From Mangrovimonas xylaniphaga (lineage in GTDB: Bacteria; Bacteroidota; Bacteroidia; Flavobacteriales; Flavobacteriaceae), in NCBI RefSeq assembly GCF_001280435.1, contig NZ_LBIP01000013.1, forward strand, positions 62,001 through 126,000: DNA of 64,000 nucleotides, written 5' to 3'. A program made the position numbers and the translations under genes. Of the stretch, positions 1 through 64,000 are shown one piece after another. Positions within the stretch are counted from its first letter, which is position 1. The number at the start of each line of letters is the position of its first letter. The notes beneath the pieces were generated by a model that was given only the letters and a program-made list of their open reading frames with translations, did not search any database and had not been told where the DNA came from.

Positions 1-33
1 TTTAGTATCTAATCCAATACTGTTAAATGTCAT
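1..33 (-). CDS. dps: Probable Dps-family DNA-binding ferritin, N-terminal fragment
   Basis: Only the first eleven codons lie in the window; they read MTFNSIGLDTK on the minus strand and the rest is beyond the left edge. Dps proteins of marine flavobacteria often begin with an IGLDTK-like stretch, and Dps commonly lies next to oxyR. Dps stores iron and protects DNA from peroxide in the cytoplasm. A perfect Bacteroidota -7 element (TAAATTTG) lies 25 bases upstream. The call rests on a very short match plus context, so it is tentative; the remainder of the gene would settle it. Confidence 0.5.
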   Translation of the reverse strand, partial: MTFNSIGLDTK

Positions 34-58
34 AACGTTTTGATTTTTAGGTTTAATA

Positions 59-66
59 CAAATTTA
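59..66 (-). promoter_or_regulatory. Probable -7 element of the leftward dps-like gene
   Basis: The minus strand reads TAAATTTG, a perfect match to the Bacteroidota -7 consensus TAnnTTTG. It lies 25 bases before the ATG at 33. It shares the 106-bp divergent region with oxyR, where an OxyR site could act on both genes, but I cannot identify such a site by eye. Confidence 0.55.
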
Positions 67-139
67 CGGCATAATTAACACATTGCTCCATAAGTTTTAT
101 TAATAGTTTTTATATTTTTATAGCTTAAATTAATAACCC

Positions 140-1084
140 ATGACCATAACCCAGCTTCACTATGTTTTAGCCATTGCGGAATACAAAAACTTTACCAAAG
201 CCGCAGAAAAATGCTTCGTAACACAACCTACTTTAAGTACCCAAATACAGAAATTGGAGGACGAATTGGATGTGCTCATTTTCGACAGAAGTAAAAAACC
301 AATAGAATTGACGGATGTAGGTCGGAAAATTGTTCAGCAGGCCCGAAATATTGTAAATGAATCAGACCGAATTCAAGATATTGTAGACCAACAAAAAGGC
401 TATGTTGGAGGTGAATTTAGGTTAGGAATCATCCCAACCGTTATGCCTACTTTATTACCTATGTTCCTAAAAACCTTTATCAAAAGGCATCCAAAAGTAA
501 AATTGATTATTGAGGAACTTACTACGGAAGAAATCATAACCCGTATTAGTGAAGGGCATTTGGATGCTGCCATTGCCGCAACCCCATTACAAAATGAGTC
601 AATAAAAGAACGTGTATTGTATTACGAGCCTTTCGTTGCCTACATTCCTGAAAGCCATCGACTTCATGCAAAATCGAAAATTGGCACAGATGACCTTGAA
701 ATTGATGACATGCTCCTTTTGGAAGATGGGCATTGCTTTAGGGATGGCGTCATCAACCTCTGTAAAGTATTTAAAAGCCACGTAGACGACAATTTTCAAT
801 TGGAAAGCGGTAGTATTGAAACCTTGGTAAAACTCTCAAATGAAGGCCTTGGAATGACTTTATTGCCATATCTGCATACTTTGGAATTAAATGATAAACT
901 CCAATCCAACCTACGTCATTTTGAAGAGCCCTCTCCTGCTCGCGAAGTCAGTATTATTTACCACAAAAGTGAGCTGAAAATGCAAATTATCGAGGCCCTT
1001 CAAACCGTGATTTCTGGCATTATTAGAGGCGCCATTGCCTTTCAGAATGTAAAAATTATCAGTCCGCTGCCGGCTTCAAAATAA
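140..1084 (+). CDS. oxyR: Hydrogen-peroxide-sensing LysR-type activator OxyR
   Basis: This is a cytoplasmic transcription factor that senses hydrogen peroxide through a disulfide and activates antioxidant genes. The N-terminal winged helix-turn-helix covers about residues 1-60 (TITQLHYVLAIAEYKNFTKA), followed by the LysR substrate-binding fold from about 90. The two redox cysteines fall at residues 199 and 208 in the motif GHCFRDGVINLC, the same positions and spacing as in Escherichia coli OxyR. Its 314 residues are about the usual length. It is divergent from a probable dps gene, a classic OxyR target, and convergent with the copper operon. The start follows the canonical N-terminus of the family. 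Confidence 0.93.
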   Translation: MTITQLHYVLAIAEYKNFTKAAEKCFVTQPTLSTQIQKLEDELDVLIFDRSKKPIELTDVGRKIVQQARNIVNESDRIQDIVDQQKGYVGGEFRLGIIPTVMPTLLPMFLKTFIKRHPKVKLIIEELTTEEIITRISEGHLDAAIAATPLQNESIKERVLYYEPFVAYIPESHRLHAKSKIGTDDLEIDDMLLLEDGHCFRDGVINLCKVFKSHVDDNFQLESGSIETLVKLSNEGLGMTLLPYLHTLELNDKLQSNLRHFEEPSPAREVSIIYHKSELKMQIIEALQTVISGIIRGAIAFQNVKIISPLPASK

Positions 1085-1104
1085 ACAGACAAACCTTTAT
1101 AAAT

Positions 1105-1143
1105 CATTATATCTCAACTATAGGCTATAGTTGAGATATAATG
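1105..1143. repeat. Perfect 19-bp inverted repeat between convergent genes
   Basis: Positions 1105-1123 and 1125-1143 are exact reverse complements separated by a single base. The right arm and part of the left arm overlap the last codons and TAG stop of the leftward gene at 1118. It lies 20 bases past the oxyR stop. Neither strand has a T-run directly after the stem, so it is not a textbook intrinsic terminator. It could still act as a bidirectional terminator or mRNA-end stabiliser. Confidence 0.85.
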
Positions 1144-2065
1144 AATACTGTTGTTGGGAATTCACATCTCCACCAAACAAATCTTGGGCAATCGGTAAGG
1201 TATATTTTAATCCCAGTATAAATTTATTCTTTGAAACTTCAGCTCCCAAAGAACCATAAATGATATGGCCATTGGTATCGGCCAATGTTTCTCCATACTG
1301 CTCTATGCTTTCGTAAACATCTCCAGACACTCCTAGAAAGGGCCTCAATGTGGTGGTTTTCAAATTCACATCATAAAACACATTTGCAGCACTGCTGAAC
1401 TGGTTTCCGAACTTATAGTCATTCTCGTTTTCAGTCTTCAGGTAATAAGCTAAACTAGCCCCTACTCCCAAGTTCTTCTTTTTATAACTATACAAAACGG
1501 TAGCAACCATATCCCAACTTCCAGTACCAACCTGAAACCCTGGGTTGACTCTATCGGTAAGTTGCTCTTCAAATTCTCCTGTTGGCAATTTCATTCCCAA
1601 ACCAAAATTCAAGCCATGTCCAGACAGTTCTCTATTAGCAAACACCAAGCTATCCCTTTTCTGCTTTTTATAAAAATTAAGCTGGTACCATCCCATTATA
1701 TTGATATCTCCCAAACCATGAATATGCTCTGTACGGTCATCAAAATGTCTGTACAAATCCTGAAATGGTACAATCGCACTTACATAAATATTTTTGGACA
1801 GTGGAACCCTTCCCCACAATTGATAGGTATGAAACGTTTCTTCACTTTTGGGTGAATTCGAAAAAATGCCATCCCTAGATTCAAAATCTTGATGGATATA
1901 GCGTACCCCAACAAAATTGGAAGTACTTAAATCTCCAAAACTGGAGCTCCCACTACTAGTGGTACAACCACATAAATCACAAGCTTGCGAAGCAGTTACA
2001 ACCCCCAAACACAGAAATAAAGCGGTATAAAACGTCTGTTTTTTAATATTCTGAAAAACGTTCAT
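1118..2065 (-). CDS. Predicted outer-membrane protein with N-terminal CDLCGC motif, copper locus
   Basis: The 315-residue protein has a signal peptide (about residues 1-28, ending in TASQA), then CDLCGC close to the mature N-terminus and a Ser/Gly-rich linker. The rest is rich in alternating aromatic beta-strands and ends in a C-terminal aromatic strand (YSLYLNYSL), which suggests an outer-membrane beta-barrel. I know this architecture only as an uncharacterised flavobacterial 'transporter-like' protein. The cysteine motif suggests metal binding. Its start overlaps the end of the dihaem peroxidase gene by 23 bases, so the two are almost certainly translated from one mRNA. A role in copper transfer across the outer membrane is inferred from neighbours only. 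Confidence 0.7.
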   Translation of the reverse strand: MNVFQNIKKQTFYTALFLCLGVVTASQACDLCGCTTSSGSSSFGDLSTSNFVGVRYIHQDFESRDGIFSNSPKSEETFHTYQLWGRVPLSKNIYVSAIVPFQDLYRHFDDRTEHIHGLGDINIMGWYQLNFYKKQKRDSLVFANRELSGHGLNFGLGMKLPTGEFEEQLTDRVNPGFQVGTGSWDMVATVLYSYKKKNLGVGASLAYYLKTENENDYKFGNQFSSAANVFYDVNLKTTTLRPFLGVSGDVYESIEQYGETLADTNGHIIYGSLGAEVSKNKFILGLKYTLPIAQDLFGGDVNSQQQYSLYLNYSL

Positions 2066-3089
2066 CAGTCAAAAATTCATTATCGGTTAAAGTTTTCAAA
2101 AAGGCAATAAGACTTTCCTTTTCATAAGCATCCAAAGAGATACCATAGGTTTGATCCTCTCTTAATAATATTGGATCTACATTGCCATTTTCTACCATCC
2201 CATGGTCATAAAAATCCAACACAGCCTCTAGGGTTTGGAACCTCCCATCATGCATATAAGGATAGGATTTTTCTACATTTCGTAAACTCGGCACCCTAAA
2301 CTTGTAAAGGTCATTTGGGTCTTCGAAAATGTCAAAACGTCCTTTATCATCCAATTGCGGATTGATGGGCAAACCATTGTCTCGATAGGTTTGATCTGTA
2401 AACAAATCGGTGGCATGGCAAGAAGCACATTTGTTTTCAAAAGTTTGCAAGCCATCCAATTCCATAGCAGATAAGGTAACGTCATCTTCATTGCGAACAT
2501 ATTTATCATATTTTGAATTGGAAGACACCATCATCACCATAAACTGTGATAATGCCTTGAGCATATTGGCAGCGTTCACGGCACCATCTTCAAAGGCCCT
2601 TTCAAACTGCTGTTGGTAATTAGGGTCGGACTTTAGCTTTTCAACCACATTGCCAATGGTTTCCCCCATTTCCAAATGACTCGTAATAGGAATAATGGGC
2701 TGCATATCAAGATGCGTAGCCGCTCCGTCCCACATAAATTCATTTAGAAAGGCCAAATTTTGAATTGGAAGAGAATTACGCAGGCCAATGGCACCATCAA
2801 CACCATGACTCAAATTATGCCCATGGTGGGTAAAGGCAAAGGCCTGTTCATGGCAAAAAGCACATGGAATGGCATCATTCACCGAAAGCTTTCCTTCGTA
2901 AAACAAGGATTTCCCAAGCTCAAAACCTGCTTCGGTAAGTGGATTGTTATCCAAATTATAAGTCAATTCAGGGAAATTGGATGGCGCTTCCAAAGCTAAG
3001 GGTACTGGTACATAACCAACTTCCTGATCTTTGGAACAAGACAACACAAACACCTGAAGAAACATTATTACAATGATCTTTTTCATCAC
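2043..3089 (-). CDS. MbnH-like dihaem cytochrome c peroxidase (MauG family)
   Basis: The protein has 348 residues with a lipoprotein-type signal peptide (FLQVFVLSC, Cys at about residue 18) and two c-type haem motifs, CAFCH at about residue 77 and CASCH at about 223. This is the pattern of the CcpA/MauG family. MauG-like members use a bis-Fe(IV) state to oxidise residues of a partner protein. The gene immediately follows an MbnP-family gene. In methanotrophs the dihaem enzyme MbnH converts a tryptophan of MbnP to kynurenine, creating a copper site. I infer the same pairing here. A simple periplasmic peroxidase is the alternative. The gene overlaps the next one by 23 bases. Confidence 0.8.
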   Translation of the reverse strand: MMKKIIVIMFLQVFVLSCSKDQEVGYVPVPLALEAPSNFPELTYNLDNNPLTEAGFELGKSLFYEGKLSVNDAIPCAFCHEQAFAFTHHGHNLSHGVDGAIGLRNSLPIQNLAFLNEFMWDGAATHLDMQPIIPITSHLEMGETIGNVVEKLKSDPNYQQQFERAFEDGAVNAANMLKALSQFMVMMVSSNSKYDKYVRNEDDVTLSAMELDGLQTFENKCASCHATDLFTDQTYRDNGLPINPQLDDKGRFDIFEDPNDLYKFRVPSLRNVEKSYPYMHDGRFQTLEAVLDFYDHGMVENGNVDPILLREDQTYGISLDAYEKESLIAFLKTLTDNEFLTDERFSEY

Positions 3090-3162
3090 AACGTCATATT
3101 AAATGATAGTGCACAGGCTGGAACATCCTTTAGAATGCTCCAGACAAACACTAGCTTATTAA

Positions 3163-3963
3163 TTAGTTATTATGAACATGATGTACTTCGAACATGCCAG
3201 GAAGATTGTTTGCAATTACAGGCGTTGTTTCAGAACTGGTATGCACCTGACCGTAACCATCGGCAAAATTCACAGAGGTTTCTCCATCAAAAACCTTGGC
3301 AAAATCCGCCTTGATATGTACTTCAGGGGAAGCTGTTTCTCTTACTCTTACGGTGTTTGGAAATGACAAGGTTACTTCTCTATAGTTGTCCAATGAAGTC
3401 CCCACACTTCCCATATGAATGTTCAAAGGTTCATCCACAAGCTCTCCTGTTGAAAAGGTGCCGTCAAAACGTGTAAATTTATACCCGGTTGCCCAAGACC
3501 ACATCATTCCTGCCGCTTCGGCTTCTACAAGAAAATCGCCTTGTCCTTCAGCTCCCATCGCAAAACGCTCCTGATCAATCCCAATACCAAAGGTAATTTC
3601 AGTATAGTCGGCTGCATCAACATTGTCCAAGGTCACAAAAATCTCACCGGCATTGTTACCGTTGCTCTCATCAATAATAAAAGCGTTGTTTTCCAAAGGG
3701 TAGGTAAATGTATTTCCTTCGGCATCCTTTACGCGAATGTTGCTTATGATATATTTAAGGGTTTCCAATTGATAGGATTCTCCGTTGGACTTATTATAGG
3801 TCACGCCAAAAATAAAATCTTGGTCACCTACGCCATTGTCGAATTTTAAAGCTAGAGTTCCTGTTTGACCTGTTAAGTCTGTTGTATTATTGTCATCATC
3901 AGATGAACATGATATAATTGAGGTGCATAGCAATACTGCAAATGCAAATTTGATAATCTTCAT
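3163..3963 (-). CDS. MbnP-family copper-binding lipoprotein
   Basis: This 266-residue lipoprotein (lipobox ending SIISC, then SSDDDNN) has the MbnP-type core: a first strand LALKFDNGVG, the segment YQLETLKYIISNIRV, the aromatic motif MMWSWATGYKFTRFDG near the middle, and a His-rich C-terminus (MFEVHHVHNN). The tryptophans of WSW are candidates for oxidation by the dihaem enzyme encoded next. The histidines fit copper binding. It lies 73 bases upstream of the MbnH-like gene and downstream of the CNGKC gene, all leftward. Its location is probably the periplasmic face of a membrane. Which tryptophan, if any, is modified cannot be read from sequence alone. Confidence 0.8.
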   Translation of the reverse strand: MKIIKFAFAVLLCTSIISCSSDDDNNTTDLTGQTGTLALKFDNGVGDQDFIFGVTYNKSNGESYQLETLKYIISNIRVKDAEGNTFTYPLENNAFIIDESNGNNAGEIFVTLDNVDAADYTEITFGIGIDQERFAMGAEGQGDFLVEAEAAGMMWSWATGYKFTRFDGTFSTGELVDEPLNIHMGSVGTSLDNYREVTLSFPNTVRVRETASPEVHIKADFAKVFDGETSVNFADGYGQVHTSSETTPVIANNLPGMFEVHHVHNN

Positions 3964-4036
3964 TTGTAAAATTTAATATTGGGGTGCTTTTCATGGCAAG
4001 CACCATAAGCCTTGTAAAAAAATTGAATATTAAATT

Positions 4037-4390
4037 TTAGGCCATTGGAGGCTTGTAGATGGAGTGCTCAACTAGATGGGCATACTGCTTGTTGTAGTAG
4101 AATCTGGGTTTCTTCTGAAAGCTAAAATTGTTGCTTTTAAAGATTACTTCAGACTGTTGAACCAAAAACACCGGAAAAAAAGCTTCTGCCAAAAATGTAG
4201 CTTCGGTACTATCTTCTGAAGACGTTGAAGTAAGCTGCAATTGTTTTGCTAAATGACATTTACCATTACATTGCAACTGCGGTTTGTCCTTATTGACACA
4301 ATAAGTTTCAATAATGTAGTCGATATTCAACTCATAATAGCCTATCTGGCCCAAGTAGAACATGGGGCGCAAGGAAAAAGCAAAAAGCAA
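4037..4390 (-). CDS. Small membrane-anchored CNGKC-motif protein, first gene of copper operon
   Basis: This is a conserved flavobacterial protein of unknown function with a hydrophobic N-terminus, then NIDYIIETYCVNKDK and QCNGKCHLAKQL, a Cys/His set suited to metal binding. The open frame has no ATG where the family usually begins. The coordinates use a TTG at 4390, but the frame stays open upstream and reads LKKIFLLILLFAFSLRP, a much better start of a membrane segment. A non-ATG start at 4412-4417 (CTG or ATT) is therefore likely. A perfect -7 element lies at 4429-4436, which would give a very short leader. Similar proteins occur near metal and haem uptake genes. Its function is not known. 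Confidence 0.7.
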   Translation of the reverse strand: MLFAFSLRPMFYLGQIGYYELNIDYIIETYCVNKDKPQLQCNGKCHLAKQLQLTSTSSEDSTEATFLAEAFFPVFLVQQSEVIFKSNNFSFQKKPRFYYNKQYAHLVEHSIYKPPMA

Positions 4391-4428
4391 TATGAGAAGA
4401 AATATCTTTTTCAGAATGAAATTTTCGG

Positions 4429-4436
4429 CAAAGATA
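4429..4436 (-). promoter_or_regulatory. -7 element of the copper operon
   Basis: The minus strand reads TATCTTTG, an exact TAnnTTTG match. Transcription would begin a few bases downstream, so the first gene must start close by, which supports the non-ATG start discussed for that gene. Confidence 0.6.
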
Positions 4437-4472
4437 ACTCGCTAATCCTTATTATTCTAAAAAAGAGTCATA

Positions 4473-4500
4473 AAAAAGGCCACCAATTGGTCGCCTTTTT
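4473..4500. terminator. Intrinsic terminator, bidirectional
   Basis: An AAAAAGGC...GCCTTTTT stem with inner ACCAA/TTGGT pairing, one mismatch and T-runs on both strands. It lies directly downstream of the small leftward gene ending at 4503 and separates it from the copper operon promoter. Confidence 0.85.
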
Positions 4501-4502
4501 CT

Positions 4503-4700
4503 TTATGCTTTTAAATAAATTAAACATTGATTTAGTTCTGGGTTTTGCTGTACAAGTGAATCGATAAAGATTCTAAGTTCGTCAATTTCATATGGTAATA
4601 ATCTATTGACTGCCTTTTGTACCTCTTTGCAAAACAACGTAGCATCAAAACTCACTTTTTTAAGGATTGTTTTGGTGTACTCAAACATTGCTCTTGCCAT
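4503..4700 (-). CDS. Conserved flavobacterial 65-residue protein, function unknown
   Basis: The protein begins MARAMFEYTKTILKKVSFD and contains one cysteine-bearing helix (LFCKEVQKAVNRLL). It has no signal peptide or membrane segment, so it is probably cytoplasmic and helical. Near-identical short proteins occur widely in Flavobacteriaceae, to my recollection without an assigned function. It is a monocistronic unit ended by a strong hairpin just after the stop. The compact conserved N-terminus and the terminator support a real gene. Confidence 0.75.
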   Translation of the reverse strand: MARAMFEYTKTILKKVSFDATLFCKEVQKAVNRLLPYEIDELRIFIDSLVQQNPELNQCLIYLKA

Positions 4701-4867
4701 GCGTTTGTTAGGTTTTTAGGTTTAAAGTAGATTTATGTATAGGCTCTTTTGTTAGATTTTCCATGTTTTAAATGTAGTAAAAAAACCTTTATGTCTGACC
4801 AAAATCTTCAAATTTTAACACGAAAAAACAAACATTAATACAGCTTTAAGAAACTATTATTAAAGCC

Positions 4868-5668
4868 TTAAAAACGGTTGTCCCCATCCAATAAATCGCC
4901 CAAACCGCCAAGAATACTGCCTTCTCCTTTACTTCGTCCTCCTGCCTGAGGCGCATTGGCCAATACCCTTCCCGCAAGTCGGCTGAATGGTAAAGATTGA
5001 ATGTAAACCGTTCCTGGTCCCTGTAATCTGGCAAAGAACAATCCTTCTCCTCCAAAGATGGAGTTTCTTATACCTCCAACAAATTCAACGTCATAATCTA
5101 CCTCCTTGGTAAACCCAACAATACACCCTGTGTCAACCTTAAGAACCTCTCCTGGTTGTAGAACTTTTTTGGCCAAAGTTCCTCCGGCGTGAACAAATAC
5201 CATTCCGTCTCCTTCCAACTTCTGCATGATAAATCCTTCACCACCAAAAAGCCCTCTCCCCAAGCGTTTACTAAATTCTATACCAACACTCACTCCTTTA
5301 GCCGCACAAAGAAAAGCATCCTTTTGGCAAATAAACTTCCCTCCAAATTCGGTTAAATCCAAAGGCACAATTTTTCCAGGATAAGGCGATGCAAAAGATA
5401 CATTTCGCTTTCCGGGTAGGGTATTATAAAACGCTGTCATAAACAGGCTCTCACCTGTTAAAATACGCTTACCAGCTCCCAAAATGGAGTCTAAAAAACC
5501 ACCGCTCTTTGTAGAGCCATCTCCAAAAATAGTTTCCATCTTCACACCATCATCCATCATCATAAAACTACCGGCTTCGGCTACAACCCCTTCATTGGGA
5601 TCGAGTTCAATTTCTACAAATTGCATTTCTTCTCCATAAATTCTATAGTCGATTTCGTGTGCTGTCAT
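4868..5668 (-). CDS. TIGR00266 / AIM24-family protein
   Basis: This 266-residue protein belongs to the AIM24/TIGR00266 family, a three-sided beta-prism fold named after a yeast mitochondrial protein; the bacterial function is not established. Recognisable segments are [34 protein letters not shown], and a glycine-rich C-terminal block ending [16 protein letters not shown]. Two stretches of the form [19 protein letters not shown] and [15 protein letters not shown] are internal repeats of the prism. There is no signal peptide. It is followed in the same direction by nothing within its transcript, and the DUF4442 gene lies 50 bases upstream, so the two may be co-transcribed. Confidence 0.88.
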
Positions 5669-5718
5669 CTTTTCCTTTTTTAATTAAACATCTATAAGTT
5701 GTTCATTTTTACACTTTG

Positions 5719-6180
5719 TTACAGCCGCTCCTTTAATTTAATGGTCCATTCAAAACTAAATGAAGACACCTCTTCCCCTTCACTATTCACGCCTTTGGCA
5801 TGCATTACAAAACTTTGCCCCTCCTTAGTAGCAATTGCCTTTTCTATAGCTTCATCCAATTTAAGACCATCCACACATTGGAACATAATTTTGCCCACAG
5901 CCTTTTTTGAAAAAGTAGAACTGTTGGAAGCTACCAACATAGAAATTGACTTTCCTGATTCCCTAATTTTAGAAAGTACCAAAGCCCCTGTGGTTAATTC
6001 GGCCGCCATTCCCTGAACAGCCCAAAACATGGATCGAAATGGGTTTTGGTTGATCCAACGATGCCTCACCCTAACCTCGCAACGTTCATCATCGATATAG
6101 GTAGCACGGACGCCCGTAAAGTAGGCTGCCGGTAATTTGTACATTAAGAAAAGGTTGATTTTTGCTGGAGTAAGCTTCAT
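5719..6180 (-). CDS. DUF4442 (hot-dog fold, thioesterase-like) protein
   Basis: The start is placed at the ATG at 6180 (MKLTPAKINLFLMYKLPAAY), giving 153 residues, the usual size of the family. The open frame continues upstream, but that part is low-complexity and unlike the family. DUF4442 proteins adopt a hot-dog fold related to PaaI-type acyl-CoA thioesterases. The conserved segment NQNPFRSMFWAVQGMAAELT would form the central helix. Substrate unknown. The 3' end lies 50 bases before the AIM24-like gene, same strand, so co-transcription is possible. Confidence 0.8.
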   Translation of the reverse strand: MKLTPAKINLFLMYKLPAAYFTGVRATYIDDERCEVRVRHRWINQNPFRSMFWAVQGMAAELTTGALVLSKIRESGKSISMLVASNSSTFSKKAVGKIMFQCVDGLKLDEAIEKAIATKEGQSFVMHAKGVNSEGEEVSSFSFEWTIKLKERL

Positions 6181-6288
6181 AATAACGATTAAAATTTCAC
6201 TAAAAGTATTGAAAATTAAGGAATTGATTATTGTTAATATTTTGTTAATTTTAAGTACTTTGTATTGCATAATACCTTCTTTTGGATA

Positions 6289-6296
6289 TATATTTG
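6289..6296 (+). promoter_or_regulatory. Promoter of the DUF4870 gene
   Basis: TATATTTG matches the Bacteroidota -7 consensus exactly, with a TTG at 6265-6267 spaced 21 bases upstream, in the expected range for the -33 element. The DUF4870 start codon is 29 bases downstream. Confidence 0.7.
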
Positions 6297-6325
6297 CATA
6301 AGAAACTATTATATGTTTTAAAACC

Positions 6326-6772
6326 ATGCTAGACAATCACCAAAAAAATATCGCCACATTTATTCATTTATCCACCTTTTCAAGGTTTGTAATTCCCATG
6401 GGAAATTTTATCGGGCCTATTGTTTTGTGGATTGCGAACAAGGATAAATCGGAGTTTGTAGACCAACACGGCAAACAGGCCATCAATTTTCAAATTAGCA
6501 TTTTATTATATGCCTTGATTATTGGAACCCTTACCGTTCCCTTTTTCGTTTTTAAATTGCTTCATGGCATAGACTTTATAGATTTTCACGGGTTGCACGA
6601 TTTCCATATCAATATTGGCAAACCTTCACCACTTTTATATATAGGTGGTGGATTGGGAGTTTTGGCCTTTATAGGATTTATCCTGGAATTGGTTTTCATC
6701 ATAAAAGCCAGTCTTAAGGCTAGAGATGGCGAACCGTTCCACTACCCTTTTACAATAAATTTCATCAAATAA
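6326..6772 (+). CDS. DUF4870 membrane protein
   Basis: A 148-residue integral membrane protein with hydrophobic segments at about 20-40, 55-80 and 105-135. The motif WIANKDKSEFVDQHGKQAINFQ is the signature of the DUF4870 family, often annotated as tic20-like. The biochemical role is unknown. It precedes the PadR-PspC-GIN block on the same strand by 126 bases, and DUF4870 genes frequently accompany such blocks, hinting at a shared envelope role. Confidence 0.88.
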   Translation: MLDNHQKNIATFIHLSTFSRFVIPMGNFIGPIVLWIANKDKSEFVDQHGKQAINFQISILLYALIIGTLTVPFFVFKLLHGIDFIDFHGLHDFHINIGKPSPLLYIGGGLGVLAFIGFILELVFIIKASLKARDGEPFHYPFTINFIK

Positions 6773-6898
6773 TCAATCAAAAAATGAACAGTTTAACTTT
6801 TAATTGCCCAGGACCATGACACGAACAGTATCAGGAAGTTTCCACCAAAAAATTAACCCAATGGACCTGTTGGCTCCATTGAAAAACAGCATTGACAC

Positions 6899-7243
6899 AT
6901 GAAAATAGAAAACACAAAAGCACAGATGCGCAAAGGTGTCCTTGAATACTGCATACTCTCCATTCTAAAAGATGACGATGCTTATGTTGCAGAAATTTTG
7001 GATACACTAAAAGACGCAAAAATGCTTGTGGTAGAAGGCACCATATACCCCCTACTAACAAGATTAAAGAATGCCGGGCTTCTCAATTACCGTTGGGAAG
7101 AATCCACCTCTGGACCTCCAAGAAAATATTACGGACTTACCGAAACCGGAAAGCTGTTTTTAAAAGAACTAAATACCACTTGGAGTGAATTGCAACACGC
7201 CGTAAACCTAGTAACAAGCCAAAAAAACAAACAAAATGAATAA
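6899..7243 (+). CDS. PadR-family transcriptional regulator
   Basis: A 114-residue winged-helix protein with the PadR signature: KGVLEYCILSILKDDDAYVAEI, EGTIYPLLTRLKNAGLL and the wing segment GPPRKYYGLTETG. PadR repressors respond to ligands or membrane stress. The stop overlaps the next start by 8 bases, so it is translationally coupled to the PspC-domain gene. This PadR-PspC coupling is common in Bacteroidota and suggests that it autoregulates the envelope-stress operon. Confidence 0.93.
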   Translation: MKIENTKAQMRKGVLEYCILSILKDDDAYVAEILDTLKDAKMLVVEGTIYPLLTRLKNAGLLNYRWEESTSGPPRKYYGLTETGKLFLKELNTTWSELQHAVNLVTSQKNKQNE

Positions 7244-9014
7244 AACAGTCAACATAAATTTAGCAGGTATATTTTTTCATATCGATGAAGATGCATACTT
7301 AAAACTGCAACGCTATCTTGAGGCTATCAAACGTTCATTTACCGACTCCCAAGGTCGCTCAGAAATCATTGCAGACATTGAAGCCCGCATTGCGGAACTG
7401 TTCAACGAACGTGTACAGCACGATAAACAAGTAATTGGCAACAAGGAAGTAGAGGAAGTCATCGCCATCATGGGGCAACCAGAGGATTATCTTGTGGATG
7501 ACGAGATTTTTGAGGACGAACCAAAAACAAGCTACCAAAGCAAGTCTAGAACTTCAAAAAAACTGTATCGCGATACCGACAACTCTTATATAGGAGGTGT
7601 GTCTTCCGGTTTGGGACACTACTTAGGAGTGGATGCCATCTGGATTCGTTTGTTGTGGATTTTATTGGCTTTGGGCTCAGGAGGTACTTTCGTGTTCATC
7701 TATATCCTGTTTTGGGTATTGGTCCCGGAGGCCGTGACCACTGCTGAGAAACTCACAATGACCGGAGAGCCTGTAAACATCAGCAACATTGAAAAAAAAA
7801 TTAAAGACGGGTTTGAAAATGTCTCCCAAACGGTATCGGACACCGTAAAAAGTATCGATTTGCCCAAACAGGGCAACAGAATCAAATCGACATCCAAATC
7901 GTTCTTTGATACCATTGGGGACATTATCATGTTCTTCCTTAAAATATTTGCCAAGTTTATTGGCATCATTTTAATCATTTTTGGAGCGATTTTGCTTTTT
8001 GGGCTTATCATCAGCTTGTTCTCTCTTGGAGGCTCTAGTTTCTACAGCCCTTGGTGGATGGATTACCCTGAAGCATTAAACACCACTGGACTGCCATTAT
8101 GGGTAGGCTCGGTGCTATTGTTCCTGTTGTTTGGGATCCCGTTGTTTTTCATTTTCTATTTAGGATTGAAAATATTGATCAACAATCTTAAGTCCATAGG
8201 AAATGTGGCCAAATTCACCTTATTAGGATTGTGGTTATTGTCTCTAGTAAGCATCATTGTCATTGGAATTACTGAAGCATCTCATTTTGCTTTGGAAAAT
8301 TCAGTCACTCAAACCGAAACCTTAGATCTTTCTAAAAAGGACACCTTGTCCATTAAAATGGTGTCCAGCGAATTTGATAAGTACAGATATGGTATGCACA
8401 GAGAAGGTGGCTTTGAAATCAAGTATAACAATGAAGACCAAAAGGTGATTTTCTCAAAGAATGTGATGCTTAACATTCGTTCTACCTCAGACAGTATGGC
8501 CTATTTGCAAATTGTAAAAGAAGCCAAGGGTAGCGACTATATTGAAGCTAGGGAAACGGCCGAGAAAATAGATTATGAGTTTGAGCTCAAAAACAACCAG
8601 TTATTGCTGAGCAACTATTTGCATACGGATTATAAAAACAAATTTTCCGATCAAAACGTTACCGTGATCCTGTATTTACCAGAAGGTATGGTGTTCAATT
8701 TACATGGCAATACGCGATCCTACTTAAGACACAATAGGAACAGTGACAATATTGCAACTTATGACGACACCTCTCACACTTTAAAAGTAATGGAAGACAA
8801 CACCATTTGTTTGGATTGTGACGATAATGAGTTCAAAGTAAAAGTGAATGTCAATGATGAAAATTCAGGCCTTAACATTGATGAAGAAGGAGTTCGCTTT
8901 AAAAAGGACAGTGTTCAAATTGAAATTAACGACCAAGGACTGAAGGCTAAAAAAGAAGATGTAAAGGTCAACATTTCAGATGAGGGCATTGAAATTACCT
9001 CAGACGACAACTAA
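7236..9014 (+). CDS. PspC-domain membrane protein
   Basis: The 592-residue protein starts with a soluble domain (1-90: NLAGIFFHIDEDAYLKLQRY, IMGQPEDYL), then a PspC domain at about 107-170 (SYIGGVSSGLGHYLGVD, followed by a hydrophobic segment ending FWVLVPEA). Further membrane segments lie at about 225-265, 285-315 and 325-345. A long extracytoplasmic C-terminal domain ends in repeats with the pattern V-x-I/V-N-D-E/Q-G (NIDEEGVRFKKDSVQIEI, EINDQGLKAKKEDVKVNI). PspC proteins monitor envelope stress. Coupled to PadR upstream; two GIN-domain proteins follow. Confidence 0.9.
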   Translation: MNKTVNINLAGIFFHIDEDAYLKLQRYLEAIKRSFTDSQGRSEIIADIEARIAELFNERVQHDKQVIGNKEVEEVIAIMGQPEDYLVDDEIFEDEPKTSYQSKSRTSKKLYRDTDNSYIGGVSSGLGHYLGVDAIWIRLLWILLALGSGGTFVFIYILFWVLVPEAVTTAEKLTMTGEPVNISNIEKKIKDGFENVSQTVSDTVKSIDLPKQGNRIKSTSKSFFDTIGDIIMFFLKIFAKFIGIILIIFGAILLFGLIISLFSLGGSSFYSPWWMDYPEALNTTGLPLWVGSVLLFLLFGIPLFFIFYLGLKILINNLKSIGNVAKFTLLGLWLLSLVSIIVIGITEASHFALENSVTQTETLDLSKKDTLSIKMVSSEFDKYRYGMHREGGFEIKYNNEDQKVIFSKNVMLNIRSTSDSMAYLQIVKEAKGSDYIEARETAEKIDYEFELKNNQLLLSNYLHTDYKNKFSDQNVTVILYLPEGMVFNLHGNTRSYLRHNRNSDNIATYDDTSHTLKVMEDNTICLDCDDNEFKVKVNVNDENSGLNIDEEGVRFKKDSVQIEINDQGLKAKKEDVKVNISDEGIEITSDDN

Positions 9015-9121
9015 GCTACAGTTCATCATTAAAAATCGACAACCCATACGTTTATAAAACCATTCATCAACAACAAATCATACATTTACACAAGCAATTA
9101 TCAATCAAAAAACAATCAGTT

Positions 9122-9847
9122 ATGACAACCTTATCCAAAATTATTATTGCAGCCCTGTTGGGAGCTCTAGCAAGCTCCTGCAACCTGGATTTTAAAATTT
9201 CTGGGATAAAGGGCAATGGAAACGTAACTACTGAACAACGCCAGGTAACCGGCGAGTATACAGAAATAAAAATCAGTAGAGGACTTGATGTCTACCTAAC
9301 ACAAAGTGACACACCTAGCATTTCGGTGGAAGCCGATGAAAATCTTCAAGACGTTATAGTAACGGAAGTTGATGGAGATGTCTTGAAGATTTACGCTAAC
9401 CAAAACATTTCCAGTTCAGCCTCTAAAAAGGTGATGGTGAATTTTGACAAAGTATCCAGAATCAAAGCCACTAGCGGCAGCGATGTGCATGGCACCAATA
9501 CCATTGAAGGCGATCATTTTGTATTGGAAACTTCCAGCGGTAGCGACATGGAGTTGGACATACAGGCCAAATCCATCGATTGTAGTTCTTCCAGCGGAAG
9601 CGAATTGGACCTATCCGGAAGTACTACCGATTTTATTGCATCCGCCAGCAGCGGTAGCGATATTGATGCCGAAAACCTAAGCACCGAATCTTCGCACGTC
9701 AAAGCATCCAGTGGTGCAGGAATCAAGGTAAACACTTCCAAGGAACTCATTGCAACGGCCACCAGTGGCGGCGATGTAACCTACTATGGCAATCCAGAAA
9801 AGATAGAAAAAAGCGATAACGTTTCGGGAAGTATCAAAAAGCACTAG
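9122..9847 (+). CDS. GIN-domain (DUF2807) lipoprotein
   Basis: A 241-residue lipoprotein (GALASSC) with a head GIN domain, a right-handed beta-helix of short rungs. The rungs are marked by a repeating SSGSD/SGSE motif (ATSGSDVHG, TSSGSDMELD, SSSGSELDLSG, SSGSDIDAE, SSGAGIKV, TSGGDVTYYG), spaced roughly 20-25 residues. It lies 107 bases after the PspC gene on the same strand and ends in a strong hairpin. The family is often co-located with PadR/PspC genes. Its function is unknown; it is probably on the periplasmic face of a membrane. Confidence 0.9.
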   Translation: MTTLSKIIIAALLGALASSCNLDFKISGIKGNGNVTTEQRQVTGEYTEIKISRGLDVYLTQSDTPSISVEADENLQDVIVTEVDGDVLKIYANQNISSSASKKVMVNFDKVSRIKATSGSDVHGTNTIEGDHFVLETSSGSDMELDIQAKSIDCSSSSGSELDLSGSTTDFIASASSGSDIDAENLSTESSHVKASSGAGIKVNTSKELIATATSGGDVTYYGNPEKIEKSDNVSGSIKKH

Positions 9848-9882
9848 ACAGCACAATAAACACCAACAAGCCAATCATTTTG

Positions 9883-9923
9883 AAAACCATTTCAAGCTCA
9901 TTTTAGAGTTTGGGATGGTTTTT
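9883..9923 (+). terminator. Terminator after the GIN lipoprotein gene
   Basis: 17-bp RNA stem (9883-9899 with 9906-9922, three G-U pairs), six-base loop and a TTTTT tail. The -7 element of the next gene starts only four bases later. Confidence 0.8.
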
Positions 9924-9926
9924 GTA

Positions 9927-9934
9927 TATATTTG
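9927..9934 (+). promoter_or_regulatory. -7 element of the second GIN gene
   Basis: TATATTTG, exact consensus, 25 bases before the start at 9959. It abuts the preceding terminator, so the -33 region lies inside the terminator stem. Confidence 0.6.
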
Positions 9935-9958
9935 CTTAACGAACCTTAAATAAACCTA

Positions 9959-10798
9959 ATGAGCAAAATCCTTTTAACGTTATGTATCGGCATAGGTTTT
10001 ATTCTAACGGCCTCTGGCCAAAGCGACGATAAAATAAAAGGTGACAGGAATGTAACCATCAAGCAAACCTACATTGATGCATTCAACAAAATTATAGTTG
10101 GCGAGGACTTTTCAGTAGAAATCATCTATAACTCAAAGCCCTCCGTAGAAATTGAAACCGACGATAACCTACACGAAATCATTCTTTTTGAAGTAAAGGA
10201 CAGCACCTTGGTCTTCAGCTCTTCAAAAAAAATTACCTCCTCCAAGAAAATGCACATTACGGTCAATTATAGTCATGACCTGAAATATATTGAAGTGAAG
10301 GACGATGGCGAAGTAAGGTCTCTCACTTCTTTGGAATTAAAAAATACCTCTCTAAAAACCTCTGGTTCTGCCCGTGCCTATCTCAACATTAATGCAACTA
10401 ATTTTGAGTTTTCAAGCCATGACAAATCCAAGGTGAAATTGAATGTTTCTGCAGATAGCTCCAAGATTATCTTAAACGACAACAGCAAAACCGAAGCCTT
10501 GATCAACAGCAAATATGTAAAATTGGACATGTACCAACGTGCAGATGCCAATATTGAAGGGGCTTCAAAATCCTGCTTGATTCGCACTGATAACTCGTCA
10601 AGTTTTGAAGGAAAAGAGTTTACGGTTAAAACCTGTAATCTGGTAAGCGACCTCAGCAGTTATGTGGCCATTGGAGTTGAAGAAAATGTAACTATAGACG
10701 CCGCCGGAAATTCTGAAATATACCTGTACCACGAACCGCAAATAACCATCAACAAATTTACGGGAACGGCCAAACTTCAAAAAAAAGAAACTAATTAA
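9959..10798 (+). CDS. Second GIN-domain (DUF2807) exported protein
   Basis: A 279-residue protein with a cleavable signal peptide (MSKILLTLCIGIGFILTASG, no lipobox) followed by GDRNVTIKQTYIDAFNKIIV, the start of a GIN domain, then beta-helix rungs without the strict SGSD repeat of its neighbour. Probably periplasmic or surface exposed. It has its own promoter and terminates the envelope block; the M2 peptidase gene begins 22 bases later and could be co-transcribed. Function unknown. Confidence 0.8.
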   Translation: MSKILLTLCIGIGFILTASGQSDDKIKGDRNVTIKQTYIDAFNKIIVGEDFSVEIIYNSKPSVEIETDDNLHEIILFEVKDSTLVFSSSKKITSSKKMHITVNYSHDLKYIEVKDDGEVRSLTSLELKNTSLKTSGSARAYLNINATNFEFSSHDKSKVKLNVSADSSKIILNDNSKTEALINSKYVKLDMYQRADANIEGASKSCLIRTDNSSSFEGKEFTVKTCNLVSDLSSYVAIGVEENVTIDAAGNSEIYLYHEPQITINKFTGTAKLQKKETN

Positions 10799-10820
10799 AT
10801 TCTATAATTATACTACACAA

Positions 10821-12638
10821 ATGAGAAAATTAACCCCTTTAGTTTTTCTTCTGCTTGCAATGTTTGCTTGTAAAGAAGAAGACAAAAAACAAGAGGCGTC
10901 TTCTAATGTCAAAGAGGAAGCTCAAGCCTTTTTGGATGACTATTCCAAAACCTACAAAAAATTGTACTATGATTCTTCCAAAGCAGAATGGGCTGCCAAT
11001 ACACACATTGTAGCAGGTGACAGCACCAACGCTTACAACGTACAAAAAGCCAATGAAGCTTACGCTAAATTCACAGGAAGCACGGAAGTTATTGAAAAAA
11101 CAAAACAGTTTTTAGAGCATAAGGACGAATTGGACATCGTGCAGGTACGCCAATTGAACACCATTCTTTACGGTGCAGGAAACAACCCTGAAACTGTTTC
11201 GGATATTGTATCCAAAAGAATTGCTGCTCAAAATGCACAAAGTGAAACCCTTTATGGTTTCGATTTTCAAGTGGATGGAAAATCAATAACTACTGGAGAT
11301 ATAGATAAAGTTTTAAGAGAATCTTCGAACGAAACCGAGCGTCTTAAAAACTGGGAAGCCTCAAAAGCAGTTGGAAAAGATCTAAAAGACGGCTTGGAAA
11401 ACTTACGTCAATTGCGCAACCAAACGGTACAGGCTTTAGGTTATGACGATTACTTTAGTTACCAAGTTTCTGAATACGGAATGAACCGCCAGGAAATGCT
11501 TGCCGAAATGAACAAAATGGTGAAAGAGGTTTGGCCTCTATACCGCGAACTCCATACTTGGGCACGTTACGAATTGGCTAAAAAATATAATGCCGAAGTA
11601 CCTGAGTACATTCCTGCCCACTGGTTGCCTAACCGTTGGGGACAAGACTGGAGTCCATTGGTAAATGTTGAAGGGTTGGATATTGACGCTGCCTTGGCTG
11701 ACAAAGATCCTGAGTGGATTGTAAAAGAAGGAGAAAACTTTTATGTGAGCATTGGTTTCGATCCACTTCCAGCGAGTTTCTACGAAAAATCAAGCATGTA
11801 CCCACTACCTGCCGATGCTGATTACAAAAAGAATAACCACGCTTCTGCATGGCACATGGATCTTGAAAATGATTTGCGTTGTTTGATGAGTGTAGAGCCT
11901 ACAGCAGATTACTATGAGACCATTCACCATGAATTGGGACATATTTACTACTACCAAGCCTATACCAATCCAAATGTACCACCATTATTACGCGCTGGAG
12001 CCAATAGAGGGTACCACGAAGCCATTGGAAGTTTATTAGGATTGGCTGCAATGCAAAAGCCTTTCTTGGCCAGTAAAGGTCTAGTTGACGAAAGTGTACA
12101 AATTGACGAGACTCAAAACCTATTGAAAGAAGCCTTGAACTATGTTGTGTTTTTACCATTCTCTGCAGGAGTAATGAGTGAGTTTGAAAACGCTTTGTAT
12201 GCAGAAAACTTACCAAAAGACCAATACAATGCAAAATGGTGGGAATTGGCTAAAAAATACCAAGGTATGGTACCTCCATCAGAAAGAGGAGAAGAATTCT
12301 GTGATGCTGCTTCAAAAACACACATCAATGATGATGCAGCTCAATATTATGACTATGCCATCTCCTACATTTTATTGTTCCAATTCCACGATCACATTGC
12401 TAAAAACATCTTACACCAAGATCCACATGCTACCAACTACTTTGGAAGCAAGGACGTAGGGACTTTCTTAAGAGGAGTATTGGAAACTGGAGCTAACAAT
12501 GATTGGAGAGAGCTTTTAAAATCAAGTGTAGGAAGCGAAATGAGCGCGAAACCTATGCTGGATTACTTTGCGCCTTTAATGGACTATTTAAAAGAACAAA
12601 ACAAAGGAAGAACTTATACGTTACCTGAAACAATATAA
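10821..12638 (+). CDS. M2-family zinc dipeptidyl carboxypeptidase lipoprotein (ACE-like)
   Basis: A 605-residue lipoprotein (LLLAMFAC) homologous to angiotensin-converting enzyme. The zinc site HHELGHIYY is at about residues 368-376, and the third ligand Glu is in GYHEAIGSLLGLA about 25 residues on. The enzyme removes dipeptides from the C-terminus of peptides, here outside the cytoplasm, probably for peptide nutrition. Its size matches a single ACE catalytic domain. It ends in a strong terminator. The 22-base gap to the preceding gene makes read-through possible. Confidence 0.95.
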   Translation: MRKLTPLVFLLLAMFACKEEDKKQEASSNVKEEAQAFLDDYSKTYKKLYYDSSKAEWAANTHIVAGDSTNAYNVQKANEAYAKFTGSTEVIEKTKQFLEHKDELDIVQVRQLNTILYGAGNNPETVSDIVSKRIAAQNAQSETLYGFDFQVDGKSITTGDIDKVLRESSNETERLKNWEASKAVGKDLKDGLENLRQLRNQTVQALGYDDYFSYQVSEYGMNRQEMLAEMNKMVKEVWPLYRELHTWARYELAKKYNAEVPEYIPAHWLPNRWGQDWSPLVNVEGLDIDAALADKDPEWIVKEGENFYVSIGFDPLPASFYEKSSMYPLPADADYKKNNHASAWHMDLENDLRCLMSVEPTADYYETIHHELGHIYYYQAYTNPNVPPLLRAGANRGYHEAIGSLLGLAAMQKPFLASKGLVDESVQIDETQNLLKEALNYVVFLPFSAGVMSEFENALYAENLPKDQYNAKWWELAKKYQGMVPPSERGEEFCDAASKTHINDDAAQYYDYAISYILLFQFHDHIAKNILHQDPHATNYFGSKDVGTFLRGVLETGANNDWRELLKSSVGSEMSAKPMLDYFAPLMDYLKEQNKGRTYTLPETI

Positions 12639-12660
12639 GTTCTTAAACAAATAGATATAA

Positions 12661-12690
12661 AAAATCCGAAGCAGTTACGCTTCGGATTTT
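12661..12690. terminator. Bidirectional intrinsic terminator
   Basis: A 12-bp perfect stem (12661-12672 with 12679-12690) with a six-base loop and T-runs on both strands. It serves the rightward M2 peptidase gene and the leftward PNGase F-like gene. Confidence 0.95.
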
Positions 12691-12731
12691 TTTATTGTAG
12701 TTTTTGTAGTTTTAGTTGTAGTTTATGCTTT

Positions 12732-14345
12732 CTAATTGATATCCCCTTGTATGTAAACCGATACCGGGATATAACCTTTTCCGTCAACAAATTCTGCGTC
12801 CGGAACTTCAATTTTAAATGAGTGTGTCCCTTGAGAAACTTCTCCCAATTCATAACTTCTAATAGGAATAACATCTCCAGGACACCAGTTGTTCCAAGAC
12901 GTCCATTGAGCTTCTGTTCTTGGTGAACTACCATAAATTCCGTTACCTTGAGTGTTATATTGACGATAAGGCTCACAAGATTTACCTCCAGGCTTATACA
13001 TATCTAATTGGGTATTGTCAAAATATATAAAATGCTCTCTTCTCACATACTCTTCACCCCCAGAATTAGCTCCGTGATTGGAAGTTATCACATGTATTTT
13101 GGCATTGCTTAAATTTTCTTCAACATCGAAGGTAAATGTCTTGGTAGTTTCTCCTATAACATCTGTTCCATTGGAGTTATAGTTATTCACACGCACACTA
13201 GAAGCAATTGGCTCTAAATGTTGTGCCACATGCTCATAGGTTTTATCACTAGAAATAAACTTTAAAGTTCCTAAGAAGGTATCAATTCTTCCCGTACATC
13301 CTGACACTTCTTTTTGAGCCGCAGAAGAGACACCGAACACATATAATTCAATCCAAAAATCATAAGTACTACTGATTACTGGGTCATTGAATAACAAGGC
13401 TAAATTGCCAACTTCAAATTCGTAAGGCACTTCTGTAGGCTGATAATTTTTATTCATGAATGGTGTGATAAAACGTCCTATTTCGATGCGCTCTTCTACA
13501 ATATCTGTACTAAATTCCGAACCACTAGGCACCAAATTTAAATACACACCACCAATTCTATCATAGTTATCACACAAAGCACCAATAGTTACTTGCATAG
13601 TTAACTCATCACTAAATAACTCAATCGCTTCAGCACTTAATTTAGTTATATTTGAAGCATTACTTTTTCGAATAACTCCCGCAGGTACCGGCTCACTTAC
13701 AGTTCCTTGGTAACCATCATAAAATACCACCTCATCAAAAACAGTTACTTCGGTTGACTGATACGTTACTTCCAAAGCCAACAGCTCAGTTTCCAAAAGC
13801 GTTCCTTCATGCATATAGGTAGCCTTTACTTCATAAGTACCTATTTCTTCAGGAGTATATTCGTTAAAGGAAATTTCTTCTCCATTAATATAGTAAGTGG
13901 CCTCAGATGTTACATCAGTACCATTGTTTCCTTTTACACCAAAAGTGAAAGTATCCCCAATTTCAATGCTTTCAGCTTCCGCAGTAATTTCGATAGAAGT
14001 TAAAAGCATTTCTGTTACGGCGAAAGTAACAGTATTACTGGTAAGATTAGAACCGTTTAAAGCAAAGGTTGCCCTAGCAGTGTACTGTCCCTCCGCTTCC
14101 GGAGTAAATACATTTGATTGTAAAATAGTATTGTTCACCAAATATGTGGCATTCCCCGTCACGTTTTGGTTTTCATGGGTCATTACTTCAAAAGTAATGC
14201 TTTCTCCTAAAGGAATAGATTCTGCATTGGTAGATAAGGTAATTGCTGGACTTTCTGATTTCGTGCCATCATCATCGCTACAGGAAAGTGTTATAAAAAA
14301 CACTGCTAAAAAACTAGCTAAAAGTAATTTTGAATATTGCTTCAT
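12732..14345 (-). CDS. PNGase F-like lipoprotein with two Ig-like domains
   Basis: The 537-residue lipoprotein (FFITLSC, then SDDDG) has two Ig-like domains at about 30-112 and 115-195 (both containing SIxxGxxxTF and TYxxNGE/NNT patterns) and a C-terminal region of about 330 residues resembling the PNGase F double beta-sandwich. Diagnostic segments are SNHGANSGGEEYVRREHF, DMYKPGGKSCEPY and SWNNWCPGDVIP. PNGase F releases N-glycans from asparagine. Similarity is clear in the C-terminal sandwich; the catalytic acids of true PNGase F cannot be confirmed here, so activity is uncertain. Monocistronic, with a terminator shared with the M2 gene. Confidence 0.75.
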   Translation of the reverse strand: MKQYSKLLLASFLAVFFITLSCSDDDGTKSESPAITLSTNAESIPLGESITFEVMTHENQNVTGNATYLVNNTILQSNVFTPEAEGQYTARATFALNGSNLTSNTVTFAVTEMLLTSIEITAEAESIEIGDTFTFGVKGNNGTDVTSEATYYINGEEISFNEYTPEEIGTYEVKATYMHEGTLLETELLALEVTYQSTEVTVFDEVVFYDGYQGTVSEPVPAGVIRKSNASNITKLSAEAIELFSDELTMQVTIGALCDNYDRIGGVYLNLVPSGSEFSTDIVEERIEIGRFITPFMNKNYQPTEVPYEFEVGNLALLFNDPVISSTYDFWIELYVFGVSSAAQKEVSGCTGRIDTFLGTLKFISSDKTYEHVAQHLEPIASSVRVNNYNSNGTDVIGETTKTFTFDVEENLSNAKIHVITSNHGANSGGEEYVRREHFIYFDNTQLDMYKPGGKSCEPYRQYNTQGNGIYGSSPRTEAQWTSWNNWCPGDVIPIRSYELGEVSQGTHSFKIEVPDAEFVDGKGYIPVSVYIQGDIN

Positions 14346-14487
14346 AATTATAATTAGGGTTAATAAAGCCGCTAATTTAGAAAATAATACTTAAGCCCAA
14401 AGTTTTAACATGCCTTTAACCTATAATTAATTAAGAATTGCAAAATTTTAAATATGTCCTAATCAAATTCAAAATTCGACAAAAAAA

Positions 14488-14515
14488 AAAATCCGAAGTA
14501 CAGACTTCGGATTTT
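14488..14515 (-). terminator. Terminator of trxB
   Basis: A 12-bp stem (14488-14499 with 14504-14515) around a four-base loop, with ten or more T residues following on the minus strand. It shares the ATCCGAAG/CTTCGGAT stem with the terminator at 12661. Confidence 0.95.
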
Positions 14516-14538
14516 ATATTATTGAAGAAAAAATTTCT

Positions 14539-15501
14539 TTATGCTTCTACAGGCGCTTCTTTGGCTGCCAAATAACGTTCAGCATCTAAGGCCGCCATAC
14601 ATCCAGTACCCGCAGCTGTAATAGCCTGTCTGTAGACGTGATCTGCAGCGTCTCCACTAACAAATACACCCTCAACATTGGTTTTTGAAGTACCAGGTTT
14701 GTTGATAATATACCCTGTTTTATCCAAATCTAAATACTCCTTAAAAATATCTGTATTCGGTTTATGACCAATGGCCACAAAGAAGCCGGTAGCAGGAATG
14801 GTTTTAACTTCTCCTGTAACATTGTCTTTAACTTTTACACCCGTTACTACTTGTCCGTCCCCCAATACTTCCTCTGTTTCTGTATTGAATAGAATCTCAA
14901 TATTCTTGGTATTTTTAACCCTATTGGCCATGATTTTTGAAGCGCGGAATACATCTCTTCTTACCAACATCGTTACTTTTGAACACAATTTTGATAGATA
15001 GTGAGCTTCTTCACAAGCCGAATCTCCTGCGCCTACAATCACTACCTCTTGATTTCTATAAAAGAAACCATCACAAACGGCACAGGCAGAAACCCCGCCT
15101 CCAAGCTTCAAATATTTTTGTTCAGAAACCAATCCCAAATATTTTGCAGAGGCTCCTGTAGAGATAATTACAGAATCACAGTGGATTTCCTTATGGTCAT
15201 TTACCCAAACTCTGTGTACATCTCCAGAAAAATCAACTCTGGTAACCCAACCATCTCTAATATCGGTTCCAAAACGGCCCGCTTGCTTTTGAAGCTCCAT
15301 CATCATTTCTGGCCCTGTGATTCCTTCTGGATACCCAGGAAAGTTCTCTACTTCATTGGTGGTGGTTAACTGCCCCCCTGGTTGGGTTCCTTGGTACAAT
15401 ACCGGTGCCATGTTAGCTCTAGCTGCATATATAGCTGCAGTATATCCTGCAGGTCCCGAACCTATGATAAGGCATTTTACTTTTTCAATTGTATCTGACA
15501 T
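14539..15501 (-). CDS. trxB: Thioredoxin reductase
   Basis: This 320-residue flavoprotein uses NADPH to reduce thioredoxin in the cytoplasm. Seen: FAD-binding GSGPAGYTAAIYAARA near the N-terminus, the redox-active CAVC at residues 140-143, the NADPH-binding GAGDSACEEA and the second FAD motif GVFVSGDAAD. Length and motif order match the low-molecular-weight bacterial type. It is monocistronic, with a -7 element 23 bases upstream and a strong terminator downstream. In this window it is one of several redox-defence genes with oxyR and dps, though not adjacent to them. Confidence 0.97.
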   Translation of the reverse strand: MSDTIEKVKCLIIGSGPAGYTAAIYAARANMAPVLYQGTQPGGQLTTTNEVENFPGYPEGITGPEMMMELQKQAGRFGTDIRDGWVTRVDFSGDVHRVWVNDHKEIHCDSVIISTGASAKYLGLVSEQKYLKLGGGVSACAVCDGFFYRNQEVVIVGAGDSACEEAHYLSKLCSKVTMLVRRDVFRASKIMANRVKNTKNIEILFNTETEEVLGDGQVVTGVKVKDNVTGEVKTIPATGFFVAIGHKPNTDIFKEYLDLDKTGYIINKPGTSKTNVEGVFVSGDAADHVYRQAITAAGTGCMAALDAERYLAAKEAPVEA

Positions 15502-15523
15502 AATTTCTCTGATTTAATCTTAA

Positions 15524-15531
15524 CAAAAGTA
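15524..15531 (-). promoter_or_regulatory. -7 element of trxB
   Basis: The minus strand reads TACTTTTG, an exact TAnnTTTG match 22 bases before the trxB start. Confidence 0.5.
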
Positions 15532-15620
15532 GAACTTTTACACAAAAACTTACATGGAAGTTATTAAAAGTTATTATACATCAATAGGAGACGTTTATTG
15601 GTCACTATAAACCACAAAAA

Positions 15621-15657
15621 ACCCCGAAACATCCTTGCTTTACAAAATGTTCGGGGT
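15621..15657 (-). terminator. Terminator of the YtxH/holin-like operon
   Basis: ACCCCGAA(A)CAT pairs with ATGTTCGGGGT around a 14-base loop, with a T-run on the minus strand. It lies downstream of the last gene, which ends at 15686. Confidence 0.85.
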
Positions 15658-15685
15658 AGATTTGTTTCAGAACTATTTGAGCTGT

Positions 15686-15892
15686 TTAAAACAACTTTTT
15701 AAACAATAAATAAGCACCATATTTTCCTACGGAATTTAACACTAACTGCATCCAATTGGAAGGTCGCAAATCTTCCTTCAAGCCACCTTTAACGCCTTTC
15801 AGTTCTTCCAAAGCAATCTTCCGTTCCAAATCCAACCGCTTTAAGTCGTGCTCTATTTCTGCAAACGAACTATACTTTTTCATAAAAATCAA
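15686..15892 (-). CDS. Small DUF6327-like protein, last gene of YtxH operon
   Basis: A 68-residue protein beginning MIFMKKYSSFAEIEHDLKRLDLERKIALEELKGVK, helical and charged in its N-terminal half with a short hydrophobic C-terminus (VGKYGAYLLFKKLF). I match it tentatively to the DUF6327 family that follows YtxH and holin-like genes in flavobacteria. Its ATG overlaps the stop of the gene upstream (ATGA), so it is translationally coupled. The second ATG (codon 4, MKKYSS) is an equally good start. Function unknown; likely membrane-associated. Confidence 0.7.
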   Translation of the reverse strand: MIFMKKYSSFAEIEHDLKRLDLERKIALEELKGVKGGLKEDLRPSNWMQLVLNSVGKYGAYLLFKKLF

Positions 15893-16236
15893 TTAAAGAA
15901 TTTATGTGACATGGTCTGTATCACTTTTTTGTTGATAAGATGTCTAAGCAGGTACACCAAAAGGGCCAATAGCAAAAAGAAACCGCCAACTATGGTAGTG
16001 GACAAAGCATAGTCGTCCAAGACTCTCCCTAAGGCGATGGCAGCGGCAATGGCAAAAAAGAAAAAACCAATCAATATAAAACTGCCTATTAAAAGGGCCT
16101 TGCCCAATAAGCTCATAGAAATGGTGAGCTGTTCAAAGACCTTTAACTTGGCATATTCCTTGGATTTGATCAAAAATACTTCGCCCGAATCTACGGCTTT
16201 GGATGATGCTTCATTTAATGACTCAAACAAATTCAT
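15889..16236 (-). CDS. Phage-holin-superfamily (Actinobacteria holin X-like) membrane protein
   Basis: A 115-residue protein with a soluble N-terminal helix (NEASSKAVDSGEVFLIKSKEYAKL) and two hydrophobic segments at about 44-70 and 78-97. The arrangement matches the putative 'phage holin' family of cellular proteins, which despite the name is not phage-specific. It lies between YtxH and the DUF6327-like gene, one base after the former and overlapping the latter. The trio is a common cell-envelope stress operon of Bacteroidota. Confidence 0.8.
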   Translation of the reverse strand: MNLFESLNEASSKAVDSGEVFLIKSKEYAKLKVFEQLTISMSLLGKALLIGSFILIGFFFFAIAAAIALGRVLDDYALSTTIVGGFFLLLALLVYLLRHLINKKVIQTMSHKFFN

Positions 16237-16237
16237 A

Positions 16238-16597
16238 CTAGGCTTTTTGATATTTCTTGTTTTGAGCTTTTAGGTCCGCCAATTTTTTCTCCAAAACAGA
16301 GATAACGTCCTCCGCTTTTACACTGGCTTCTTTCACCAAGCTTTCCAAATTAGAACCAAGCGAGTCCTTATCATGGCTCATAAAACTTGAAACCTTATCT
16401 TTTAAATCGTGTGCCTTAGAACTGGCTTTATCCTTTAAATCATGTGCGGTACTGTTAAACTTGTCTGCTGCCGACATGGCTTCATCCGCGATGCGTTGTC
16501 TTGTAACACTACCCTTTTCTGGTGCAAAAAGAATTCCTAAAGTAGCGCCAACCGCGGTTCCTACCAAAAGTCCGAAAATTGAATTACTGTTGCTCAT
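16238..16597 (-). CDS. YtxH-domain general-stress protein
   Basis: A 119-residue protein with an N-terminal membrane-associated glycine-rich helix (FGLLVGTAVGATLGILFAPEKG), the YtxH signature, followed by a long charged coiled-coil. An internal repeat is visible: AHDLKDKASSKAHDLKDKVS. YtxH is a stress protein in Bacillus; the molecular function is unclear. It is the first gene of the three-gene leftward operon. Confidence 0.9.
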   Translation of the reverse strand: MSNSNSIFGLLVGTAVGATLGILFAPEKGSVTRQRIADEAMSAADKFNSTAHDLKDKASSKAHDLKDKVSSFMSHDKDSLGSNLESLVKEASVKAEDVISVLEKKLADLKAQNKKYQKA

Positions 16598-16749
16598 AAT
16601 ACTATTTTTTTTATGGATTAATATTTTCAGTGCTTGCTACTAATCGAATGGAAACTTCAAAATAAACATTTTGTAGTTCACTCACTAAAATTAACGCTAA
16701 AAGCTTAATTAACAATGACTAAACAAAATTATTTTTGTGAATTTCAAAA

Positions 16750-16781
16750 AAAATGGCCAATCAAAATTGATTGGCCATTTT
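16750..16781 (-). terminator. Terminator of the xylose operon
   Basis: A 15-bp perfect stem (16750-16764 with 16767-16781) with T-runs, 20 bases past the end of the symporter gene. Confidence 0.95.
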
Positions 16782-16800
16782 ATAGTAAGGTTCAGAAAAA

Positions 16801-18453
16801 TTAACTCGTAAAATACGATAGAATAGCGACCACAATGACAACTAAAAGTACCGAAAGTACTATGTCGATTGTAGCATAACTACCTTTTGAAGCAGCTTTA
16901 TCTTCAGCTGTCAAGGTTCCAAAAGAAAGACCACTGATTTTCTCATAATTTGGAGCCCCAGTAGCCAAACTAACAGTGACACATAAAATCACTGAGAAAA
17001 TAAACATGAAGATAGCCATATGGGCAAAATTGATGGAGGCAAAACTAAACATAATGCTATCTACCGTTTCCCCGGAAGCAATTTGTGGCTGATAATAAAT
17101 TTCAGATCCCAAACGTAAAATCAACAACACCAATCCCGTCATTAAAGTTGTAATGGCCGCTTGGGAATTGACACGTTTCCAGATAATCCCCAAAAGGAAT
17201 ACCGCAGTTACAGGAGGCGCAATATACGACTGTACATTTTGAAGATATTGGTACATCACACCACCTCCAATTTTTTCCATAATAGGAATCCAGATAATCC
17301 CCAATATTACAATAAAACCGGTAGCTACTTTACCAATGGTAAGCAATTCACGTTCGCTTTTTTGTGGTTTCAACTTCTTGTAAATATCAATAGTGAAAAT
17401 CGTCGAGCAAGAATTGAACACTGATGCCAACGAACTCATAAGCGCTGCCATCAATCCTCCTGCAACCAAACCTTTCAATCCAACTGGCAACAAGGTTTTC
17501 ACCAACATTGGAAATGCTCTATCCGCTTTCTCTACCCCGAACATTTCTGGGTTTTGAATGGTCAAAGCAAAAGCGATGATACCGGGAATCAAGAAAATCA
17601 AGATAGGCAACAACTTTAAATACGCTCCAAAAATGGCGCCTCTTCTACCTATTTTAATATTATGGGCTGCCAAGGTACGCTGCACGATATATTGATCGGT
17701 ACACCAATACCAAACCCCTACAACGGTCCCTCCAAATAACATTCCTGTCCAAGGAAAATCGGGGTCAGTTATTGGACGCCACATGTTGAAATGATCTGGG
17801 CTCACCGCCGTAACAGTTTCCCTCAATTGCGACCACCCGCCTACTTCCTGCATTCCTAAATAGGTAATGATCATCGATCCCAAAATAAGGATAACCGTTT
17901 GAAGCGTTTCCGTATAAATTACGGCCTTCATCCCTCCCACTACGGTATAAATTCCAGTGAAAATGACGATGCCAATAGCGCCATACCAAAAAGGGATTCC
18001 CAACAATTCAGAAACCACAATTCCTCCGGCGTAAATGGTTACAGACACCTTAGTCAAAACATAAGCCAACAATGAAAAAACCGACAAGAACCATCTAGAG
18101 CGACTATCAAATCGTTTTTCCAAAAATTCGGGCATGGTAAAAGCACCACTCCTAATGTAAAATGGTAAAAACAACCATCCCAAAAGCAGTACAATCCAAG
18201 CATGCAATTCATAATGCGCCATTGGAGTGCCCGATTCAAAACCCGTCCCCGCTAATCCAACAACGTGCTCCGACCCGATATTTGAAGCAAAAATAGAGGC
18301 TCCAATAACGAACCAGCCCACATTACGGCCTGCCAAAAAGTAATCTTCTGTGTTTTTATTCTTTTGAAGTACAACCCATACCGCCACGGCAATAAGGGCC
18401 AAAAAATAGAGTCCCAAAACCCACCAGTCGGCGGTTTGCAAAACTGTTTCCAT
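16801..18453 (-). CDS. Sodium/solute symporter (SSS family), probable xylose transporter
   Basis: The 550-residue membrane protein has about 13-14 hydrophobic segments and SSS-family motifs: NTEDYFLAGRNVGWFVIGAS near the start, SNIGSEHVVGLAGTG, and GLKGLVAGGLMAALMSSLASVFNSCST. This family couples sugar uptake to a sodium gradient. It is the last gene of the operon GH43-xylB-xylA-symporter, 153 bases after xylA, so xylose (or a short xylo-oligosaccharide) is the likely substrate. That assignment is from context; sequence alone does not fix the sugar. Confidence 0.9.
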   Translation of the reverse strand: METVLQTADWWVLGLYFLALIAVAVWVVLQKNKNTEDYFLAGRNVGWFVIGASIFASNIGSEHVVGLAGTGFESGTPMAHYELHAWIVLLLGWLFLPFYIRSGAFTMPEFLEKRFDSRSRWFLSVFSLLAYVLTKVSVTIYAGGIVVSELLGIPFWYGAIGIVIFTGIYTVVGGMKAVIYTETLQTVILILGSMIITYLGMQEVGGWSQLRETVTAVSPDHFNMWRPITDPDFPWTGMLFGGTVVGVWYWCTDQYIVQRTLAAHNIKIGRRGAIFGAYLKLLPILIFLIPGIIAFALTIQNPEMFGVEKADRAFPMLVKTLLPVGLKGLVAGGLMAALMSSLASVFNSCSTIFTIDIYKKLKPQKSERELLTIGKVATGFIVILGIIWIPIMEKIGGGVMYQYLQNVQSYIAPPVTAVFLLGIIWKRVNSQAAITTLMTGLVLLILRLGSEIYYQPQIASGETVDSIMFSFASINFAHMAIFMFIFSVILCVTVSLATGAPNYEKISGLSFGTLTAEDKAASKGSYATIDIVLSVLLVVIVVAILSYFTS

Positions 18454-18606
18454 AAATAGTAGTTTAGTTATTAGGTATTATAATTTTTACTGTTGTAAGG
18501 TAAGACTTATATTTAAAATTTAATTGATTTTTTAATGGCCATAAGAAATTTGGGAGCTAACCTTTATCGTTAATCCCTATAACTTTAAAAATGACATATA
18601 TCCGAT

Positions 18607-19923
18607 TTAAATGTATTGGCTAATAATATTTTCAAACAACTCCTGTTTACCACTTTGCAATGGAATTTCACCATCTTCTGCAGCGATTTCATACAAATCT
18701 GACAAGTCCAACTTTCCTTTTTCAAACTCTTTACCTTTTCCTGAATCGAAAGAACTGTAACGCTGTTTTCTTAAGGAATCATAACCAGAATAGGAAATGA
18801 TTTTGTCTGCTGTAATCAAAGCTCTGGCAAACGTATCGGCACCTCCAATATGTGCCAAAAAGATGTCTTCCAAATCGGTAGAATTACGACGGATTTTAGC
18901 ATCAAAATTAACACCGCCCCCCTGCAAACCACCTGCCTTTAAAAACACTAACATAGCTTCGGTGACTTCTTGTATGTTGTTAGGAAATTGATCGGTGTCC
19001 CAACCATTTTGGTAATCCCCTCTATTCGCATCGATACTGCCCAACATTCCCGCCCGTGCAGCCACTTCCAATTCGTGCTGAAAAGTGTGCTGTGCCAAGG
19101 TTGCATGGTTAACTTCCACATTGATTTTAAAATCGCGTTCCAATCCATATTCCTTTAAAAACCCAATGGCCGTGGCGGTGTCAAAATCATATTGGTGCTT
19201 TGTAGGTTCCATAGGTTTGGGCTCAATGAAAAAAGTGCCTTTAAAGCCTTGCTTTCTGGCATAATCGCGAGCCATAGTTAAAAACTGGGCCAAATGGTTC
19301 AACTCCCTTGCCATATCTGTATTCAATAAGGACATATAACCTTCTCGACCACCCCAAAACACATAGTTTTCACCATTTAAGGCAATGGTCGCATCTATAG
19401 CTAATTTTACCTGTCCTCCTGCTCTTGCCAACACTTTAAAATCTGGATTGGTAGCTGCACCATTCATATACCTAGGGTGTGTGAAGCAATTGGAGGTTCC
19501 CCAAAGTAACTTTTTACCATGGAATTTCTGCTTATTCTTGATATAATCCACAATAGTACTCAAGCGCTTTTCCGATTCTGCAAAAGTTGGAGCTTCCTGA
19601 ACCAGATCAAAATCGTGCATACAGTAATAATCAAATCCAATTTTGTCTAGGAACTCAAACGCGGCATCTGCCTTGTCTTTCGCGGCCTGAATGGGATCTG
19701 AAGACTGATCCCAAGGAAAATTCTGCGTGCCCACTCCAAAAGGATCGGCACCTTGGCCACAGAACGTATGCCAATACGCTACGGCAAACTTAAAATGCTC
19801 CCGCATGGTTTTCCCTGCCACTATCCTATTGGGGTCATAATATTTAAATGCCAATGGATTATGGGACAAATTCCCCTCATACTCGATATGTTTGATGCCC
19901 TTGAAATATTCTTTAGTTGCCAT
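18607..19923 (-). CDS. xylA: Xylose isomerase
   Basis: A 438-residue TIM-barrel enzyme that converts D-xylose to D-xylulose in the cytoplasm using two divalent metals. Seen: YCMHDFDLVQEA (catalytic His/Asp region), FWGGREGYMSLLNTD, FIEPKPMEPTKHQYDFD (metal Glu), INVEVNHATLAQHTFQHE and GSIDANRGDYQNGWDTDQFP. The length fits the class II enzymes. It lies 51 bases downstream of xylB on the same strand, so it acts as the first intracellular step for the xylose released by GH43, GH3 and GH10. Confidence 0.98.
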   Translation of the reverse strand: MATKEYFKGIKHIEYEGNLSHNPLAFKYYDPNRIVAGKTMREHFKFAVAYWHTFCGQGADPFGVGTQNFPWDQSSDPIQAAKDKADAAFEFLDKIGFDYYCMHDFDLVQEAPTFAESEKRLSTIVDYIKNKQKFHGKKLLWGTSNCFTHPRYMNGAATNPDFKVLARAGGQVKLAIDATIALNGENYVFWGGREGYMSLLNTDMARELNHLAQFLTMARDYARKQGFKGTFFIEPKPMEPTKHQYDFDTATAIGFLKEYGLERDFKINVEVNHATLAQHTFQHELEVAARAGMLGSIDANRGDYQNGWDTDQFPNNIQEVTEAMLVFLKAGGLQGGGVNFDAKIRRNSTDLEDIFLAHIGGADTFARALITADKIISYSGYDSLRKQRYSSFDSGKGKEFEKGKLDLSDLYEIAAEDGEIPLQSGKQELFENIISQYI

Positions 19924-19974
19924 TTTAGTTATATTTAGTCAAGATTATGATGTTTAAATTTTATGAATATTAGC

Positions 19975-21465
19975 TTACAAATTGCTTAAATACCTTCGCC
20001 TCAAATCCAGCTCCCATAATTGAAACGCCTCTGTATATGGGCCTTTATCTTTAACGGGACCATAAGTGCAGACTTTTTCATTGTCTGAAAAAACGTCTTC
20101 CAAACTTTTAAAATCTCCCATACTTACCCCTGCCGCCCTTGCAGCTCCAATGGCCCCTGTAGTATCCAAAATGTCTATTTCGGAATCAATAAGGGTTGCC
20201 AAAGTGGTTGCGAATATTCCAGATCGGAATAGGTTATCGTTGCCTGCCCTAATATTGGACACCTTTACACCATCTCCTTTCATAATATTGACTCCGTACA
20301 CAAACGAAAAGGCAATGCCCTCCAAAGCAGCCCTAAAAAGATGCTCAGAATGATGTTTATTAAAATTTAGGTTGAATATGGCCGCCCCGTCATTACTGTT
20401 GTTCATCATGCGCTCTACTCCATTTCCAAATGGAATAACCCGCAAACCATCAGAGCCAATAGGAACGTTTGCCGCCATGGCGTTCATCTGTTCATAGTTT
20501 TCACCTTTCAGCACATGTTCCTTCATCCAACTGTATTGAATCCCTGCGCCATTTATATTGAGAAGTTTGCCAATAATAGATTGTTCCGTGGTATAATTTA
20601 CATGGGCAAAATTGTTGATACGAAGACTTTCTTGAGTGCTTTTATTGTCAGTTACAGCATACACGACTCCCGAAGTGCCTCCAGTAGCGGCAATTTCACC
20701 AGGTCTCAAAACATTTAAGGACAAAGCATTGTTAGGTTGGTCGCCTGCACGATATAGCACTGGAATGCCACTGGGCAACCCTGTAAGCTTTGCCGCCGAT
20801 TTGGTCACGGATCCCTGAACAGAAAAAGTAGGCACCATGTTAGGAATCAAACCAGTATCAATTCCCATATAATCAAACAACCAATTCGCAGGGGTATTGG
20901 CCTTGAAATCCCACATAATCCCTTCGGAAAGTCCAGAAATGGTGGTAGTAGCTTCTCCTGTTAATTTGAGAGCAATAAAATCGCCGGGCAATAAAAACTT
21001 ATGTACTTTTTCATAAAGCGAAGGTTCATTGTCCTTCACCCATTTGAGTTTGGATAAGGTGAAATTCCCTGGAGAATTCAAAAGATGTGTCATGCACTTT
21101 TCTTCTCCCAGATCTTGAAACACCTTATTTCCGATCATAGCAGCCCTACTATCACACCAAATAATGGAAGGTCGTAAAACCTCGAAATCCTTATCTACCA
21201 AAACCAAACCGTGCATTTGATAGGCAATGCCCACTCCCTTTATTCTAGCTTTGGCAACACCTGTGTCCTTGATTAATTTTTGTGTCAAGATACCCAGATA
21301 TTCCCACCAAAGATTAGGGTCCTGTTCGGCCCAACCAGCTTTGAGGGACATAATCTCCATTTCCTTATCAGGATATTGGGCAAGTCCCAAAACCTTGCCA
21401 GAAGCAGCATTGACCAATGCGGCTTTTATTGATGAACTTCCTAAATCGTATCCTATATAATACAT
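19975..21465 (-). CDS. xylB: Xylulokinase
   Basis: The 496-residue FGGY-family kinase phosphorylates D-xylulose to xylulose-5-phosphate. Seen: phosphate-binding YYIGYDLGSSSIKAAL at the N-terminus, the QMHGLVLVD substrate loop, and the C-terminal ATP-binding segments AATGGTSGVVYAV and RAGNDNLFRSGIFATTLA. It lies 27 bases downstream of the GH43 gene and 51 upstream of xylA. Its product enters the pentose phosphate pathway. Confidence 0.96.
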   Translation of the reverse strand: MYYIGYDLGSSSIKAALVNAASGKVLGLAQYPDKEMEIMSLKAGWAEQDPNLWWEYLGILTQKLIKDTGVAKARIKGVGIAYQMHGLVLVDKDFEVLRPSIIWCDSRAAMIGNKVFQDLGEEKCMTHLLNSPGNFTLSKLKWVKDNEPSLYEKVHKFLLPGDFIALKLTGEATTTISGLSEGIMWDFKANTPANWLFDYMGIDTGLIPNMVPTFSVQGSVTKSAAKLTGLPSGIPVLYRAGDQPNNALSLNVLRPGEIAATGGTSGVVYAVTDNKSTQESLRINNFAHVNYTTEQSIIGKLLNINGAGIQYSWMKEHVLKGENYEQMNAMAANVPIGSDGLRVIPFGNGVERMMNNSNDGAAIFNLNFNKHHSEHLFRAALEGIAFSFVYGVNIMKGDGVKVSNIRAGNDNLFRSGIFATTLATLIDSEIDILDTTGAIGAARAAGVSMGDFKSLEDVFSDNEKVCTYGPVKDKGPYTEAFQLWELDLRRRYLSNL

Positions 21466-21492
21466 CTTGTGATTAGTTAATAACAGTGGTTT

Positions 21493-23220
21493 TCAAAAAT
21501 GATTGCTGGAAGCGTACATTGCCAACATGCTCCCTACAAATCCCTTGGCTACTTTGGTACTCAATAATGAGGCATCCACATTTGCTTTCAGCAATCGCCA
21601 ATCCTCATCTTTATGTTGTTTATAATAGAAATCGTAATATTTACTGCGCCCCACAATTTTCACCCAAAGGTTTTGATTGTGTTCCTCCAAAGCTTTGGAG
21701 GCCAAAATCTCTAACGAATCGCCAAAACTTTGCTCTAAGAATACCTCTGAGTTTCCCTGATCAGTCAAACGTTTACCTATAAATAAATAATGCTTTTCAT
21801 TTTGAAAGGCCACCAACCCAGCAGCACCAGTTGATTGAGAAGGCACAAATGAAAATTCGGTAGCCACCTCAAAACTGGCATGCTGTTGCCGTCTCCCAAT
21901 AAAGGAAAACTTGGTTTCCTCATGCATATTTTCATCTTGTGGCGTTACCAGTAATTGACCATTTTCCAAAGTGTACCATTGCGAATTGGGAGTTCTAATG
22001 AAATTCCAAATATTTCCCAATGACCCTGAATCAAAGTCATCTCTATTCACAAAATTGCCCGTGGTTGGAGGAATCTGTTCTGTATTTAACGCTAATTCGG
22101 GTCTTGTATACACAAATAGATGTGGATCATTGCCCTGTTCAAAAACAGGCCAACCGTTGGCTTCCCATTTCAAGGGCAGCATAAAGGTTTCCCTACCTGT
22201 GTTGTAATGGTCGTCACCATAAGGTCGACATCCTAAATATACGCCCCACCAATCGCCATTGGGCAATTCCACAAAATCGGCATGACCTGTTGTTGTAATT
22301 TGGTTGGAACGCTCTTTAGGCAAATGTCTTTGGGTCAATATCGGGTTGTTTTCATAACTGGTATATGGCCCGTAAATATGCTTGCTTCTAAACACCACTT
22401 CGGAATGGTTATAGCCCGTTCCCCCTTCCGCACAAAACAAATAATAGTAGCCATCCTTTTTGAAAATATGTGGAGCTTCAATCCAGACTGGCTCCTTGGC
22501 CATGTCAGTACCTCCATCAACCAATAATTTTTGATCAGAAATTACCTTCTGCTTTTTCAAATCGTATTCCCAGGTATAAATGGCTCTATGCCCATTGTGT
22601 TTGGAAATATTCCCTGGAGGTGGACCATTATGGGTAATGTAGATTTTACCATCGTCGTCAAAAAACAAATCAGGATCTATGCCGTCTATTTCGGGCAACC
22701 AAATGGGTTCGGACCAACCTTCCTCCGGATTTGTACTGGTCACGATAAAATTCCCTTTGGAACTTACATTAGTGCATATCACAAAAAAAGTTCCTTGGTG
22801 GTATCTAATAGTAGGTGCAAAAAGCCCTCTGGACACTCCTCCATTAAAATCTGCTTGTGATTTTCTAGTAATGACATGGCCAATCTGCTTCCAATTAACC
22901 AAATCACTACTTTTAAAAATAGGCAATCCAGGAAAATAGGAAAATGACGAAGTCACTAAATAATAAGCGTTTTCTGCCCTACAAATACTAGGGTCAGGAT
23001 AAAACCCTGCCAATATTGGATTTACATATTCATTTTGTGTTGGAATGTTACTATCAAACATGGTATCCTGTCCTTGATATTCAAACCAATCAAAGGCGAC
23101 TTCTTCATTATACGCAATCGGTTGCTTTAAATTGGAAAAAAATTTGGCATTGGAAACCAATACCAAACCCAAACTTATTAGCGCCACAAAAAGAATAAAT
23201 TGATTTTTTAAAACTTTCAT
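21493..23220 (-). CDS. GH43 beta-xylosidase / arabinofuranosidase
   Basis: The start is set at the ATG at 23220 (MKVLKNQFILFVALISLGLV), which opens a signal or anchor sequence; the upstream extension would begin with TTG and break it. The five-bladed GH43 domain covers about 50-330: general base Asp in FYPDPSICRAENAYY, EAPHIFKKDGYYYLF with the acid Glu, and TTTGHADFVELPNGDWW. A C-terminal beta-sandwich (about 370-560) resembles the GH43_C2 domain. It removes xylose or arabinose from xylo-oligosaccharides. First gene of the operon with xylB, xylA and the symporter; an imperfect -7 (AACTTTTG on the minus strand) lies at 23266-23273. Confidence 0.93.
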   Translation of the reverse strand: MKVLKNQFILFVALISLGLVLVSNAKFFSNLKQPIAYNEEVAFDWFEYQGQDTMFDSNIPTQNEYVNPILAGFYPDPSICRAENAYYLVTSSFSYFPGLPIFKSSDLVNWKQIGHVITRKSQADFNGGVSRGLFAPTIRYHQGTFFVICTNVSSKGNFIVTSTNPEEGWSEPIWLPEIDGIDPDLFFDDDGKIYITHNGPPPGNISKHNGHRAIYTWEYDLKKQKVISDQKLLVDGGTDMAKEPVWIEAPHIFKKDGYYYLFCAEGGTGYNHSEVVFRSKHIYGPYTSYENNPILTQRHLPKERSNQITTTGHADFVELPNGDWWGVYLGCRPYGDDHYNTGRETFMLPLKWEANGWPVFEQGNDPHLFVYTRPELALNTEQIPPTTGNFVNRDDFDSGSLGNIWNFIRTPNSQWYTLENGQLLVTPQDENMHEETKFSFIGRRQQHASFEVATEFSFVPSQSTGAAGLVAFQNEKHYLFIGKRLTDQGNSEVFLEQSFGDSLEILASKALEEHNQNLWVKIVGRSKYYDFYYKQHKDEDWRLLKANVDASLLSTKVAKGFVGSMLAMYASSNHF

Positions 23221-23376
23221 AACCCGAATCAAGGATGTGAGCAAAAATTATTTCTTGACAATTTACAAAAGTTTTACATAAAAATTAACAATTAAATAAT
23301 TTTTATCTGTCTAATTTTCGTATTACTAATTTTTAAGCTAAAAAAATTCAACAATCGGTAATTTGTTAAAAAAGAT

Positions 23377-23384
23377 TATTTTTG
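23377..23384 (+). promoter_or_regulatory. -7 element of the LacI-type regulator gene
   Basis: TATTTTTG, exact TAnnTTTG match, 22 bases before the start codon at 23407. A weakly operator-like CAATCGGT lies at 23352-23359 upstream. Confidence 0.5.
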
Positions 23385-23406
23385 TAGGTACGCACAAACC
23401 TCATCC

Positions 23407-24435
23407 ATGACACAAAAAAAGGACATTACCATCTATGATATTGCCAAGGCCCTCAATTTATCAACTTCCACGATTTCCAGAGCCTTAAAAAACCATCATA
23501 GCATTAGTAAAAAAACCATTGCAAAAGTAAAGCAAGCGGCTCAGGAAATGGGCTATTCCCCCAACATCATTGCAGCTAGTTTACGAAACAACAAGACCTA
23601 TACTATCGGTGTTCTTATTTCAAGAATCAATCGTCCTTTTATTTCAGCCCTGATTAGTGGTATTGAAGAGCGGGCCCAAAAATCGGGATTCAACGTGATT
23701 ATCACCCAGTCCAACGATTCCTATGAAAATGAAATCAACATGGCCCAGGCCCTATATAACAGTAGGGTAAGTGGAGTCATTTGTTCCTTGGCCATGGAAA
23801 CTAGGGATACCTCCCATTTTAAACAATTTCTGGATAAAAATATCCCCATCGTGTTTGTGGATCGTGTGCCAAAGGACATTGAAACCTATAGAGTGATGAT
23901 TGACAATTACTCGGCAGCCTACAAGGCCACAAAACACCTAATTGAACAAGGTTGTAAACGTATTGCCCACTTTGCGGGGTCACAATACATGAATATTTAT
24001 AGCGAACGAAAACGAGGCTACATGGATGCCTTAAAGGATTACAATTTGGAAGTGAATGAAGACCTTATCATCCCATTCAGCACTTTAAGTTATGAGGAAG
24101 GGGAAAAGGCCACAAAAAAATTGCTTACAATGGATAATCCACCTGATGGCATCTTCTCTTCAAACGATACTACAGGGGTGAGCGCCATTCAAATAGCCAA
24201 ACGTCTTAATGTGAAGGTTCCTGAAGAATTGGCGGTAATCGGGTTTAATGACGACCCTATTGCATCCATCATCGATCCTGGATTGTCAACCGTAACACAT
24301 CCAGCATTTAAAATGGGACAAACCTCAGCTGAAAAAATAGTGAAACATCTTAAAAATGCTTTGGACGATGATATTACAGAAATCACCTTCCTAAATACCG
24401 AAGTGGTGGTTAGACAATCATCCAAACGTCATTAA
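23407..24435 (+). CDS. LacI-family regulator of the xylan locus
   Basis: A 342-residue repressor with an N-terminal LacI helix-turn-helix (TIYDIAKALNLSTSTISRAL), hinge helix (SPNIIAASLRNNKTYTIGVL) and a periplasmic-binding-protein-like sensor domain (about 62-335; the C-terminal part includes GFNDDPIASIIDPGLSTV). It is the only regulator in the sugar block, transcribed away from the GH43-xylB-xylA operon and towards GH3. The LacI-type palindrome in the GH3/GH67 promoter region is the natural target. The effector is probably xylose, a xylo-oligosaccharide or an intermediate; this is inferred. Confidence 0.93.
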   Translation: MTQKKDITIYDIAKALNLSTSTISRALKNHHSISKKTIAKVKQAAQEMGYSPNIIAASLRNNKTYTIGVLISRINRPFISALISGIEERAQKSGFNVIITQSNDSYENEINMAQALYNSRVSGVICSLAMETRDTSHFKQFLDKNIPIVFVDRVPKDIETYRVMIDNYSAAYKATKHLIEQGCKRIAHFAGSQYMNIYSERKRGYMDALKDYNLEVNEDLIIPFSTLSYEEGEKATKKLLTMDNPPDGIFSSNDTTGVSAIQIAKRLNVKVPEELAVIGFNDDPIASIIDPGLSTVTHPAFKMGQTSAEKIVKHLKNALDDDITEITFLNTEVVVRQSSKRH

Positions 24436-24459
24436 AAAAGTCACTTTACCTTTTTTGGA

Positions 24460-26751
24460 TTATCGAACTTCTACAGTGGTTTCCGCCATTTGGGGAGCAC
24501 CCAAATCAGTACTCCTTCCCATAGGACTCGAACCTCCAATATAGATTTTAAAGGTCCCTGGTTCTATAAGTCGTTCCCCTTTGTCGTTTACCATTTCAAA
24601 GGCTTTGGGCCCTAGTTCAAACGTTAAGGTTTTGCTTTCTCCTGCATTAAAATGGCTTCTTTTTACCCCTTGCAACTGAAAATTGGGTACTTCAAAGCTC
24701 GCTTCCATATCGGCCACATATAATTGTACGACTTCATCGGAATCTACCTTACCTGAATTAGTAACCTCAACTGACACAGTTACGGTATCATTGGAAGTAA
24801 TGGATTTTGAAGACAACTTTGGACTGCCATAAGTAAATAAAGTATAGGACAACCCAAAACCGAAGGGATACAAAGGTTCTTTTTCCATGTATTTATAGGT
24901 GCGCCCTTTCATAGTATAATCTTCATAGGCAGGCAGCTGTTCGTACGATTTCGGGAAAGTAATTGGTAAACGCCCTGAAGGCGACACCTTTCCAAAGATG
25001 ATATCGGCAACGGCATTTCCTCCTTCTTCCCCAGGATACCAAACAAACAACACCGCATCCGACAAAGCTTCTACTTCAGCCAAGTCAATGGGACTACCAC
25101 CGGTAACCACCGTGATAATAGGGCGCTCTCCTGCTTCCTTTCGTAATTTTCTCAAAAACTCCAATTGATTTTCCGGCAAACCATATTCAAAACGGTCGCC
25201 AAGAGTGGCTGAAGCGATAGATTCTCCTTCCTCTCCTTCCAAAAGTCCTGAAATCCCCAAAACCGCAATGGTAGCATCACTTTTCCCTGCATTTGGAGTA
25301 GTCCAATCTTGTGGATTGGAATTGGGGCGGTCCAACATAATTCCCATTCGGTACTGCAATTGACTGGCATGGTCTACTGCTCCTGCAATACCTTCCAAAA
25401 CGGTGACCAATTTTGGATTCACACCAAAGTAATTCCCTAATAAAATATCAGAATTGGCAGCATTGGGCCCCGTTACAAAATAACGTGCCAAGTCATTCTT
25501 TAAGGGCAAAGCGCCGTTATTTTTCAACATGACAATTCCTTTTTGGGCCACTTCCCTCGCCAAAGCACGATGCTCATCACTATCCACAACATCTATTGGA
25601 ATATCATCATAATGATGACTCCCTAGCGGATCAAAAAGCCCCAATTTAAATCGAGTTTTCAACAAAGTAGCCAATTCCCTGTCTACTTCAGCTTCCGTTA
25701 AAAGCCCTTGTTTTACTGCTTCAGGAATACCTTCCAAATAGGTACTACCACAATTTAAACTCACTCTATTTTTTACCGCCAAAGCCGAAGCTTGAGCAGC
25801 TGTTTCCACAGCGCCATGCCCTCCTTTATCAGATGGTGTGTAAAAATCAACGATGGCCCAACAATCACTCAACACATGCCCCTTAAATCCCCATTTGTTT
25901 AAAAGCACATCCGAGATCAAGTAGGTATTGGCACAGCAAGGAGCGCCATTGGTACTGTTATAGGCGCACATCACAGATTCCACATCGGCCTGTACCAAGG
26001 CCTCAAAAGCAGGCAAATAAGTTTCCCATAAATCCTTGGGATTGGCTTCGGCATCAAATTCATGGCGCAACTTTTCCGGTCCACTATGTACTGCGTAATG
26101 TTTAGCGCAAGCGGCTGTTTTTAAATAGTTGGGATTATCACCCTGTAGTCCCTTTACAAAAGCAGTCCCTAAACGAGACGTTAAATAAGGATCTTCTCCA
26201 TAGGTCTCCTGCCCCCTGCCCCATCTAGGGTCTCTGAAAATATTGATATTGGGCGTCCAAAAGGTCAATCCGCTGTATCGTTTATAATACCCTTTAGCTT
26301 TGGCTGCATTGTGCATGGCTCTGGCTTCATCGGAAATGGCCGAGGAAACCCTTAAGGCCAATTCGTCATCAAAAGTTGCTCCCAAACCGATAGCCTGCGG
26401 AAATACTGTGGCTACTCCAGAACGTCCCACGCCATGCAATGCTTCATTCCACCAACTGTATGGCGGTATGCCCAATCGTTCGATGGCATTGGTGTTGTGC
26501 ATCATTTGGTCGGCCTTCTCTTCCAATGTCAATCTTGAAATCAAATCCTGTACCCGTTCTTCCAAAGATAAAGACGGATCATAAAACGGAAAATCATAAT
26601 CTTGGTGGGATTCTGCTAAAACAATATCTTCTGAAGAATCTGACGAGTCTTTAGAATTTACATTCTTTTGGCACGCAACAACCATCAAAAGAACCATTGC
26701 AAAACCTAATAAAGTAGGAAGGGATTTCTGTCTATGAAATGAAAACCGCAT
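24460..26751 (-). CDS. GH3 beta-xylosidase lipoprotein
   Basis: The start is set at 26751 (MRFSFHRQKSLP), which gives a lipoprotein signal ending VMVVAC; the longer open frame upstream overlaps the promoter and operator. About 763 residues: GH3 N-terminal TIM barrel with GRGQETYGEDPYL, KHYAVHSGPE and the nucleophile Asp in GHVLSDCWAIVDFY, then the alpha/beta sandwich and a fibronectin-III-like C-terminal domain (VEVTNSGKVDSDEVVQLYV). It cuts xylose from non-reducing ends, probably in the periplasm. Divergent from GH67, convergent with lacI (24 bases between the stops). Confidence 0.93.
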   Translation of the reverse strand: MRFSFHRQKSLPTLLGFAMVLLMVVACQKNVNSKDSSDSSEDIVLAESHQDYDFPFYDPSLSLEERVQDLISRLTLEEKADQMMHNTNAIERLGIPPYSWWNEALHGVGRSGVATVFPQAIGLGATFDDELALRVSSAISDEARAMHNAAKAKGYYKRYSGLTFWTPNINIFRDPRWGRGQETYGEDPYLTSRLGTAFVKGLQGDNPNYLKTAACAKHYAVHSGPEKLRHEFDAEANPKDLWETYLPAFEALVQADVESVMCAYNSTNGAPCCANTYLISDVLLNKWGFKGHVLSDCWAIVDFYTPSDKGGHGAVETAAQASALAVKNRVSLNCGSTYLEGIPEAVKQGLLTEAEVDRELATLLKTRFKLGLFDPLGSHHYDDIPIDVVDSDEHRALAREVAQKGIVMLKNNGALPLKNDLARYFVTGPNAANSDILLGNYFGVNPKLVTVLEGIAGAVDHASQLQYRMGIMLDRPNSNPQDWTTPNAGKSDATIAVLGISGLLEGEEGESIASATLGDRFEYGLPENQLEFLRKLRKEAGERPIITVVTGGSPIDLAEVEALSDAVLFVWYPGEEGGNAVADIIFGKVSPSGRLPITFPKSYEQLPAYEDYTMKGRTYKYMEKEPLYPFGFGLSYTLFTYGSPKLSSKSITSNDTVTVSVEVTNSGKVDSDEVVQLYVADMEASFEVPNFQLQGVKRSHFNAGESKTLTFELGPKAFEMVNDKGERLIEPGTFKIYIGGSSPMGRSTDLGAPQMAETTVEVR

Positions 26752-26776
26752 AATATTATGAAATTGATAATAAAAC

Positions 26777-26784
26777 CAAATATC
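26777..26784 (-). promoter_or_regulatory. -7 element of the GH3 gene
   Basis: The minus strand reads GATATTTG (seven of eight to TAnnTTTG). A TTTG 20 bases upstream, at 26805-26808, is a well-spaced -33 element and lies inside the LacI-type palindrome. Confidence 0.55.
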
Positions 26785-26802
26785 ATTTAAAAAAACAATA
26801 AA

Positions 26803-26816
26803 TGCAAACGATTGCA
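26803..26816. promoter_or_regulatory. LacI-type operator between GH3 and GH67
   Basis: TGCAAACGATTGCA fits the LacI-family operator pattern TGnAAnCGnTTnCA at every fixed position and has outer arms TGCAA/TTGCA. It overlaps the -33 element of GH3 and lies 23 bases upstream of the GH67 -7. The LacI-type regulator at 23407 is the likely ligand. Inferred from pattern and position. Confidence 0.75.
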
Positions 26817-26838
26817 TTTATTGTTTTGACAATAGCAT

Positions 26839-26846
26839 TATTTTTG
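26839..26846 (+). promoter_or_regulatory. -7 element of the GH67 operon
   Basis: TATTTTTG, exact TAnnTTTG match, 48 bases before the 26894 start (75 before the alternative ATG at 26921). A TTG in the operator is 24 bases upstream, slightly long for a -33. Confidence 0.5.
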
Positions 26847-26893
26847 TTTATTTTACACTTAATTCCATTTTTAGAGGTTTTAGGGCTTCAAAA

Positions 26894-29074
26894 ATGGGGT
26901 GTATAATAATTCTTGTTCCTATGCCTAGATGCTTAAAATGGCTTTTCTCTTTTAGTCTCATTTTGCTCTTCCAAAGTGCGACCTACGCAACCGATGGCTA
27001 TAAACTGTGGTTGGACTATAAGACGATTTCAGATAGCGCGCTTTTAAAAGAATACCAATCATTACTTGGAGGGATTCAATTTTACGGAAACTCTGAAACC
27101 ATTGAGAAAGCTAGCAGGGAAATCCAACAGGGAATTTCTGGCCTATTGGGAATGGATTCCGAAAAACTAAATGGAAAATATAGGCTTGTTATTGGCTCCT
27201 ATAGCAACTTACCAAAAGACATAGCCCATCAGTTTTCAAAAGAGTTGGAATACCTCAACAAAGAAGGCTATGTGATAAAATCAATTTCCAATTCCATCGT
27301 AATAACGGCAAAAACCGATATAGGCGTTTTATATGGAACCTTTAACTTTTTAAAAAGGCTCCAAACCCAACAATCCATTGAAAACCTAAATATAACTGAC
27401 AGTCCTAAAATAGACATCCGGATTTTAAACCATTGGGATAATTTGGACAGAACTGTTGAACGTGGCTATGCAGGGTTTTCACTTTGGAACTGGCACCAAC
27501 TACCAGAATATAAAGATCCTCGTTACGAAGATTATGCAAGAGCCAATGCCTCAATAGGCATCAATGGCACAGTACTCACCAATGTCAATTCCAATGCCTT
27601 GGTGCTTACCCCTCAATATTTGGAAAAAGTGAAAGCCTTGGCGGATATTTTCCGTCCTTATGGCTTAAAAGTATACCTGACGGCGAGATTCTCTGCCCCA
27701 ATGGAAATCGGCGGACTTAAAACTGCCGACCCTTTGCATGCCGAGGTCAAAAACTGGTGGAAAAATAAGGTAGAAGAAATTTACACTTATATTCCTGATT
27801 TTGGAGGTTTCTTGGTAAAAGCCAATTCCGAAGGGCAACCGGGACCTCAAAACTATGGTCGCAACCATGTGGATGGTGCCAATATGATGGCGGAAGCCTT
27901 GGCCCCTTTCAATGGCGTAGTGATGTGGCGTGCCTTTGTGTATTCGGAACATGATACTACCGATAGAGCCAAACAAGCGTATAATGAATTTGTGCCCCAT
28001 GATGGCCAATTCAAGGACAATGTCATTATTCAAGTGAAAAATGGCCCTATCGACTTTCAGCCTAGGGAGCCCTTCCACCCAATGTTTGGCGCCATGGCCA
28101 ATACCAATCTGATGATTGAATTTCAAATCACCCAAGAATATATGGGTGGCGCTACACATCTAGTCTATCAACCCAAATTATTTGAAGAGGTCTTCGAAGC
28201 AGACACCTACCGAAAAGGAAAAGGGTCTACCGTTGCAAAAGTGATTGATGGCAGCCTGCACAACAAAAAAATTACGGGGGTTGCTGGAGTTTCCAACATT
28301 GGAACCGATCGTAACTGGACCGGCCACCATTTTCTACAGGCCAATTGGTATGGTTTTGGCCGCTTGGCATGGGATCCTTATTTAAATTCCGAAGACATTG
28401 CCAAGGAATGGGTAAAAATGACCTTTTCCAATAAAGAGCCATTCGTAGAAAAGGTATCTGCCATGATGATAGAATCCAGGGAAGCGGTAGTTAATTATAT
28501 GACACCACTTGGCTTACATCATATTATGGCTACGGGTCATCACTATGGTCCGGGACCATGGGTAAGCGATCTGTCCAGACCTGAATGGAACCCCGTTTAT
28601 TACCATAAAGCAGATAACAGCGGTGTTGGTTTTGACCGTACACCTAGTGGAAGTAATGCTACAGCGCAGTATGCACCTGAGGTGGCGGCCATGTTCAATA
28701 ATTTAGAAACCTGCCCCGAAGAGGATTTACTATGGTTCCACCATGTGCCATGGAACTATAAGCTCAAAAATGGCCACACACTATGGGACGGATTAGCCCT
28801 TAAATACCAGGAAGGCGTCAATGAAGTAGCACAAATGCAAGCCACTTGGAACCAATTGGAAAACGACGTGGATGCCCAACGCTTCAACGAAGTAAAAATG
28901 CTATTGAACATACAATACAAGGAAGCCAAATGGTGGCAGGATGCCTGCCTATTGTATTTTCAACAATTTTCAAAAATGGAGCTTCCAAAAGGAGTTGAAG
29001 CTCCTGCACACACATTACAATATTATCAAAATTTACAATTTCCGTATGCCCCAGGCATACGGCCACAATGGTAA
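26894..29074 (+). CDS. GH67 alpha-glucuronidase
   Basis: The enzyme of 726 residues cuts the alpha-1,2 bond of (4-O-methyl)glucuronic acid from xylo-oligosaccharides. Seen: signal peptide (LKWLFSFSLILLFQSATYA), the Glyco_hydro_67 N-terminal domain, the catalytic barrel with NHWDNLDRTVERGYAGFSLW, DFGGFLVKANSEGQPGPQ, FQPREPFHPMFGAM and QITQEYMGGATHLVY, and a C-terminal domain ending PGIRPQW. An ATG at 26921 (MPRCLKWL) is an equally good start. First gene of the operon with SDR, uxuA and GH10, divergent from GH3 and sharing its operator. A perfect 9-bp inverted repeat is present in the last codons (29042-29062). Confidence 0.96.
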   Translation: MGCIIILVPMPRCLKWLFSFSLILLFQSATYATDGYKLWLDYKTISDSALLKEYQSLLGGIQFYGNSETIEKASREIQQGISGLLGMDSEKLNGKYRLVIGSYSNLPKDIAHQFSKELEYLNKEGYVIKSISNSIVITAKTDIGVLYGTFNFLKRLQTQQSIENLNITDSPKIDIRILNHWDNLDRTVERGYAGFSLWNWHQLPEYKDPRYEDYARANASIGINGTVLTNVNSNALVLTPQYLEKVKALADIFRPYGLKVYLTARFSAPMEIGGLKTADPLHAEVKNWWKNKVEEIYTYIPDFGGFLVKANSEGQPGPQNYGRNHVDGANMMAEALAPFNGVVMWRAFVYSEHDTTDRAKQAYNEFVPHDGQFKDNVIIQVKNGPIDFQPREPFHPMFGAMANTNLMIEFQITQEYMGGATHLVYQPKLFEEVFEADTYRKGKGSTVAKVIDGSLHNKKITGVAGVSNIGTDRNWTGHHFLQANWYGFGRLAWDPYLNSEDIAKEWVKMTFSNKEPFVEKVSAMMIESREAVVNYMTPLGLHHIMATGHHYGPGPWVSDLSRPEWNPVYYHKADNSGVGFDRTPSGSNATAQYAPEVAAMFNNLETCPEEDLLWFHHVPWNYKLKNGHTLWDGLALKYQEGVNEVAQMQATWNQLENDVDAQRFNEVKMLLNIQYKEAKWWQDACLLYFQQFSKMELPKGVEAPAHTLQYYQNLQFPYAPGIRPQW

Positions 29075-29076
29075 CG

Positions 29077-29090
29077 TTTAAACGTTTAAA
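29077..29090. promoter_or_regulatory. Second LacI-like palindrome, between GH67 and the SDR gene
   Basis: TTTAAACGTTTAAA is a perfect 14-bp palindrome with the AAACGTTT core; it matches eight of ten fixed positions of TGnAAnCGnTTnCA. It sits in the 31-base gap between GH67 and the SDR gene. It may be a secondary operator or a chance AT-rich palindrome. Confidence 0.4.
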
Positions 29091-29105
29091 TGACAAGAAG
29101 AACAC

Positions 29106-29840
29106 ATGAGTAAAATAGCAATTGTAACAGGAGGAAATTCGGGTTTGGGCTATGCCACCGCAAAAAAATTATGCGACAACGGGATTGTTACCTACATCAT
29201 AGGACGCTCGGAAGACAAAACCAACAATGCCTGTAAGGAAATAGGTCCGAATGCCGTGCCAGTCATCTTTGACTTGAATAATTTGGAGGGTATTCCAGAC
29301 ATGATTCAGGATATAGCGGGTGATGAAAATATAGACATTTTGGTCAATAATGCAGGGATCAACCTCAAAAAACCTTTTGAAGACGTCTCGGATGAAGAAT
29401 TTGCAAACATCATCCACACCAATGTTTTGAGTGTATTTGCCGTGAGCAGGGAGGTGGTAAAAACTATGAAACAGCACCAAGGCGGAAGCATTATTAATAT
29501 CAGCTCCATGGCGTCCCAATATGGGATTCCAAAAGTAATTGCCTATACGGCCAGTAAAGGAGCCATAGAAGCCATGACAAGATCTATGGCCGTGGATTTG
29601 GCGCAATATGGCATTCGGGTGAACTGTATTGCCCCTGGCTTTATTAAAACCAAAATGTCTGCCAAAGCTTTGGACGATGATCCAGAACGCAAAAACAAGG
29701 TATTGGGTAGAACACCTATGGGAATTTTGGGAGAACCTTCCAACATTGCAGATGCCGTGTACTTTTTCGCCTTAAATGAAGCCAGCTTTGTTACAGGAAC
29801 CGTACTTCCTGTAGATGGCGGTAACAGTATTGGATTTTAA
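29106..29840 (+). CDS. SDR-family oxidoreductase, probable fructuronate/mannonate reductase
   Basis: A 244-residue short-chain dehydrogenase: NAD(P)-binding TGGNSGLGYATA, NNAGINLKKP, catalytic Ser in NISSMASQYG, YTASKGA (Tyr and Lys) and the PGFIKTKM and FVTGTVLPVDGG segments. It lies 5 bases before uxuA and 31 after GH67. The likely substrate is D-fructuronate, reduced to D-mannonate, replacing the classical UxuB, which is a different fold. This is inferred from position; the family is too broad to show the substrate. Confidence 0.9.
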   Translation: MSKIAIVTGGNSGLGYATAKKLCDNGIVTYIIGRSEDKTNNACKEIGPNAVPVIFDLNNLEGIPDMIQDIAGDENIDILVNNAGINLKKPFEDVSDEEFANIIHTNVLSVFAVSREVVKTMKQHQGGSIINISSMASQYGIPKVIAYTASKGAIEAMTRSMAVDLAQYGIRVNCIAPGFIKTKMSAKALDDDPERKNKVLGRTPMGILGEPSNIADAVYFFALNEASFVTGTVLPVDGGNSIGF

Positions 29841-29845
29841 TTGGA

Positions 29846-31027
29846 ATGGCCATGATACAAATGCAACAAACAATGCGATGGTTTGGACCAAATGATACCA
29901 TTAGCCTTAAGGATCTTAAGGAATGTGGCATCACAGGGATTGTAAGTGCTCTGCACCATATTCCAGTGGGGGACGTTTGGGAAATTGAGGACATCCAAAA
30001 ACACCAACAAACCATTGCGAACGCAGGACTGGAATGGACCGTCATAGAGAGTCTTCCCGTACACGAGGACATCAAACGTCGTGCGGGCAACTATCAAACC
30101 TATATTGAAAACTATAAAGAAAGTCTTAAAAATATTGCCCATTGTGGCATTAAAATCATTACCTACAATTTCATGCCCATTTTGGATTGGGTAAGGACGC
30201 ATCATAGCTTTACAAATCCCGATGGCACCAAGGCCCTATTGTACAACCCTAAGGCTTTTATCTATTTTGATGTATTTCTATTGAAACGCCCTGGGGCAAA
30301 AGACGACTATACCGAAGTACAAAAAGCCGATGCCTTAGCCTACGGGGAACAGCTTTCACAACAAGACAAAGCAACCTTGTTCAGAAATGTACTTTTGGGA
30401 CTTCCGGGAAGCAAAAAGAATTTTACAGCAGAAGAAATTTTGTCCCTTTTGGATAATTACAAAGGCATTGACGACGATACTTTACGAAATAACCTCATTA
30501 ATTTCCTTGAAGAAGTAGCTCCAGTAGCTGAATCCTTGGATTTGAAATTAGCGATCCATCCAGACGACCCGCCTTTTTCGGTATTGGGATTGCCAAGGGT
30601 CATGTGTACCTCCAAAGATGTGCAAGCAATTTTTGATGCGGTGCCCCTTAAAGCGAATGGTCTTTGTTACTGCACGGGATCCTTTGGAGCCCATCCAGAC
30701 AACGATTTGCTGCAAATGATAGACGATTTTGGAGATCGCATCCATTTCTTGCATTTGCGCAATGTTACCAGGGAAAAAGAAGGTATCTTTAGGGAATCCG
30801 AACACCTTTACGGAAACAATCCAATTGCACAAATTATGGAACGTCTCATAATTCTAATGCAAGAACGACAAACCAGTCTCCCCATGCGGCCAGACCATGG
30901 CTTTTTACATTCCATTGAAGAAGGAAAAGAACAATACCCCGGCTATTCATTAGTAGGCAGATTAAAAGGATTAGCGGAATTGCGTGGTTTGGAACTTGGG
31001 ATCATCCATAAACTGTCCAAAACTTAA
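29846..31027 (+). CDS. uxuA: D-mannonate dehydratase
   Basis: The 393-residue TIM-barrel enzyme removes water from D-mannonate to give 2-keto-3-deoxy-D-gluconate. Seen: MRWFGPNDTISLKDLKECGI and TGIVSALHHIPVGDVW at the N-terminus, AIHPDDPPFSVLGLPRV, YCTGSFGAHPDNDL, RIHFLHLRNV (metal His) and MRPDHGFLHSIE. The length is that of the family. It directly follows the SDR gene, so two of the steps from glucuronate are adjacent; uronate isomerase (uxaC) and the KDG kinase/aldolase are not in the window. Confidence 0.97.
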   Translation: MAMIQMQQTMRWFGPNDTISLKDLKECGITGIVSALHHIPVGDVWEIEDIQKHQQTIANAGLEWTVIESLPVHEDIKRRAGNYQTYIENYKESLKNIAHCGIKIITYNFMPILDWVRTHHSFTNPDGTKALLYNPKAFIYFDVFLLKRPGAKDDYTEVQKADALAYGEQLSQQDKATLFRNVLLGLPGSKKNFTAEEILSLLDNYKGIDDDTLRNNLINFLEEVAPVAESLDLKLAIHPDDPPFSVLGLPRVMCTSKDVQAIFDAVPLKANGLCYCTGSFGAHPDNDLLQMIDDFGDRIHFLHLRNVTREKEGIFRESEHLYGNNPIAQIMERLIILMQERQTSLPMRPDHGFLHSIEEGKEQYPGYSLVGRLKGLAELRGLELGIIHKLSKT

Positions 31028-31127
31028 AATATAACAGAAGTGCGTTACTGTTACAAAAAAGCACAATGGGAATATGCCGAACCACCATTTAAATTTTGAA
31101 GTAGGCAAAACTTAAAAAAAAATATAG

Positions 31128-32255
31128 ATGAAGAAGATTTTCAAACTCCTTATCTGTGTGCTCATCGTTTCCTGTAGTAGCGATGATGGTGGGAACAGTC
31201 CTATAGTAGGCGGTCCTTCCAACCCCAACCCAAACCCTAGCACTCCGGACTATTTACAAGACCAGGTAAATTTTCCAATAGGAAATACAGTATCAGCGGC
31301 CGAACTTGCTTCTAGTTCCGCGACCAATACCGCCTTTAAGGAGGTTTTGCTTAACGATTATAACAGCATCACGGCAGGCAATGACATGAAGATGTACAAT
31401 ATGTATATGGGTCCCAACAGCTACGATTGGAGTGATGGCGATGCTATTGTAGCCTATGCCAAAGACAACGACTTACGAGTTCATGGTCATACCTTGCTTT
31501 GGCATCCAGAATATGCCATTCCAAATTGGTTGGAAAATTTCTCTGGAACCGATGCCGAATTTGAAACTCTTATAAAAGATTACATTCAGGCCGCCGTAGC
31601 CCATTTTGCGGATGCTTTGGATGATGATGGCAATCCTATCGTACAAAGTTGGGATGTGGTAAATGAAGGATACGATGGTGGCGCTTTGCGCTCCACTCTA
31701 TTTCAACAGCGTATTGGAGATGATTATATAGCCAAAGCCTTTCAATGGGCTAGAGAAGCCGACCCTGATGTAAAATTGTTTTACAACGATTATAACATTG
31801 CTGGAACTCCTGCAAAAAGAGCAGCCATCCTGAACATGGTTAGCGAATTCCAAAACAATGGCACTCCTATTGATGGTATTGGGATGCAAATGCACCTCAA
31901 CCACGATTGGCCTACCAGCGACCTGCCATTGGCTATTCAGGAAATTGCCAACACTGGGCTTTTAGTTCATGTTTCGGAATTGGATGTTAAAGTGAATTAT
32001 GCCGATGACCTTACAGAATTAACAGCGGAAAGAGCAGCTCTTCAATCTGATCAATACCAACGCGTGTCCTATTACTATAAGACTATAGTTCCTACCAACC
32101 AGCAATTTGGAATCACGGTTTGGGGCGTAAGGGATGTTGACAGTTGGCTGTACGACAATGGTACCGAATGGCCTTTGATGTATGATGCGGACTTTGAACC
32201 CAAACCAGCCTATGACGGTTTTAAAGATGGTTTAAACGGAACGAACGTTCCTTAA
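31128..32255 (+). CDS. GH10 endo-1,4-beta-xylanase lipoprotein
   Basis: The 375-residue lipoprotein (LLICVLIVSC, then a Gly/Pro/Asn-rich linker) has a GH10 barrel. The acid/base Glu is in SWDVVNEGYDG, the nucleophile Glu in HVSELDVKV, with HGHTLLWHPEYAIPNW and LFYNDYNI also present. It hydrolyses the xylan backbone, probably at the cell surface, supplying oligosaccharides to the SusC/D transporter. Last gene of the rightward GH67 operon, 100 bases after uxuA, closed by a strong hairpin. Confidence 0.96.
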   Translation: MKKIFKLLICVLIVSCSSDDGGNSPIVGGPSNPNPNPSTPDYLQDQVNFPIGNTVSAAELASSSATNTAFKEVLLNDYNSITAGNDMKMYNMYMGPNSYDWSDGDAIVAYAKDNDLRVHGHTLLWHPEYAIPNWLENFSGTDAEFETLIKDYIQAAVAHFADALDDDGNPIVQSWDVVNEGYDGGALRSTLFQQRIGDDYIAKAFQWAREADPDVKLFYNDYNIAGTPAKRAAILNMVSEFQNNGTPIDGIGMQMHLNHDWPTSDLPLAIQEIANTGLLVHVSELDVKVNYADDLTELTAERAALQSDQYQRVSYYYKTIVPTNQQFGITVWGVRDVDSWLYDNGTEWPLMYDADFEPKPAYDGFKDGLNGTNVP

Positions 32256-32270
32256 AAAAACAAAGTATTA

Positions 32271-32300
32271 AAAAAGCCTGCAAGTGTTGCAGGCTTTTTT
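32271..32300. terminator. Bidirectional terminator after GH10
   Basis: AAAAAGCCTGCAA pairs with TTGCAGGCTTTTT around a short loop, with T-runs on both strands. It separates the convergent GH10 and deacetylase genes. Confidence 0.95.
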
Positions 32301-32324
32301 ATTTTTAGCTTTTTCAAAACAGAG

Positions 32325-35018
32325 CTATTGCTGCTCCTGGTTGGCTTTAATATTTTTTACCACATCCAACATCGTATCCGTCCAAATAACATCTTCATGA
32401 GCCTTTAAATAACGCACAAGGGCTTCGTGGGCCTCCAAAGAAACATTCAAGGAATGGCCTCCTCCAACACCATGAAACAAAAACACCAAAAGGCCCTTGT
32501 TTTTCATCGCCTTTTCCACTTCGGCAATCAACTCTTCTCCTGATTCGCCATTCACCCCAAAACACTTAATAGCATATGGATCTATAGCATCTATCGGTTC
32601 AATGCCTTTATAGACCGTTCTAGCGCCTACCAAATCTCCTCTCAACAAATCCATAAACGTTCTATCTTCTATGGCCATATCTCCACAAGTAAAAGCAAAG
32701 GTGCGCTCGGCTTTGTGGTCTAGAACACCTAAAAAGGCATTGGTCAATCTAATTTCCTCCACCATTTTCTCAATACTGTAGGTACTTAAATCATAGTTGG
32801 GATCAACCCATTCCCTTCCGGGAAGATTTCCTAAACAGGGGTGATACAGGGTATGGTTGCCCAATTCGTGTCCATTGGAAGCTAAGGTTTGCCATTCCTT
32901 TGTTCGTGATGTAAAACCGCTTGCTGCTGCAGAAATGTAAAAGGTCGCTTTCATGCCTAATTCATCCAATAGTGGTGCTACATTATCCAAGTGCACATCC
33001 AAGGCATCATCATAAGTCAGTACCACTGCGCACTGCTTTCCTTGCCAAGCTACTTTGTGCAACGTTTCGGGATCATAATTTCTAAAAGGCGATGCCGGCA
33101 ATCCTTCTTTGTTGTATAAATTTGCTTCCACAGGGTTGTTGGCCCAAGCGTATCTTACATATTGAGGATCGGCAATATTGGGATTGTTTACTACGACAGT
33201 ATGATTCTCAATAGTAGCGTTAGCTTTTACAAAACACAAATCGGCTCCTGCTATTTCAAAACCTTTCAATGCATCCCCATGGAAAACCAAGCCTTCTCCC
33301 TCATTTTTAAAATTGACATACAAAGCACCATTCCTTTCAATAGCTGATGTAAACAAAGGTCCCGATGCCACCAAGTTTTGTTCCCCATAAGCCAAGGAAC
33401 GTGCCTGCAAGGCCAAACGTTTTCCTATAACCTCCTTATTCAATGGGTGGATATCATTCCATTCACCCGCATCTATAGCGACGGCCATTCCCGTATTTGG
33501 AAGCGACAAAGCCTTCCATTGGGCTTCACGTAATTGCGCCCACTGACTCTCCTTTTCTGTGTTATATTGCTGCATATAATTAGGCAACTGCACATAAAGA
33601 AAAGGGAAATCTCCTTGTCCCCATTGAGCTCTCCAATCGGAAATGAGAGCAGGAAATTGTTTTGCGAACAACTGAGGATCGTAGGTATTGGATTCACCTT
33701 GGTAAAACAACACACCCTTTATTTTGAATTGGGTTAAAGGCGCAATCATTTTGTTGTAAAGCCCTAAGGGTTTCCATCTAATAAAAGTTGGAGAAGCCAA
33801 AGATGACATGGAAGTCCCTAAACGGTACTTCCAAATCCCTTTTAAGTCAATGGTATCCTTACCAACAGCTAGGTAATAGGGTTTATCATAGAAGAAACCA
33901 CCTCTTCCCGACTGGTTCACAACTCTAACGGTAATGACATTTTTACCATCTTTCAAAATATCAGGAGCCACCTCATAGCGTCTCGGCGGGTATTGATAAC
34001 TGATACTGCCCACCTGTTGCCCATTGATATAGGTGAAATCTTGGTCCACTACGCGCCCCATCATAAGTTTTGCTGGCTTTCCAGCCATGGACTTGGGCAC
34101 ATCGATAGTTTTTCTGAACCAAACTGCTCCATTCACAAAGCCCAACGATTGGTCTGCCCAAAATCCAGGTACCATCATTTGGCTCCAATGGGAATCGTCA
34201 TATTGCGGATCACTCCATTGCGATGACTGATTAACACCCAAATCATTTAAGTTTAATTCTTTATACCAATCTTCCGCTCTTTTATTGTCGGCTGTTGTAA
34301 TAGCCTCAATCAGACTGTCATTTTTAAACTCTTGAGCAACTTGGTAATCCTCTGGAAACTCCTTAAGGGCCTCTTCACTCAAAAAACAAGACACCCTAGC
34401 CCCTCCAAGGGCGGCATTAACCAAACCAATAGGCACCTGATAAGTATCATACAATTCTTTGGCAAAAAAGTAGGCCACTGCAGAAAACTTATAAATAGTT
34501 TCGGGATTGGCCTCCAACCATTGCATAGGAGCCTCAAAATCTGTTTGGGGTTGATGAAAATCATAAGCATCAACCACCTCGATTTGGCGGATAAAAGAAT
34601 TCTTGGAAGCCGCAATTTCCTTTGGGTATTTTTCCTTGACCCGTTCCATGGAAATTTCCATATTGGATTGCCCTGAACAAATCCATACATCTCCAAAAAG
34701 GATATTATTTACCTCAATTGAGTTCTTCCCCCTAAAAGTCATTTGGTAAGGACCTCCTGCTTTTTGAGGCGGTATTAAGAATTCCCATGCCCCCAAAGCA
34801 TTGGAAACCGTTTCAAAATTTTGTTTGTTGAATTGTAAGCGAACGGTCTCTCCCGCTGAAGCCCAACCAAAAATCCTCAGTTCCTTATCCCTCTGTAATA
34901 CCACCCCATCACTTAAAAGCTTGGGAAGCCTAATTTGAGCCAAAAGGTTTGAGCTACAAACAATAAACGCCAAAATTGTCAGTGCGCTCTTAAATATGGA
35001 TTTGGAGTTCATATACAA
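32325..35018 (-). CDS. Two-domain deacetylase: sialate-esterase-type SGNH plus NodB
   Basis: An 897-residue exported protein. Residues about 30-630 are a sialate-O-acetylesterase-like SGNH hydrolase (CE20-like): nucleophile Ser in CSGQSNMEISM, the block FYQGESNTYD, and the Asp-His pair in NDIHPLNKEV; a beta-sandwich insert lies at about 230-370. Residues about 661-897 are a NodB polysaccharide deacetylase (CE4-like) with metal motif TYDDA and NHTLYHPC. Both domains could remove acetyl groups from xylan. Downstream of SusC/D and the CBM protein, behind a terminator, so it may have its own promoter. The fusion is unusual; whether both domains act on xylan is unknown. Confidence 0.88.
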   Translation of the reverse strand: MYMNSKSIFKSALTILAFIVCSSNLLAQIRLPKLLSDGVVLQRDKELRIFGWASAGETVRLQFNKQNFETVSNALGAWEFLIPPQKAGGPYQMTFRGKNSIEVNNILFGDVWICSGQSNMEISMERVKEKYPKEIAASKNSFIRQIEVVDAYDFHQPQTDFEAPMQWLEANPETIYKFSAVAYFFAKELYDTYQVPIGLVNAALGGARVSCFLSEEALKEFPEDYQVAQEFKNDSLIEAITTADNKRAEDWYKELNLNDLGVNQSSQWSDPQYDDSHWSQMMVPGFWADQSLGFVNGAVWFRKTIDVPKSMAGKPAKLMMGRVVDQDFTYINGQQVGSISYQYPPRRYEVAPDILKDGKNVITVRVVNQSGRGGFFYDKPYYLAVGKDTIDLKGIWKYRLGTSMSSLASPTFIRWKPLGLYNKMIAPLTQFKIKGVLFYQGESNTYDPQLFAKQFPALISDWRAQWGQGDFPFLYVQLPNYMQQYNTEKESQWAQLREAQWKALSLPNTGMAVAIDAGEWNDIHPLNKEVIGKRLALQARSLAYGEQNLVASGPLFTSAIERNGALYVNFKNEGEGLVFHGDALKGFEIAGADLCFVKANATIENHTVVVNNPNIADPQYVRYAWANNPVEANLYNKEGLPASPFRNYDPETLHKVAWQGKQCAVVLTYDDALDVHLDNVAPLLDELGMKATFYISAAASGFTSRTKEWQTLASNGHELGNHTLYHPCLGNLPGREWVDPNYDLSTYSIEKMVEEIRLTNAFLGVLDHKAERTFAFTCGDMAIEDRTFMDLLRGDLVGARTVYKGIEPIDAIDPYAIKCFGVNGESGEELIAEVEKAMKNKGLLVFLFHGVGGGHSLNVSLEAHEALVRYLKAHEDVIWTDTMLDVVKNIKANQEQQ

Positions 35019-35050
35019 GTTGTTTTCTTTTAACGATTTTAAATGTAGCT

Positions 35051-35083
35051 ATAAAAAAACCGTCAGGCTTCTAGACCTGACGA
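35051..35083 (-). terminator. Terminator of the SusC-SusD-CBM transcript
   Basis: CGTCAGG and CCTGACG pair around an eight-base loop, followed by seven T residues on the minus strand. It lies between the CBM protein and the deacetylase gene. Confidence 0.85.
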
Positions 35084-35133
35084 TTTTCCAACTAATTCAA
35101 AACTAATTCTAATTTAACTCTGTTTCTATTTTT

Positions 35134-37098
35134 TTAATCGCAGGCATCGTATGGAACCACTGACACATCATCTACAAAAAAGGTTTGTGTACTAGCGCCC
35201 ATATCGAACAGCAATCTATATTCTCCTGAAGGTACTGCAGCCGCATTCACTACGAAAGAATAATAAGTCCAGTCTTCTGGAATGCTTAAATCATCCGAAT
35301 AAAAGAAATCCGATCCATTGCCATCCCATTGCGACATAGAAATTCTGAAGACACCATCAGGTCCTGCGGCTTTCGCCCAGAAACTAATTTTATAGTCATT
35401 TCCTTCCTCCATATCCATTGGGTCTGATGCCATCTGCACATCCCAAGGGTTGCCTCCAGCGCCCGTAGCTGTCATGGAAGCCGATCCCGAATGGGATTCT
35501 GTTGTGGAAACCTCATGGGCGCCATTTAGGGTATTCCAATTGGTTAGCCCATCTTCAAAACCGCCATTGGCAGCCAAGCTACTTCCTACAACTTCATATT
35601 CTTTAACTGTTACGGCATCCACAAAGAAGGTTTGCGAAGTAGCTCCCATATCGAACAATAATCTATATACTCCCGAAGGAACTGAAGCCGCTTCTACTAC
35701 AAAGGAGAAATACTTCCAATCTTCTGGAATACTCAAATCATCCGAATAAAAGAAATCCGATCCGTTGCCATCCCATTGTGACATGGAAATTCTAAATACG
35801 CCATCAGGTCCTGCTGCTTTGGCCCAAAAACCAATTTCATATTGGGTTCCCACAACCAAATCCATAGGGTCTGAAGCCAATTGGGAATCCCAAGGGTTTC
35901 CTCCCGCTCCAGTAGCCGTTAAAGATTGATCACCACAATAGGCTTCAGAAGTAGAGATGTCGTGGGCACCATTCAAGCTTTCCCAACCAGTCAAACCATC
36001 TTCAAAACTTCCGTTAGACAATAATTCTGGTGGCCCAGCGACAGCTGAAAATGCTCCAGGTACTAAAGCAATATGATCTATCCCAAAAGGAACGCTTCCC
36101 ATTCCCATATCCAACACTACTTTGTGGGTTGGTAAATCATTGGTCACAGTAAAGGTCCATGTATAAGGCAGCCAATCGGCATTGGAAATTTCAACAGTGT
36201 CTCCATAAAAATAATCCGCGCCATTGCCATCCCATTGCGATACCGATACACGCATTTGCGCTCCTGCAGATTCTGCCTTGGCAAATAAGATAATGGTATA
36301 CTGCTCGCCGAAAGTTAACGGTGTTGGCGTACTGGCAAACTGTCGGTCCCAAGGGTTACCTCCAGCAGGTGCCACTCTCATTGAGCGACCGCCTCCATAA
36401 GCATCATTTCCTGTTAACTCGGTCATGGTTTCACCTCCATTAAGTTTTTCCCATCCGGTAAACTCATCCCCTGAACCTTCGCTTAAGGTACTATTCACTA
36501 GGAAATTTTGTCTTGCCACAAAAGCTGTTGAAGCCGTTGCTTCTCCAAAATCATTACTAACAGTAAGATCCAAAAATGCATTGTCATCTACCCCAGCAGG
36601 CACGGTCACCACCAATTCAGTATCGGTATTGGAAACTATTGTGGCTGGCACATCATCTATTGTTACTACCGGGTTATATCCCGCATTAAAACTAGTTCCT
36701 GTTATGGTAACATTGCTGCCTACTGCCACAAAAGCATCAAAGTTTTGTATGATAGGTACCGGAGTTAATAAGACTTCAATATTAAAGTGAACTCTATAAT
36801 CATTAACCATGGCCAAAGTCACCACATTGTTGCCTACTTGGGCATTTTCTGGAACGACAAAGGTTAAAGTACCATCCTCGTTGAGGAAAAATTCCGTGTG
36901 TTTATCTCCAACAAAAACAAACTGTACATAATCGAAATTTGAACCTTGAATGGTTACACTTTCAAGAGGATATACAGATGTTGGATTTACCGCTGTTACC
37001 GAAACCTCAGTAAAATCGTCATCATTGTTACAGTTCACAAGTGTCAAGGCCAACACTATTGTGAATGCACTAAAAAGAAATTTTAAAAATTTATTCAT
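35134..37098 (-). CDS. Surface glycan-binding lipoprotein with IPT/TIG and three CBM-like repeats
   Basis: The 654-residue lipoprotein (LTLVNC, then NNDDD) starts with two TIG/IPT domains (about 32-108 and 112-195: NPTSVYPLESVTIQGSNF, VAVGSNVTITGTSFNAGYN). Three CBM4/9-type beta-sandwiches follow (about 199-360, 361-508 and 509-652), each with GGNPWD, a FWAKA/LFAKA strand, SQWDGNG and FFYSDD/YFYGDT. The last two units are near duplicates. It follows SusC and SusD, the usual position of a surface glycan-binding protein, and probably captures xylan at the cell surface. Confidence 0.85.
   Translation of the reverse strand: MNKFLKFLFSAFTIVLALTLVNCNNDDDFTEVSVTAVNPTSVYPLESVTIQGSNFDYVQFVFVGDKHTEFFLNEDGTLTFVVPENAQVGNNVVTLAMVNDYRVHFNIEVLLTPVPIIQNFDAFVAVGSNVTITGTSFNAGYNPVVTIDDVPATIVSNTDTELVVTVPAGVDDNAFLDLTVSNDFGEATASTAFVARQNFLVNSTLSEGSGDEFTGWEKLNGGETMTELTGNDAYGGGRSMRVAPAGGNPWDRQFASTPTPLTFGEQYTIILFAKAESAGAQMRVSVSQWDGNGADYFYGDTVEISNADWLPYTWTFTVTNDLPTHKVVLDMGMGSVPFGIDHIALVPGAFSAVAGPPELLSNGSFEDGLTGWESLNGAHDISTSEAYCGDQSLTATGAGGNPWDSQLASDPMDLVVGTQYEIGFWAKAAGPDGVFRISMSQWDGNGSDFFYSDDLSIPEDWKYFSFVVEAASVPSGVYRLLFDMGATSQTFFVDAVTVKEYEVVGSSLAANGGFEDGLTNWNTLNGAHEVSTTESHSGSASMTATGAGGNPWDVQMASDPMDMEEGNDYKISFWAKAAGPDGVFRISMSQWDGNGSDFFYSDDLSIPEDWTYYSFVVNAAAVPSGEYRLLFDMGASTQTFFVDDVSVVPYDACD
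35145..36025 (-). repeat. Direct repeat of two ~447-bp CBM units
   Basis: Two copies, offset by about 447 bp (149 codons), show very high DNA identity in their central parts (for example 35279-35373 against 35726-35820). This indicates a recent in-frame duplication inside the glycan-binding gene. Boundaries are approximate; the first CBM (to about 36500) is more diverged. Confidence 0.75.
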
Positions 37099-37115
37099 AA
37101 CTTATTCTTTACTTG

Positions 37116-38717
37116 TTAGTAACCAGGGTTTTGAGTAGCACCTGTTTGATCTATAAAACTTTGAGGAATAGGCCAACGCTCATGTTTTCCCGCAGTTATA
37201 TTTCCAGCTGCATTTGGATTGTACATATTGGTTCTTTCAATTAATAGGCCATTTCTTTTTAAGAAATACCAGCGATGACCCTCATGGCCCAATTCGCGAG
37301 CGTGCTCTTCAATAATATCTTCAAAAGTGATGTTGGAAAAATTCCCAGAAGTATTACCATAAGCACGTTCTCTTAACACATTAAGATATTGCATGGCCTG
37401 TCCGGTATTTCCTAACTGAAAATGTGCCTCGGCCGCATCAAGATAAGCATGGGCCAATCTGAAAATAATAATATTTCTCCAACCTTCAGCTAAAGCAGTT
37501 GTTCTATTATATTGCCCATTTTCCCAAGTTTTAGTGGACGTTGGTTCAATATATCTTACATTGGTTGAGGCTGCGTGCTCTTCTAAAACTACATCTCCTA
37601 TTTCTACACCATCTGGTAAGTTTTCAGGGTCATCAAAAGTCCAAAACAACTTATGCCAAGCTTGTACACGACCGTCGGCTTCATCCATAACATCACCATC
37701 ACCATCGGTGTCAAATAAAGACCAATAGTATTCTGAAGGCGATAACCTTGACCAAGGTCTTCCGCCACTTTCCATAGTTCTGGCTACACCTGGGATTCTG
37801 TCGTACAGTGGTACAAACATTTGTGATGTCCATTGCACAGTAGATGAGGACTCTTGAAAAGCAATTGAAAAAATTAACTCGCTGTTATTTTCTTCGCCAC
37901 CTTTGCCTCCATCCAATCCAAAAATATTATCCAATGGCTGTAATACATAAGACCCATCGTTAATCACGGCCTCTGCTGCTGCAACGGCTTTTGTATAATC
38001 ACCTATATCTAAACTGGCTTCTGCCAACATCATATTGGCTAAACCTTTGGATATAGAAATTGCCTGATCATCACCCTCACTTCTGGTTTTCAATAAAGGT
38101 ATGGCAGCTTCAAGGTCTGAGATAATTAAATCGTATACTTCCTCTTTCGAATTTTGCTCTGTTGTAAACACAGGTCCTGTTTCTTCCAAATCGGCTACTT
38201 CAACTATTGGGATATTTTCAAACCTTCTCACCAATTCAAGATACAAATAGGCTCTCATGGTATACGCTTGGCCCAATGCATCCTTGATTTCTGGATCCAA
38301 ATCTTCAATAGGGCCTGAAGCCTCTATACCACTAATTGCAATATTGGCAGGAGTGACGCCTGAGTAATAATAATTCCACATGGCATCAAGCGGCCCACTG
38401 GCAGCAGAGAAATTACCGTCATAGGTATTCATTCCCAACAAACCATCTGCTGGTTCATCTGTTAAATTGGTCCCACTCCGCACGATATCCGTACCGCAGG
38501 GCTTAAATACTGAAATTCCAGCGCCTCCATCAGCAAATATACTTCTGGCGTAAATCAAACCACTGGCAATTAAAGCTTTATTACCATTTACCGTATTCGC
38601 TGCATCCTCTGCAGATAAAGTATGGCGTAAGTCTTGATCTAAAAAATCATCTTGGCACCCTGTAAAAAAGAGTGTAACTGCAAAAAGCGCAATTGAAATT
38701 TTATAAAACTTTCTCAT
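37116..38717 (-). CDS. SusD/RagB-family nutrient-binding lipoprotein
   Basis: The 533-residue lipoprotein (TLFFTGC, then QDDFLDQDLRH) has the SusD fold: a helical TPR scaffold (NGNKALIASGLIYARSIFAD, LGQAYTMRAYLYLELVRRFENIP, SKGLANMMLAEASLDIGDY) and the C-terminal RagB motif (ARELGHEGHRWYFLKRNG). It pairs with the SusC channel encoded 12 bases upstream and forms the lid that binds oligosaccharide. The ligand is predicted to be a xylan fragment from the neighbouring enzymes. Confidence 0.97.
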   Translation of the reverse strand: MRKFYKISIALFAVTLFFTGCQDDFLDQDLRHTLSAEDAANTVNGNKALIASGLIYARSIFADGGAGISVFKPCGTDIVRSGTNLTDEPADGLLGMNTYDGNFSAASGPLDAMWNYYYSGVTPANIAISGIEASGPIEDLDPEIKDALGQAYTMRAYLYLELVRRFENIPIVEVADLEETGPVFTTEQNSKEEVYDLIISDLEAAIPLLKTRSEGDDQAISISKGLANMMLAEASLDIGDYTKAVAAAEAVINDGSYVLQPLDNIFGLDGGKGGEENNSELIFSIAFQESSSTVQWTSQMFVPLYDRIPGVARTMESGGRPWSRLSPSEYYWSLFDTDGDGDVMDEADGRVQAWHKLFWTFDDPENLPDGVEIGDVVLEEHAASTNVRYIEPTSTKTWENGQYNRTTALAEGWRNIIIFRLAHAYLDAAEAHFQLGNTGQAMQYLNVLRERAYGNTSGNFSNITFEDIIEEHARELGHEGHRWYFLKRNGLLIERTNMYNPNAAGNITAGKHERWPIPQSFIDQTGATQNPGY

Positions 38718-38728
38718 TGTCTTCTTTT

Positions 38729-41700
38729 TTAAAAGGTTAATTTAATTCCCATCACCCAAGTTTTAGAAATAGGATACTGATCTGTATTTGTTATCTCTGG
38801 AGAATAGGCATTTGTATAATCTGTCCAATATTTTAAATTGTTACCACTAACGGATAAGGTCAAACCATTTAGAAAAGTTCTATCCAGCATTTCACTTGGC
38901 AAACTATAGGACAAGGAGACATTTCTTAAAGATACAAAACTGGCATCTTCAAGAAAAATAGAATTGTAGAAAGTTCCTCCTGGAGTCATCGCACTACCTT
39001 CACCTACTCTAGGATAATCGTTGGTTGGATTGTCTGGCGTCCAATAATTGATATTTATTCTATTCTGTCTGGCAGAATTATAACTATTGTAGATAGAGTT
39101 GATTCTCTTTACGCCCTCTACAAATTCAAATAAAACCGAAAGCTCCAAACCTTTATATCGGAACACATTGTTGATACCACCATACCAATCTGGTGTTGGA
39201 TTCCCCAAAAAGGTTCTGTCTTCAAAATCTACATTGCCATCGCCATTGGTATCTCTGATTTTAGGATCTCCTGGTTGTGGAACCGCTCCCAAATTAGTAA
39301 CATCTGGAGTTTCACCTATTTGCCAAACTCCTAAATATTCAAATCCATAAATTTCCTGGAAATCTTGACCAATAAACCAACCATTATCTATATCATCCAA
39401 TGGTTCTCCATCTTCTCCAAGTTCATTCAATCTTATAATTTTACTTTTCGAAGTAGCCCAATTAACACCCATGTTCCATGAAAAATCTTCGGTTCTAATG
39501 ATATCACCTCTTAAGCCAACTTCAACTCCCGAATTCTCAGTCTCACCAATATTTGATGGGTAGAATTCATAGCCATTGTTAAGCGCCGCTGGGATGCGCT
39601 GATAAAGCAATACATCTGTTGTTTTGGTGTTATAAACTTCTACGGAACCATTAACCCGACTATTGAAAAAGCCAAAATCTACCCCAACATTGAACTGTTT
39701 ACTTGTTTCCCACTTAATATCTGGATTTCCAGCAACATTTCCAGGGATTAAGCCTGTTTCAGCATCTGCCGGTGGAATTAACACTGCATTTGTATTAGCT
39801 TGATACGAAAATGAAGGAATATTATCGTTACCCAATTCTCCATAACTCAAACGTACTTTAAAATTACTAAAGGTATCTCCTCCAAACCACCAAGCTTCAT
39901 TGTGCGCATTCCATGCAAAAGCTGCCGATGGAAAGTAACCTACTCTATTGTCTCCAATAAATTTATTGGACACATCTCTACGCAACGTTAAGGTAGCACT
40001 ATAGCGACCATCGTAATTATAACCAAGTCTTCCGGCTAGATAGGATTTAGCCCAATCACTAGTGTTTACTCCTGTACTTTGAAGCTCCTGAGGAGCCGTT
40101 CCAAGGCCCCAATACCCCAACTCATCGGCTGCGGTTCTAGTAGCTTGGGAATTAACCTCTGTCCATTCAGATTTTTGCATTCCGTATATCAATGCTACAT
40201 CGAACCCGTGCTTACCAAAATCCTTTTTATAGGAAAGAATATTATCAATCAAATAGGTAACTTGTTGACGCTCTCTTATTTGAGCTAAATTGTCTGCACC
40301 ATCTGTAAAATTAGTTGATTGGAATCTTCCTAAAAACTCTCTTCTGTCTTCAGCAAAAGTATTCAAGGTATAATCCAAGCCTTCGGCTATATCAATATTC
40401 ACATAAGGATTCACATAAGACCTTGTAATATTAACATCCAGTTCACTTTCGTTAAACTTGTGCAATGGGTTTACTGCAAACAGGTCAGTTGTTGCAAACT
40501 TGCTATAATTACCATCTTCATCGTATAAATTACCATACGGACTGGACTCAACCAATGCAGAAAGGGCCGGTACTCCTCCATTTCCAAAACCAACAATGGC
40601 TGTTCTTTGGTCGGCAAAACTTTTAGATAGTTGAACTCTAGCTCCAATTTTCAACCAATCTGTAGCTTGTAGGTCTCCATTGAAGCGTACAGAAAACCGC
40701 TTATAATCTGAAGCCACCAATGGCCCTGATTCTCTAAAGAAATCCCCATTTAAGTAAAAAGTTGTCTTCTCCGTTCCTCCGGAAACCGTCAACCCTACAT
40801 TGTTTTGAACGCCTGTTCTAGCAACCTCATCCATCCAATCTACTTGATTTCCTTCAATATAGTTAGCATATTCAATAGGATCCAATCCCAAAGTATTTGG
40901 AAAATACTGCGCTCCTGAACTACTGTTCTGATTGACATCTATCCTAAATTTCACGAATTCATCCCCAGTCATGATATCAGGCCTTTGAGCCAAACTAACA
41001 AAACCGGATGAACTGTTAACTGTGATTTGAGTTTTTCCCTTTTTCCCACTTTTGGTTGTGATCAAAACGACCCCATTAGCGCCACTGGAACCATAAATAG
41101 AAGCGGAAGCGGCATCTTTTAAGATATTTATACTTTCGATATCGTCTGGGTTAAACTCGGCCATATTACCACCAACCAATGGAACACCGTCCACAACAAT
41201 GATAGGCTGGTTCACCGTATCAAGATTTGTCCCCCCGTTTGTAGAAGCCCCCAAAGAGTTGTTACCTCTAATCTTAAGTACTGGCGGCGAACCTGGTTGC
41301 CCAGTATTTCTGCTAATCTGTACCCCGGCAACCTGTCCTCTTAAAGACTCTACCACATTGACTACAGGAGCTTTAGCTACCTCCTCCATTTCAACCGTTG
41401 AAATGGCTCCGGTTACATTGGCACGTTCCATTGTACCATATCCAACTACCACCACTTCATCCAACTGAGCAAGGTCTTCTTGCAGAGTGATATTGATGAC
41501 ACTTCTTCCTGCAACGGCTACTTCTTGGGTAAGATACCCCACATAGCTAAAAACCAAGGTGGCATTGGAGTCTACCCCATCCAAGGTATAATTCCCATCA
41601 AAATCGGTTGCGGTTCCTGTGGTAGTTCCCTTTACTATTATGCTAACCCCCAACAGAGGGCCAGTAGCATCAGCAACCTTTCCTGAAACACTAACCGTTT

Positions 41701-41794
41701 GTGCTTGCACCGCCAAGGCAAAGGCCATGAGCAGCAACGTTAAAAAACCCTTTTGGGGTTTATTCCTGTAATTACTTTTGAATTGATCGGTCAT
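38729..41794 (-). CDS. SusC/RagA-family TonB-dependent outer-membrane transporter
   Basis: The 1021-residue protein has a signal peptide (LLLMAFALAVQAQ), a carboxypeptidase-regulatory-like domain (about 33-115: VSGKVADATGPLLGVSIIVK), a plug with LDEVVVVGYGTMERANVTGAI, and a C-terminal barrel ending in the strand TWVMGIKLTF. It imports oligosaccharides using TonB energy. Paired with SusD 12 bases downstream and followed by the CBM protein. A presumed promoter lies at 41870-41908, with an operator-like sequence over the -33 element. Confidence 0.98.
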   Translation of the reverse strand: MTDQFKSNYRNKPQKGFLTLLLMAFALAVQAQTVSVSGKVADATGPLLGVSIIVKGTTTGTATDFDGNYTLDGVDSNATLVFSYVGYLTQEVAVAGRSVINITLQEDLAQLDEVVVVGYGTMERANVTGAISTVEMEEVAKAPVVNVVESLRGQVAGVQISRNTGQPGSPPVLKIRGNNSLGASTNGGTNLDTVNQPIIVVDGVPLVGGNMAEFNPDDIESINILKDAASASIYGSSGANGVVLITTKSGKKGKTQITVNSSSGFVSLAQRPDIMTGDEFVKFRIDVNQNSSSGAQYFPNTLGLDPIEYANYIEGNQVDWMDEVARTGVQNNVGLTVSGGTEKTTFYLNGDFFRESGPLVASDYKRFSVRFNGDLQATDWLKIGARVQLSKSFADQRTAIVGFGNGGVPALSALVESSPYGNLYDEDGNYSKFATTDLFAVNPLHKFNESELDVNITRSYVNPYVNIDIAEGLDYTLNTFAEDRREFLGRFQSTNFTDGADNLAQIRERQQVTYLIDNILSYKKDFGKHGFDVALIYGMQKSEWTEVNSQATRTAADELGYWGLGTAPQELQSTGVNTSDWAKSYLAGRLGYNYDGRYSATLTLRRDVSNKFIGDNRVGYFPSAAFAWNAHNEAWWFGGDTFSNFKVRLSYGELGNDNIPSFSYQANTNAVLIPPADAETGLIPGNVAGNPDIKWETSKQFNVGVDFGFFNSRVNGSVEVYNTKTTDVLLYQRIPAALNNGYEFYPSNIGETENSGVEVGLRGDIIRTEDFSWNMGVNWATSKSKIIRLNELGEDGEPLDDIDNGWFIGQDFQEIYGFEYLGVWQIGETPDVTNLGAVPQPGDPKIRDTNGDGNVDFEDRTFLGNPTPDWYGGINNVFRYKGLELSVLFEFVEGVKRINSIYNSYNSARQNRININYWTPDNPTNDYPRVGEGSAMTPGGTFYNSIFLEDASFVSLRNVSLSYSLPSEMLDRTFLNGLTLSVSGNNLKYWTDYTNAYSPEITNTDQYPISKTWVMGIKLTF

Positions 41795-41869
41795 TTTGTC
41801 AAAATATTAATTTAAGGTCTGTTAATTTAAGGTTATGGTATTTTTAACCTAGTATAATTTTGATATCGA

Positions 41870-41908
41870 TAAATATACGTAATTATTTCTTTTACTCAAT
41901 CGGTTGCG
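41870..41908 (-). promoter_or_regulatory. Presumed SusC promoter with LacI-like site
   Basis: The minus strand reads TATATTTA at 41877-41870 (seven of eight to TAnnTTTG), with TTG at 41899-41897 spaced 19 bases upstream. The 14-mer around it (41895-41908) is CGCAACCGATTGAG, matching the GH3/GH67 operator TGCAATCGTTTGCA at ten positions. As at GH3, the site covers the -33. Inferred from pattern and matching geometry. Confidence 0.45.
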
Positions 41909-42081
41909 TTATTTTTTTGTTAATTTTTCACAACAACTCAATGCATATCAATAATTCAAAGGGAAATAAATTACGATATTCGTATAAAAATGAGTATTTT
42001 TACATATGTTAACAATTGGTAATTTCTAATATTTTCTGCGAGCAAACAGCTATCGTGTCATCTTTTTTAAAGCATTCCATC

Positions 42082-42564
42082 ATGAAAAAACTACTCCCTT
42101 TTTTAGCCATTTGTATACTTATAGCATCCTGCAACAACTCGAAATCTTCCAACACAACGGAAGCCATGGACCCCATTAACAAGGATAAAATGATGAACAA
42201 AAAAACCTTGGAAGGGGCTTGGGAACTGGTGAGTTTTTACAATTATGAAGACAATAAAATAGTAGACTCCTTCCAAACCAGTGAAGGTTACCGTCAAGTA
42301 AAAATGTATACCAAATCTAAGGTGATGTGGTGTAAAAATGTACCGTCAGATTCCTCGGAATGGTTTGGCTACGGCAGTTACGAAATCCATGGAGATACCC
42401 TAACGGAAGTGTTGGATTATGGTTCTAAAATCATGACCAAAATCATCGATTTGAAAACAAAATTCAATAACGAATTGCAACTGGGTCCTAACACCTTTAC
42501 GCAAATCGAGATTGACGATGAGGGCAATAGAATCTATTCCGAAAACTACAGACGCATAGAATAA
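42082..42564 (+). CDS. Lipocalin-like lipoprotein
   Basis: The start is set at 42082 (MKKLLPFLAI), where a lipobox ends IASC; an upstream in-frame ATG would bury the signal. The mature part (about 140 residues) begins with NKKTLEGAWELVSFYN, typical of lipocalin-like domains of Bacteroidota, followed by alternating beta-strands (MYTKSKVMWCKN, GDTLTEVLDYGSK). Possibly a small-ligand binder in the periplasm; function unknown. Divergent from susC over a 287-bp intergenic region. Confidence 0.75.
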   Translation: MKKLLPFLAICILIASCNNSKSSNTTEAMDPINKDKMMNKKTLEGAWELVSFYNYEDNKIVDSFQTSEGYRQVKMYTKSKVMWCKNVPSDSSEWFGYGSYEIHGDTLTEVLDYGSKIMTKIIDLKTKFNNELQLGPNTFTQIEIDDEGNRIYSENYRRIE

Positions 42565-42668
42565 CCCTTCGCATATATACCATACTTTTAAACAAACATG
42601 CAAATATGCGTTTACCTCTTTGTGCCAAGCAAATACCTCATTTTTTTCAAATCACTATCTTTAAGGGG

Positions 42669-42676
42669 TATTTTTG
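42669..42676 (+). promoter_or_regulatory. Possible -7 element of the LytS-like gene
   Basis: TATTTTTG is an exact -7 match, but only four bases separate it from the ATG at 42681, implying a leaderless or nearly leaderless mRNA. TATCTTTA at 42656-42663 is an alternative with a short leader. Confidence 0.35.
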
Positions 42677-42680
42677 AAAC

Positions 42681-43736
42681 ATGAATTTCAGCCCTTTTAA
42701 AAACAGGTACCTCCTCATCAATCTATTGATTGGTATTGGTTTGGTGAGCATCCCTTTTTTAACCTCCCCCGACCTTGGTTCGGGTTTGGAATTACTTAAG
42801 GTAAAACCATTTCAGCGCAGCCTTTTAAGCTATGTACTATTACTCTTGGTATTTTATGGCAACTACTATTTTATTGTACCAGAATTTTATATCAAAAAGC
42901 GCTGGTTTTGGTTTTTGGGGCTCTCTCTCTTGGGGTATCTCCTTGTATTTAATTTACCGCAAATACTCATTCCAGAACACTTCCCAAATAACATGGGAAG
43001 ACCCAAAATGCCCGCAATGCCGCCCGAACCGAGAAATCGGTTGTTACCTTTTGGCATTTTTTCAAGAGACAGCTATTTCTTCCACTACATCGTCGTGTTT
43101 TTACTGTCCCTATTTTTAAGATTGGAAGAACATCTGCATAGCGTGCAAAATGAAAAATTGGCCACTGAAGTCTCCTATTTAAAAGCTCAGATCAATCCGC
43201 ATTTTCTGTTTAACACCCTTAATAGTCTGTATGCCCTAACCCTGACAAAATCTGATGAAGCACCAAAAGCAGTCATCAAACTTTCCAACCTAATGCGCTA
43301 TGTGGTGACGGAAAGCGATCAAAAAATGGTGGATCTCAAAAAGGAAATTGCCTATATAGAGAATTTTATCGCTCTTCAAAAATTGCGTCTTTCAGAGGAC
43401 ATAAAGGTAACTGCCAATTTTTCGGGGGACTTTTCCAACAAAAAAATAGCGCCTTTGCTTTTGATCAATTTTATTGAAAATGCCTTTAAATACGGGCCTT
43501 CCGCAGAAAACAACTCAGAGATTCTCATAGACCTATCCATAAACGAAGAGAATTCCTTATTTTTGAGAGTAGAGAATACATTCTCCAAAAAATATCAAGA
43601 TGAGCAAACCTCTACCATGCAAGGATTGAAAAACACAAAGCGTCGCCTAAACATTCTCTACCCCAATGCACATAAACTCACAACTACGGTAGCATCAGGA
43701 AGGTTTAAAGTGGCTTTACAACTAAACTTATCATGA
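42681..43736 (+). CDS. LytS/YehU-family sensor histidine kinase
   Basis: A 351-residue membrane kinase. Four hydrophobic segments lie in the first 155 residues, with no large sensor loop. The His_kinase domain carries the phosphate-accepting His in KAQINPHFLFNTLNSLYAL (about residue 172) and the ATP-binding Asn in LLINFIENAFKYG. It phosphorylates the LytTR regulator, whose start overlaps its stop (ATGA). The signal is unknown; such pairs in Bacteroidota often respond to envelope or metabolic cues. There is no direct sequence link to the adjacent xylan locus. Confidence 0.94.
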   Translation: MNFSPFKNRYLLINLLIGIGLVSIPFLTSPDLGSGLELLKVKPFQRSLLSYVLLLLVFYGNYYFIVPEFYIKKRWFWFLGLSLLGYLLVFNLPQILIPEHFPNNMGRPKMPAMPPEPRNRLLPFGIFSRDSYFFHYIVVFLLSLFLRLEEHLHSVQNEKLATEVSYLKAQINPHFLFNTLNSLYALTLTKSDEAPKAVIKLSNLMRYVVTESDQKMVDLKKEIAYIENFIALQKLRLSEDIKVTANFSGDFSNKKIAPLLLINFIENAFKYGPSAENNSEILIDLSINEENSLFLRVENTFSKKYQDEQTSTMQGLKNTKRRLNILYPNAHKLTTTVASGRFKVALQLNLS

Positions 43737-44416
43737 TCACGGCAGTTGCCATAGACGACGAACCCCTGGCGCTTAAAGTCATAGAGACCTTTTGTGAGCA
43801 GCTTGATGGTATCCAATTGGAAAAAACCTTCTCCAATCTTACAAATGCCAAAAAATACATCAATAAATTTCCGGTAGATGTCATTTTTTTGGACATAGAA
43901 ATGCCTAATATCAATGGGATCGATTTTTATGCCTCTCTCACCAAACCGGTAAAGGTCATTTTTACCACGGCCTATGATGAATATGCCGTAGAAGGCTTCA
44001 ATTTGAATGCTACAGACTATTTGTTAAAACCTTTTTCCTTGGAACGCTTCACCGAAGCGGTCTCGAGGGTCCAAAAAAGCTTGGAATTGGAACAGGCACA
44101 CGAAAATGCCAACCCCTTGCTATCGATAAGGGCCGACTACAAACTTCACCGCATCCCAATTCAGGACATTCTTTATTTGGAAGCCATGGACGACTATGTA
44201 AAAATTCACATCCAAGACAAAAAAAGTCTGGTTACAAGATCCACCATGAAAGGCATCTTGGAAAAACTCCCGAAAGCACAGTTTGCCAGAATCCACAAAT
44301 CCTATATTGTGCCTTTGCACAATATTAAAAGTATCGCTTCCCAAGAAGTAGACCTAGGCTATACCAAACTGCCCATTGGTAACAGTTACAAACAAAATTT
44401 GGAGCCGCTCAACTAA
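43733..44416 (+). CDS. LytTR-family response regulator
   Basis: The 227-residue protein has a receiver domain (1-115; the phosphorylated Asp in VDVIFLDIEMPNINGIDF, about residue 54, and the Lys in DYLLKPFSLERF) and a LytTR DNA-binding domain (about 128-227: LYLEAMDDYVKIHIQDKK, KAQFARIHKSYIVPL). It is translationally coupled to the kinase gene. Its targets probably include its own promoter; none are identified here. Confidence 0.95.
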   Translation: MITAVAIDDEPLALKVIETFCEQLDGIQLEKTFSNLTNAKKYINKFPVDVIFLDIEMPNINGIDFYASLTKPVKVIFTTAYDEYAVEGFNLNATDYLLKPFSLERFTEAVSRVQKSLELEQAHENANPLLSIRADYKLHRIPIQDILYLEAMDDYVKIHIQDKKSLVTRSTMKGILEKLPKAQFARIHKSYIVPLHNIKSIASQEVDLGYTKLPIGNSYKQNLEPLN

Positions 44417-44522
44417 ACACACTTTTGGTTAATTAACCGCAAATTTTCTCCCTTTCCTCTCAATTTGTTCATTTCTCATTAAGCTTTTTATAATTTGGTT
44501 GAAGAATTAAAACATACAGCTT

Positions 44523-45251
44523 ATGAAACGAAAAGATTTTTTAAAAAACGGACTTTTGGGAGTTGGAACCATCGTGGCCATTCCAACAGTTCTAACAGGC
44601 TGTTCCAGTGATGATGATTCAGGATCAGGTAATGCAACGGGAGACAATGCAGGAAATAACTCTGGTAGTACCATTGGGGACTGTGTACTATCCCCCAGTG
44701 AGACCAAAGGTCCCTTCCCTATCAAAACACCCTCGCAATTGGTTAGGGAAAACATTATAGGAGATCGCTCTGGTTTGGCTTTCCTAATGACCCTTACCGT
44801 ACAAGATAAAGACAACGATTGTGCTCCATTGGAAGGAGTATTGGTGGATATATGGCATTGTGATGCAGATGGAAACTATTCTGAATATGGAGGCGTTCAA
44901 ATGCAGACGGCCGATTATACCGACAATCACTTTTTAAGAGGGCGTCAAACTACCGATAGTAACGGACAAGCCTCCTTTATCAGTATTTTTCCTGGATGGT
45001 ACATGGGCAGGGCTCCTCACATCCACGTGGAAATTCTAGATGCCAATGGCAACTCAAAAAGAGTCACCCAAATTGCCTTTCCTAAAGATATATGCGACAC
45101 CGTTTACGCCACGTCTGGCTACCACGGTACAGCAGACACCTCCAACGAAACCGATAATGTGTTCTCTGATAGTTTGGAGGATAATATGGCCGACACCCTT
45201 ACCGGAAACACTACCGACGGGTATACTTTGACCAAAATAATCACTGTATAG
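44523..45251 (+). CDS. Secreted intradiol ring-cleavage dioxygenase-like lipoprotein
   Basis: A 242-residue protein with a lipoprotein or twin-arginine-like start (MKRKDFLKNGLLGVG) and a Cys in LTGCSSDDD. The core is the intradiol dioxygenase sandwich: LEGVLVDIWHCDADGNYSEYG (first Fe ligand Tyr), FLRGRQTTDSNGQASFISIF, then GWYMGRAPHIHVEI (second Tyr and two His). All four non-haem Fe(III) ligands appear to be present. Cytoplasmic relatives cleave catechol or protocatechuate; secreted forms in Bacteroidota are largely uncharacterised. It follows the two-component pair by 106 bases and ends at a strong hairpin. Confidence 0.85.
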   Translation: MKRKDFLKNGLLGVGTIVAIPTVLTGCSSDDDSGSGNATGDNAGNNSGSTIGDCVLSPSETKGPFPIKTPSQLVRENIIGDRSGLAFLMTLTVQDKDNDCAPLEGVLVDIWHCDADGNYSEYGGVQMQTADYTDNHFLRGRQTTDSNGQASFISIFPGWYMGRAPHIHVEILDANGNSKRVTQIAFPKDICDTVYATSGYHGTADTSNETDNVFSDSLEDNMADTLTGNTTDGYTLTKIITV

Positions 45252-45316
45252 CCCTTGAGGGTGTCGACATATAAACCCTAAAAATTCCATTGTTTTGATC
45301 TTTAGAGTTGTTAGCC

Positions 45317-45350
45317 GAAAAGAGGTGTTCAAAATTGAACACCTCTTTTC
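45317..45350. terminator. Bidirectional terminator; rest of 45252-45591 has no gene
   Basis: GAAAAGAGGTGTTCAA pairs with TTGAACACCTCTTTTC, with A/T runs on both sides. It closes the dioxygenase gene. The other 300 bases before the sulfatase hold AT-rich sequence with no open frame I can support and no clear -7 match; a promoter for the sulfatase is expected there. Confidence 0.95.
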
Positions 45351-45591
45351 ATATCACTACTTTCCTATTTCATTATATTAACTGAACTTCAACAACTTAA
45401 GTTTTAGAATGAAAAGTTTGCAAACAATTTCCCTAAAATCAAAAATTTCTACATAAAACACTAATTAGCAACACTTTGTAGTAAAAGTTTGACTTATTTT
45501 GTTTACATTAGATACTGATTACCAGCCCCTCTACAATTCTCCTCCTACTTCACAGCTATTAATCAATAACTTTTAATTAATCTCAAAAATC

Positions 45592-47154
45592 ATGAAACAA
45601 AAACTTCACCCTCTAAAGTTGTTTTTATTGTTGATGCTGATACCTTTATGCTCTTTCAGTCAGGAAAAACCAAACATTTTGGTTATTTGGGGCGATGATA
45701 TTGGTACCTGGAACATTAGTCACAACAACCGCGGTATGATGGGCTACAAAACCCCAAACATCGACCGAATTGCTAAAGAAGGCCTTGCCTTTACCGATTA
45801 TTATGCGCAACAAAGTTGTACCGCCGGTCGGGCAGCTTTTATTGGTGGCAACGTCCCCGTAAGAACTGGAATGACCAAAGTAGGGCTGCCAGGTGCTGCC
45901 CAAGGTTGGCAAAAAAGCGATGTGACCATGGCAACTGTTTTGAAAAGCCAGGGATACGCAACTGGACAATTTGGCAAAAACCACCAAGGCGATTTGGACG
46001 AACATCTCCCAACCATGCATGGCTTTGATGAATTTTTAGGAAACCTGTACCACCTCAATGCCGAGGAAGAACCCGAAAATTTTGATTACCCAAGGGATAT
46101 GAAAATGAAAGACGGCAAAACCTTTTTGGAAAAATATGGGCCAAGAGGAGTGCTTCATTGTTGGGCCGACGGAAAAGGAGGTCAACGCATTGAAGATACA
46201 GGACCTTTGACAAAAAAACGCATGGAAACCATTGATGACGAAACTGTAGCGGCAGCTAAAGATTTTATCAGAAAAGCAGTAAAAGACGGCAAGCGCTTTT
46301 TTGTATGGTGGAATGGTACGCGTATGCACTTCCGTACCCATGTTAGGGAAGAACATCGCCACCCTGGTAATGATGAATATACCGATGGTATGATAGAACA
46401 CGACGGTAACGTTGGAGAGCTCTTGGATTTATTGGATGAATTGGGCATTACTGATAATACGGTGGTGATGTACTCTACAGATAATGGTCCTCACTACAAC
46501 ACTTGGCCAGATGCCGGGACCACGCCTTTTAGAGGGGAGAAAAACTCCAACTGGGAAGGCGCCTACCGTGTGCCAACCTTTATTAAATGGCCTGGACATT
46601 TCCCTGCTGATAAAACTTTAAACGGCATTGTGTCCCATGAAGATTGGCTGCCAACCTTTGCTTCCATTGCTGGAGCTCCCGGCATTAAGGACAAAATCAA
46701 AAAAGGAGTCTCCTTAAATGGCAGAAGCTATAAAAATTATATTGATGGGTATGATTTAACCGACTATCTTACTGGAAAAACAGAGGAATCCCCACGTCAC
46801 GAATTTTGGTATGTCAACGACGACGGACAAATTGTGGCCGCACGTTATGATGACTGGAAAGTTATCTTTTTGGAAAATAGGGGTGAAAAGTTCGGTGTTT
46901 GGATGGAACCTTGGGCGGAACTACGGGTTCCTGTTATTGAAAACCTAAGACGAGACCCCTTTGAAAAAGCCCAACACAACTCCAACACTTACTACGATTG
47001 GCTTTTGGACCGTGCCTATGTATTGGTCCCTATACAAGGTTTGGCTGCCAATTTCCTAATGACCATGAAGGATTACCCACCTAGCCAGACCCCAGGTTCG
47101 TTTAATTTGAGCGCCGTTGAGGAAAAACTGAAATCATCCATAGGCGGTAACTAG
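45592..47154 (+). CDS. Secreted type-I sulfatase (arylsulfatase family)
   Basis: The 520-residue protein has a signal peptide (LFLLLMLIPLCSFS) and the sulfatase core: metal Asp in KPNILVIWGDDIGTW, the formylglycine site SCTAGRAAF with Cys76 and Arg80 (C-x-A-x-R), and VVMYSTDNGPHYNTWPD. The Cys must be oxidised to formylglycine by a maturation enzyme not in the window. It removes sulfate esters, perhaps from marine polysaccharides; substrate not determined. Monocistronic between two hairpins. Confidence 0.95.
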   Translation: MKQKLHPLKLFLLLMLIPLCSFSQEKPNILVIWGDDIGTWNISHNNRGMMGYKTPNIDRIAKEGLAFTDYYAQQSCTAGRAAFIGGNVPVRTGMTKVGLPGAAQGWQKSDVTMATVLKSQGYATGQFGKNHQGDLDEHLPTMHGFDEFLGNLYHLNAEEEPENFDYPRDMKMKDGKTFLEKYGPRGVLHCWADGKGGQRIEDTGPLTKKRMETIDDETVAAAKDFIRKAVKDGKRFFVWWNGTRMHFRTHVREEHRHPGNDEYTDGMIEHDGNVGELLDLLDELGITDNTVVMYSTDNGPHYNTWPDAGTTPFRGEKNSNWEGAYRVPTFIKWPGHFPADKTLNGIVSHEDWLPTFASIAGAPGIKDKIKKGVSLNGRSYKNYIDGYDLTDYLTGKTEESPRHEFWYVNDDGQIVAARYDDWKVIFLENRGEKFGVWMEPWAELRVPVIENLRRDPFEKAQHNSNTYYDWLLDRAYVLVPIQGLAANFLMTMKDYPPSQTPGSFNLSAVEEKLKSSIGGN

Positions 47155-47170
47155 TCTTACCATTTTAAAT

Positions 47171-47211
47171 AAAATCCAGTTTCATGCTGCAATAGGGTGA
47201 AACTGGATTTT
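47171..47211 (+). terminator. Terminator of the sulfatase gene
   Basis: AAAATCCAGTTTCA pairs with TGAAACTGGATTTT (14 bp, 13-base loop), followed by a T-run. Confidence 0.95.
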
Positions 47212-47267
47212 TTATTCTGTAAATTAGTAATGTTCCTTCTATTTTAAATTAAACAACAAAACAGTGC

Positions 47268-47753
47268 ATGGTTAGAAATGTTGAAATGAGCGATGCTGAA
47301 GAAATTTCAAACATCTATAATTACTATATCAAAAATACCGTGATTACCTTTGAGGAAATGCCCCTTAGCAAAGAGGTGATGGCAGAGCGGATCAAAACCA
47401 ATAGCGCTCAATACCCTTGGATTGTTTACGAAGAAAATAATGAAATATTGGGCTATGCCTATGCCACAGCTTGGAAATCAAGATCTGCTTATCGATATGC
47501 TGTTGAAAGTACCGTATATCTTAGGTACGACCAACATGGAAAAGGATTGGGTACCCAACTCTACAAAAGCCTTATAAATCAACTTAAAAAACAGAAATTC
47601 CATGCGGTTATTGGTGGTATTGCCCTACCCAATGATTTAAGTATAGCACTTCATGAAAAACTAGGTTTTAAAAAGATTGCCCAATTCAAAGAGGTCGGCT
47701 ATAAGTTTGAAAAATGGATTGATGTAGGTTATTGGGAACTCATTTTTAAGTAG
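47268..47753 (+). CDS. GNAT acetyltransferase, phosphinothricin-acetyltransferase type
   Basis: A 161-residue GNAT fold protein with VRNVEMSDAEEISNIYNYYI, TFEEMPLSKEVMAERI, acetyl-CoA-binding YDQHGKGLGTQLYKSLI, and the C-terminal LGFKKIAQFKEVGYKFEKW. This matches the Pat/YwnH group that acetylates phosphinothricin-like or methionine-analogue compounds; the natural substrate here is not known. Probably a single-gene unit, given the terminator upstream. Confidence 0.9.
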   Translation: MVRNVEMSDAEEISNIYNYYIKNTVITFEEMPLSKEVMAERIKTNSAQYPWIVYEENNEILGYAYATAWKSRSAYRYAVESTVYLRYDQHGKGLGTQLYKSLINQLKKQKFHAVIGGIALPNDLSIALHEKLGFKKIAQFKEVGYKFEKWIDVGYWELIFK

Positions 47754-48326
47754 CAATAGTATAATCTATGACAAACTTATAATAGTACGCTCTAAAAACT
47801 CACCTTTAAAAAGACATAAACACCTGAAAATCATTCAGTTTCTAGTTTTTATATTGTAATTTTATTATACCTAACACAAAATCAATCACTTAAAATGATT
47901 CTTTAACTAAAAGGGTGAAAGAATCATTACTTCAAAGAGATTGACATCCTAACAAAACTACTCGCTTCTAAGTTATAGGTTCCGATGGAATCGCAACCAC
48001 AGTGATGACGCAACCTTTTCTTATTGTGAAAATTCCAATATCCAATTTGCCTATAGTATTTCAATTACTCCGCCTCATTACCCCTATCATAATTCATTGC
48101 GTTGTTTTTCACACTGAAATGCGACGCGATGTTTTTCTCTCACAACTCCATTTAAAACCAAATTATTTAAGGATAGCTACTGCGCGAGCATATCATATAT
48201 AAAGCGTAATTTTACTTGATTTTTAGCAGAAAGTATATTTCCAGGTTTGAATATATTGTAGCCTAATATACTATAATCTATTAGGCAAGAACAAACGAAG
48301 GAGAATTTAGTAGTAAAACCTCAACG
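47754..48326 (+). other. 573-bp region without a supportable gene
   Basis: The region is AT-rich. A 66-codon open frame at 48002-48202 has no ribosome site, family resemblance or operon context and was rejected. A near-palindromic AT-rich run (TAGCCTAATATACTATAATC around 48259-48278) may belong to the promoter of the next gene. No exact TAnnTTTG element close to the next start was seen. Confidence 0.5.
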
Positions 48327-49364
48327 ATGAACAAAAAGCATTACGGAGCAAAACCCACCAACGACCATATCACCCAATATGCCAAGAGCCCCAATTGGAA
48401 CAATGATAAATTCCAAAATTTGGAAGAAACTATCATGTCCATCAGCATACAAAACCTTCCCAAATTACTGTACAAACAGTTTTTCAAAAAGCAAGATCGT
48501 GAACCCAAAACACACCTGCCAATAGAAACCTTCAATAAAGAACAGTTTCTCTCACCTTCCGAAAACACCAAATTTATCTGGTACGGACACTCCGTGATAT
48601 TACTGCGTATGCAGAACAAAACACTCCTGATCGACCCTATGTTAGGACCAGATGCAGCGCCAATTGCGCCCTTTCCTGTAAAAAGATTTAGCAAAAACAC
48701 CTTGGACTTGATTGAAGAATTCCCAGAGATTGACCTTGTATTGATAACCCACGACCATTACGATCATTTAGACTATAAAAGCATCAAAAAACTGAGGTCA
48801 AAGGTGAAACATTTTTATGTAGCCTTGGGGGTTGGGCGTCATTTGGAGAAATGGGGAGTTCCTAATGATCAAATCACCGAATTCGATTGGTGGGAAAAAA
48901 GTTCCTTTGAAGGGATCGATATCTCCTTTACTCCCACCCGCCACTTTTCGGGTAGAGGGCTTACCGACAGGGCTAAATGCCTTTGGGGAGGCTGGGCGTT
49001 TAAAACACCTTCCGAAAACATCTGGTTCTCTGGCGATGGTGGCTATGGCAAACATTTTAAAGAAATAGGAGACCGATTGGGCCCCTTCGATTTTGGATTT
49101 ATGGAATGTGGCCAATACAACCAAAATTGGCACCTTATCCACATGTTCCCAAAAGAAAGTGTGCAAGCGGCTCGGGATGCAAAAGTACAATGCATCATGC
49201 CTGTGCACTGGGCTGGCTTTTCCTTGGCGCAACACAGTTGGCAAGAACCCATGGAAGCATTTTTAGATGCTGCACAAGGCAATAAGAGTGCCCATATCCA
49301 TCCAAAATTGGGTGAATTGGTCGATTATAAAAATCATGAGAATAAAGTTTGGTGGAAAGACTAA
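48327..49364 (+). CDS. MBL-fold hydrolase, UlaG/NAPE-PLD-like
   Basis: This 345-residue metallo-beta-lactamase-fold hydrolase has the metal motif THDHYDHLDY, with KFIWYGHSVILLRMQNKT before it and IWFSGDGGYGKHFKEIG and CIMPVHWAGFSLA after. The order matches the family that includes N-acyl-phosphatidylethanolamine phospholipase D and UlaG-like lactonases; substrate unknown. No signal peptide is evident at the N-terminus; an in-frame ATG at codon 37 (MSISIQNLP) could shorten it. Monocistronic. Confidence 0.88.
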   Translation: MNKKHYGAKPTNDHITQYAKSPNWNNDKFQNLEETIMSISIQNLPKLLYKQFFKKQDREPKTHLPIETFNKEQFLSPSENTKFIWYGHSVILLRMQNKTLLIDPMLGPDAAPIAPFPVKRFSKNTLDLIEEFPEIDLVLITHDHYDHLDYKSIKKLRSKVKHFYVALGVGRHLEKWGVPNDQITEFDWWEKSSFEGIDISFTPTRHFSGRGLTDRAKCLWGGWAFKTPSENIWFSGDGGYGKHFKEIGDRLGPFDFGFMECGQYNQNWHLIHMFPKESVQAARDAKVQCIMPVHWAGFSLAQHSWQEPMEAFLDAAQGNKSAHIHPKLGELVDYKNHENKVWWKD

Positions 49365-49524
49365 TACTCTTGATACCGCTCTTAAATCTATTTTCAAACA
49401 ATACAAACTAAACAATTCTATTTCAAAAACTTACCGTTTCACCTATCCATTCCTAAAAAACCACTAACTTTAGATACCCTTCCCTACTAAAAACATTCCT
49501 TCTTCTCACCTAAACAATGGCGTC

Positions 49525-50088
49525 ATGAGAAAACTGATTATGTGGAACCTCATCACACTAGATGGCTACTTCGAAGGCAATGAGCCCTGGGATTTATCCT
49601 TCCATCATAAGGTCTGGGGACCTGAGCTTGAACAACTAAGCATCGAACAACTGCACTCCGCAGACTATCTCATATTCGGACGTTTGACCTATGAAGGGAT
49701 GGCGGCCTATTGGACCAACGCCGAAGGAGAAATTGCTGATTTAATGAATCAAATTCCCAAAATTGTGGTTTCTCAAACATTATCTAACGCCGAATGGAAC
49801 AATACCACACTCATTAAGGAAAACCCTTCAGAAGAAATCTCCAAATTAAAAGCTCAACAAGGTGGTAACATGTTTGTGTTTGGAAGTGCCAACCTCTCCA
49901 AAACGTTGATGAACGACCATCTGTTCGACGAATACCGTATTGGGATTGCTCCCGTTATTTTGGGTAGTGGCCGTCCGCTCTTCTATCAAGGTTTAACACC
50001 AAAGCACCTGTCATTGGTTTCTATTCAACAATTAGTAAATGGAGGGATTGTTTTAAAATACATCGAACAACCCACTGAGGACATTTAA
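49525..50088 (+). CDS. Dihydrofolate-reductase-like / RibD C-terminal family protein
   Basis: The protein has 187 residues with the family start RKLIMWNLITLDGYFEGN, SADYLIFGRLTYEGMAAYW, FVFGSANLSKTLM and the C-terminal APVILGSGRPLFY. It has the fold of RibD-type reductases and probably uses NADPH; the substrate is unknown because it is not located in a riboflavin operon. It is a stand-alone gene 160 bases after the MBL gene, with no recognisable terminator after it. Confidence 0.92.
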   Translation: MRKLIMWNLITLDGYFEGNEPWDLSFHHKVWGPELEQLSIEQLHSADYLIFGRLTYEGMAAYWTNAEGEIADLMNQIPKIVVSQTLSNAEWNNTTLIKENPSEEISKLKAQQGGNMFVFGSANLSKTLMNDHLFDEYRIGIAPVILGSGRPLFYQGLTPKHLSLVSIQQLVNGGIVLKYIEQPTEDI

Positions 50089-50264
50089 CATAGAAACTCT
50101 AAAATATTAGCACAAACTGCAAATAGGGCAATGTAACTCAAGCTCTACAACTATTCACCATAGGCACCTTTGCCCAATTAGGACTTATAGCCACAAACAA
50201 GAGCAACTAGCCAGAGAGCAACTGCACTACACATCATCAGCTTAACCTCAACTCCAAAAAAATA

Positions 50265-50435
50265 TTAGTGGCGTCCACCACCATAAAAGTCAACACCTAC
50301 ATGAGGTGACATATGAGGTCCATTGGGGCCGAAACGCATGTCTACCCCCACATTGGTATGGGCAGAGCCACAGGCCGCTAAAAGAAATAAGAACAAAATA
50401 ACGACGAGAACGGAAAAGGATTTATGTATTTTCAT
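50265..50435 (-). CDS. Small lipoprotein of 56 residues with Gly/His-rich end
   Basis: ATG at 50435, stop TAA at 50265-50267. The protein has a clear lipoprotein signal (MKIHKSFSVLVVILFLFLLA, then AC), followed by GSAHTNVGVDMRFGPNGPHM and a Gly/His tail ending YGGGRH. It has no homologue I recognise. It lies 17 bases downstream of the VOC lipoprotein gene on the same strand, so the two are probably co-transcribed. Evidence is the perfect lipobox, the coding-like structure and the close spacing. Confidence 0.75.
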   Translation of the reverse strand: MKIHKSFSVLVVILFLFLLAACGSAHTNVGVDMRFGPNGPHMSPHVGVDFYGGGRH

Positions 50436-50452
50436 TTTAAGGAGTTTTAATG

Positions 50453-51310
50453 TTATTGATTCCAGATTTGAACGGCGAAAGGCGCTCCATTAGGATCTTG
50501 AATGATGGCTACAGAACCATTTCTGATATCCTGCTGAGGTTCGAGCATTATTTTGGCTCCCAAAGAAACCGCCTTTGTAGAAACGCTTTCGACATCCACC
50601 ACTTTAATGTAAGGTAACCAGGCTGATCTCATGTTGGCAACTGGATTTTTCATGACACCGCACAGCTTTTGATCTCCTGATTTCAAGATGAAGTAAGGCA
50701 CCTTTTCTTCATTGTTTTCAACAGCAGCATATGGGGCTACTCCCTTATAATAGTCCAGAGAGCCTGTCACATCATTGGTCCACAGCTCGTTCCAGAGCCA
50801 TGAATTATTGGCTACTTGAAATTGAGGATCTCCAGTTTCTGAATGGACATAAGCAACATAGGCCCCCTGTGGATCTTGCACAAGAGCAGATCGCCCTCTA
50901 CCTTTAAAGTTGGAAGGTTTAAACAAGGTCTTTCCTCCTTTGGCGGTATTGTATTCCACCGCTTTGTCGACATCGGTCACTGAAACAGAACTGAGCCATT
51001 CCCCAGAAGGATGCGTTGCTACATTTAACGGAATAATACCGCCAATGGCATGGCCTCCGCTATAGATGACATGATAGGCCATATCATCCGTACCAAGGGA
51101 CTTATAGGTCCACCCAAAAAGGTTAGCATAAAAATCCATAGCCTGTTTCGGATTAGGCGTGATCAAATCATGCCAAACAATCTGACCGTGATTGTATTGG
51201 ATAGAATCAGAGGTGGACAAAGTAGGGTACTCCGTCTGATCGCATGACAGCGTAAAAAACAAAAACAAGAGCGCAATTAATTTGGGGATTCCATTTTGAC
51301 TAACTTTCAT
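50453..51310 (-). CDS. Secreted VOC-family (glyoxalase-fold) lipoprotein
   Basis: A 285-residue protein with a lipoprotein signal (LIALLFLFFTLSC) and two vicinal-oxygen-chelate domains (about 40-160 and 165-285): GQIVWHDLITPNPKQAMDFY, TYKSLGTDDMAYHVIY, NNSWLWNELWTNDVTGSLDYY and FILKSGDQKLCGVM. Most relatives are cytoplasmic; export is unusual. Some VOC members bind metals or resist antibiotics; function is not assigned. Co-transcribed with the small 56-residue lipoprotein. Confidence 0.85.
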   Translation of the reverse strand: MKVSQNGIPKLIALLFLFFTLSCDQTEYPTLSTSDSIQYNHGQIVWHDLITPNPKQAMDFYANLFGWTYKSLGTDDMAYHVIYSGGHAIGGIIPLNVATHPSGEWLSSVSVTDVDKAVEYNTAKGGKTLFKPSNFKGRGRSALVQDPQGAYVAYVHSETGDPQFQVANNSWLWNELWTNDVTGSLDYYKGVAPYAAVENNEEKVPYFILKSGDQKLCGVMKNPVANMRSAWLPYIKVVDVESVSTKAVSLGAKIMLEPQQDIRNGSVAIIQDPNGAPFAVQIWNQ

Positions 51311-51462
51311 ATTTACAGTATTTTACAGCGAGAATTTATTCATATAAAGATAGGGATTTTCTTAAAACAATTAACAGTGGAAATAATTAAAAGATTTATG
51401 ATGGTTATAGTCATGGTAATAACGACTACCGCCTCTTACAATACTGTTCCTTTTTCCTGAAT

Positions 51463-54420
51463 TCAAATATTTCTAGGGTCTTGTCTTAAACCCAATTTCC
51501 TACTCCACAGGATATCCAAACTACAAAAATCATGGTCTTCCGTGACAGTACCATAGCAAGCATACACCCCAATGCCGTGAATAGGATACAAATCGACCAC
51601 TTTTGTAAAATGTACCGTATCAAAATATTGCCCCTCCTTGTCAATAAAAGTACAAAACCGAATACGCTTCCCTTGGGATGTTTTATGAAACCTTGTATGT
51701 ACCAAAGCACCATACAACAACACCTGTTTATTGACATACTTTTTAAAATCTTTAACCAATATATGAGGCATCAAAGTCTCCTCCACCAAATCAAAATACC
51801 CACAGAGAGGAAAGCCTAACAACTCCATTTGGTCATAGGCATTTTCCAACCAATTGCCATTTAGCTTTGGCAGTTTATAAGTTTTGTGCTCAGGTTTAAA
51901 CAACAATGCCTGAGAAGACTTCAACTTGTTTTTATTGAGTTTGAACATGGCCTGCCATAACAGTTCCGTTTTGGGCTGCCCCGTAAACCTAAAAGCTTCT
52001 ATCCTAATCAAGATGGACAGCTGCTCTACACTAATATGTACCCTGTCAATAAAATCATCCAAGGATTTATAAGCCCCGTAAAGTTGGCGTTCTGAAAGGA
52101 GTCGTCTTATAGTATAGTGTTCCAATTGTTTGAGATAGCCCAAGCCCAAGTAGATGCTATCTCCCTGAATGGTTATGGGATGGTCGCTTGTATTGACACA
52201 GGGAGGATGTACTTTACCTCCGCACATCTGGGCTTCGTGGATGTAATGTTCGGTGCTGTAAAAACCACCACCATTGTTGAGCACCGCTACCATAAATTCC
52301 AACGGATAGTAACATTTAAGATAGAGGCTTTGATAACTTTCCACAGCATAGGAAGCAGAATGCCCTTTGGCAAAGGCATAGCCTGCAAAACTTTTTATCT
52401 GCTCCCAAACCTCTATGGTAAGAGTATCGGGATAACCCCTTTCCCTGCAATTGGCAATGAACTTTTGTTCCACTTCCAAAAACTCTGCCCTCGACCGGAA
52501 CTTACCACTCATCCCTCTTCTTAACACATCTGCCTCTCCAAAATTTAACCCCGCAAATTGATGGGCCACTTTTAAGACATCTTCTTGATAAACCATGATG
52601 CCATAGGTTTCAGGCATGATTTTGAGCAGCATAGGATTGGCCTCCTTCCTCCTTTCGGGGTGACGTTGACGGATGATATATTCCTGTTTCATTCCGGAAC
52701 TGGATACTCCTGGCCTGATAATAGAGCTTGCCGCCACCAACCCCAAATAGTCCTGTGTCTGTAATTTTTGCATCAAGCCCCTCATAGCGGGAGACTCTAC
52801 GTAATAAGCCCCAATGGCTTTGCCCTGTTTGAGAAGGTCATTGACTTTGGGATCCCGTTTGAACTTTTCCACATCGGTGATGTCTATGGGAGGTAAATTG
52901 GGATTATTCTGTTTGATAAGCTCCAAGGCATCCTTGATTTTGGCAAGACCCCGTTGCCCCAAAATATCAAATTTGAAGATGCCCACATCCTCAGCAATGA
53001 TCATGTCGAACTGTACCGTTGGAAACCCTTTTGGTGGCATGTCTGTAGCGGAGTAATAATGGATAGGTCTATCCAAAATTAAAATGCCACAAGAATGAAC
53101 ACTGAGATGGTTGGGAAACCCCTTTATCAATTGACCATACTTTAGTACCAATTTTGCCATGTCGTCCAATTGGTGCTGAGGCACTTTACCACCACTCAGT
53201 TTATCAATCTCTTCCTTAGGCAGACCAAAGACTTTCCCTATTTCCCTTACTACGCCACGGTATTTAAAGGTGTTATAAGTAGCCAAAAGGGCTGTATGCG
53301 GAAACCTTTGGAAGATATAAGCTGTAATATCTTCGCGTTCCTTCCATGAAAAATCAATATCGAAATCTGGAGGCGAGGTCCGATAGGGATTGATAAACCT
53401 TTCAAAATAAAGATCCAACTCAATAGGGTCCACATCAGTAATCCCAATTAAATAGGCAACGATACTATTGGCCCCACTCCCTCTGCCCACATGGACATAG
53501 CCCTGTTGATTGGCATAATTCACAATATCGTAATTGACCAAGAAATAAGACACAAAGTTCATATTCCTAATGGTATTGAGCTCCACCTCCAAGCGTTCCA
53601 ACACTTGTTTGGACGGATTGCCATAGCGTTTTGAAAGCCCTTGATAGCTAAGATCTTTGAGCATTTCAAAATCTTTTTCGGCACTATCCAAATACAGGCT
53701 TTGGTTTTGGGAGCTGCGTGCCTTTCCAAATTCAAAGTCTATACTACATTCTTCCAAGAGCTGTTGTGTGTTTTGGATGACATGTGGATATTCTTGAAAC
53801 GCTTCACACAATTTGTCTAAGGGGAGCATCTTATCATTTTCGCTGCATTCTTCAGACTTAGGCAGCTTACTAAGCAGTGTATTGTTATCAATGGCCCTTA
53901 GCAATCTGTGGGCATTGAAATCCTTTTTGTTCCTCACAGTAACCTGCTGCTGTATGACCAATTTGTCCTTATACTCCCTATAATGACTAAAGGGCAGTTT
54001 TCTCAAATCCTGGACACTGATCCCAATGAACTCGTTAGCAGCAAAGGATTCCTTTTCCATTTGCATAACCTGTTCGAAAGGATAGACCACAAAGGCATTG
54101 GCAAAGCATGGCGTCTGTTCAGGAAGCGGCTTGTTTTGGTGAGTATGTTGAGACAAAAAACTGTTGAGCTCCCTAAAGCCCTCATTGTTTTTCGCCAAGC
54201 CTACAAATAGCTGTGAGACGCCATTTCTAAAGTCGATACCCACAATTGGTTTGATATGATATGCTTTGGCCGTGCGGATAAAATTTAGGCAGGCAGAGGT
54301 ATTGTTGATATCGGTTAAAGCCATTGCTTGCACGCCATTTTGAACGGCCAACTCCAAGAGTTCTGCTTCGGAAAACGTTCCGTAACGCAGGGAATAATAT
54401 GTATGACAATTGATATACAC
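51463..54420 (-). CDS. Short DnaE-type DNA polymerase III alpha subunit, mutagenesis cassette
   Basis: The 985-residue polymerase is shorter than replicative DnaE (about 1450 in this group). Seen: PHP domain (MYINCHTYYSLRYGTFSE, MALTDINNTSA), palm Asp motif PPDFDIDFSW (about 351-357), third acid in FKFDILGQRG (about 482), finger VHVGRGSGANSIVAYLIGI, then helix-hairpin-helix and OB-fold segments near the C-terminus. It lies 9 bases downstream of the dinB-like gene. In Bacteroidota such pairs act like ImuB/DnaE2 in damage-induced synthesis; that role is inferred by position and length. Confidence 0.88.
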   Translation of the reverse strand: MYINCHTYYSLRYGTFSEAELLELAVQNGVQAMALTDINNTSACLNFIRTAKAYHIKPIVGIDFRNGVSQLFVGLAKNNEGFRELNSFLSQHTHQNKPLPEQTPCFANAFVVYPFEQVMQMEKESFAANEFIGISVQDLRKLPFSHYREYKDKLVIQQQVTVRNKKDFNAHRLLRAIDNNTLLSKLPKSEECSENDKMLPLDKLCEAFQEYPHVIQNTQQLLEECSIDFEFGKARSSQNQSLYLDSAEKDFEMLKDLSYQGLSKRYGNPSKQVLERLEVELNTIRNMNFVSYFLVNYDIVNYANQQGYVHVGRGSGANSIVAYLIGITDVDPIELDLYFERFINPYRTSPPDFDIDFSWKEREDITAYIFQRFPHTALLATYNTFKYRGVVREIGKVFGLPKEEIDKLSGGKVPQHQLDDMAKLVLKYGQLIKGFPNHLSVHSCGILILDRPIHYYSATDMPPKGFPTVQFDMIIAEDVGIFKFDILGQRGLAKIKDALELIKQNNPNLPPIDITDVEKFKRDPKVNDLLKQGKAIGAYYVESPAMRGLMQKLQTQDYLGLVAASSIIRPGVSSSGMKQEYIIRQRHPERRKEANPMLLKIMPETYGIMVYQEDVLKVAHQFAGLNFGEADVLRRGMSGKFRSRAEFLEVEQKFIANCRERGYPDTLTIEVWEQIKSFAGYAFAKGHSASYAVESYQSLYLKCYYPLEFMVAVLNNGGGFYSTEHYIHEAQMCGGKVHPPCVNTSDHPITIQGDSIYLGLGYLKQLEHYTIRRLLSERQLYGAYKSLDDFIDRVHISVEQLSILIRIEAFRFTGQPKTELLWQAMFKLNKNKLKSSQALLFKPEHKTYKLPKLNGNWLENAYDQMELLGFPLCGYFDLVEETLMPHILVKDFKKYVNKQVLLYGALVHTRFHKTSQGKRIRFCTFIDKEGQYFDTVHFTKVVDLYPIHGIGVYACYGTVTEDHDFCSLDILWSRKLGLRQDPRNI

Positions 54421-54429
54421 GACAATTCT

Positions 54430-55644
54430 TTATTGGTTGCGGTGCGCCAATACAATAGGTGGCTCGCCATTGAATGGATTATTGAAGCGCCCGATGGTTT
54501 TAGCCCCCATGGAAGCAGCCTTTTGGATACTGAGTTCCCCAAATCGGTTGCGGATATGGTCCATGGCACTGTAGAGCCTTAGCATTTCCTCGGTATCGTC
54601 GAAAAGGTTGATCTGGTAATTACCACTAATCAAATCACTGAACTTAACACCCACCAACCTGATGAGCAAGCGACGTTCATACAACCTGTCGAAAAGTTCC
54701 ATAATCTTCGGAATGATAACATGATCTGCACTGGTATAGGGAATCTTCAACTGCTTGGTATGGGTATTAAAATCGGAATACCTAATCTTGACCGCAATAC
54801 AGGCCGTTAACTTTTCCCCTTTCCTTAGCTGAAAGGCCAAGTTTTCTGCCATGGCAAAAATGGTAGTCCTCAACTTTAGCATGTCGATGGTATCCTTATT
54901 GAAGGTACGCTCGGTGGAAATGGACTTGCGTTCATGAAACGGAATAAGCGGTGGATTGTCGATGCCCTGAGCCCTTCTCCAGATAGTCCGCCCATTGGCG
55001 CCCAATACCGTTTCCATCATTTCCAAGGGCATTTGCTGTACCGTAGCCACTTTATCGATACCCAAATTGCGCAGGGTATGATAAGTCTTTTCACCTACAG
55101 AAGGTATTTTCCTAATAGACAAGGGTGCCAAAAAAGGCTTTTCAAAACCGTGCTCTATACGCAATTGGTTGTTCGGTTTTGCTTCTCCTGTAGCCATTTT
55201 AGATACTATCTTATTAGCTGAAAGTCCAAAGGAAATAGGCAAACCTGTTTCCTTCATAATACTCCCTCTTAACTCTGTAGCATATTTATAACTGCCAAAA
55301 AACTTGTCCATCCCACTGAGGTCTGCATAGAACTCATCGATACTGGCCTTTTCAAATACGGGCACCCTTTCCCTTATAATTTCAGTGACCATTTGTGATT
55401 GTTTAGTATAGATGGAAGCATCGCCACGGATGACCACCGCTTCAGGACACAGGCGCCTTGCCATTTTCATAGGCATCCCTGAATGTATACCAAAGCGTCT
55501 GGTCTCATAACTGCATGCCGCCACAACCCCTCTATCCCCCGTTCCGCCTACCAATAAGGGCCTTTTTTGAAGCCGACTGTCTATGAGGCGTTCACAGGAA
55601 ACAAAGAAGGTATCGAGGTCCAAATGCAGAATATTTTTGTTCAT
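54430..55644 (-). CDS. dinB: Y-family DNA polymerase (DinB/UmuC type)
   Basis: The 404-residue translesion polymerase has NILHLDLDTFFVSCERL at the N-terminus, RRFGIHSGMPMKMARRLCPE, the catalytic ASIDEFYADL, and a helix-hairpin-helix in the middle (KIPSVGEKTYHTLRNLGI). A beta-clamp motif QINLF lies near residue 340 (YQINLFDD), as in clamp-bound Y-family enzymes. Transcribed with the DnaE-type polymerase and divergent from the LexA-like gene. The ATG lies four bases from the -7, so its mRNA may be leaderless. Confidence 0.94.
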   Translation of the reverse strand: MNKNILHLDLDTFFVSCERLIDSRLQKRPLLVGGTGDRGVVAACSYETRRFGIHSGMPMKMARRLCPEAVVIRGDASIYTKQSQMVTEIIRERVPVFEKASIDEFYADLSGMDKFFGSYKYATELRGSIMKETGLPISFGLSANKIVSKMATGEAKPNNQLRIEHGFEKPFLAPLSIRKIPSVGEKTYHTLRNLGIDKVATVQQMPLEMMETVLGANGRTIWRRAQGIDNPPLIPFHERKSISTERTFNKDTIDMLKLRTTIFAMAENLAFQLRKGEKLTACIAVKIRYSDFNTHTKQLKIPYTSADHVIIPKIMELFDRLYERRLLIRLVGVKFSDLISGNYQINLFDDTEEMLRLYSAMDHIRNRFGELSIQKAASMGAKTIGRFNNPFNGEPPIVLAHRNQ

Positions 55645-55648
55645 TTCG

Positions 55649-55656
55649 CAAAGTTA
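55649..55656 (-). promoter_or_regulatory. -7 element of the polymerase operon
   Basis: The minus strand reads TAACTTTG, exact TAnnTTTG match, four bases before the dinB ATG. Confidence 0.6.
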
Positions 55657-55693
55657 GCTACATATTTAAGCAGTTATTGCTTATATTTGTAGC
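55657..55693. promoter_or_regulatory. 16+16-bp inverted repeat, putative operator of the mutagenesis cassette
   Basis: GCTACATATTTAAGCA (55657-55672) and TGCTTATATTTGTAGC (55678-55693) are reverse complements at 14 of 16 positions with a five-base spacer. It overlaps the rightward -7 and abuts the leftward -7, so one dimer or tetramer could repress both. The LexA/UmuD-like protein at 55727 is the natural candidate. Inference from position. Confidence 0.7.
55682..55689 (+). promoter_or_regulatory. -7 element of the LexA-like gene
   Basis: TATATTTG, exact TAnnTTTG match, 37 bases before the start at 55727 and inside the right arm of the inverted repeat. Confidence 0.6.
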
Positions 55694-55726
55694 AAACAAA
55701 ATCAACCTCCTTTTTACGATGTAACC

Positions 55727-56497
55727 ATGACAGCACTTTCTAGAAATATCAGTCATTTGCGGGAACTTAAACGCATTACCCAAGAAACCCTTGCGGAAGA
55801 TCTTGGTATTACCCGATCCCGAGTAAGTTCGTATGAAGAAGGGCGTTCGGCCCCACCCATTGAGCTACTTATCAAACTTTCGGATTATTTTAAATTGCCC
55901 ATTGATGTGTTGGTACGGCACGACCTTACCAAAGGGAGCGAACATTCCTTTATTGAACTACGGAACCAGCGGGTACTGTTCCCCATTACTATCAACTCTG
56001 AGGGCGATGATTTGATTGAAGTGGTTCCCGTAAAAACCTCTGCCGGGTATTTGGCCGGTTATGACGACCCCGAATATATTGAGCAATTAGAAAAAATAAA
56101 GCTTCCTTTTTTACCCACCGGCAAGCACCGTGCCTTCCCTATAAAAGGAGACTCTATGTTGCCCCTGAAACCAGGTAGTTATGTGGTGGGAAAATTTATT
56201 GAGGACCGACGGGATATCATGGATGGCCGTTCATATATCTTGTTGACCCAAAATGACGGAATGGTGTACAAACGGGTAAAAGACCAAATTAAGGACAATA
56301 ACACCTTGTTGTTGGTTTCGGACAATCCACAATACCAACCCTATGAAGTGCCTATTGACGAAGTCCTGGAACTTTGGGAATTCACCTGTAGCATCAACAC
56401 CCAAGAATACGACCCGCACGAACTAAAAATTAGTAGTATTTTGGAAATGTTCAACAGTTTGGGAGTGGAATTGGAAGCCCTTAAAAAAGCCCTATAA
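55727..56497 (+). CDS. XRE-type regulator with S24 (LexA/UmuD-like) autocleavage domain
   Basis: A 256-residue fusion of an N-terminal XRE helix-turn-helix (about 8-65: LRELKRITQETLAEDLGITR) and an S24 peptidase domain. The catalytic pair is visible: Ser143 in IKGDSMLPLKPG and Lys182 in GMVYKRVKD. An Ala-Gly cleavage bond is likely at Ala106-Gly107 or Ala110-Gly111 (KTSAGYLAGYDD). Such proteins repress damage genes and self-cleave on RecA filaments. Divergent from the polymerase operon, coupled downstream to the nuclease (stop and start share a base). Confidence 0.93.
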   Translation: MTALSRNISHLRELKRITQETLAEDLGITRSRVSSYEEGRSAPPIELLIKLSDYFKLPIDVLVRHDLTKGSEHSFIELRNQRVLFPITINSEGDDLIEVVPVKTSAGYLAGYDDPEYIEQLEKIKLPFLPTGKHRAFPIKGDSMLPLKPGSYVVGKFIEDRRDIMDGRSYILLTQNDGMVYKRVKDQIKDNNTLLLVSDNPQYQPYEVPIDEVLELWEFTCSINTQEYDPHELKISSILEMFNSLGVELEALKKAL

Positions 56498-57843
56498 TGC
56501 ACTACACCATTATCGATATTGAAACCACTGGAGGTCAAAACATCACCGAAATTGCCATGTGCAGGCATGACGGCACCAAAATCATTGACAGCTACAGTAC
56601 TTTGGTGAACCCACAGGCTTATATCCCCGATTACATCACGGCATTAACAGGGATTGACAACGCCATGGTAGCTGAGGCACCTACCTTTTCCGAAATTGCC
56701 GAGACTATTTTAAACTTTACCCAAGACAGCATTTTTGTGGCCCACAATGTCAATTTCGATTACAATATCATTCGGAATGAGTTTAAAACACTAGGCATTG
56801 ATTTCAACAGAAAAAAACTTTGTACCATACGCCTATCCCGAAAACTATTGCCTGGGCACGCTTCCTACAGTTTGGGTAAACTATGCAAAGCCCTCAATAT
56901 AGACATCCAAAATAGGCACCGTGCCAAGGGAGATACCGATGCCACGGTGATATTGTTCGAAATGTTATTGGCTCAAGACGGATCGGAAAATGTCTTTCAG
57001 GATTTTTTACGAAAGACCTCCAAAGAGGCTACACTTCCGCCCCATTTACCTAATCAGGTTTTCAATAGGATTCCCAATGCACCAGGCATTTATTATTTCA
57101 AAAACAAAAAGGGCAAAATTATTTATGTTGGAAAAGCCAAAGACCTCAAAAAACGGGTGCTGGGACATTTCTACAACAAAAGCCAAAAAGAACTGGATCT
57201 TTGCCGAGACACTGCAGATATTGATTTTGAACTTTCCGGTAGCGAGACCATTGCCCTATTAATGGAAGATGCCGCTATCAAACATCATTTCCCTGCATAC
57301 AACCAAGCGGCCAAACGGCCACCAAAAAGCTATGCTGTATTTTCATATCAAGACCGTCAGGGCATTTTACATTTAGCCTATAACACATTAAAATCGGCAC
57401 CCAATCCCATTCAGATATTCCATGGCATTAGGGAATGTAGAAGCTATTTGGAAACTTTATGCCGAACCTACGAACTCTGCCCAAAATATTGCCATTTACA
57501 GGAAGGTGTTTCGGAATGTTCCCACTATGCCATACACACTTGCCATGGTATTTGCCGACAAGAAGAAACTGTTACCAAATACAACCAAAGGGTTGCCGAG
57601 GCCATCGAGCAGCTACAGAACAGCACTAAAGATATCGTCATCAAACAAACGGGAAGACACCCTGAAGAGGAGAGTTTTATTCTCATTCAGAACGGTTCCT
57701 ATAGAGGTTATGGCTTTGTGGATAAATCGGAACAAATTATGCACAGCTCAGATCTTGAAACCTTTTTGATTCCGCAAAAAGACACTATAGATATCCAAAG
57801 GGTTTTACGACCTTTGATTTTAAAAGCAACCAACTCCCACTAA
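56497..57843 (+). CDS. DnaQ-like 3'-5' exonuclease fused to GIY-YIG nuclease
   Basis: The 448-residue protein has a DEDD exonuclease (about 1-170: TIIDIETTGGQNITE, VAHNVNFDYNIIRNEF and AKGDTDATVIL) and a UvrC/Cho-type GIY-YIG domain (about 190-275: NAPGIYYFKNKKGKIIYVGKAK would extend over 20 residues, so the core is GIYYF and IIYVGKAKDLKKRV). The C-terminal part of about 170 residues is Cys/His-bearing (CPKYCHLQEGVSECSHY). It resembles a polymerase-proofreading plus repair-nuclease fusion. Coupled to the LexA-like gene; a repair role is likely. Confidence 0.9.
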   Translation: MHYTIIDIETTGGQNITEIAMCRHDGTKIIDSYSTLVNPQAYIPDYITALTGIDNAMVAEAPTFSEIAETILNFTQDSIFVAHNVNFDYNIIRNEFKTLGIDFNRKKLCTIRLSRKLLPGHASYSLGKLCKALNIDIQNRHRAKGDTDATVILFEMLLAQDGSENVFQDFLRKTSKEATLPPHLPNQVFNRIPNAPGIYYFKNKKGKIIYVGKAKDLKKRVLGHFYNKSQKELDLCRDTADIDFELSGSETIALLMEDAAIKHHFPAYNQAAKRPPKSYAVFSYQDRQGILHLAYNTLKSAPNPIQIFHGIRECRSYLETLCRTYELCPKYCHLQEGVSECSHYAIHTCHGICRQEETVTKYNQRVAEAIEQLQNSTKDIVIKQTGRHPEEESFILIQNGSYRGYGFVDKSEQIMHSSDLETFLIPQKDTIDIQRVLRPLILKATNSH

Positions 57844-57845
57844 AA

Positions 57846-58682
57846 ATGAGAATCCTACAACTAATTATCATATTTCTTCTGCATACCTCTATTACCTCAT
57901 GCAAAGAGAATACCAACAAGGAAACCGCTGATGTACAAATTGAAAACACCGAACCAGAAATCACTATTAATGAGTTAGAACACGATTTTAAAAAATGGTG
58001 GACTTACCATTCCTACAACATTTCTTTATCTTCCAATTTTAAAGCTTTAAATGAACATTCTGATACAATTGATAAAAAACAATTTTTAGAAAAATTAATT
58101 ACAGGAAATTATATCCCTTTAAAGTTGAACTCCAATACCAAATTTGAAACTTACAAACTTTTCAAACTGGATTCGACCGCCAACGAAAGTATTGTAAACA
58201 CCATAAAAAGTGTGTCATCCATAAACTTCAAACACTTCAAAATGGAAGGAAAATCTTTTCCTAAATTTGACCTTACAGACCTCGACGGCAATCGCTACAC
58301 TAACGAAAGCACAAGGGGAAAAACCATCATACTAAAGACTTGGTTTATAAATTGTAAATCTTGCGTTGCTGAATTTCCTGAACTCAATGAATTGGTTAAA
58401 AGATACCAACAAAAAAATGACATACTTTTCTTGAGCTTGGCTTTGGATTCAGAAAATGAATTGCAAGATTTCTTAGAGGGCAACAATTTCAACTATCAGG
58501 TAATTGCCAATCAACAAGAGTTTATCAAAGAAAAATTAAAATTACAAATCTTCCCTACCCATATCATAGTAGATGAAAATGGCACAATATTAAAAGTGGT
58601 AAATAAGGCTTCTGAAATGATTTCATTTATTGAAAATGAAAAGACGTCCAGTGAAAACCTTCCTCCTCCTTCGCCAATGTAA
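57846..58682 (+). CDS. TlpA-like thioredoxin-fold lipoprotein
   Basis: The 278-residue lipoprotein (LHTSITSC, then KENTNK) has a charged N-terminal region and a thioredoxin-like C-terminal half (about 135-270). The active site is in KTWFINCKSCVAEFPEL (CKSC at about 169-172) and FPTHIIVDENGTILKV carries the cis-Pro. It is a periplasmic thiol-disulfide exchange protein. It starts two bases after the nuclease gene and may be co-transcribed, but no functional link is evident. Confidence 0.9.
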   Translation: MRILQLIIIFLLHTSITSCKENTNKETADVQIENTEPEITINELEHDFKKWWTYHSYNISLSSNFKALNEHSDTIDKKQFLEKLITGNYIPLKLNSNTKFETYKLFKLDSTANESIVNTIKSVSSINFKHFKMEGKSFPKFDLTDLDGNRYTNESTRGKTIILKTWFINCKSCVAEFPELNELVKRYQQKNDILFLSLALDSENELQDFLEGNNFNYQVIANQQEFIKEKLKLQIFPTHIIVDENGTILKVVNKASEMISFIENEKTSSENLPPPSPM

Positions 58683-58722
58683 AATCACAATCCATATTTG
58701 TGCATATCACATCACTTCTTAG

Positions 58723-59367
58723 CTATAATGAGACTTTCACCTCCAAACCGAAATAATCCGGTAATTCGTGAATGTCATATGGATGGAAGTTACTGAACAA
58801 CAAATCCTCAATATAAATCCCGTCGATGTGCCTATAAAGCGCCGCTTCTCCCAATACATCCTGAAGGATGGTATGGATAAAGCTACAATACAGCTCTTCC
58901 CCTATCTCTTTCACAGTCTCGTTATACCCCATAACAAAACACATCAAGTTTGATTTTCCAGAAGCACCTTCATCATCCATGGGAAACCATTTAATATCAC
59001 TAGCCTTGATGGTCAAACCTTCAAATTCATAAGGCTCATCCAACCCTTGTTTGCATTCCTCCAAATCATGTTTAGGCTGATAAAATGCCTGAAACTTCCA
59101 TTTTGGCACATTGGGAGCCGCGTTGATTAAATTCACCACATACATGGCCCCATTGGGATTACCATTAGCCGACAAGGTCAATACGGCCCTATCAAAAGGA
59201 CCATTGGGCAGCGAAATTTCAAAGCCCAAGCATTCATCAAAAAGCTCTAAATATTCCGTAAGCATATTACTGTAATAAGCTTTGGATACCTCCGAACTAT
59301 TATGAAGATTATAAAAGGCTTCTTGGTTTTCTTGAAACCACAGCCAAAAGTCTTTGATTTTCTGCAT
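58723..59367 (-). CDS. Hypothetical soluble protein of 214 residues
   Basis: The protein begins MQKIKDFWLWFQENQEAFYNLH and shows no signal peptide or membrane segment. It is aromatic-rich with acidic blocks (DECLGFEISLPNGPFDRAVL, PMDDEGASGKSNLMCFVMGY). I do not recognise a named family. It lies alone on the minus strand between the convergent TlpA-like gene and the carboxylesterase operon, the latter closed by a terminator. Codon use and length suggest a real gene; function unknown. Confidence 0.7.
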   Translation of the reverse strand: MQKIKDFWLWFQENQEAFYNLHNSSEVSKAYYSNMLTEYLELFDECLGFEISLPNGPFDRAVLTLSANGNPNGAMYVVNLINAAPNVPKWKFQAFYQPKHDLEECKQGLDEPYEFEGLTIKASDIKWFPMDDEGASGKSNLMCFVMGYNETVKEIGEELYCSFIHTILQDVLGEAALYRHIDGIYIEDLLFSNFHPYDIHELPDYFGLEVKVSL

Positions 59368-59422
59368 GGGTACTTGGTTTGAGACTAAATTTATAAAATA
59401 AATCCTTAAGACAGCACTAAAA

Positions 59423-59453
59423 AAACGGGGAGACTCTAAGAATCTCCCCGTTT
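59423..59453. terminator. Terminator of the carboxylesterase operon
   Basis: AAACGGGGAGA pairs with TCTCCCCGTTT around a nine-base loop; A/T-rich flanks on both sides. It follows the leftward carboxylesterase gene (ends 59501). Confidence 0.9.
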
Positions 59454-59500
59454 AAATATACTCATTATACAAGCCTTTTAAAAGACCTCAACATGTCATT

Positions 59501-61159
59501 TTACAAAAGCTCGCGTCCTTCCTTATCTGGATCGTTTTTCACCTCGCAGGCTGCATCAAAAAGCATGGTTTCGCCATTTTCCAAGGTGTAAGCCGGCCAT
59601 TCAGGTAAAACAGCCGTGTTTGGATTCCCTGTTTTCATGAACTGTAACAGAGCACCTGACATTTTCTCGGCCAAAGCACGCGGCTCAGCACCTCCACCGG
59701 TATGGGTAAACATCAAATCTGTGTTATTGAACCAAAAACTAATATCCAAGCAGTGGAAGGCTCTCATTTTTCCATCAAACAAAGGAGGTTCCCAACCAAA
59801 CCAAGCCACATATACTGGAGCTTCTTGATTTGCCTTGGCATTGGCTGTTTCCACCACGCCTTTACGGTTACTGGCAATAAGCGTCATGATTTCCACAGGT
59901 TTTGCCTCTGGAAACGACTTTTCATACGCTTCATAAACTGGTGCGGCCTTATCTCCCAATCCACCACCAAATCCAGCTCGCTGTGCTAAGCCCTCAATAG
60001 CTTTATCCTTGGTGATGTCCTCAAGTCCCGGCACATATCTAGACATAGACCATTCGTGAAAGGTACTACTGATAAGCATTGGCACCTCTGATGACAGCCC
60101 ATTGGCTTCGCTGTAAAATGTTCCTTCTGGGATATGAATTCCATCCGCAACAGGACCAAATCCTCCACGGAAAAAATCGGTGATGTTATTCTCCTCTACA
60201 TATCGTTTGGTAGCACGATTGGCAATATCGATATACTCACGCCAAGGAATTTCCTGTAATTTATCAATCTCTGAAGCCTTAAGACCTGCTTCTTGCAAGA
60301 TATACTCTCCTATTTTTCTAGACGATTCCTGATTTTTTGCAGAAGTCGTAGACCCACTCAACGGCACGGCCTTATGGAACAATCCTTTGGCCTCTGGCAT
60401 GGCTGTAAGCGTACATACCTTGGCACCTCCACCAGACTGCCCCATGATGGTAACATTATTTGGATCGCCACCAAAATTGGAGATATTCTCATTTACCCAT
60501 TTAAGGGCCGCTACCATATCTAAAGCCCCTACATTTCCAGAATGCGCATACTTATCGCCTCCTACTCCTGACAAGTCTGAAAAACCAATAGGTCCTAAAC
60601 GATGATTGATGGACACAAAGACCACATCGCCTTTACGACTCAAGTTTTCGCCATTATAACTATCCTGTTCAATACCGTTACCATTGGTATAACCACCTCC
60701 ATGCAACCACACCAATACTGGTCGTTTTTTAGCACTTCCAATTTCGGGTGTCCAAACATTCAATTTCAAACAGTCTTCACTTACATCATCATAATTCCAG
60801 TGATCGGTAAATGATGAAGCTGCATTGGCATATCTATTCTCCATAATTTGCGGAGCGGTATTTCCCCACCATAATGCTGGATAGACATTCTCCCAAGCTT
60901 CAGGTTCCTGTGGTGGCATAAAACGGTTTTTACCCGCTGTACTGGCTCCATAGGGAATGCCCCTAAAATTGTAAATATCCCTAAGTATGAAGCCCTGCAC
61001 CTTTCCATATTTGGTCTGGGCAATAGCAATGGTATCTCCAATAAACAGTTGCTGTTCATCAGCCTGTGCTGTAAGCGTTGTTTTTTCCGCCTGCTGTGTA
61101 CAGGAAAGTCCTAAACTCAAGACCGCTGTACACAAGACGAATTGTTGTAATCTTTTCAT
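59501..61159 (-). CDS. Type-B carboxylesterase lipoprotein 1
   Basis: The 552-residue alpha/beta hydrolase has a lipoprotein signal (LGLSC), then YGKVQGFILRDIYNFRGIPYG, the oxyanion motif VWLHGGGYTNG, and the nucleophile elbow GQSGGG (in VTIMGQSGGGAKVCTL; Gln replaces the usual Glu of the family). Related to the carboxylesterase/lipase family that cleaves esters of aromatic or acyl substituents. It is 20 bases downstream of its paralogue, transcribed leftward. Substrate unknown; feruloyl or acetyl esters on plant polysaccharide are possible but unproven. Confidence 0.9.
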   Translation of the reverse strand: MKRLQQFVLCTAVLSLGLSCTQQAEKTTLTAQADEQQLFIGDTIAIAQTKYGKVQGFILRDIYNFRGIPYGASTAGKNRFMPPQEPEAWENVYPALWWGNTAPQIMENRYANAASSFTDHWNYDDVSEDCLKLNVWTPEIGSAKKRPVLVWLHGGGYTNGNGIEQDSYNGENLSRKGDVVFVSINHRLGPIGFSDLSGVGGDKYAHSGNVGALDMVAALKWVNENISNFGGDPNNVTIMGQSGGGAKVCTLTAMPEAKGLFHKAVPLSGSTTSAKNQESSRKIGEYILQEAGLKASEIDKLQEIPWREYIDIANRATKRYVEENNITDFFRGGFGPVADGIHIPEGTFYSEANGLSSEVPMLISSTFHEWSMSRYVPGLEDITKDKAIEGLAQRAGFGGGLGDKAAPVYEAYEKSFPEAKPVEIMTLIASNRKGVVETANAKANQEAPVYVAWFGWEPPLFDGKMRAFHCLDISFWFNNTDLMFTHTGGGAEPRALAEKMSGALLQFMKTGNPNTAVLPEWPAYTLENGETMLFDAACEVKNDPDKEGRELL

Positions 61160-61178
61160 AATTGATTTCGATTTAGTA

Positions 61179-62855
61179 TTAGCTTTTTGTGACTTCCCGC
61201 CACATATTTATTTCCTTTTGAAAACGATTGTAAATAATCTCACAAGAAGCATCGATGCGCATGGTTGGTCGCTGCTTCAAATTATAGGGTTCCCACGACG
61301 GAATTCCTTCCGCTTGAGGGATGCCATTTTTGGCAAATGAGGTCCAAAGCTTCGCCATATTATCAGCCGCTTGAAAACGCTCCGGTCTATTTCCTGCCAT
61401 ACCCGTACTTTCATTCCCCGATTTATCTTTCATGGGGGCCACATTGTAGAATTTAAAAGGAATATCCAAAGCATGCATAGCACCAAATTCCACATCGGTA
61501 CCGGGTACTTTCACCTCCGATTTATATCCAAAATTGTACAGGTAGACAGGAGCGCCTCCTTGAGCCGCTTTCTTCTCGGCTATTTGCACCGAGCCTAAGC
61601 CCATAAAGAGAATGGAGCGGATTGTGATGTATAGTTCGGAAGGTGTTTTTCCTGGATTGGTTTCTTTATAAACAGCTAGGATCTCGTTTGCTTGGTCTCC
61701 AAATTCTTCATTTAGTTTTTCCTGCAACTGAGCCTCACTAAGATTGAACACCGATGTATCTCCCCCGAACATCGCAAAGAAAATGTACTCATCCTCATTC
61801 CAACCTACCATCAATGGTTTGCCTTTTGACAGTGCTACAGCTGTAGGTTCGAATGGATGATGAGGCAACACTGTTCCATCAACCACGGCTCCAAATCCGT
61901 TGGTACCAATACCTCCTATTCCCATAAAGCCTCCCCGCACTTTACCCTGAGCTGGCAAGCTCTGTATTTTCAATTGTGCCTGCAACAATTCCTGAGCAGA
62001 AAGATTGAGTAGTTTTCTCCAGTCCTTTGAAGCTATGCCTAGCTCCTTTAAAACCAAGTCTGTTGTAATGGCGGCATCTTCTGCAGTTTTTAAAATCACG
62101 CCAGGACCACTTTCTATGGAGGCCTTATTAAAATACGGCGCTGCCTCTGGCATGGCATACAGACAAGAGGTTTTCATACCGCCACCAGACTCTCCAAAAA
62201 TCATCACATTATCAGGATCTCCTCCAAATTCTGCTATATTTTCCTTTACCCATTTCAAGGCTATGGCAATATCCTGAACTCCCCTGTTCCCAGAACCTTG
62301 ATAGTCCTCATCTGCTAAATGATCCAGATAAAGAAAGCCCAATAACCCCAAACGGTGATTGGTTTCCACTACCACCACATCATAATATCTCGCTAGATTA
62401 GCCCCATCTTGATAGACACTTCCTCCAGATCCATTATTATATCCACCGCCATGGTTGTAAACCATTACTGGGCGCTTTTTATAATCTGTTTCAGGCGTCC
62501 AAATATTGAGCACCAAACAATCTTCGGCAGGAGCCGGCTCATTAATTCCAAAGGTTTGATTAGGTGTTTGAATGGAAGGCGAGCCCAATTGTATAGCATC
62601 TTTAATACCGGTCCAAGGCTTCAACTTATCGGGAGTCAAAAACCGTCTTTCCCCTGAAACCTTACCAGCATATGGTACCCCTTTAAATATAGAAACACCT
62701 TCCTGACGATACCCTTTTATTTTACCGTAAGCGGTGTTTGCTATAATATTATCAGAACTATTAAATGTTCCAGGAAATACGAGTTGAGGAATCAATGGAA
62801 CCGCCACCAAACCTAGAGATGATAGTTTAAGAAAGTTTCTTCTGTTATAGTACAT
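61179..62855 (-). CDS. Type-B carboxylesterase 2, Tat-signal protein
   Basis: The 558-residue protein has a twin-arginine-type signal (YYNRRNFLKLSSLGLVAVP, motif NRRNFLK). The same fold as its neighbour: YGKIKGYRQEGVSIFKGVPY, VMVYNHGGGYNNGSGG, and the nucleophile elbow GESGGG in VMIFGESGGGMKTSCL (Glu present). The two genes are adjacent and in the same orientation and look like a tandem duplication that diverged, one a lipoprotein and one Tat-exported. Follows an AtuA-like pair. Confidence 0.92.
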   Translation of the reverse strand: MYYNRRNFLKLSSLGLVAVPLIPQLVFPGTFNSSDNIIANTAYGKIKGYRQEGVSIFKGVPYAGKVSGERRFLTPDKLKPWTGIKDAIQLGSPSIQTPNQTFGINEPAPAEDCLVLNIWTPETDYKKRPVMVYNHGGGYNNGSGGSVYQDGANLARYYDVVVVETNHRLGLLGFLYLDHLADEDYQGSGNRGVQDIAIALKWVKENIAEFGGDPDNVMIFGESGGGMKTSCLYAMPEAAPYFNKASIESGPGVILKTAEDAAITTDLVLKELGIASKDWRKLLNLSAQELLQAQLKIQSLPAQGKVRGGFMGIGGIGTNGFGAVVDGTVLPHHPFEPTAVALSKGKPLMVGWNEDEYIFFAMFGGDTSVFNLSEAQLQEKLNEEFGDQANEILAVYKETNPGKTPSELYITIRSILFMGLGSVQIAEKKAAQGGAPVYLYNFGYKSEVKVPGTDVEFGAMHALDIPFKFYNVAPMKDKSGNESTGMAGNRPERFQAADNMAKLWTSFAKNGIPQAEGIPSWEPYNLKQRPTMRIDASCEIIYNRFQKEINMWREVTKS

Positions 62856-62877
62856 ACGCTTTAGTTTTCTGTTGGCA

Positions 62878-63177
62878 TTAAATCTCCATTTCCAATAAAT
62901 AGGAACTCAAGGATTTGCCGTGTTTATCTAGGGCTGTGGAACTGGTCACCCCTCCGAATAGAGCCTCTTTCAACACAAAATTCAAAGCTCCTAGTTGCGG
63001 CAATTCGTAGCGTTTCACATCTCCTTTCACCTGCTTAGACAACCATTGTTTGACCCTTTCGGGGGTTACCTTTTCCTGAATGATTTTATAATCTTCTGGA
63101 TTGTATACTATGAGTGACAGGTTACTGATATTTCCCTTGTCCCCACTTCTGGCATGTGCAATTTCCCAAAGTTTCAT
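62878..63177 (-). CDS. AtuA-related small domain protein
   Basis: A 99-residue protein with KLWEIAHARSGDKGNISNLS at the N-terminus, the motif of the C-terminal domain of DUF1446/AtuA proteins, and TSSTALDKHGKSLSSYLLEM at the end. In many species it is fused to the main domain; here it is a separate gene directly after it (4-base gap). Probable part of a two-subunit enzyme acting on a hydroxyacyl or terpenoid metabolite. Cytoplasmic. Confidence 0.8.
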   Translation of the reverse strand: MKLWEIAHARSGDKGNISNLSLIVYNPEDYKIIQEKVTPERVKQWLSKQVKGDVKRYELPQLGALNFVLKEALFGGVTSSTALDKHGKSLSSYLLEMEI

Positions 63178-63181
63178 CTTG

Positions 63182-64000
63182 CTATATATTTGTGTAAACC
63201 ACTTCGATTTTAATATCTGATTTAGACCATAATACCGACAGGACCGATATGACTTCCTCTACTTTTTGGCTTGCACCACCGCCTCCTGCTGGACCATTGG
63301 TATAAAGCGCTTCCACTTCCCTACCAATATGTCTCGCCAGTTCGGCTGTAGCTGCCCTTCCGGACACACTAAGCCTGACTTCAGGAACCTCCATAACTTC
63401 CACATTGAAAGGCGCCAATGAATTCACCCCAATAAGATCGAAGCGTAAATCTTCAAACCCATAAACAGCCAAACGCTGTTTCATAATATCTATAGCCAAA
63501 TTGGCTCTTGCCAAGGCATTTGCCCCTCCATAACTGATTTGTCCTTCTCCAAAAAAGCCGTTAACATAGCCCACGCTTACCTTATAGGTATTGGTAGCAG
63601 GATGTCCACTGGCATTTTTAAATTGAACGGTATCCGTGTCGATTTCATCAAATGTTACTTTTGAAAAATCGGCCACCACATCTGGTGTAAAATATTTGGA
63701 AGGGTCATGAATTTCATAGAGTAATTGTTCTGTACAAGTGGCCGTATTGATAAGTCCGCCTGTGTCTTTCACTTTGGAAATAAAACCATACCCATGTTCA
63801 TTGACCTCCACAAAAGGAAACCCAATATTAGCCAAATCTGGCACGATCTTTTTAGGAGGATCGGCAAAATAACCGCCACATACCTGAGCAGCACATTCCA
63901 ACAAATGCCCTATCATGGTGCCTTTGCCAAGTTTATCCGTGTCTGTAAGTTGCCAATTGAATTCAAATACCATAGGCGCCAAAAATAGTGAAGGATCGGC
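63182..64000 (-). CDS. AtuA/DUF1446 family protein, N-terminus beyond the right edge
   Basis: The frame stays open to the end of the window (the ATG at 63982 is internal), so the 5' end is missing. Segments VCGGYFADPPKKIVPDLANIG, LINTATCTEQLLYEIHD and GEGQISYGGANALARANLAI (within limits of about 273 residues seen) match DUF1446, named after AtuA of acyclic terpene use. Genes downstream are the small AtuA domain and two exported carboxylesterases, all leftward, consistent with one catabolic operon. Confidence 0.8.
   Translation of the reverse strand, partial: ADPSLFLAPMVFEFNWQLTDTDKLGKGTMIGHLLECAAQVCGGYFADPPKKIVPDLANIGFPFVEVNEHGYGFISKVKDTGGLINTATCTEQLLYEIHDPSKYFTPDVVADFSKVTFDEIDTDTVQFKNASGHPATNTYKVSVGYVNGFFGEGQISYGGANALARANLAIDIMKQRLAVYGFEDLRFDLIGVNSLAPFNVEVMEVPEVRLSVSGRAATAELARHIGREVEALYTNGPAGGGGASQKVEEVISVLSVLWSKSDIKIEVVYTNI

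Follow-up and report, generated by a model that had tools for sequence, protein, structure and literature searches.

An MbnP/MbnH gene pair joined to a three-cysteine protein and a predicted outer-membrane barrel in Bacteroidota: a putative copper capture and import operon

The MbnP/MbnH pair is conserved far beyond the producers of methanobactin, as stated by Kenney and Rosenzweig in 2013 in the excerpts of their paper drawn on here (PMC3621798). As such pairs have been in print since that year, a pair without methanobactin is ordinary, and novelty of the pair in itself was rejected. Two types of outer-membrane protein are also relevant to this work: OprC, with its CxxxM-HxM copper site (PMC8610252, in excerpt), and the COG4313 channels, those studied so far being thought to carry hydrophobic molecules (PMC4493636, in excerpt). 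The crossing of the outer membrane by copper is settled for few bacteria, and the locus examined here offers a candidate answer for Bacteroidota. What is new is the company of the MbnP/MbnH pair, namely a protein bearing a CNGKC motif, a barrel protein and, at other loci, receptors of OprC type.

The window, by which we mean the whole 64,000-nucleotide stretch of Mangrovimonas xylaniphaga DNA that was analysed, holds the four genes as one leftward run on the minus strand, to which all features given below belong. In agreement with the original prediction of a compact unit, all four frames are open in the order CNGKC protein (4037..4414), MbnP (3163..3963), MbnH (2043..3086) and barrel (1118..2065), with gaps of about 73 bases between CNGKC and MbnP and between MbnP and MbnH, and with the anticipated 23-base overlap between MbnH and barrel (2043-2065). 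The start of the unit had been placed at 4417, but the codon there is ATT, and CTG at 4414 is likelier. The single promoter predicted for the unit has a candidate in TATCTTTG (4429..4436), which we take to be a -7-type promoter element of Bacteroidota. This TAnnTTTG element (4436-4429) recurs within the last 90 bp upstream of the CNGKC gene at 48 of 76 loci (6.2 expected from mononucleotide shuffles); a suitably spaced TTG element occurs at only 5 of the 76 (0.6 in shuffles). Start codons were assigned for this comparison by a simple criterion, which broke down in 23 of the 76. An operator palindrome 5' of the CNGKC gene was also considered and rejected, as the recurring GCGAC inverted repeats with their T runs resemble the terminator of the preceding gene.

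The assignment of 3163-3963 to MbnP was upheld by a match to PF20243 (3.4e-44, 151.4 bits, above the cut-off of 27), and no HMM assigned it to another family. Its AF2 model (pLDDT 88.8) matches the MbnP structure 7l6g with a Z score of 16.1 (rmsd 3.5 over 214), the next entry scoring 4.9. A profile search of the PDB returned 7l6g at 1.4e-4; the single-sequence search gave nothing real, and the score against the equivalog TIGR04052 was 50.4 bits, below the cut-off of 140. The lipobox Cys19 is followed by SSDDD (3892..3909), which resembles the surface-export (LES) consensus of Bacteroidota (PMC5080379, in excerpt). At least two D/E residues follow the lipobox in all 75 lipobox-bearing proteins among 78 named relatives; this acidic run is not specific to partners of the barrel, being present in 30 of 40 other MbnP and 43 of 56 named MbnH proteins that have a lipobox. 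Mature MbnP has only one cysteine and therefore no four-Cys motif. The conserved WxW of the protein, W155-S-W157 (3493..3501), is presumably where kynurenine would form, and both this motif and the region of His183 (3415..3417; nearly invariant, 103/105 rows) align with 7l6g. His216 (3316..3318) and the C-terminal tail H262-V-H264 (3172..3180) go together with barrels whose C[DE].C[GS]C motif is intact.

MbnH, which may start at ATG 3086 or GTG 3089, proved to be a MauG-type di-haem enzyme as anticipated: 2043-3089 matches CCP_MauG (2.7e-50), its best NCBIfam model is MbnH TIGR04039 (1.4e-66, 224.9 bits, below the cut-off of 362.85) and the di-heme enzyme 6e1c heads its PDB matches (4.1e-40). 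Two CXXCH haem motifs, CAFCH (2850..2864) and CASCH (2415..2429), are present beside an adjacent MbnP gene, each being kept in 111 of 112 MbnH frames.

The CNGKC protein combines an N-terminal hydrophobic helix, a CX9CNGKC motif (CVNKDKPQLQCNGKC, 4256..4300) and a C-terminal PP; residues C40, C50, G52, C54, P123 and P124 are invariant in an alignment of 40 rows. We define the family by CX9CXGXC, the N-terminal helix, the C-terminal PP and a transporter or MbnP gene next to it, all of which are found here. The window protein matched nothing in Pfam or NCBIfam, 40 relatives gave scattered weak matches only, and the family profile had no match in the PDB up to E = 1. Neither this protein nor the barrel has an assigned function in Pfam/NCBIfam, as had been claimed, and among the literature titles and abstracts searched, a scope outside which the 2019 and 2021 MbnH/MbnP papers fell, none concerned CNGKC or CD.CGC proteins. 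The string 'cngkc' retrieved one paper, a review of spider venom.

The last gene of the unit is predicted to encode an outer-membrane beta-barrel with a 12-strand fold like that of COG4313 and FapF. Its AF2 model (pLDDT 80.7) matches 4rl8 (Z 24.7, rmsd 2.7 over 245) and 5o65 (Z 24.6), and has 13 DSSP elements, or 12 strands if 112-118 and 121-132 form one broken strand; an N-terminal segment is predicted to precede strand 1, as in the COG4313 channel. The window protein matches no family, 5 of 32 relatives match PF13557, and the barrel profile found nothing in the PDB up to E = 1. Directly after the signal peptide and before the first strand stands the CDLCGC motif (1964..1981), of which C29, D30, C32 and C34 are invariant in 67 aligned rows. 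Residues 19-42 of the model, which form the CDLCGC segment, are disordered (pLDDT under 50), so that the segment was placed by analogy with the plug segment of the solved channel, which suggests that it may sit in or at the channel lumen. A lipid anchor was discarded as a role for the motif, which lies well after the signal peptide in many relatives. Barrels with an intact motif also stand beside CNGKC at loci L150 and L205, with no MbnP in the stretch fetched; the motif therefore does not need MbnP.

Co-occurrence was tabulated across 296 Bacteroidota genomes, five short or weak MbnP places being left out (G220:C23, G192:C31, G212:C59, G140:C26 and G178:C4). All four genes stand together at 31 of 97 MbnP genes, with the barrel motif intact in 24 of the 31, and exactly this gene order was found in 73 of 80 named barrel relatives, an arrangement far beyond chance. 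Neighbourhoods in other genomes keep the pair itself, MbnH adjoining 96 of the 97 MbnP genes. Around MbnP, no gene clusters besides these four are widely shared, the next one reaching 16 of 106 loci, with genes at the fetched loci called crudely as longest frames. The stated lack of methanobactin genes fits the data, in that MbnB (TIGR04159) has no match in the genome of the window; the same search of 14 control genomes gave one match, below the cut-off. Such an absence is unremarkable, as the pair is known beyond producers (PMC3621798, in excerpt) and 52 of the 97 MbnP genes have MbnH with neither CNGKC nor barrel nearby. A regulator resembling OxyR (6.3e-64, short of the cut-off) is convergent with the unit and adjoins the barrel, which would suit a peroxide stress unit where MbnH is a plain peroxidase under OxyR. 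However, the regulator is present at only 6 of 106 loci, and was not retained as a member of the unit, while MbnH accompanies MbnP almost without exception; we regard such a role as very improbable.

At MbnP/barrel loci, the gene immediately after CNGKC is MbnP in 43 of 60 cases. CNGKC genes were also found at 60 places that lack MbnP among the matches listed, weaker ones being left out and candidates in many genomes being scored only in part, so that these counts are lower bounds. The 63 CNGKC genes of these loci are followed by a TonB receptor in 38 cases, a barrel in 8 and YtkA in 6, the rest by SCO (3), CNGKC (2), other genes (4), a gene on the opposite strand (1) or the contig end (1). 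Other genes at the same 60 loci precede a TonB receptor in only 15 of 561 cases, the receptor profile having been built from the very loci to which it was applied. The OprC copper site, CxxxM plus HxM, is present in 23 of 52 TonB receptors among the matches listed, and each of the 23 stands behind CNGKC (17) or CNGKC-YtkA (6); the receptor of locus L157 has OprC as its only PDB match (2.8e-19), in an alignment that pairs the Cys/Met and His/Met residues. The CNGKC protein belongs to an unnamed three-cysteine family, members of which also stand first in operons for copper importers of a known type.

The OprC site is missing from 19 of the 42 CNGKC-linked receptors, 9 of the 19 being followed by PepSY_TM proteins, and siderophore models are the best match for some receptors; PepSY_TM proteins also occur with siderophore receptors. 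These site-less receptors, and the several kinds of barrel and receptor that CNGKC precedes, could mean that CNGKC helps to assemble or control outer-membrane transporters, with structural cysteines and no metal carriage. Against this stand the invariance of the three cysteines in 40 rows and the presence of SCO, YtkA, PCuAC or Nos genes in 22 of the 60 MbnP-less CNGKC loci (matches listed; example proteins checked), and we consider it unlikely. The original reading of copper acquisition gains support from the same copper genes and from the CNGKC genes ahead of OprC-type receptors.

SCO genes, present at 21 of the 166 loci fetched, and the nos genes of several CNGKC loci would also fit an SCO-like assembly line that loads a particular periplasmic cuproenzyme and involves no uptake; CxxxC is, in addition, the motif of SCO. 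Such a role is improbable in our estimation, as no cluster beyond the four genes exceeds the 16 of 106 loci given above, NosZ has no match in the genome of the window, and the usual partner is an outer-membrane channel or receptor. A weak SCO match in the window (~58262) was dismissed, as it falls within a redoxin gene. Outer-membrane barrels also have a part in copper resistance; PcoB, one of them, appears in the fold list of our barrel at Z 13.0, and P-type ATPases of unspecified metal occur at 7 of 166 loci. Efflux or detoxification, in which MbnP would sequester surplus copper for export by the barrel, nonetheless seems decidedly unlikely, as OprC, which has the same site as the alternative receptors, acquires copper (PMC8610252, in excerpt) and copper can repress CorA, a functional analogue (PMC3912023, in excerpt).

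Barrel and OprC-type receptor were never found together. The 101 MbnP loci, 8 of which entered the sample through the barrel, comprise 41 with a barrel, 12 with an OprC-type receptor, none with both and 48 with neither; when the 296-genome sample was taken alone, 93 MbnP loci held 33 barrels and 12 OprC-type receptors (hypergeometric value 0.0034), the 12 being assigned by four aligned site columns, with L121 lacking the HxM[DE] pattern. A search for OprC-type receptors found none in three of three genomes of the window's genus, and as a control retrieved them in three of three known holder genomes, the query's own included.

The histidines of MbnP co-occur with the cysteines of the barrel. 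His216, His262 and His264 are present in all 33 MbnP partners of intact-motif barrels and in none of the 8 partners of degenerate ones, and His216 is found in 7 of 64 MbnP proteins without a barrel; the tail EHDH of L149 was not counted as an HxH tail under the stricter rule. Tail and barrel each changed at least 6 times on the best tree, 4 changes being forced by well-supported branches, and the 4 independent pairs gave 3 or 4 in the same direction and none opposite, which is not significant (p 0.125 to 0.25). Few independent events underlie this link. As the two sets of residues change together, a hand-over between the proteins can be tested by mutation.

Overall, we favour, at somewhat better than even odds, an operon that captures and imports copper. 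Gene content and order, the families of MbnP and MbnH, the OprC site of CNGKC-linked receptors and the joint occurrence of the MbnP histidines and barrel cysteines are shown, whereas the barrel fold is predicted. MbnP, a lipoprotein whose probable place is the cell surface, would bind copper and be matured by MbnH through conversion of tryptophan to kynurenine. It would then hand copper to the barrel, a step that His216, His262 and His264 may serve, and the N-terminal CDLCGC segment would act as a copper-binding gate in or at the lumen. We infer that the N-terminal helix anchors the CNGKC protein in the inner membrane and that its three cysteines take periplasmic Cu(I). Other Bacteroidota would use an OprC-type TonB receptor as the gate instead, often with a CNGKC gene again in front. 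Several observations given above count against this reading: the CNGKC-linked receptors that have no OprC site, the hydrophobic cargo ascribed to COG4313 channels, the disorder of the CDLCGC segment in the model, the 48 MbnP loci with neither gate, the intact-motif barrels at L150 and L205, the small number of events behind the link of tail and barrel, and the acidic run in MbnP proteins that are not barrel partners. More tentatively, and with a little less than even confidence, we suggest that CNGKC proteins form an undescribed and widespread Bacteroidota family of copper-import accessories serving exchangeable gates (OprC-type receptor, Met-rich barrel, CD.CGC barrel), and that CD.CGC barrels constitute a novel class of cysteine-plug copper channels, fed by a kynurenine protein via a purpose-made three-histidine site. 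An import operon of the favoured kind would provide MbnP/MbnH with a transport partner, and one small gene, that of the CNGKC protein, would mark likely copper import operons.

Among described systems, CorA/CorB and MopE/SACCP of methanotrophs share with this unit, as we read it, a surface copper protein, a co-transcribed di-haem enzyme and a kynurenine site, whereas no barrel or CNGKC gene is mentioned in the excerpts of PMC3912023 and PMC3621798 on which this comparison draws; the sequence and fold matches listed did not include CorA or MopE, which excludes nothing. The TonB-dependent copper transporter OprC/NosA has its CxxxM-HxM site in common with 23 CNGKC-linked receptors but is matched in none of three genomes from the genus of the window, in which the barrel would stand in for it; as for the FoxB-like operon partner of oprC (PMC8610252, in excerpt), its PepSY counterpart here follows site-less receptors alone. 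The COG4313 channel (Pput2725, 4rl8) and FapF resemble the window barrel in the predicted 12 strands and the predicted segment before strand 1; the latter differs in its CDLCGC motif and in having no PF13557 match. Lastly, known MbnP/MbnH pairs (TIGR04052/TIGR04039) and the window pair have in common the order of the partners, the di-haem enzyme, the WxW motif, His183 and the MbnP fold, but the window pair falls below both NCBIfam cut-offs, and its MbnP bears the extra His216, His262 and His264 and is joined to CNGKC and barrel.

The original prediction of a four-gene unit was borne out, all four frames being present on the minus strand in the leftward order CNGKC (4037-4414/4417), MbnP (3163-3963), MbnH (2043-3086/3089) and barrel (1118-2065). 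The MbnP assignment was confirmed by a profile score over the Pfam cut-off, and the predicted model of this protein (pLDDT 88.8) matched MbnP of Methylosinus trichosporium (7l6g) with a Z of 16.1, the runner-up entry reaching 4.9. For MbnH, TIGR04039 was the best model but the score fell below its cut-off. Both haem motifs of MbnH are intact, being conserved in 111 of 112 MbnH frames, and the closest solved structure is 6e1c, MbnH of Methylosinus. The barrel shares 95% identity with its counterpart in Mangrovimonas sp. TPBH4. Its predicted model (pLDDT 80.7) matched 4rl8, a COG4313 channel, at Z 24.7 and FapF at Z 24.6. Its CDLCGC motif opens the segment preceding strand 1, and C29, D30, C32 and C34 were invariant across 67 rows.

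The CNGKC family is characterised by a hydrophobic N-terminal helix, a CX9CXGXC motif and PP at the C-terminus, with C40, C50, G52, C54, P123 and P124 invariant in 40 rows. No Pfam or NCBIfam model was found to cover it, 40 members giving few, weak and scattered matches, which is consistent with the earlier description of a protein without known function. Its start codon (4412-4417 in the window) was CTG in 24, TTG in 21 and GTG in 8 of 76 named loci (L217-L296); ATG was absent among the successful picks, 23 of the 76 having failed. Downstream of the promoter element, the leader is apparently just ~10-20 bases. Directly upstream of the unit lie a small frame (4503-4700) and a terminator-like repeat (4470-4500), and in relatives GCGAC repeats accompanied by T runs recur at this place. 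An OxyR-like LysR regulator (140-1084; present in 6 of 106 loci) is convergent to the barrel, and 16801-23244 encodes sugar use (sodium:solute symporter, FGGY kinase, GH43).

Among 296 Bacteroidota genomes, PF20243 matched 78, the CNGKC profile at least 122 and the barrel profile at least 97, of which at least 36 strongly (E < 1e-45). In 106 loci fetched around MbnP or barrel matches only four gene clusters recurred widely, MbnH (101), MbnP (96), CNGKC (48) and barrel (44), the fifth reaching 16. MbnH stood beside 96 of the 97 MbnP genes of the sample; CNGKC lay within 2.5 kb of 42 and a barrel within 5 kb of 33 (motif intact in 25), while 52 had MbnH alone. The co-occurrence proposed as a check was found, all four genes meeting at 31 of the 97. 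Of 425 named barrel relatives, the 80 with the greatest barrel similarity were compared, and 73 kept the exact four-gene order; a contig end truncates three others and four are arranged differently. Two tandem MbnH-like genes follow MbnP at loci L081, L113, L117, L123, L128, L133 and L134.

MbnP and barrel residues change together. An HxH tail was present in all 33 MbnP adjoining C[DE].C[GS]C barrels (once as EHDH) and in 0/8 adjoining CDFCN/CDFCS barrels; 3 of 64 MbnP without a barrel had a differing His-rich tail. His216 split likewise (33/33, 0/8 and 7/64, respectively). In a second, 64-row MbnP alignment there were two exceptions: L294, which is a second copy, and L296, where the gene order differs. 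On the tree the link requires at least four separate changes, and it was in step in three or four of four independent pairs, too few for significance.

The barrel and the OprC-type receptor may be exchangeable gates at MbnP loci. Across 101 such loci, a barrel lay within 5 kb at 41 and an OprC-type receptor occurred at 12; no locus combined the two, and 48 lacked both (hypergeometric 0.0012, or 0.0034 for the 296-genome sample alone, relatedness being ignored in both). The genus of the window has the barrel, and an OprC-type receptor was matched in none of its three genomes, the search finding it in 3/3 control genomes known to hold one.

Away from MbnP, a TonB-dependent receptor directly followed CNGKC in 38 of 63 cases; other genes at the same loci directly preceded one in 15 of 561. 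Within a cluster of 52 receptors, 23 had intact CxxxM and HxM, all preceded by CNGKC (17) or CNGKC-YtkA (6), and 19 more directly after CNGKC were without the OprC site. SCO, YtkA, PCuAC or Nos genes occurred at 22 of 60 MbnP-less CNGKC loci; example proteins were confirmed by Pfam (SCO1-SenC, PCuAC, NosD, NosL) and, for one NosZ, by NCBIfam. Near CNGKC-receptor operons, NosZ occurs at loci L160, L168 and L211, NosL with NosD at these and at L187 and L199, and NosD at L158. In other lineages (L153, L162, L202, L207, L208), barrels adjoining CNGKC have no CGC motif and start RPD.HAPI.VM.DH.H..G, with Met-rich stretches.

MbnP carries a lipobox and an acidic run resembling the Bacteroidota surface-export signal (PMC5080379, accessible part), and a similar run follows the lipobox in other MbnP and many MbnH. 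The lipobox and acidic run suggest that MbnP is displayed on the cell surface, a location demonstrated for CorA (PMC3912023, accessible part). Gene content and residue patterns are observed directly, and we infer the metal and transport direction throughout: MbnP, matured by MbnH, would deliver to the cysteine segment of the barrel and this in turn to CNGKC.

Occurrence of the MbnP/MbnH pair beyond methanobactin operons is already described in the available text of PMC3621798, as are the TIGRFAM models for the pair and its resemblance to MopE/CorA. No published description of CNGKC or CD.CGC proteins was found in a search that covered mainly non-subscription literature and not the two main MbnH/MbnP papers. 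OprC was the sole PDB match of one site-bearing, CNGKC-linked receptor, in which GACTDKMD aligned to GACPNRMD and HIMD to HIMD; these stretches of OprC hold C143/M147 and H323/M325, as given in the part of PMC8610252 available, where its operon partner is a FoxB-like protein. Compared with the OprC operon, a PepSY_TM protein follows nine receptors here, all nine without the OprC site.
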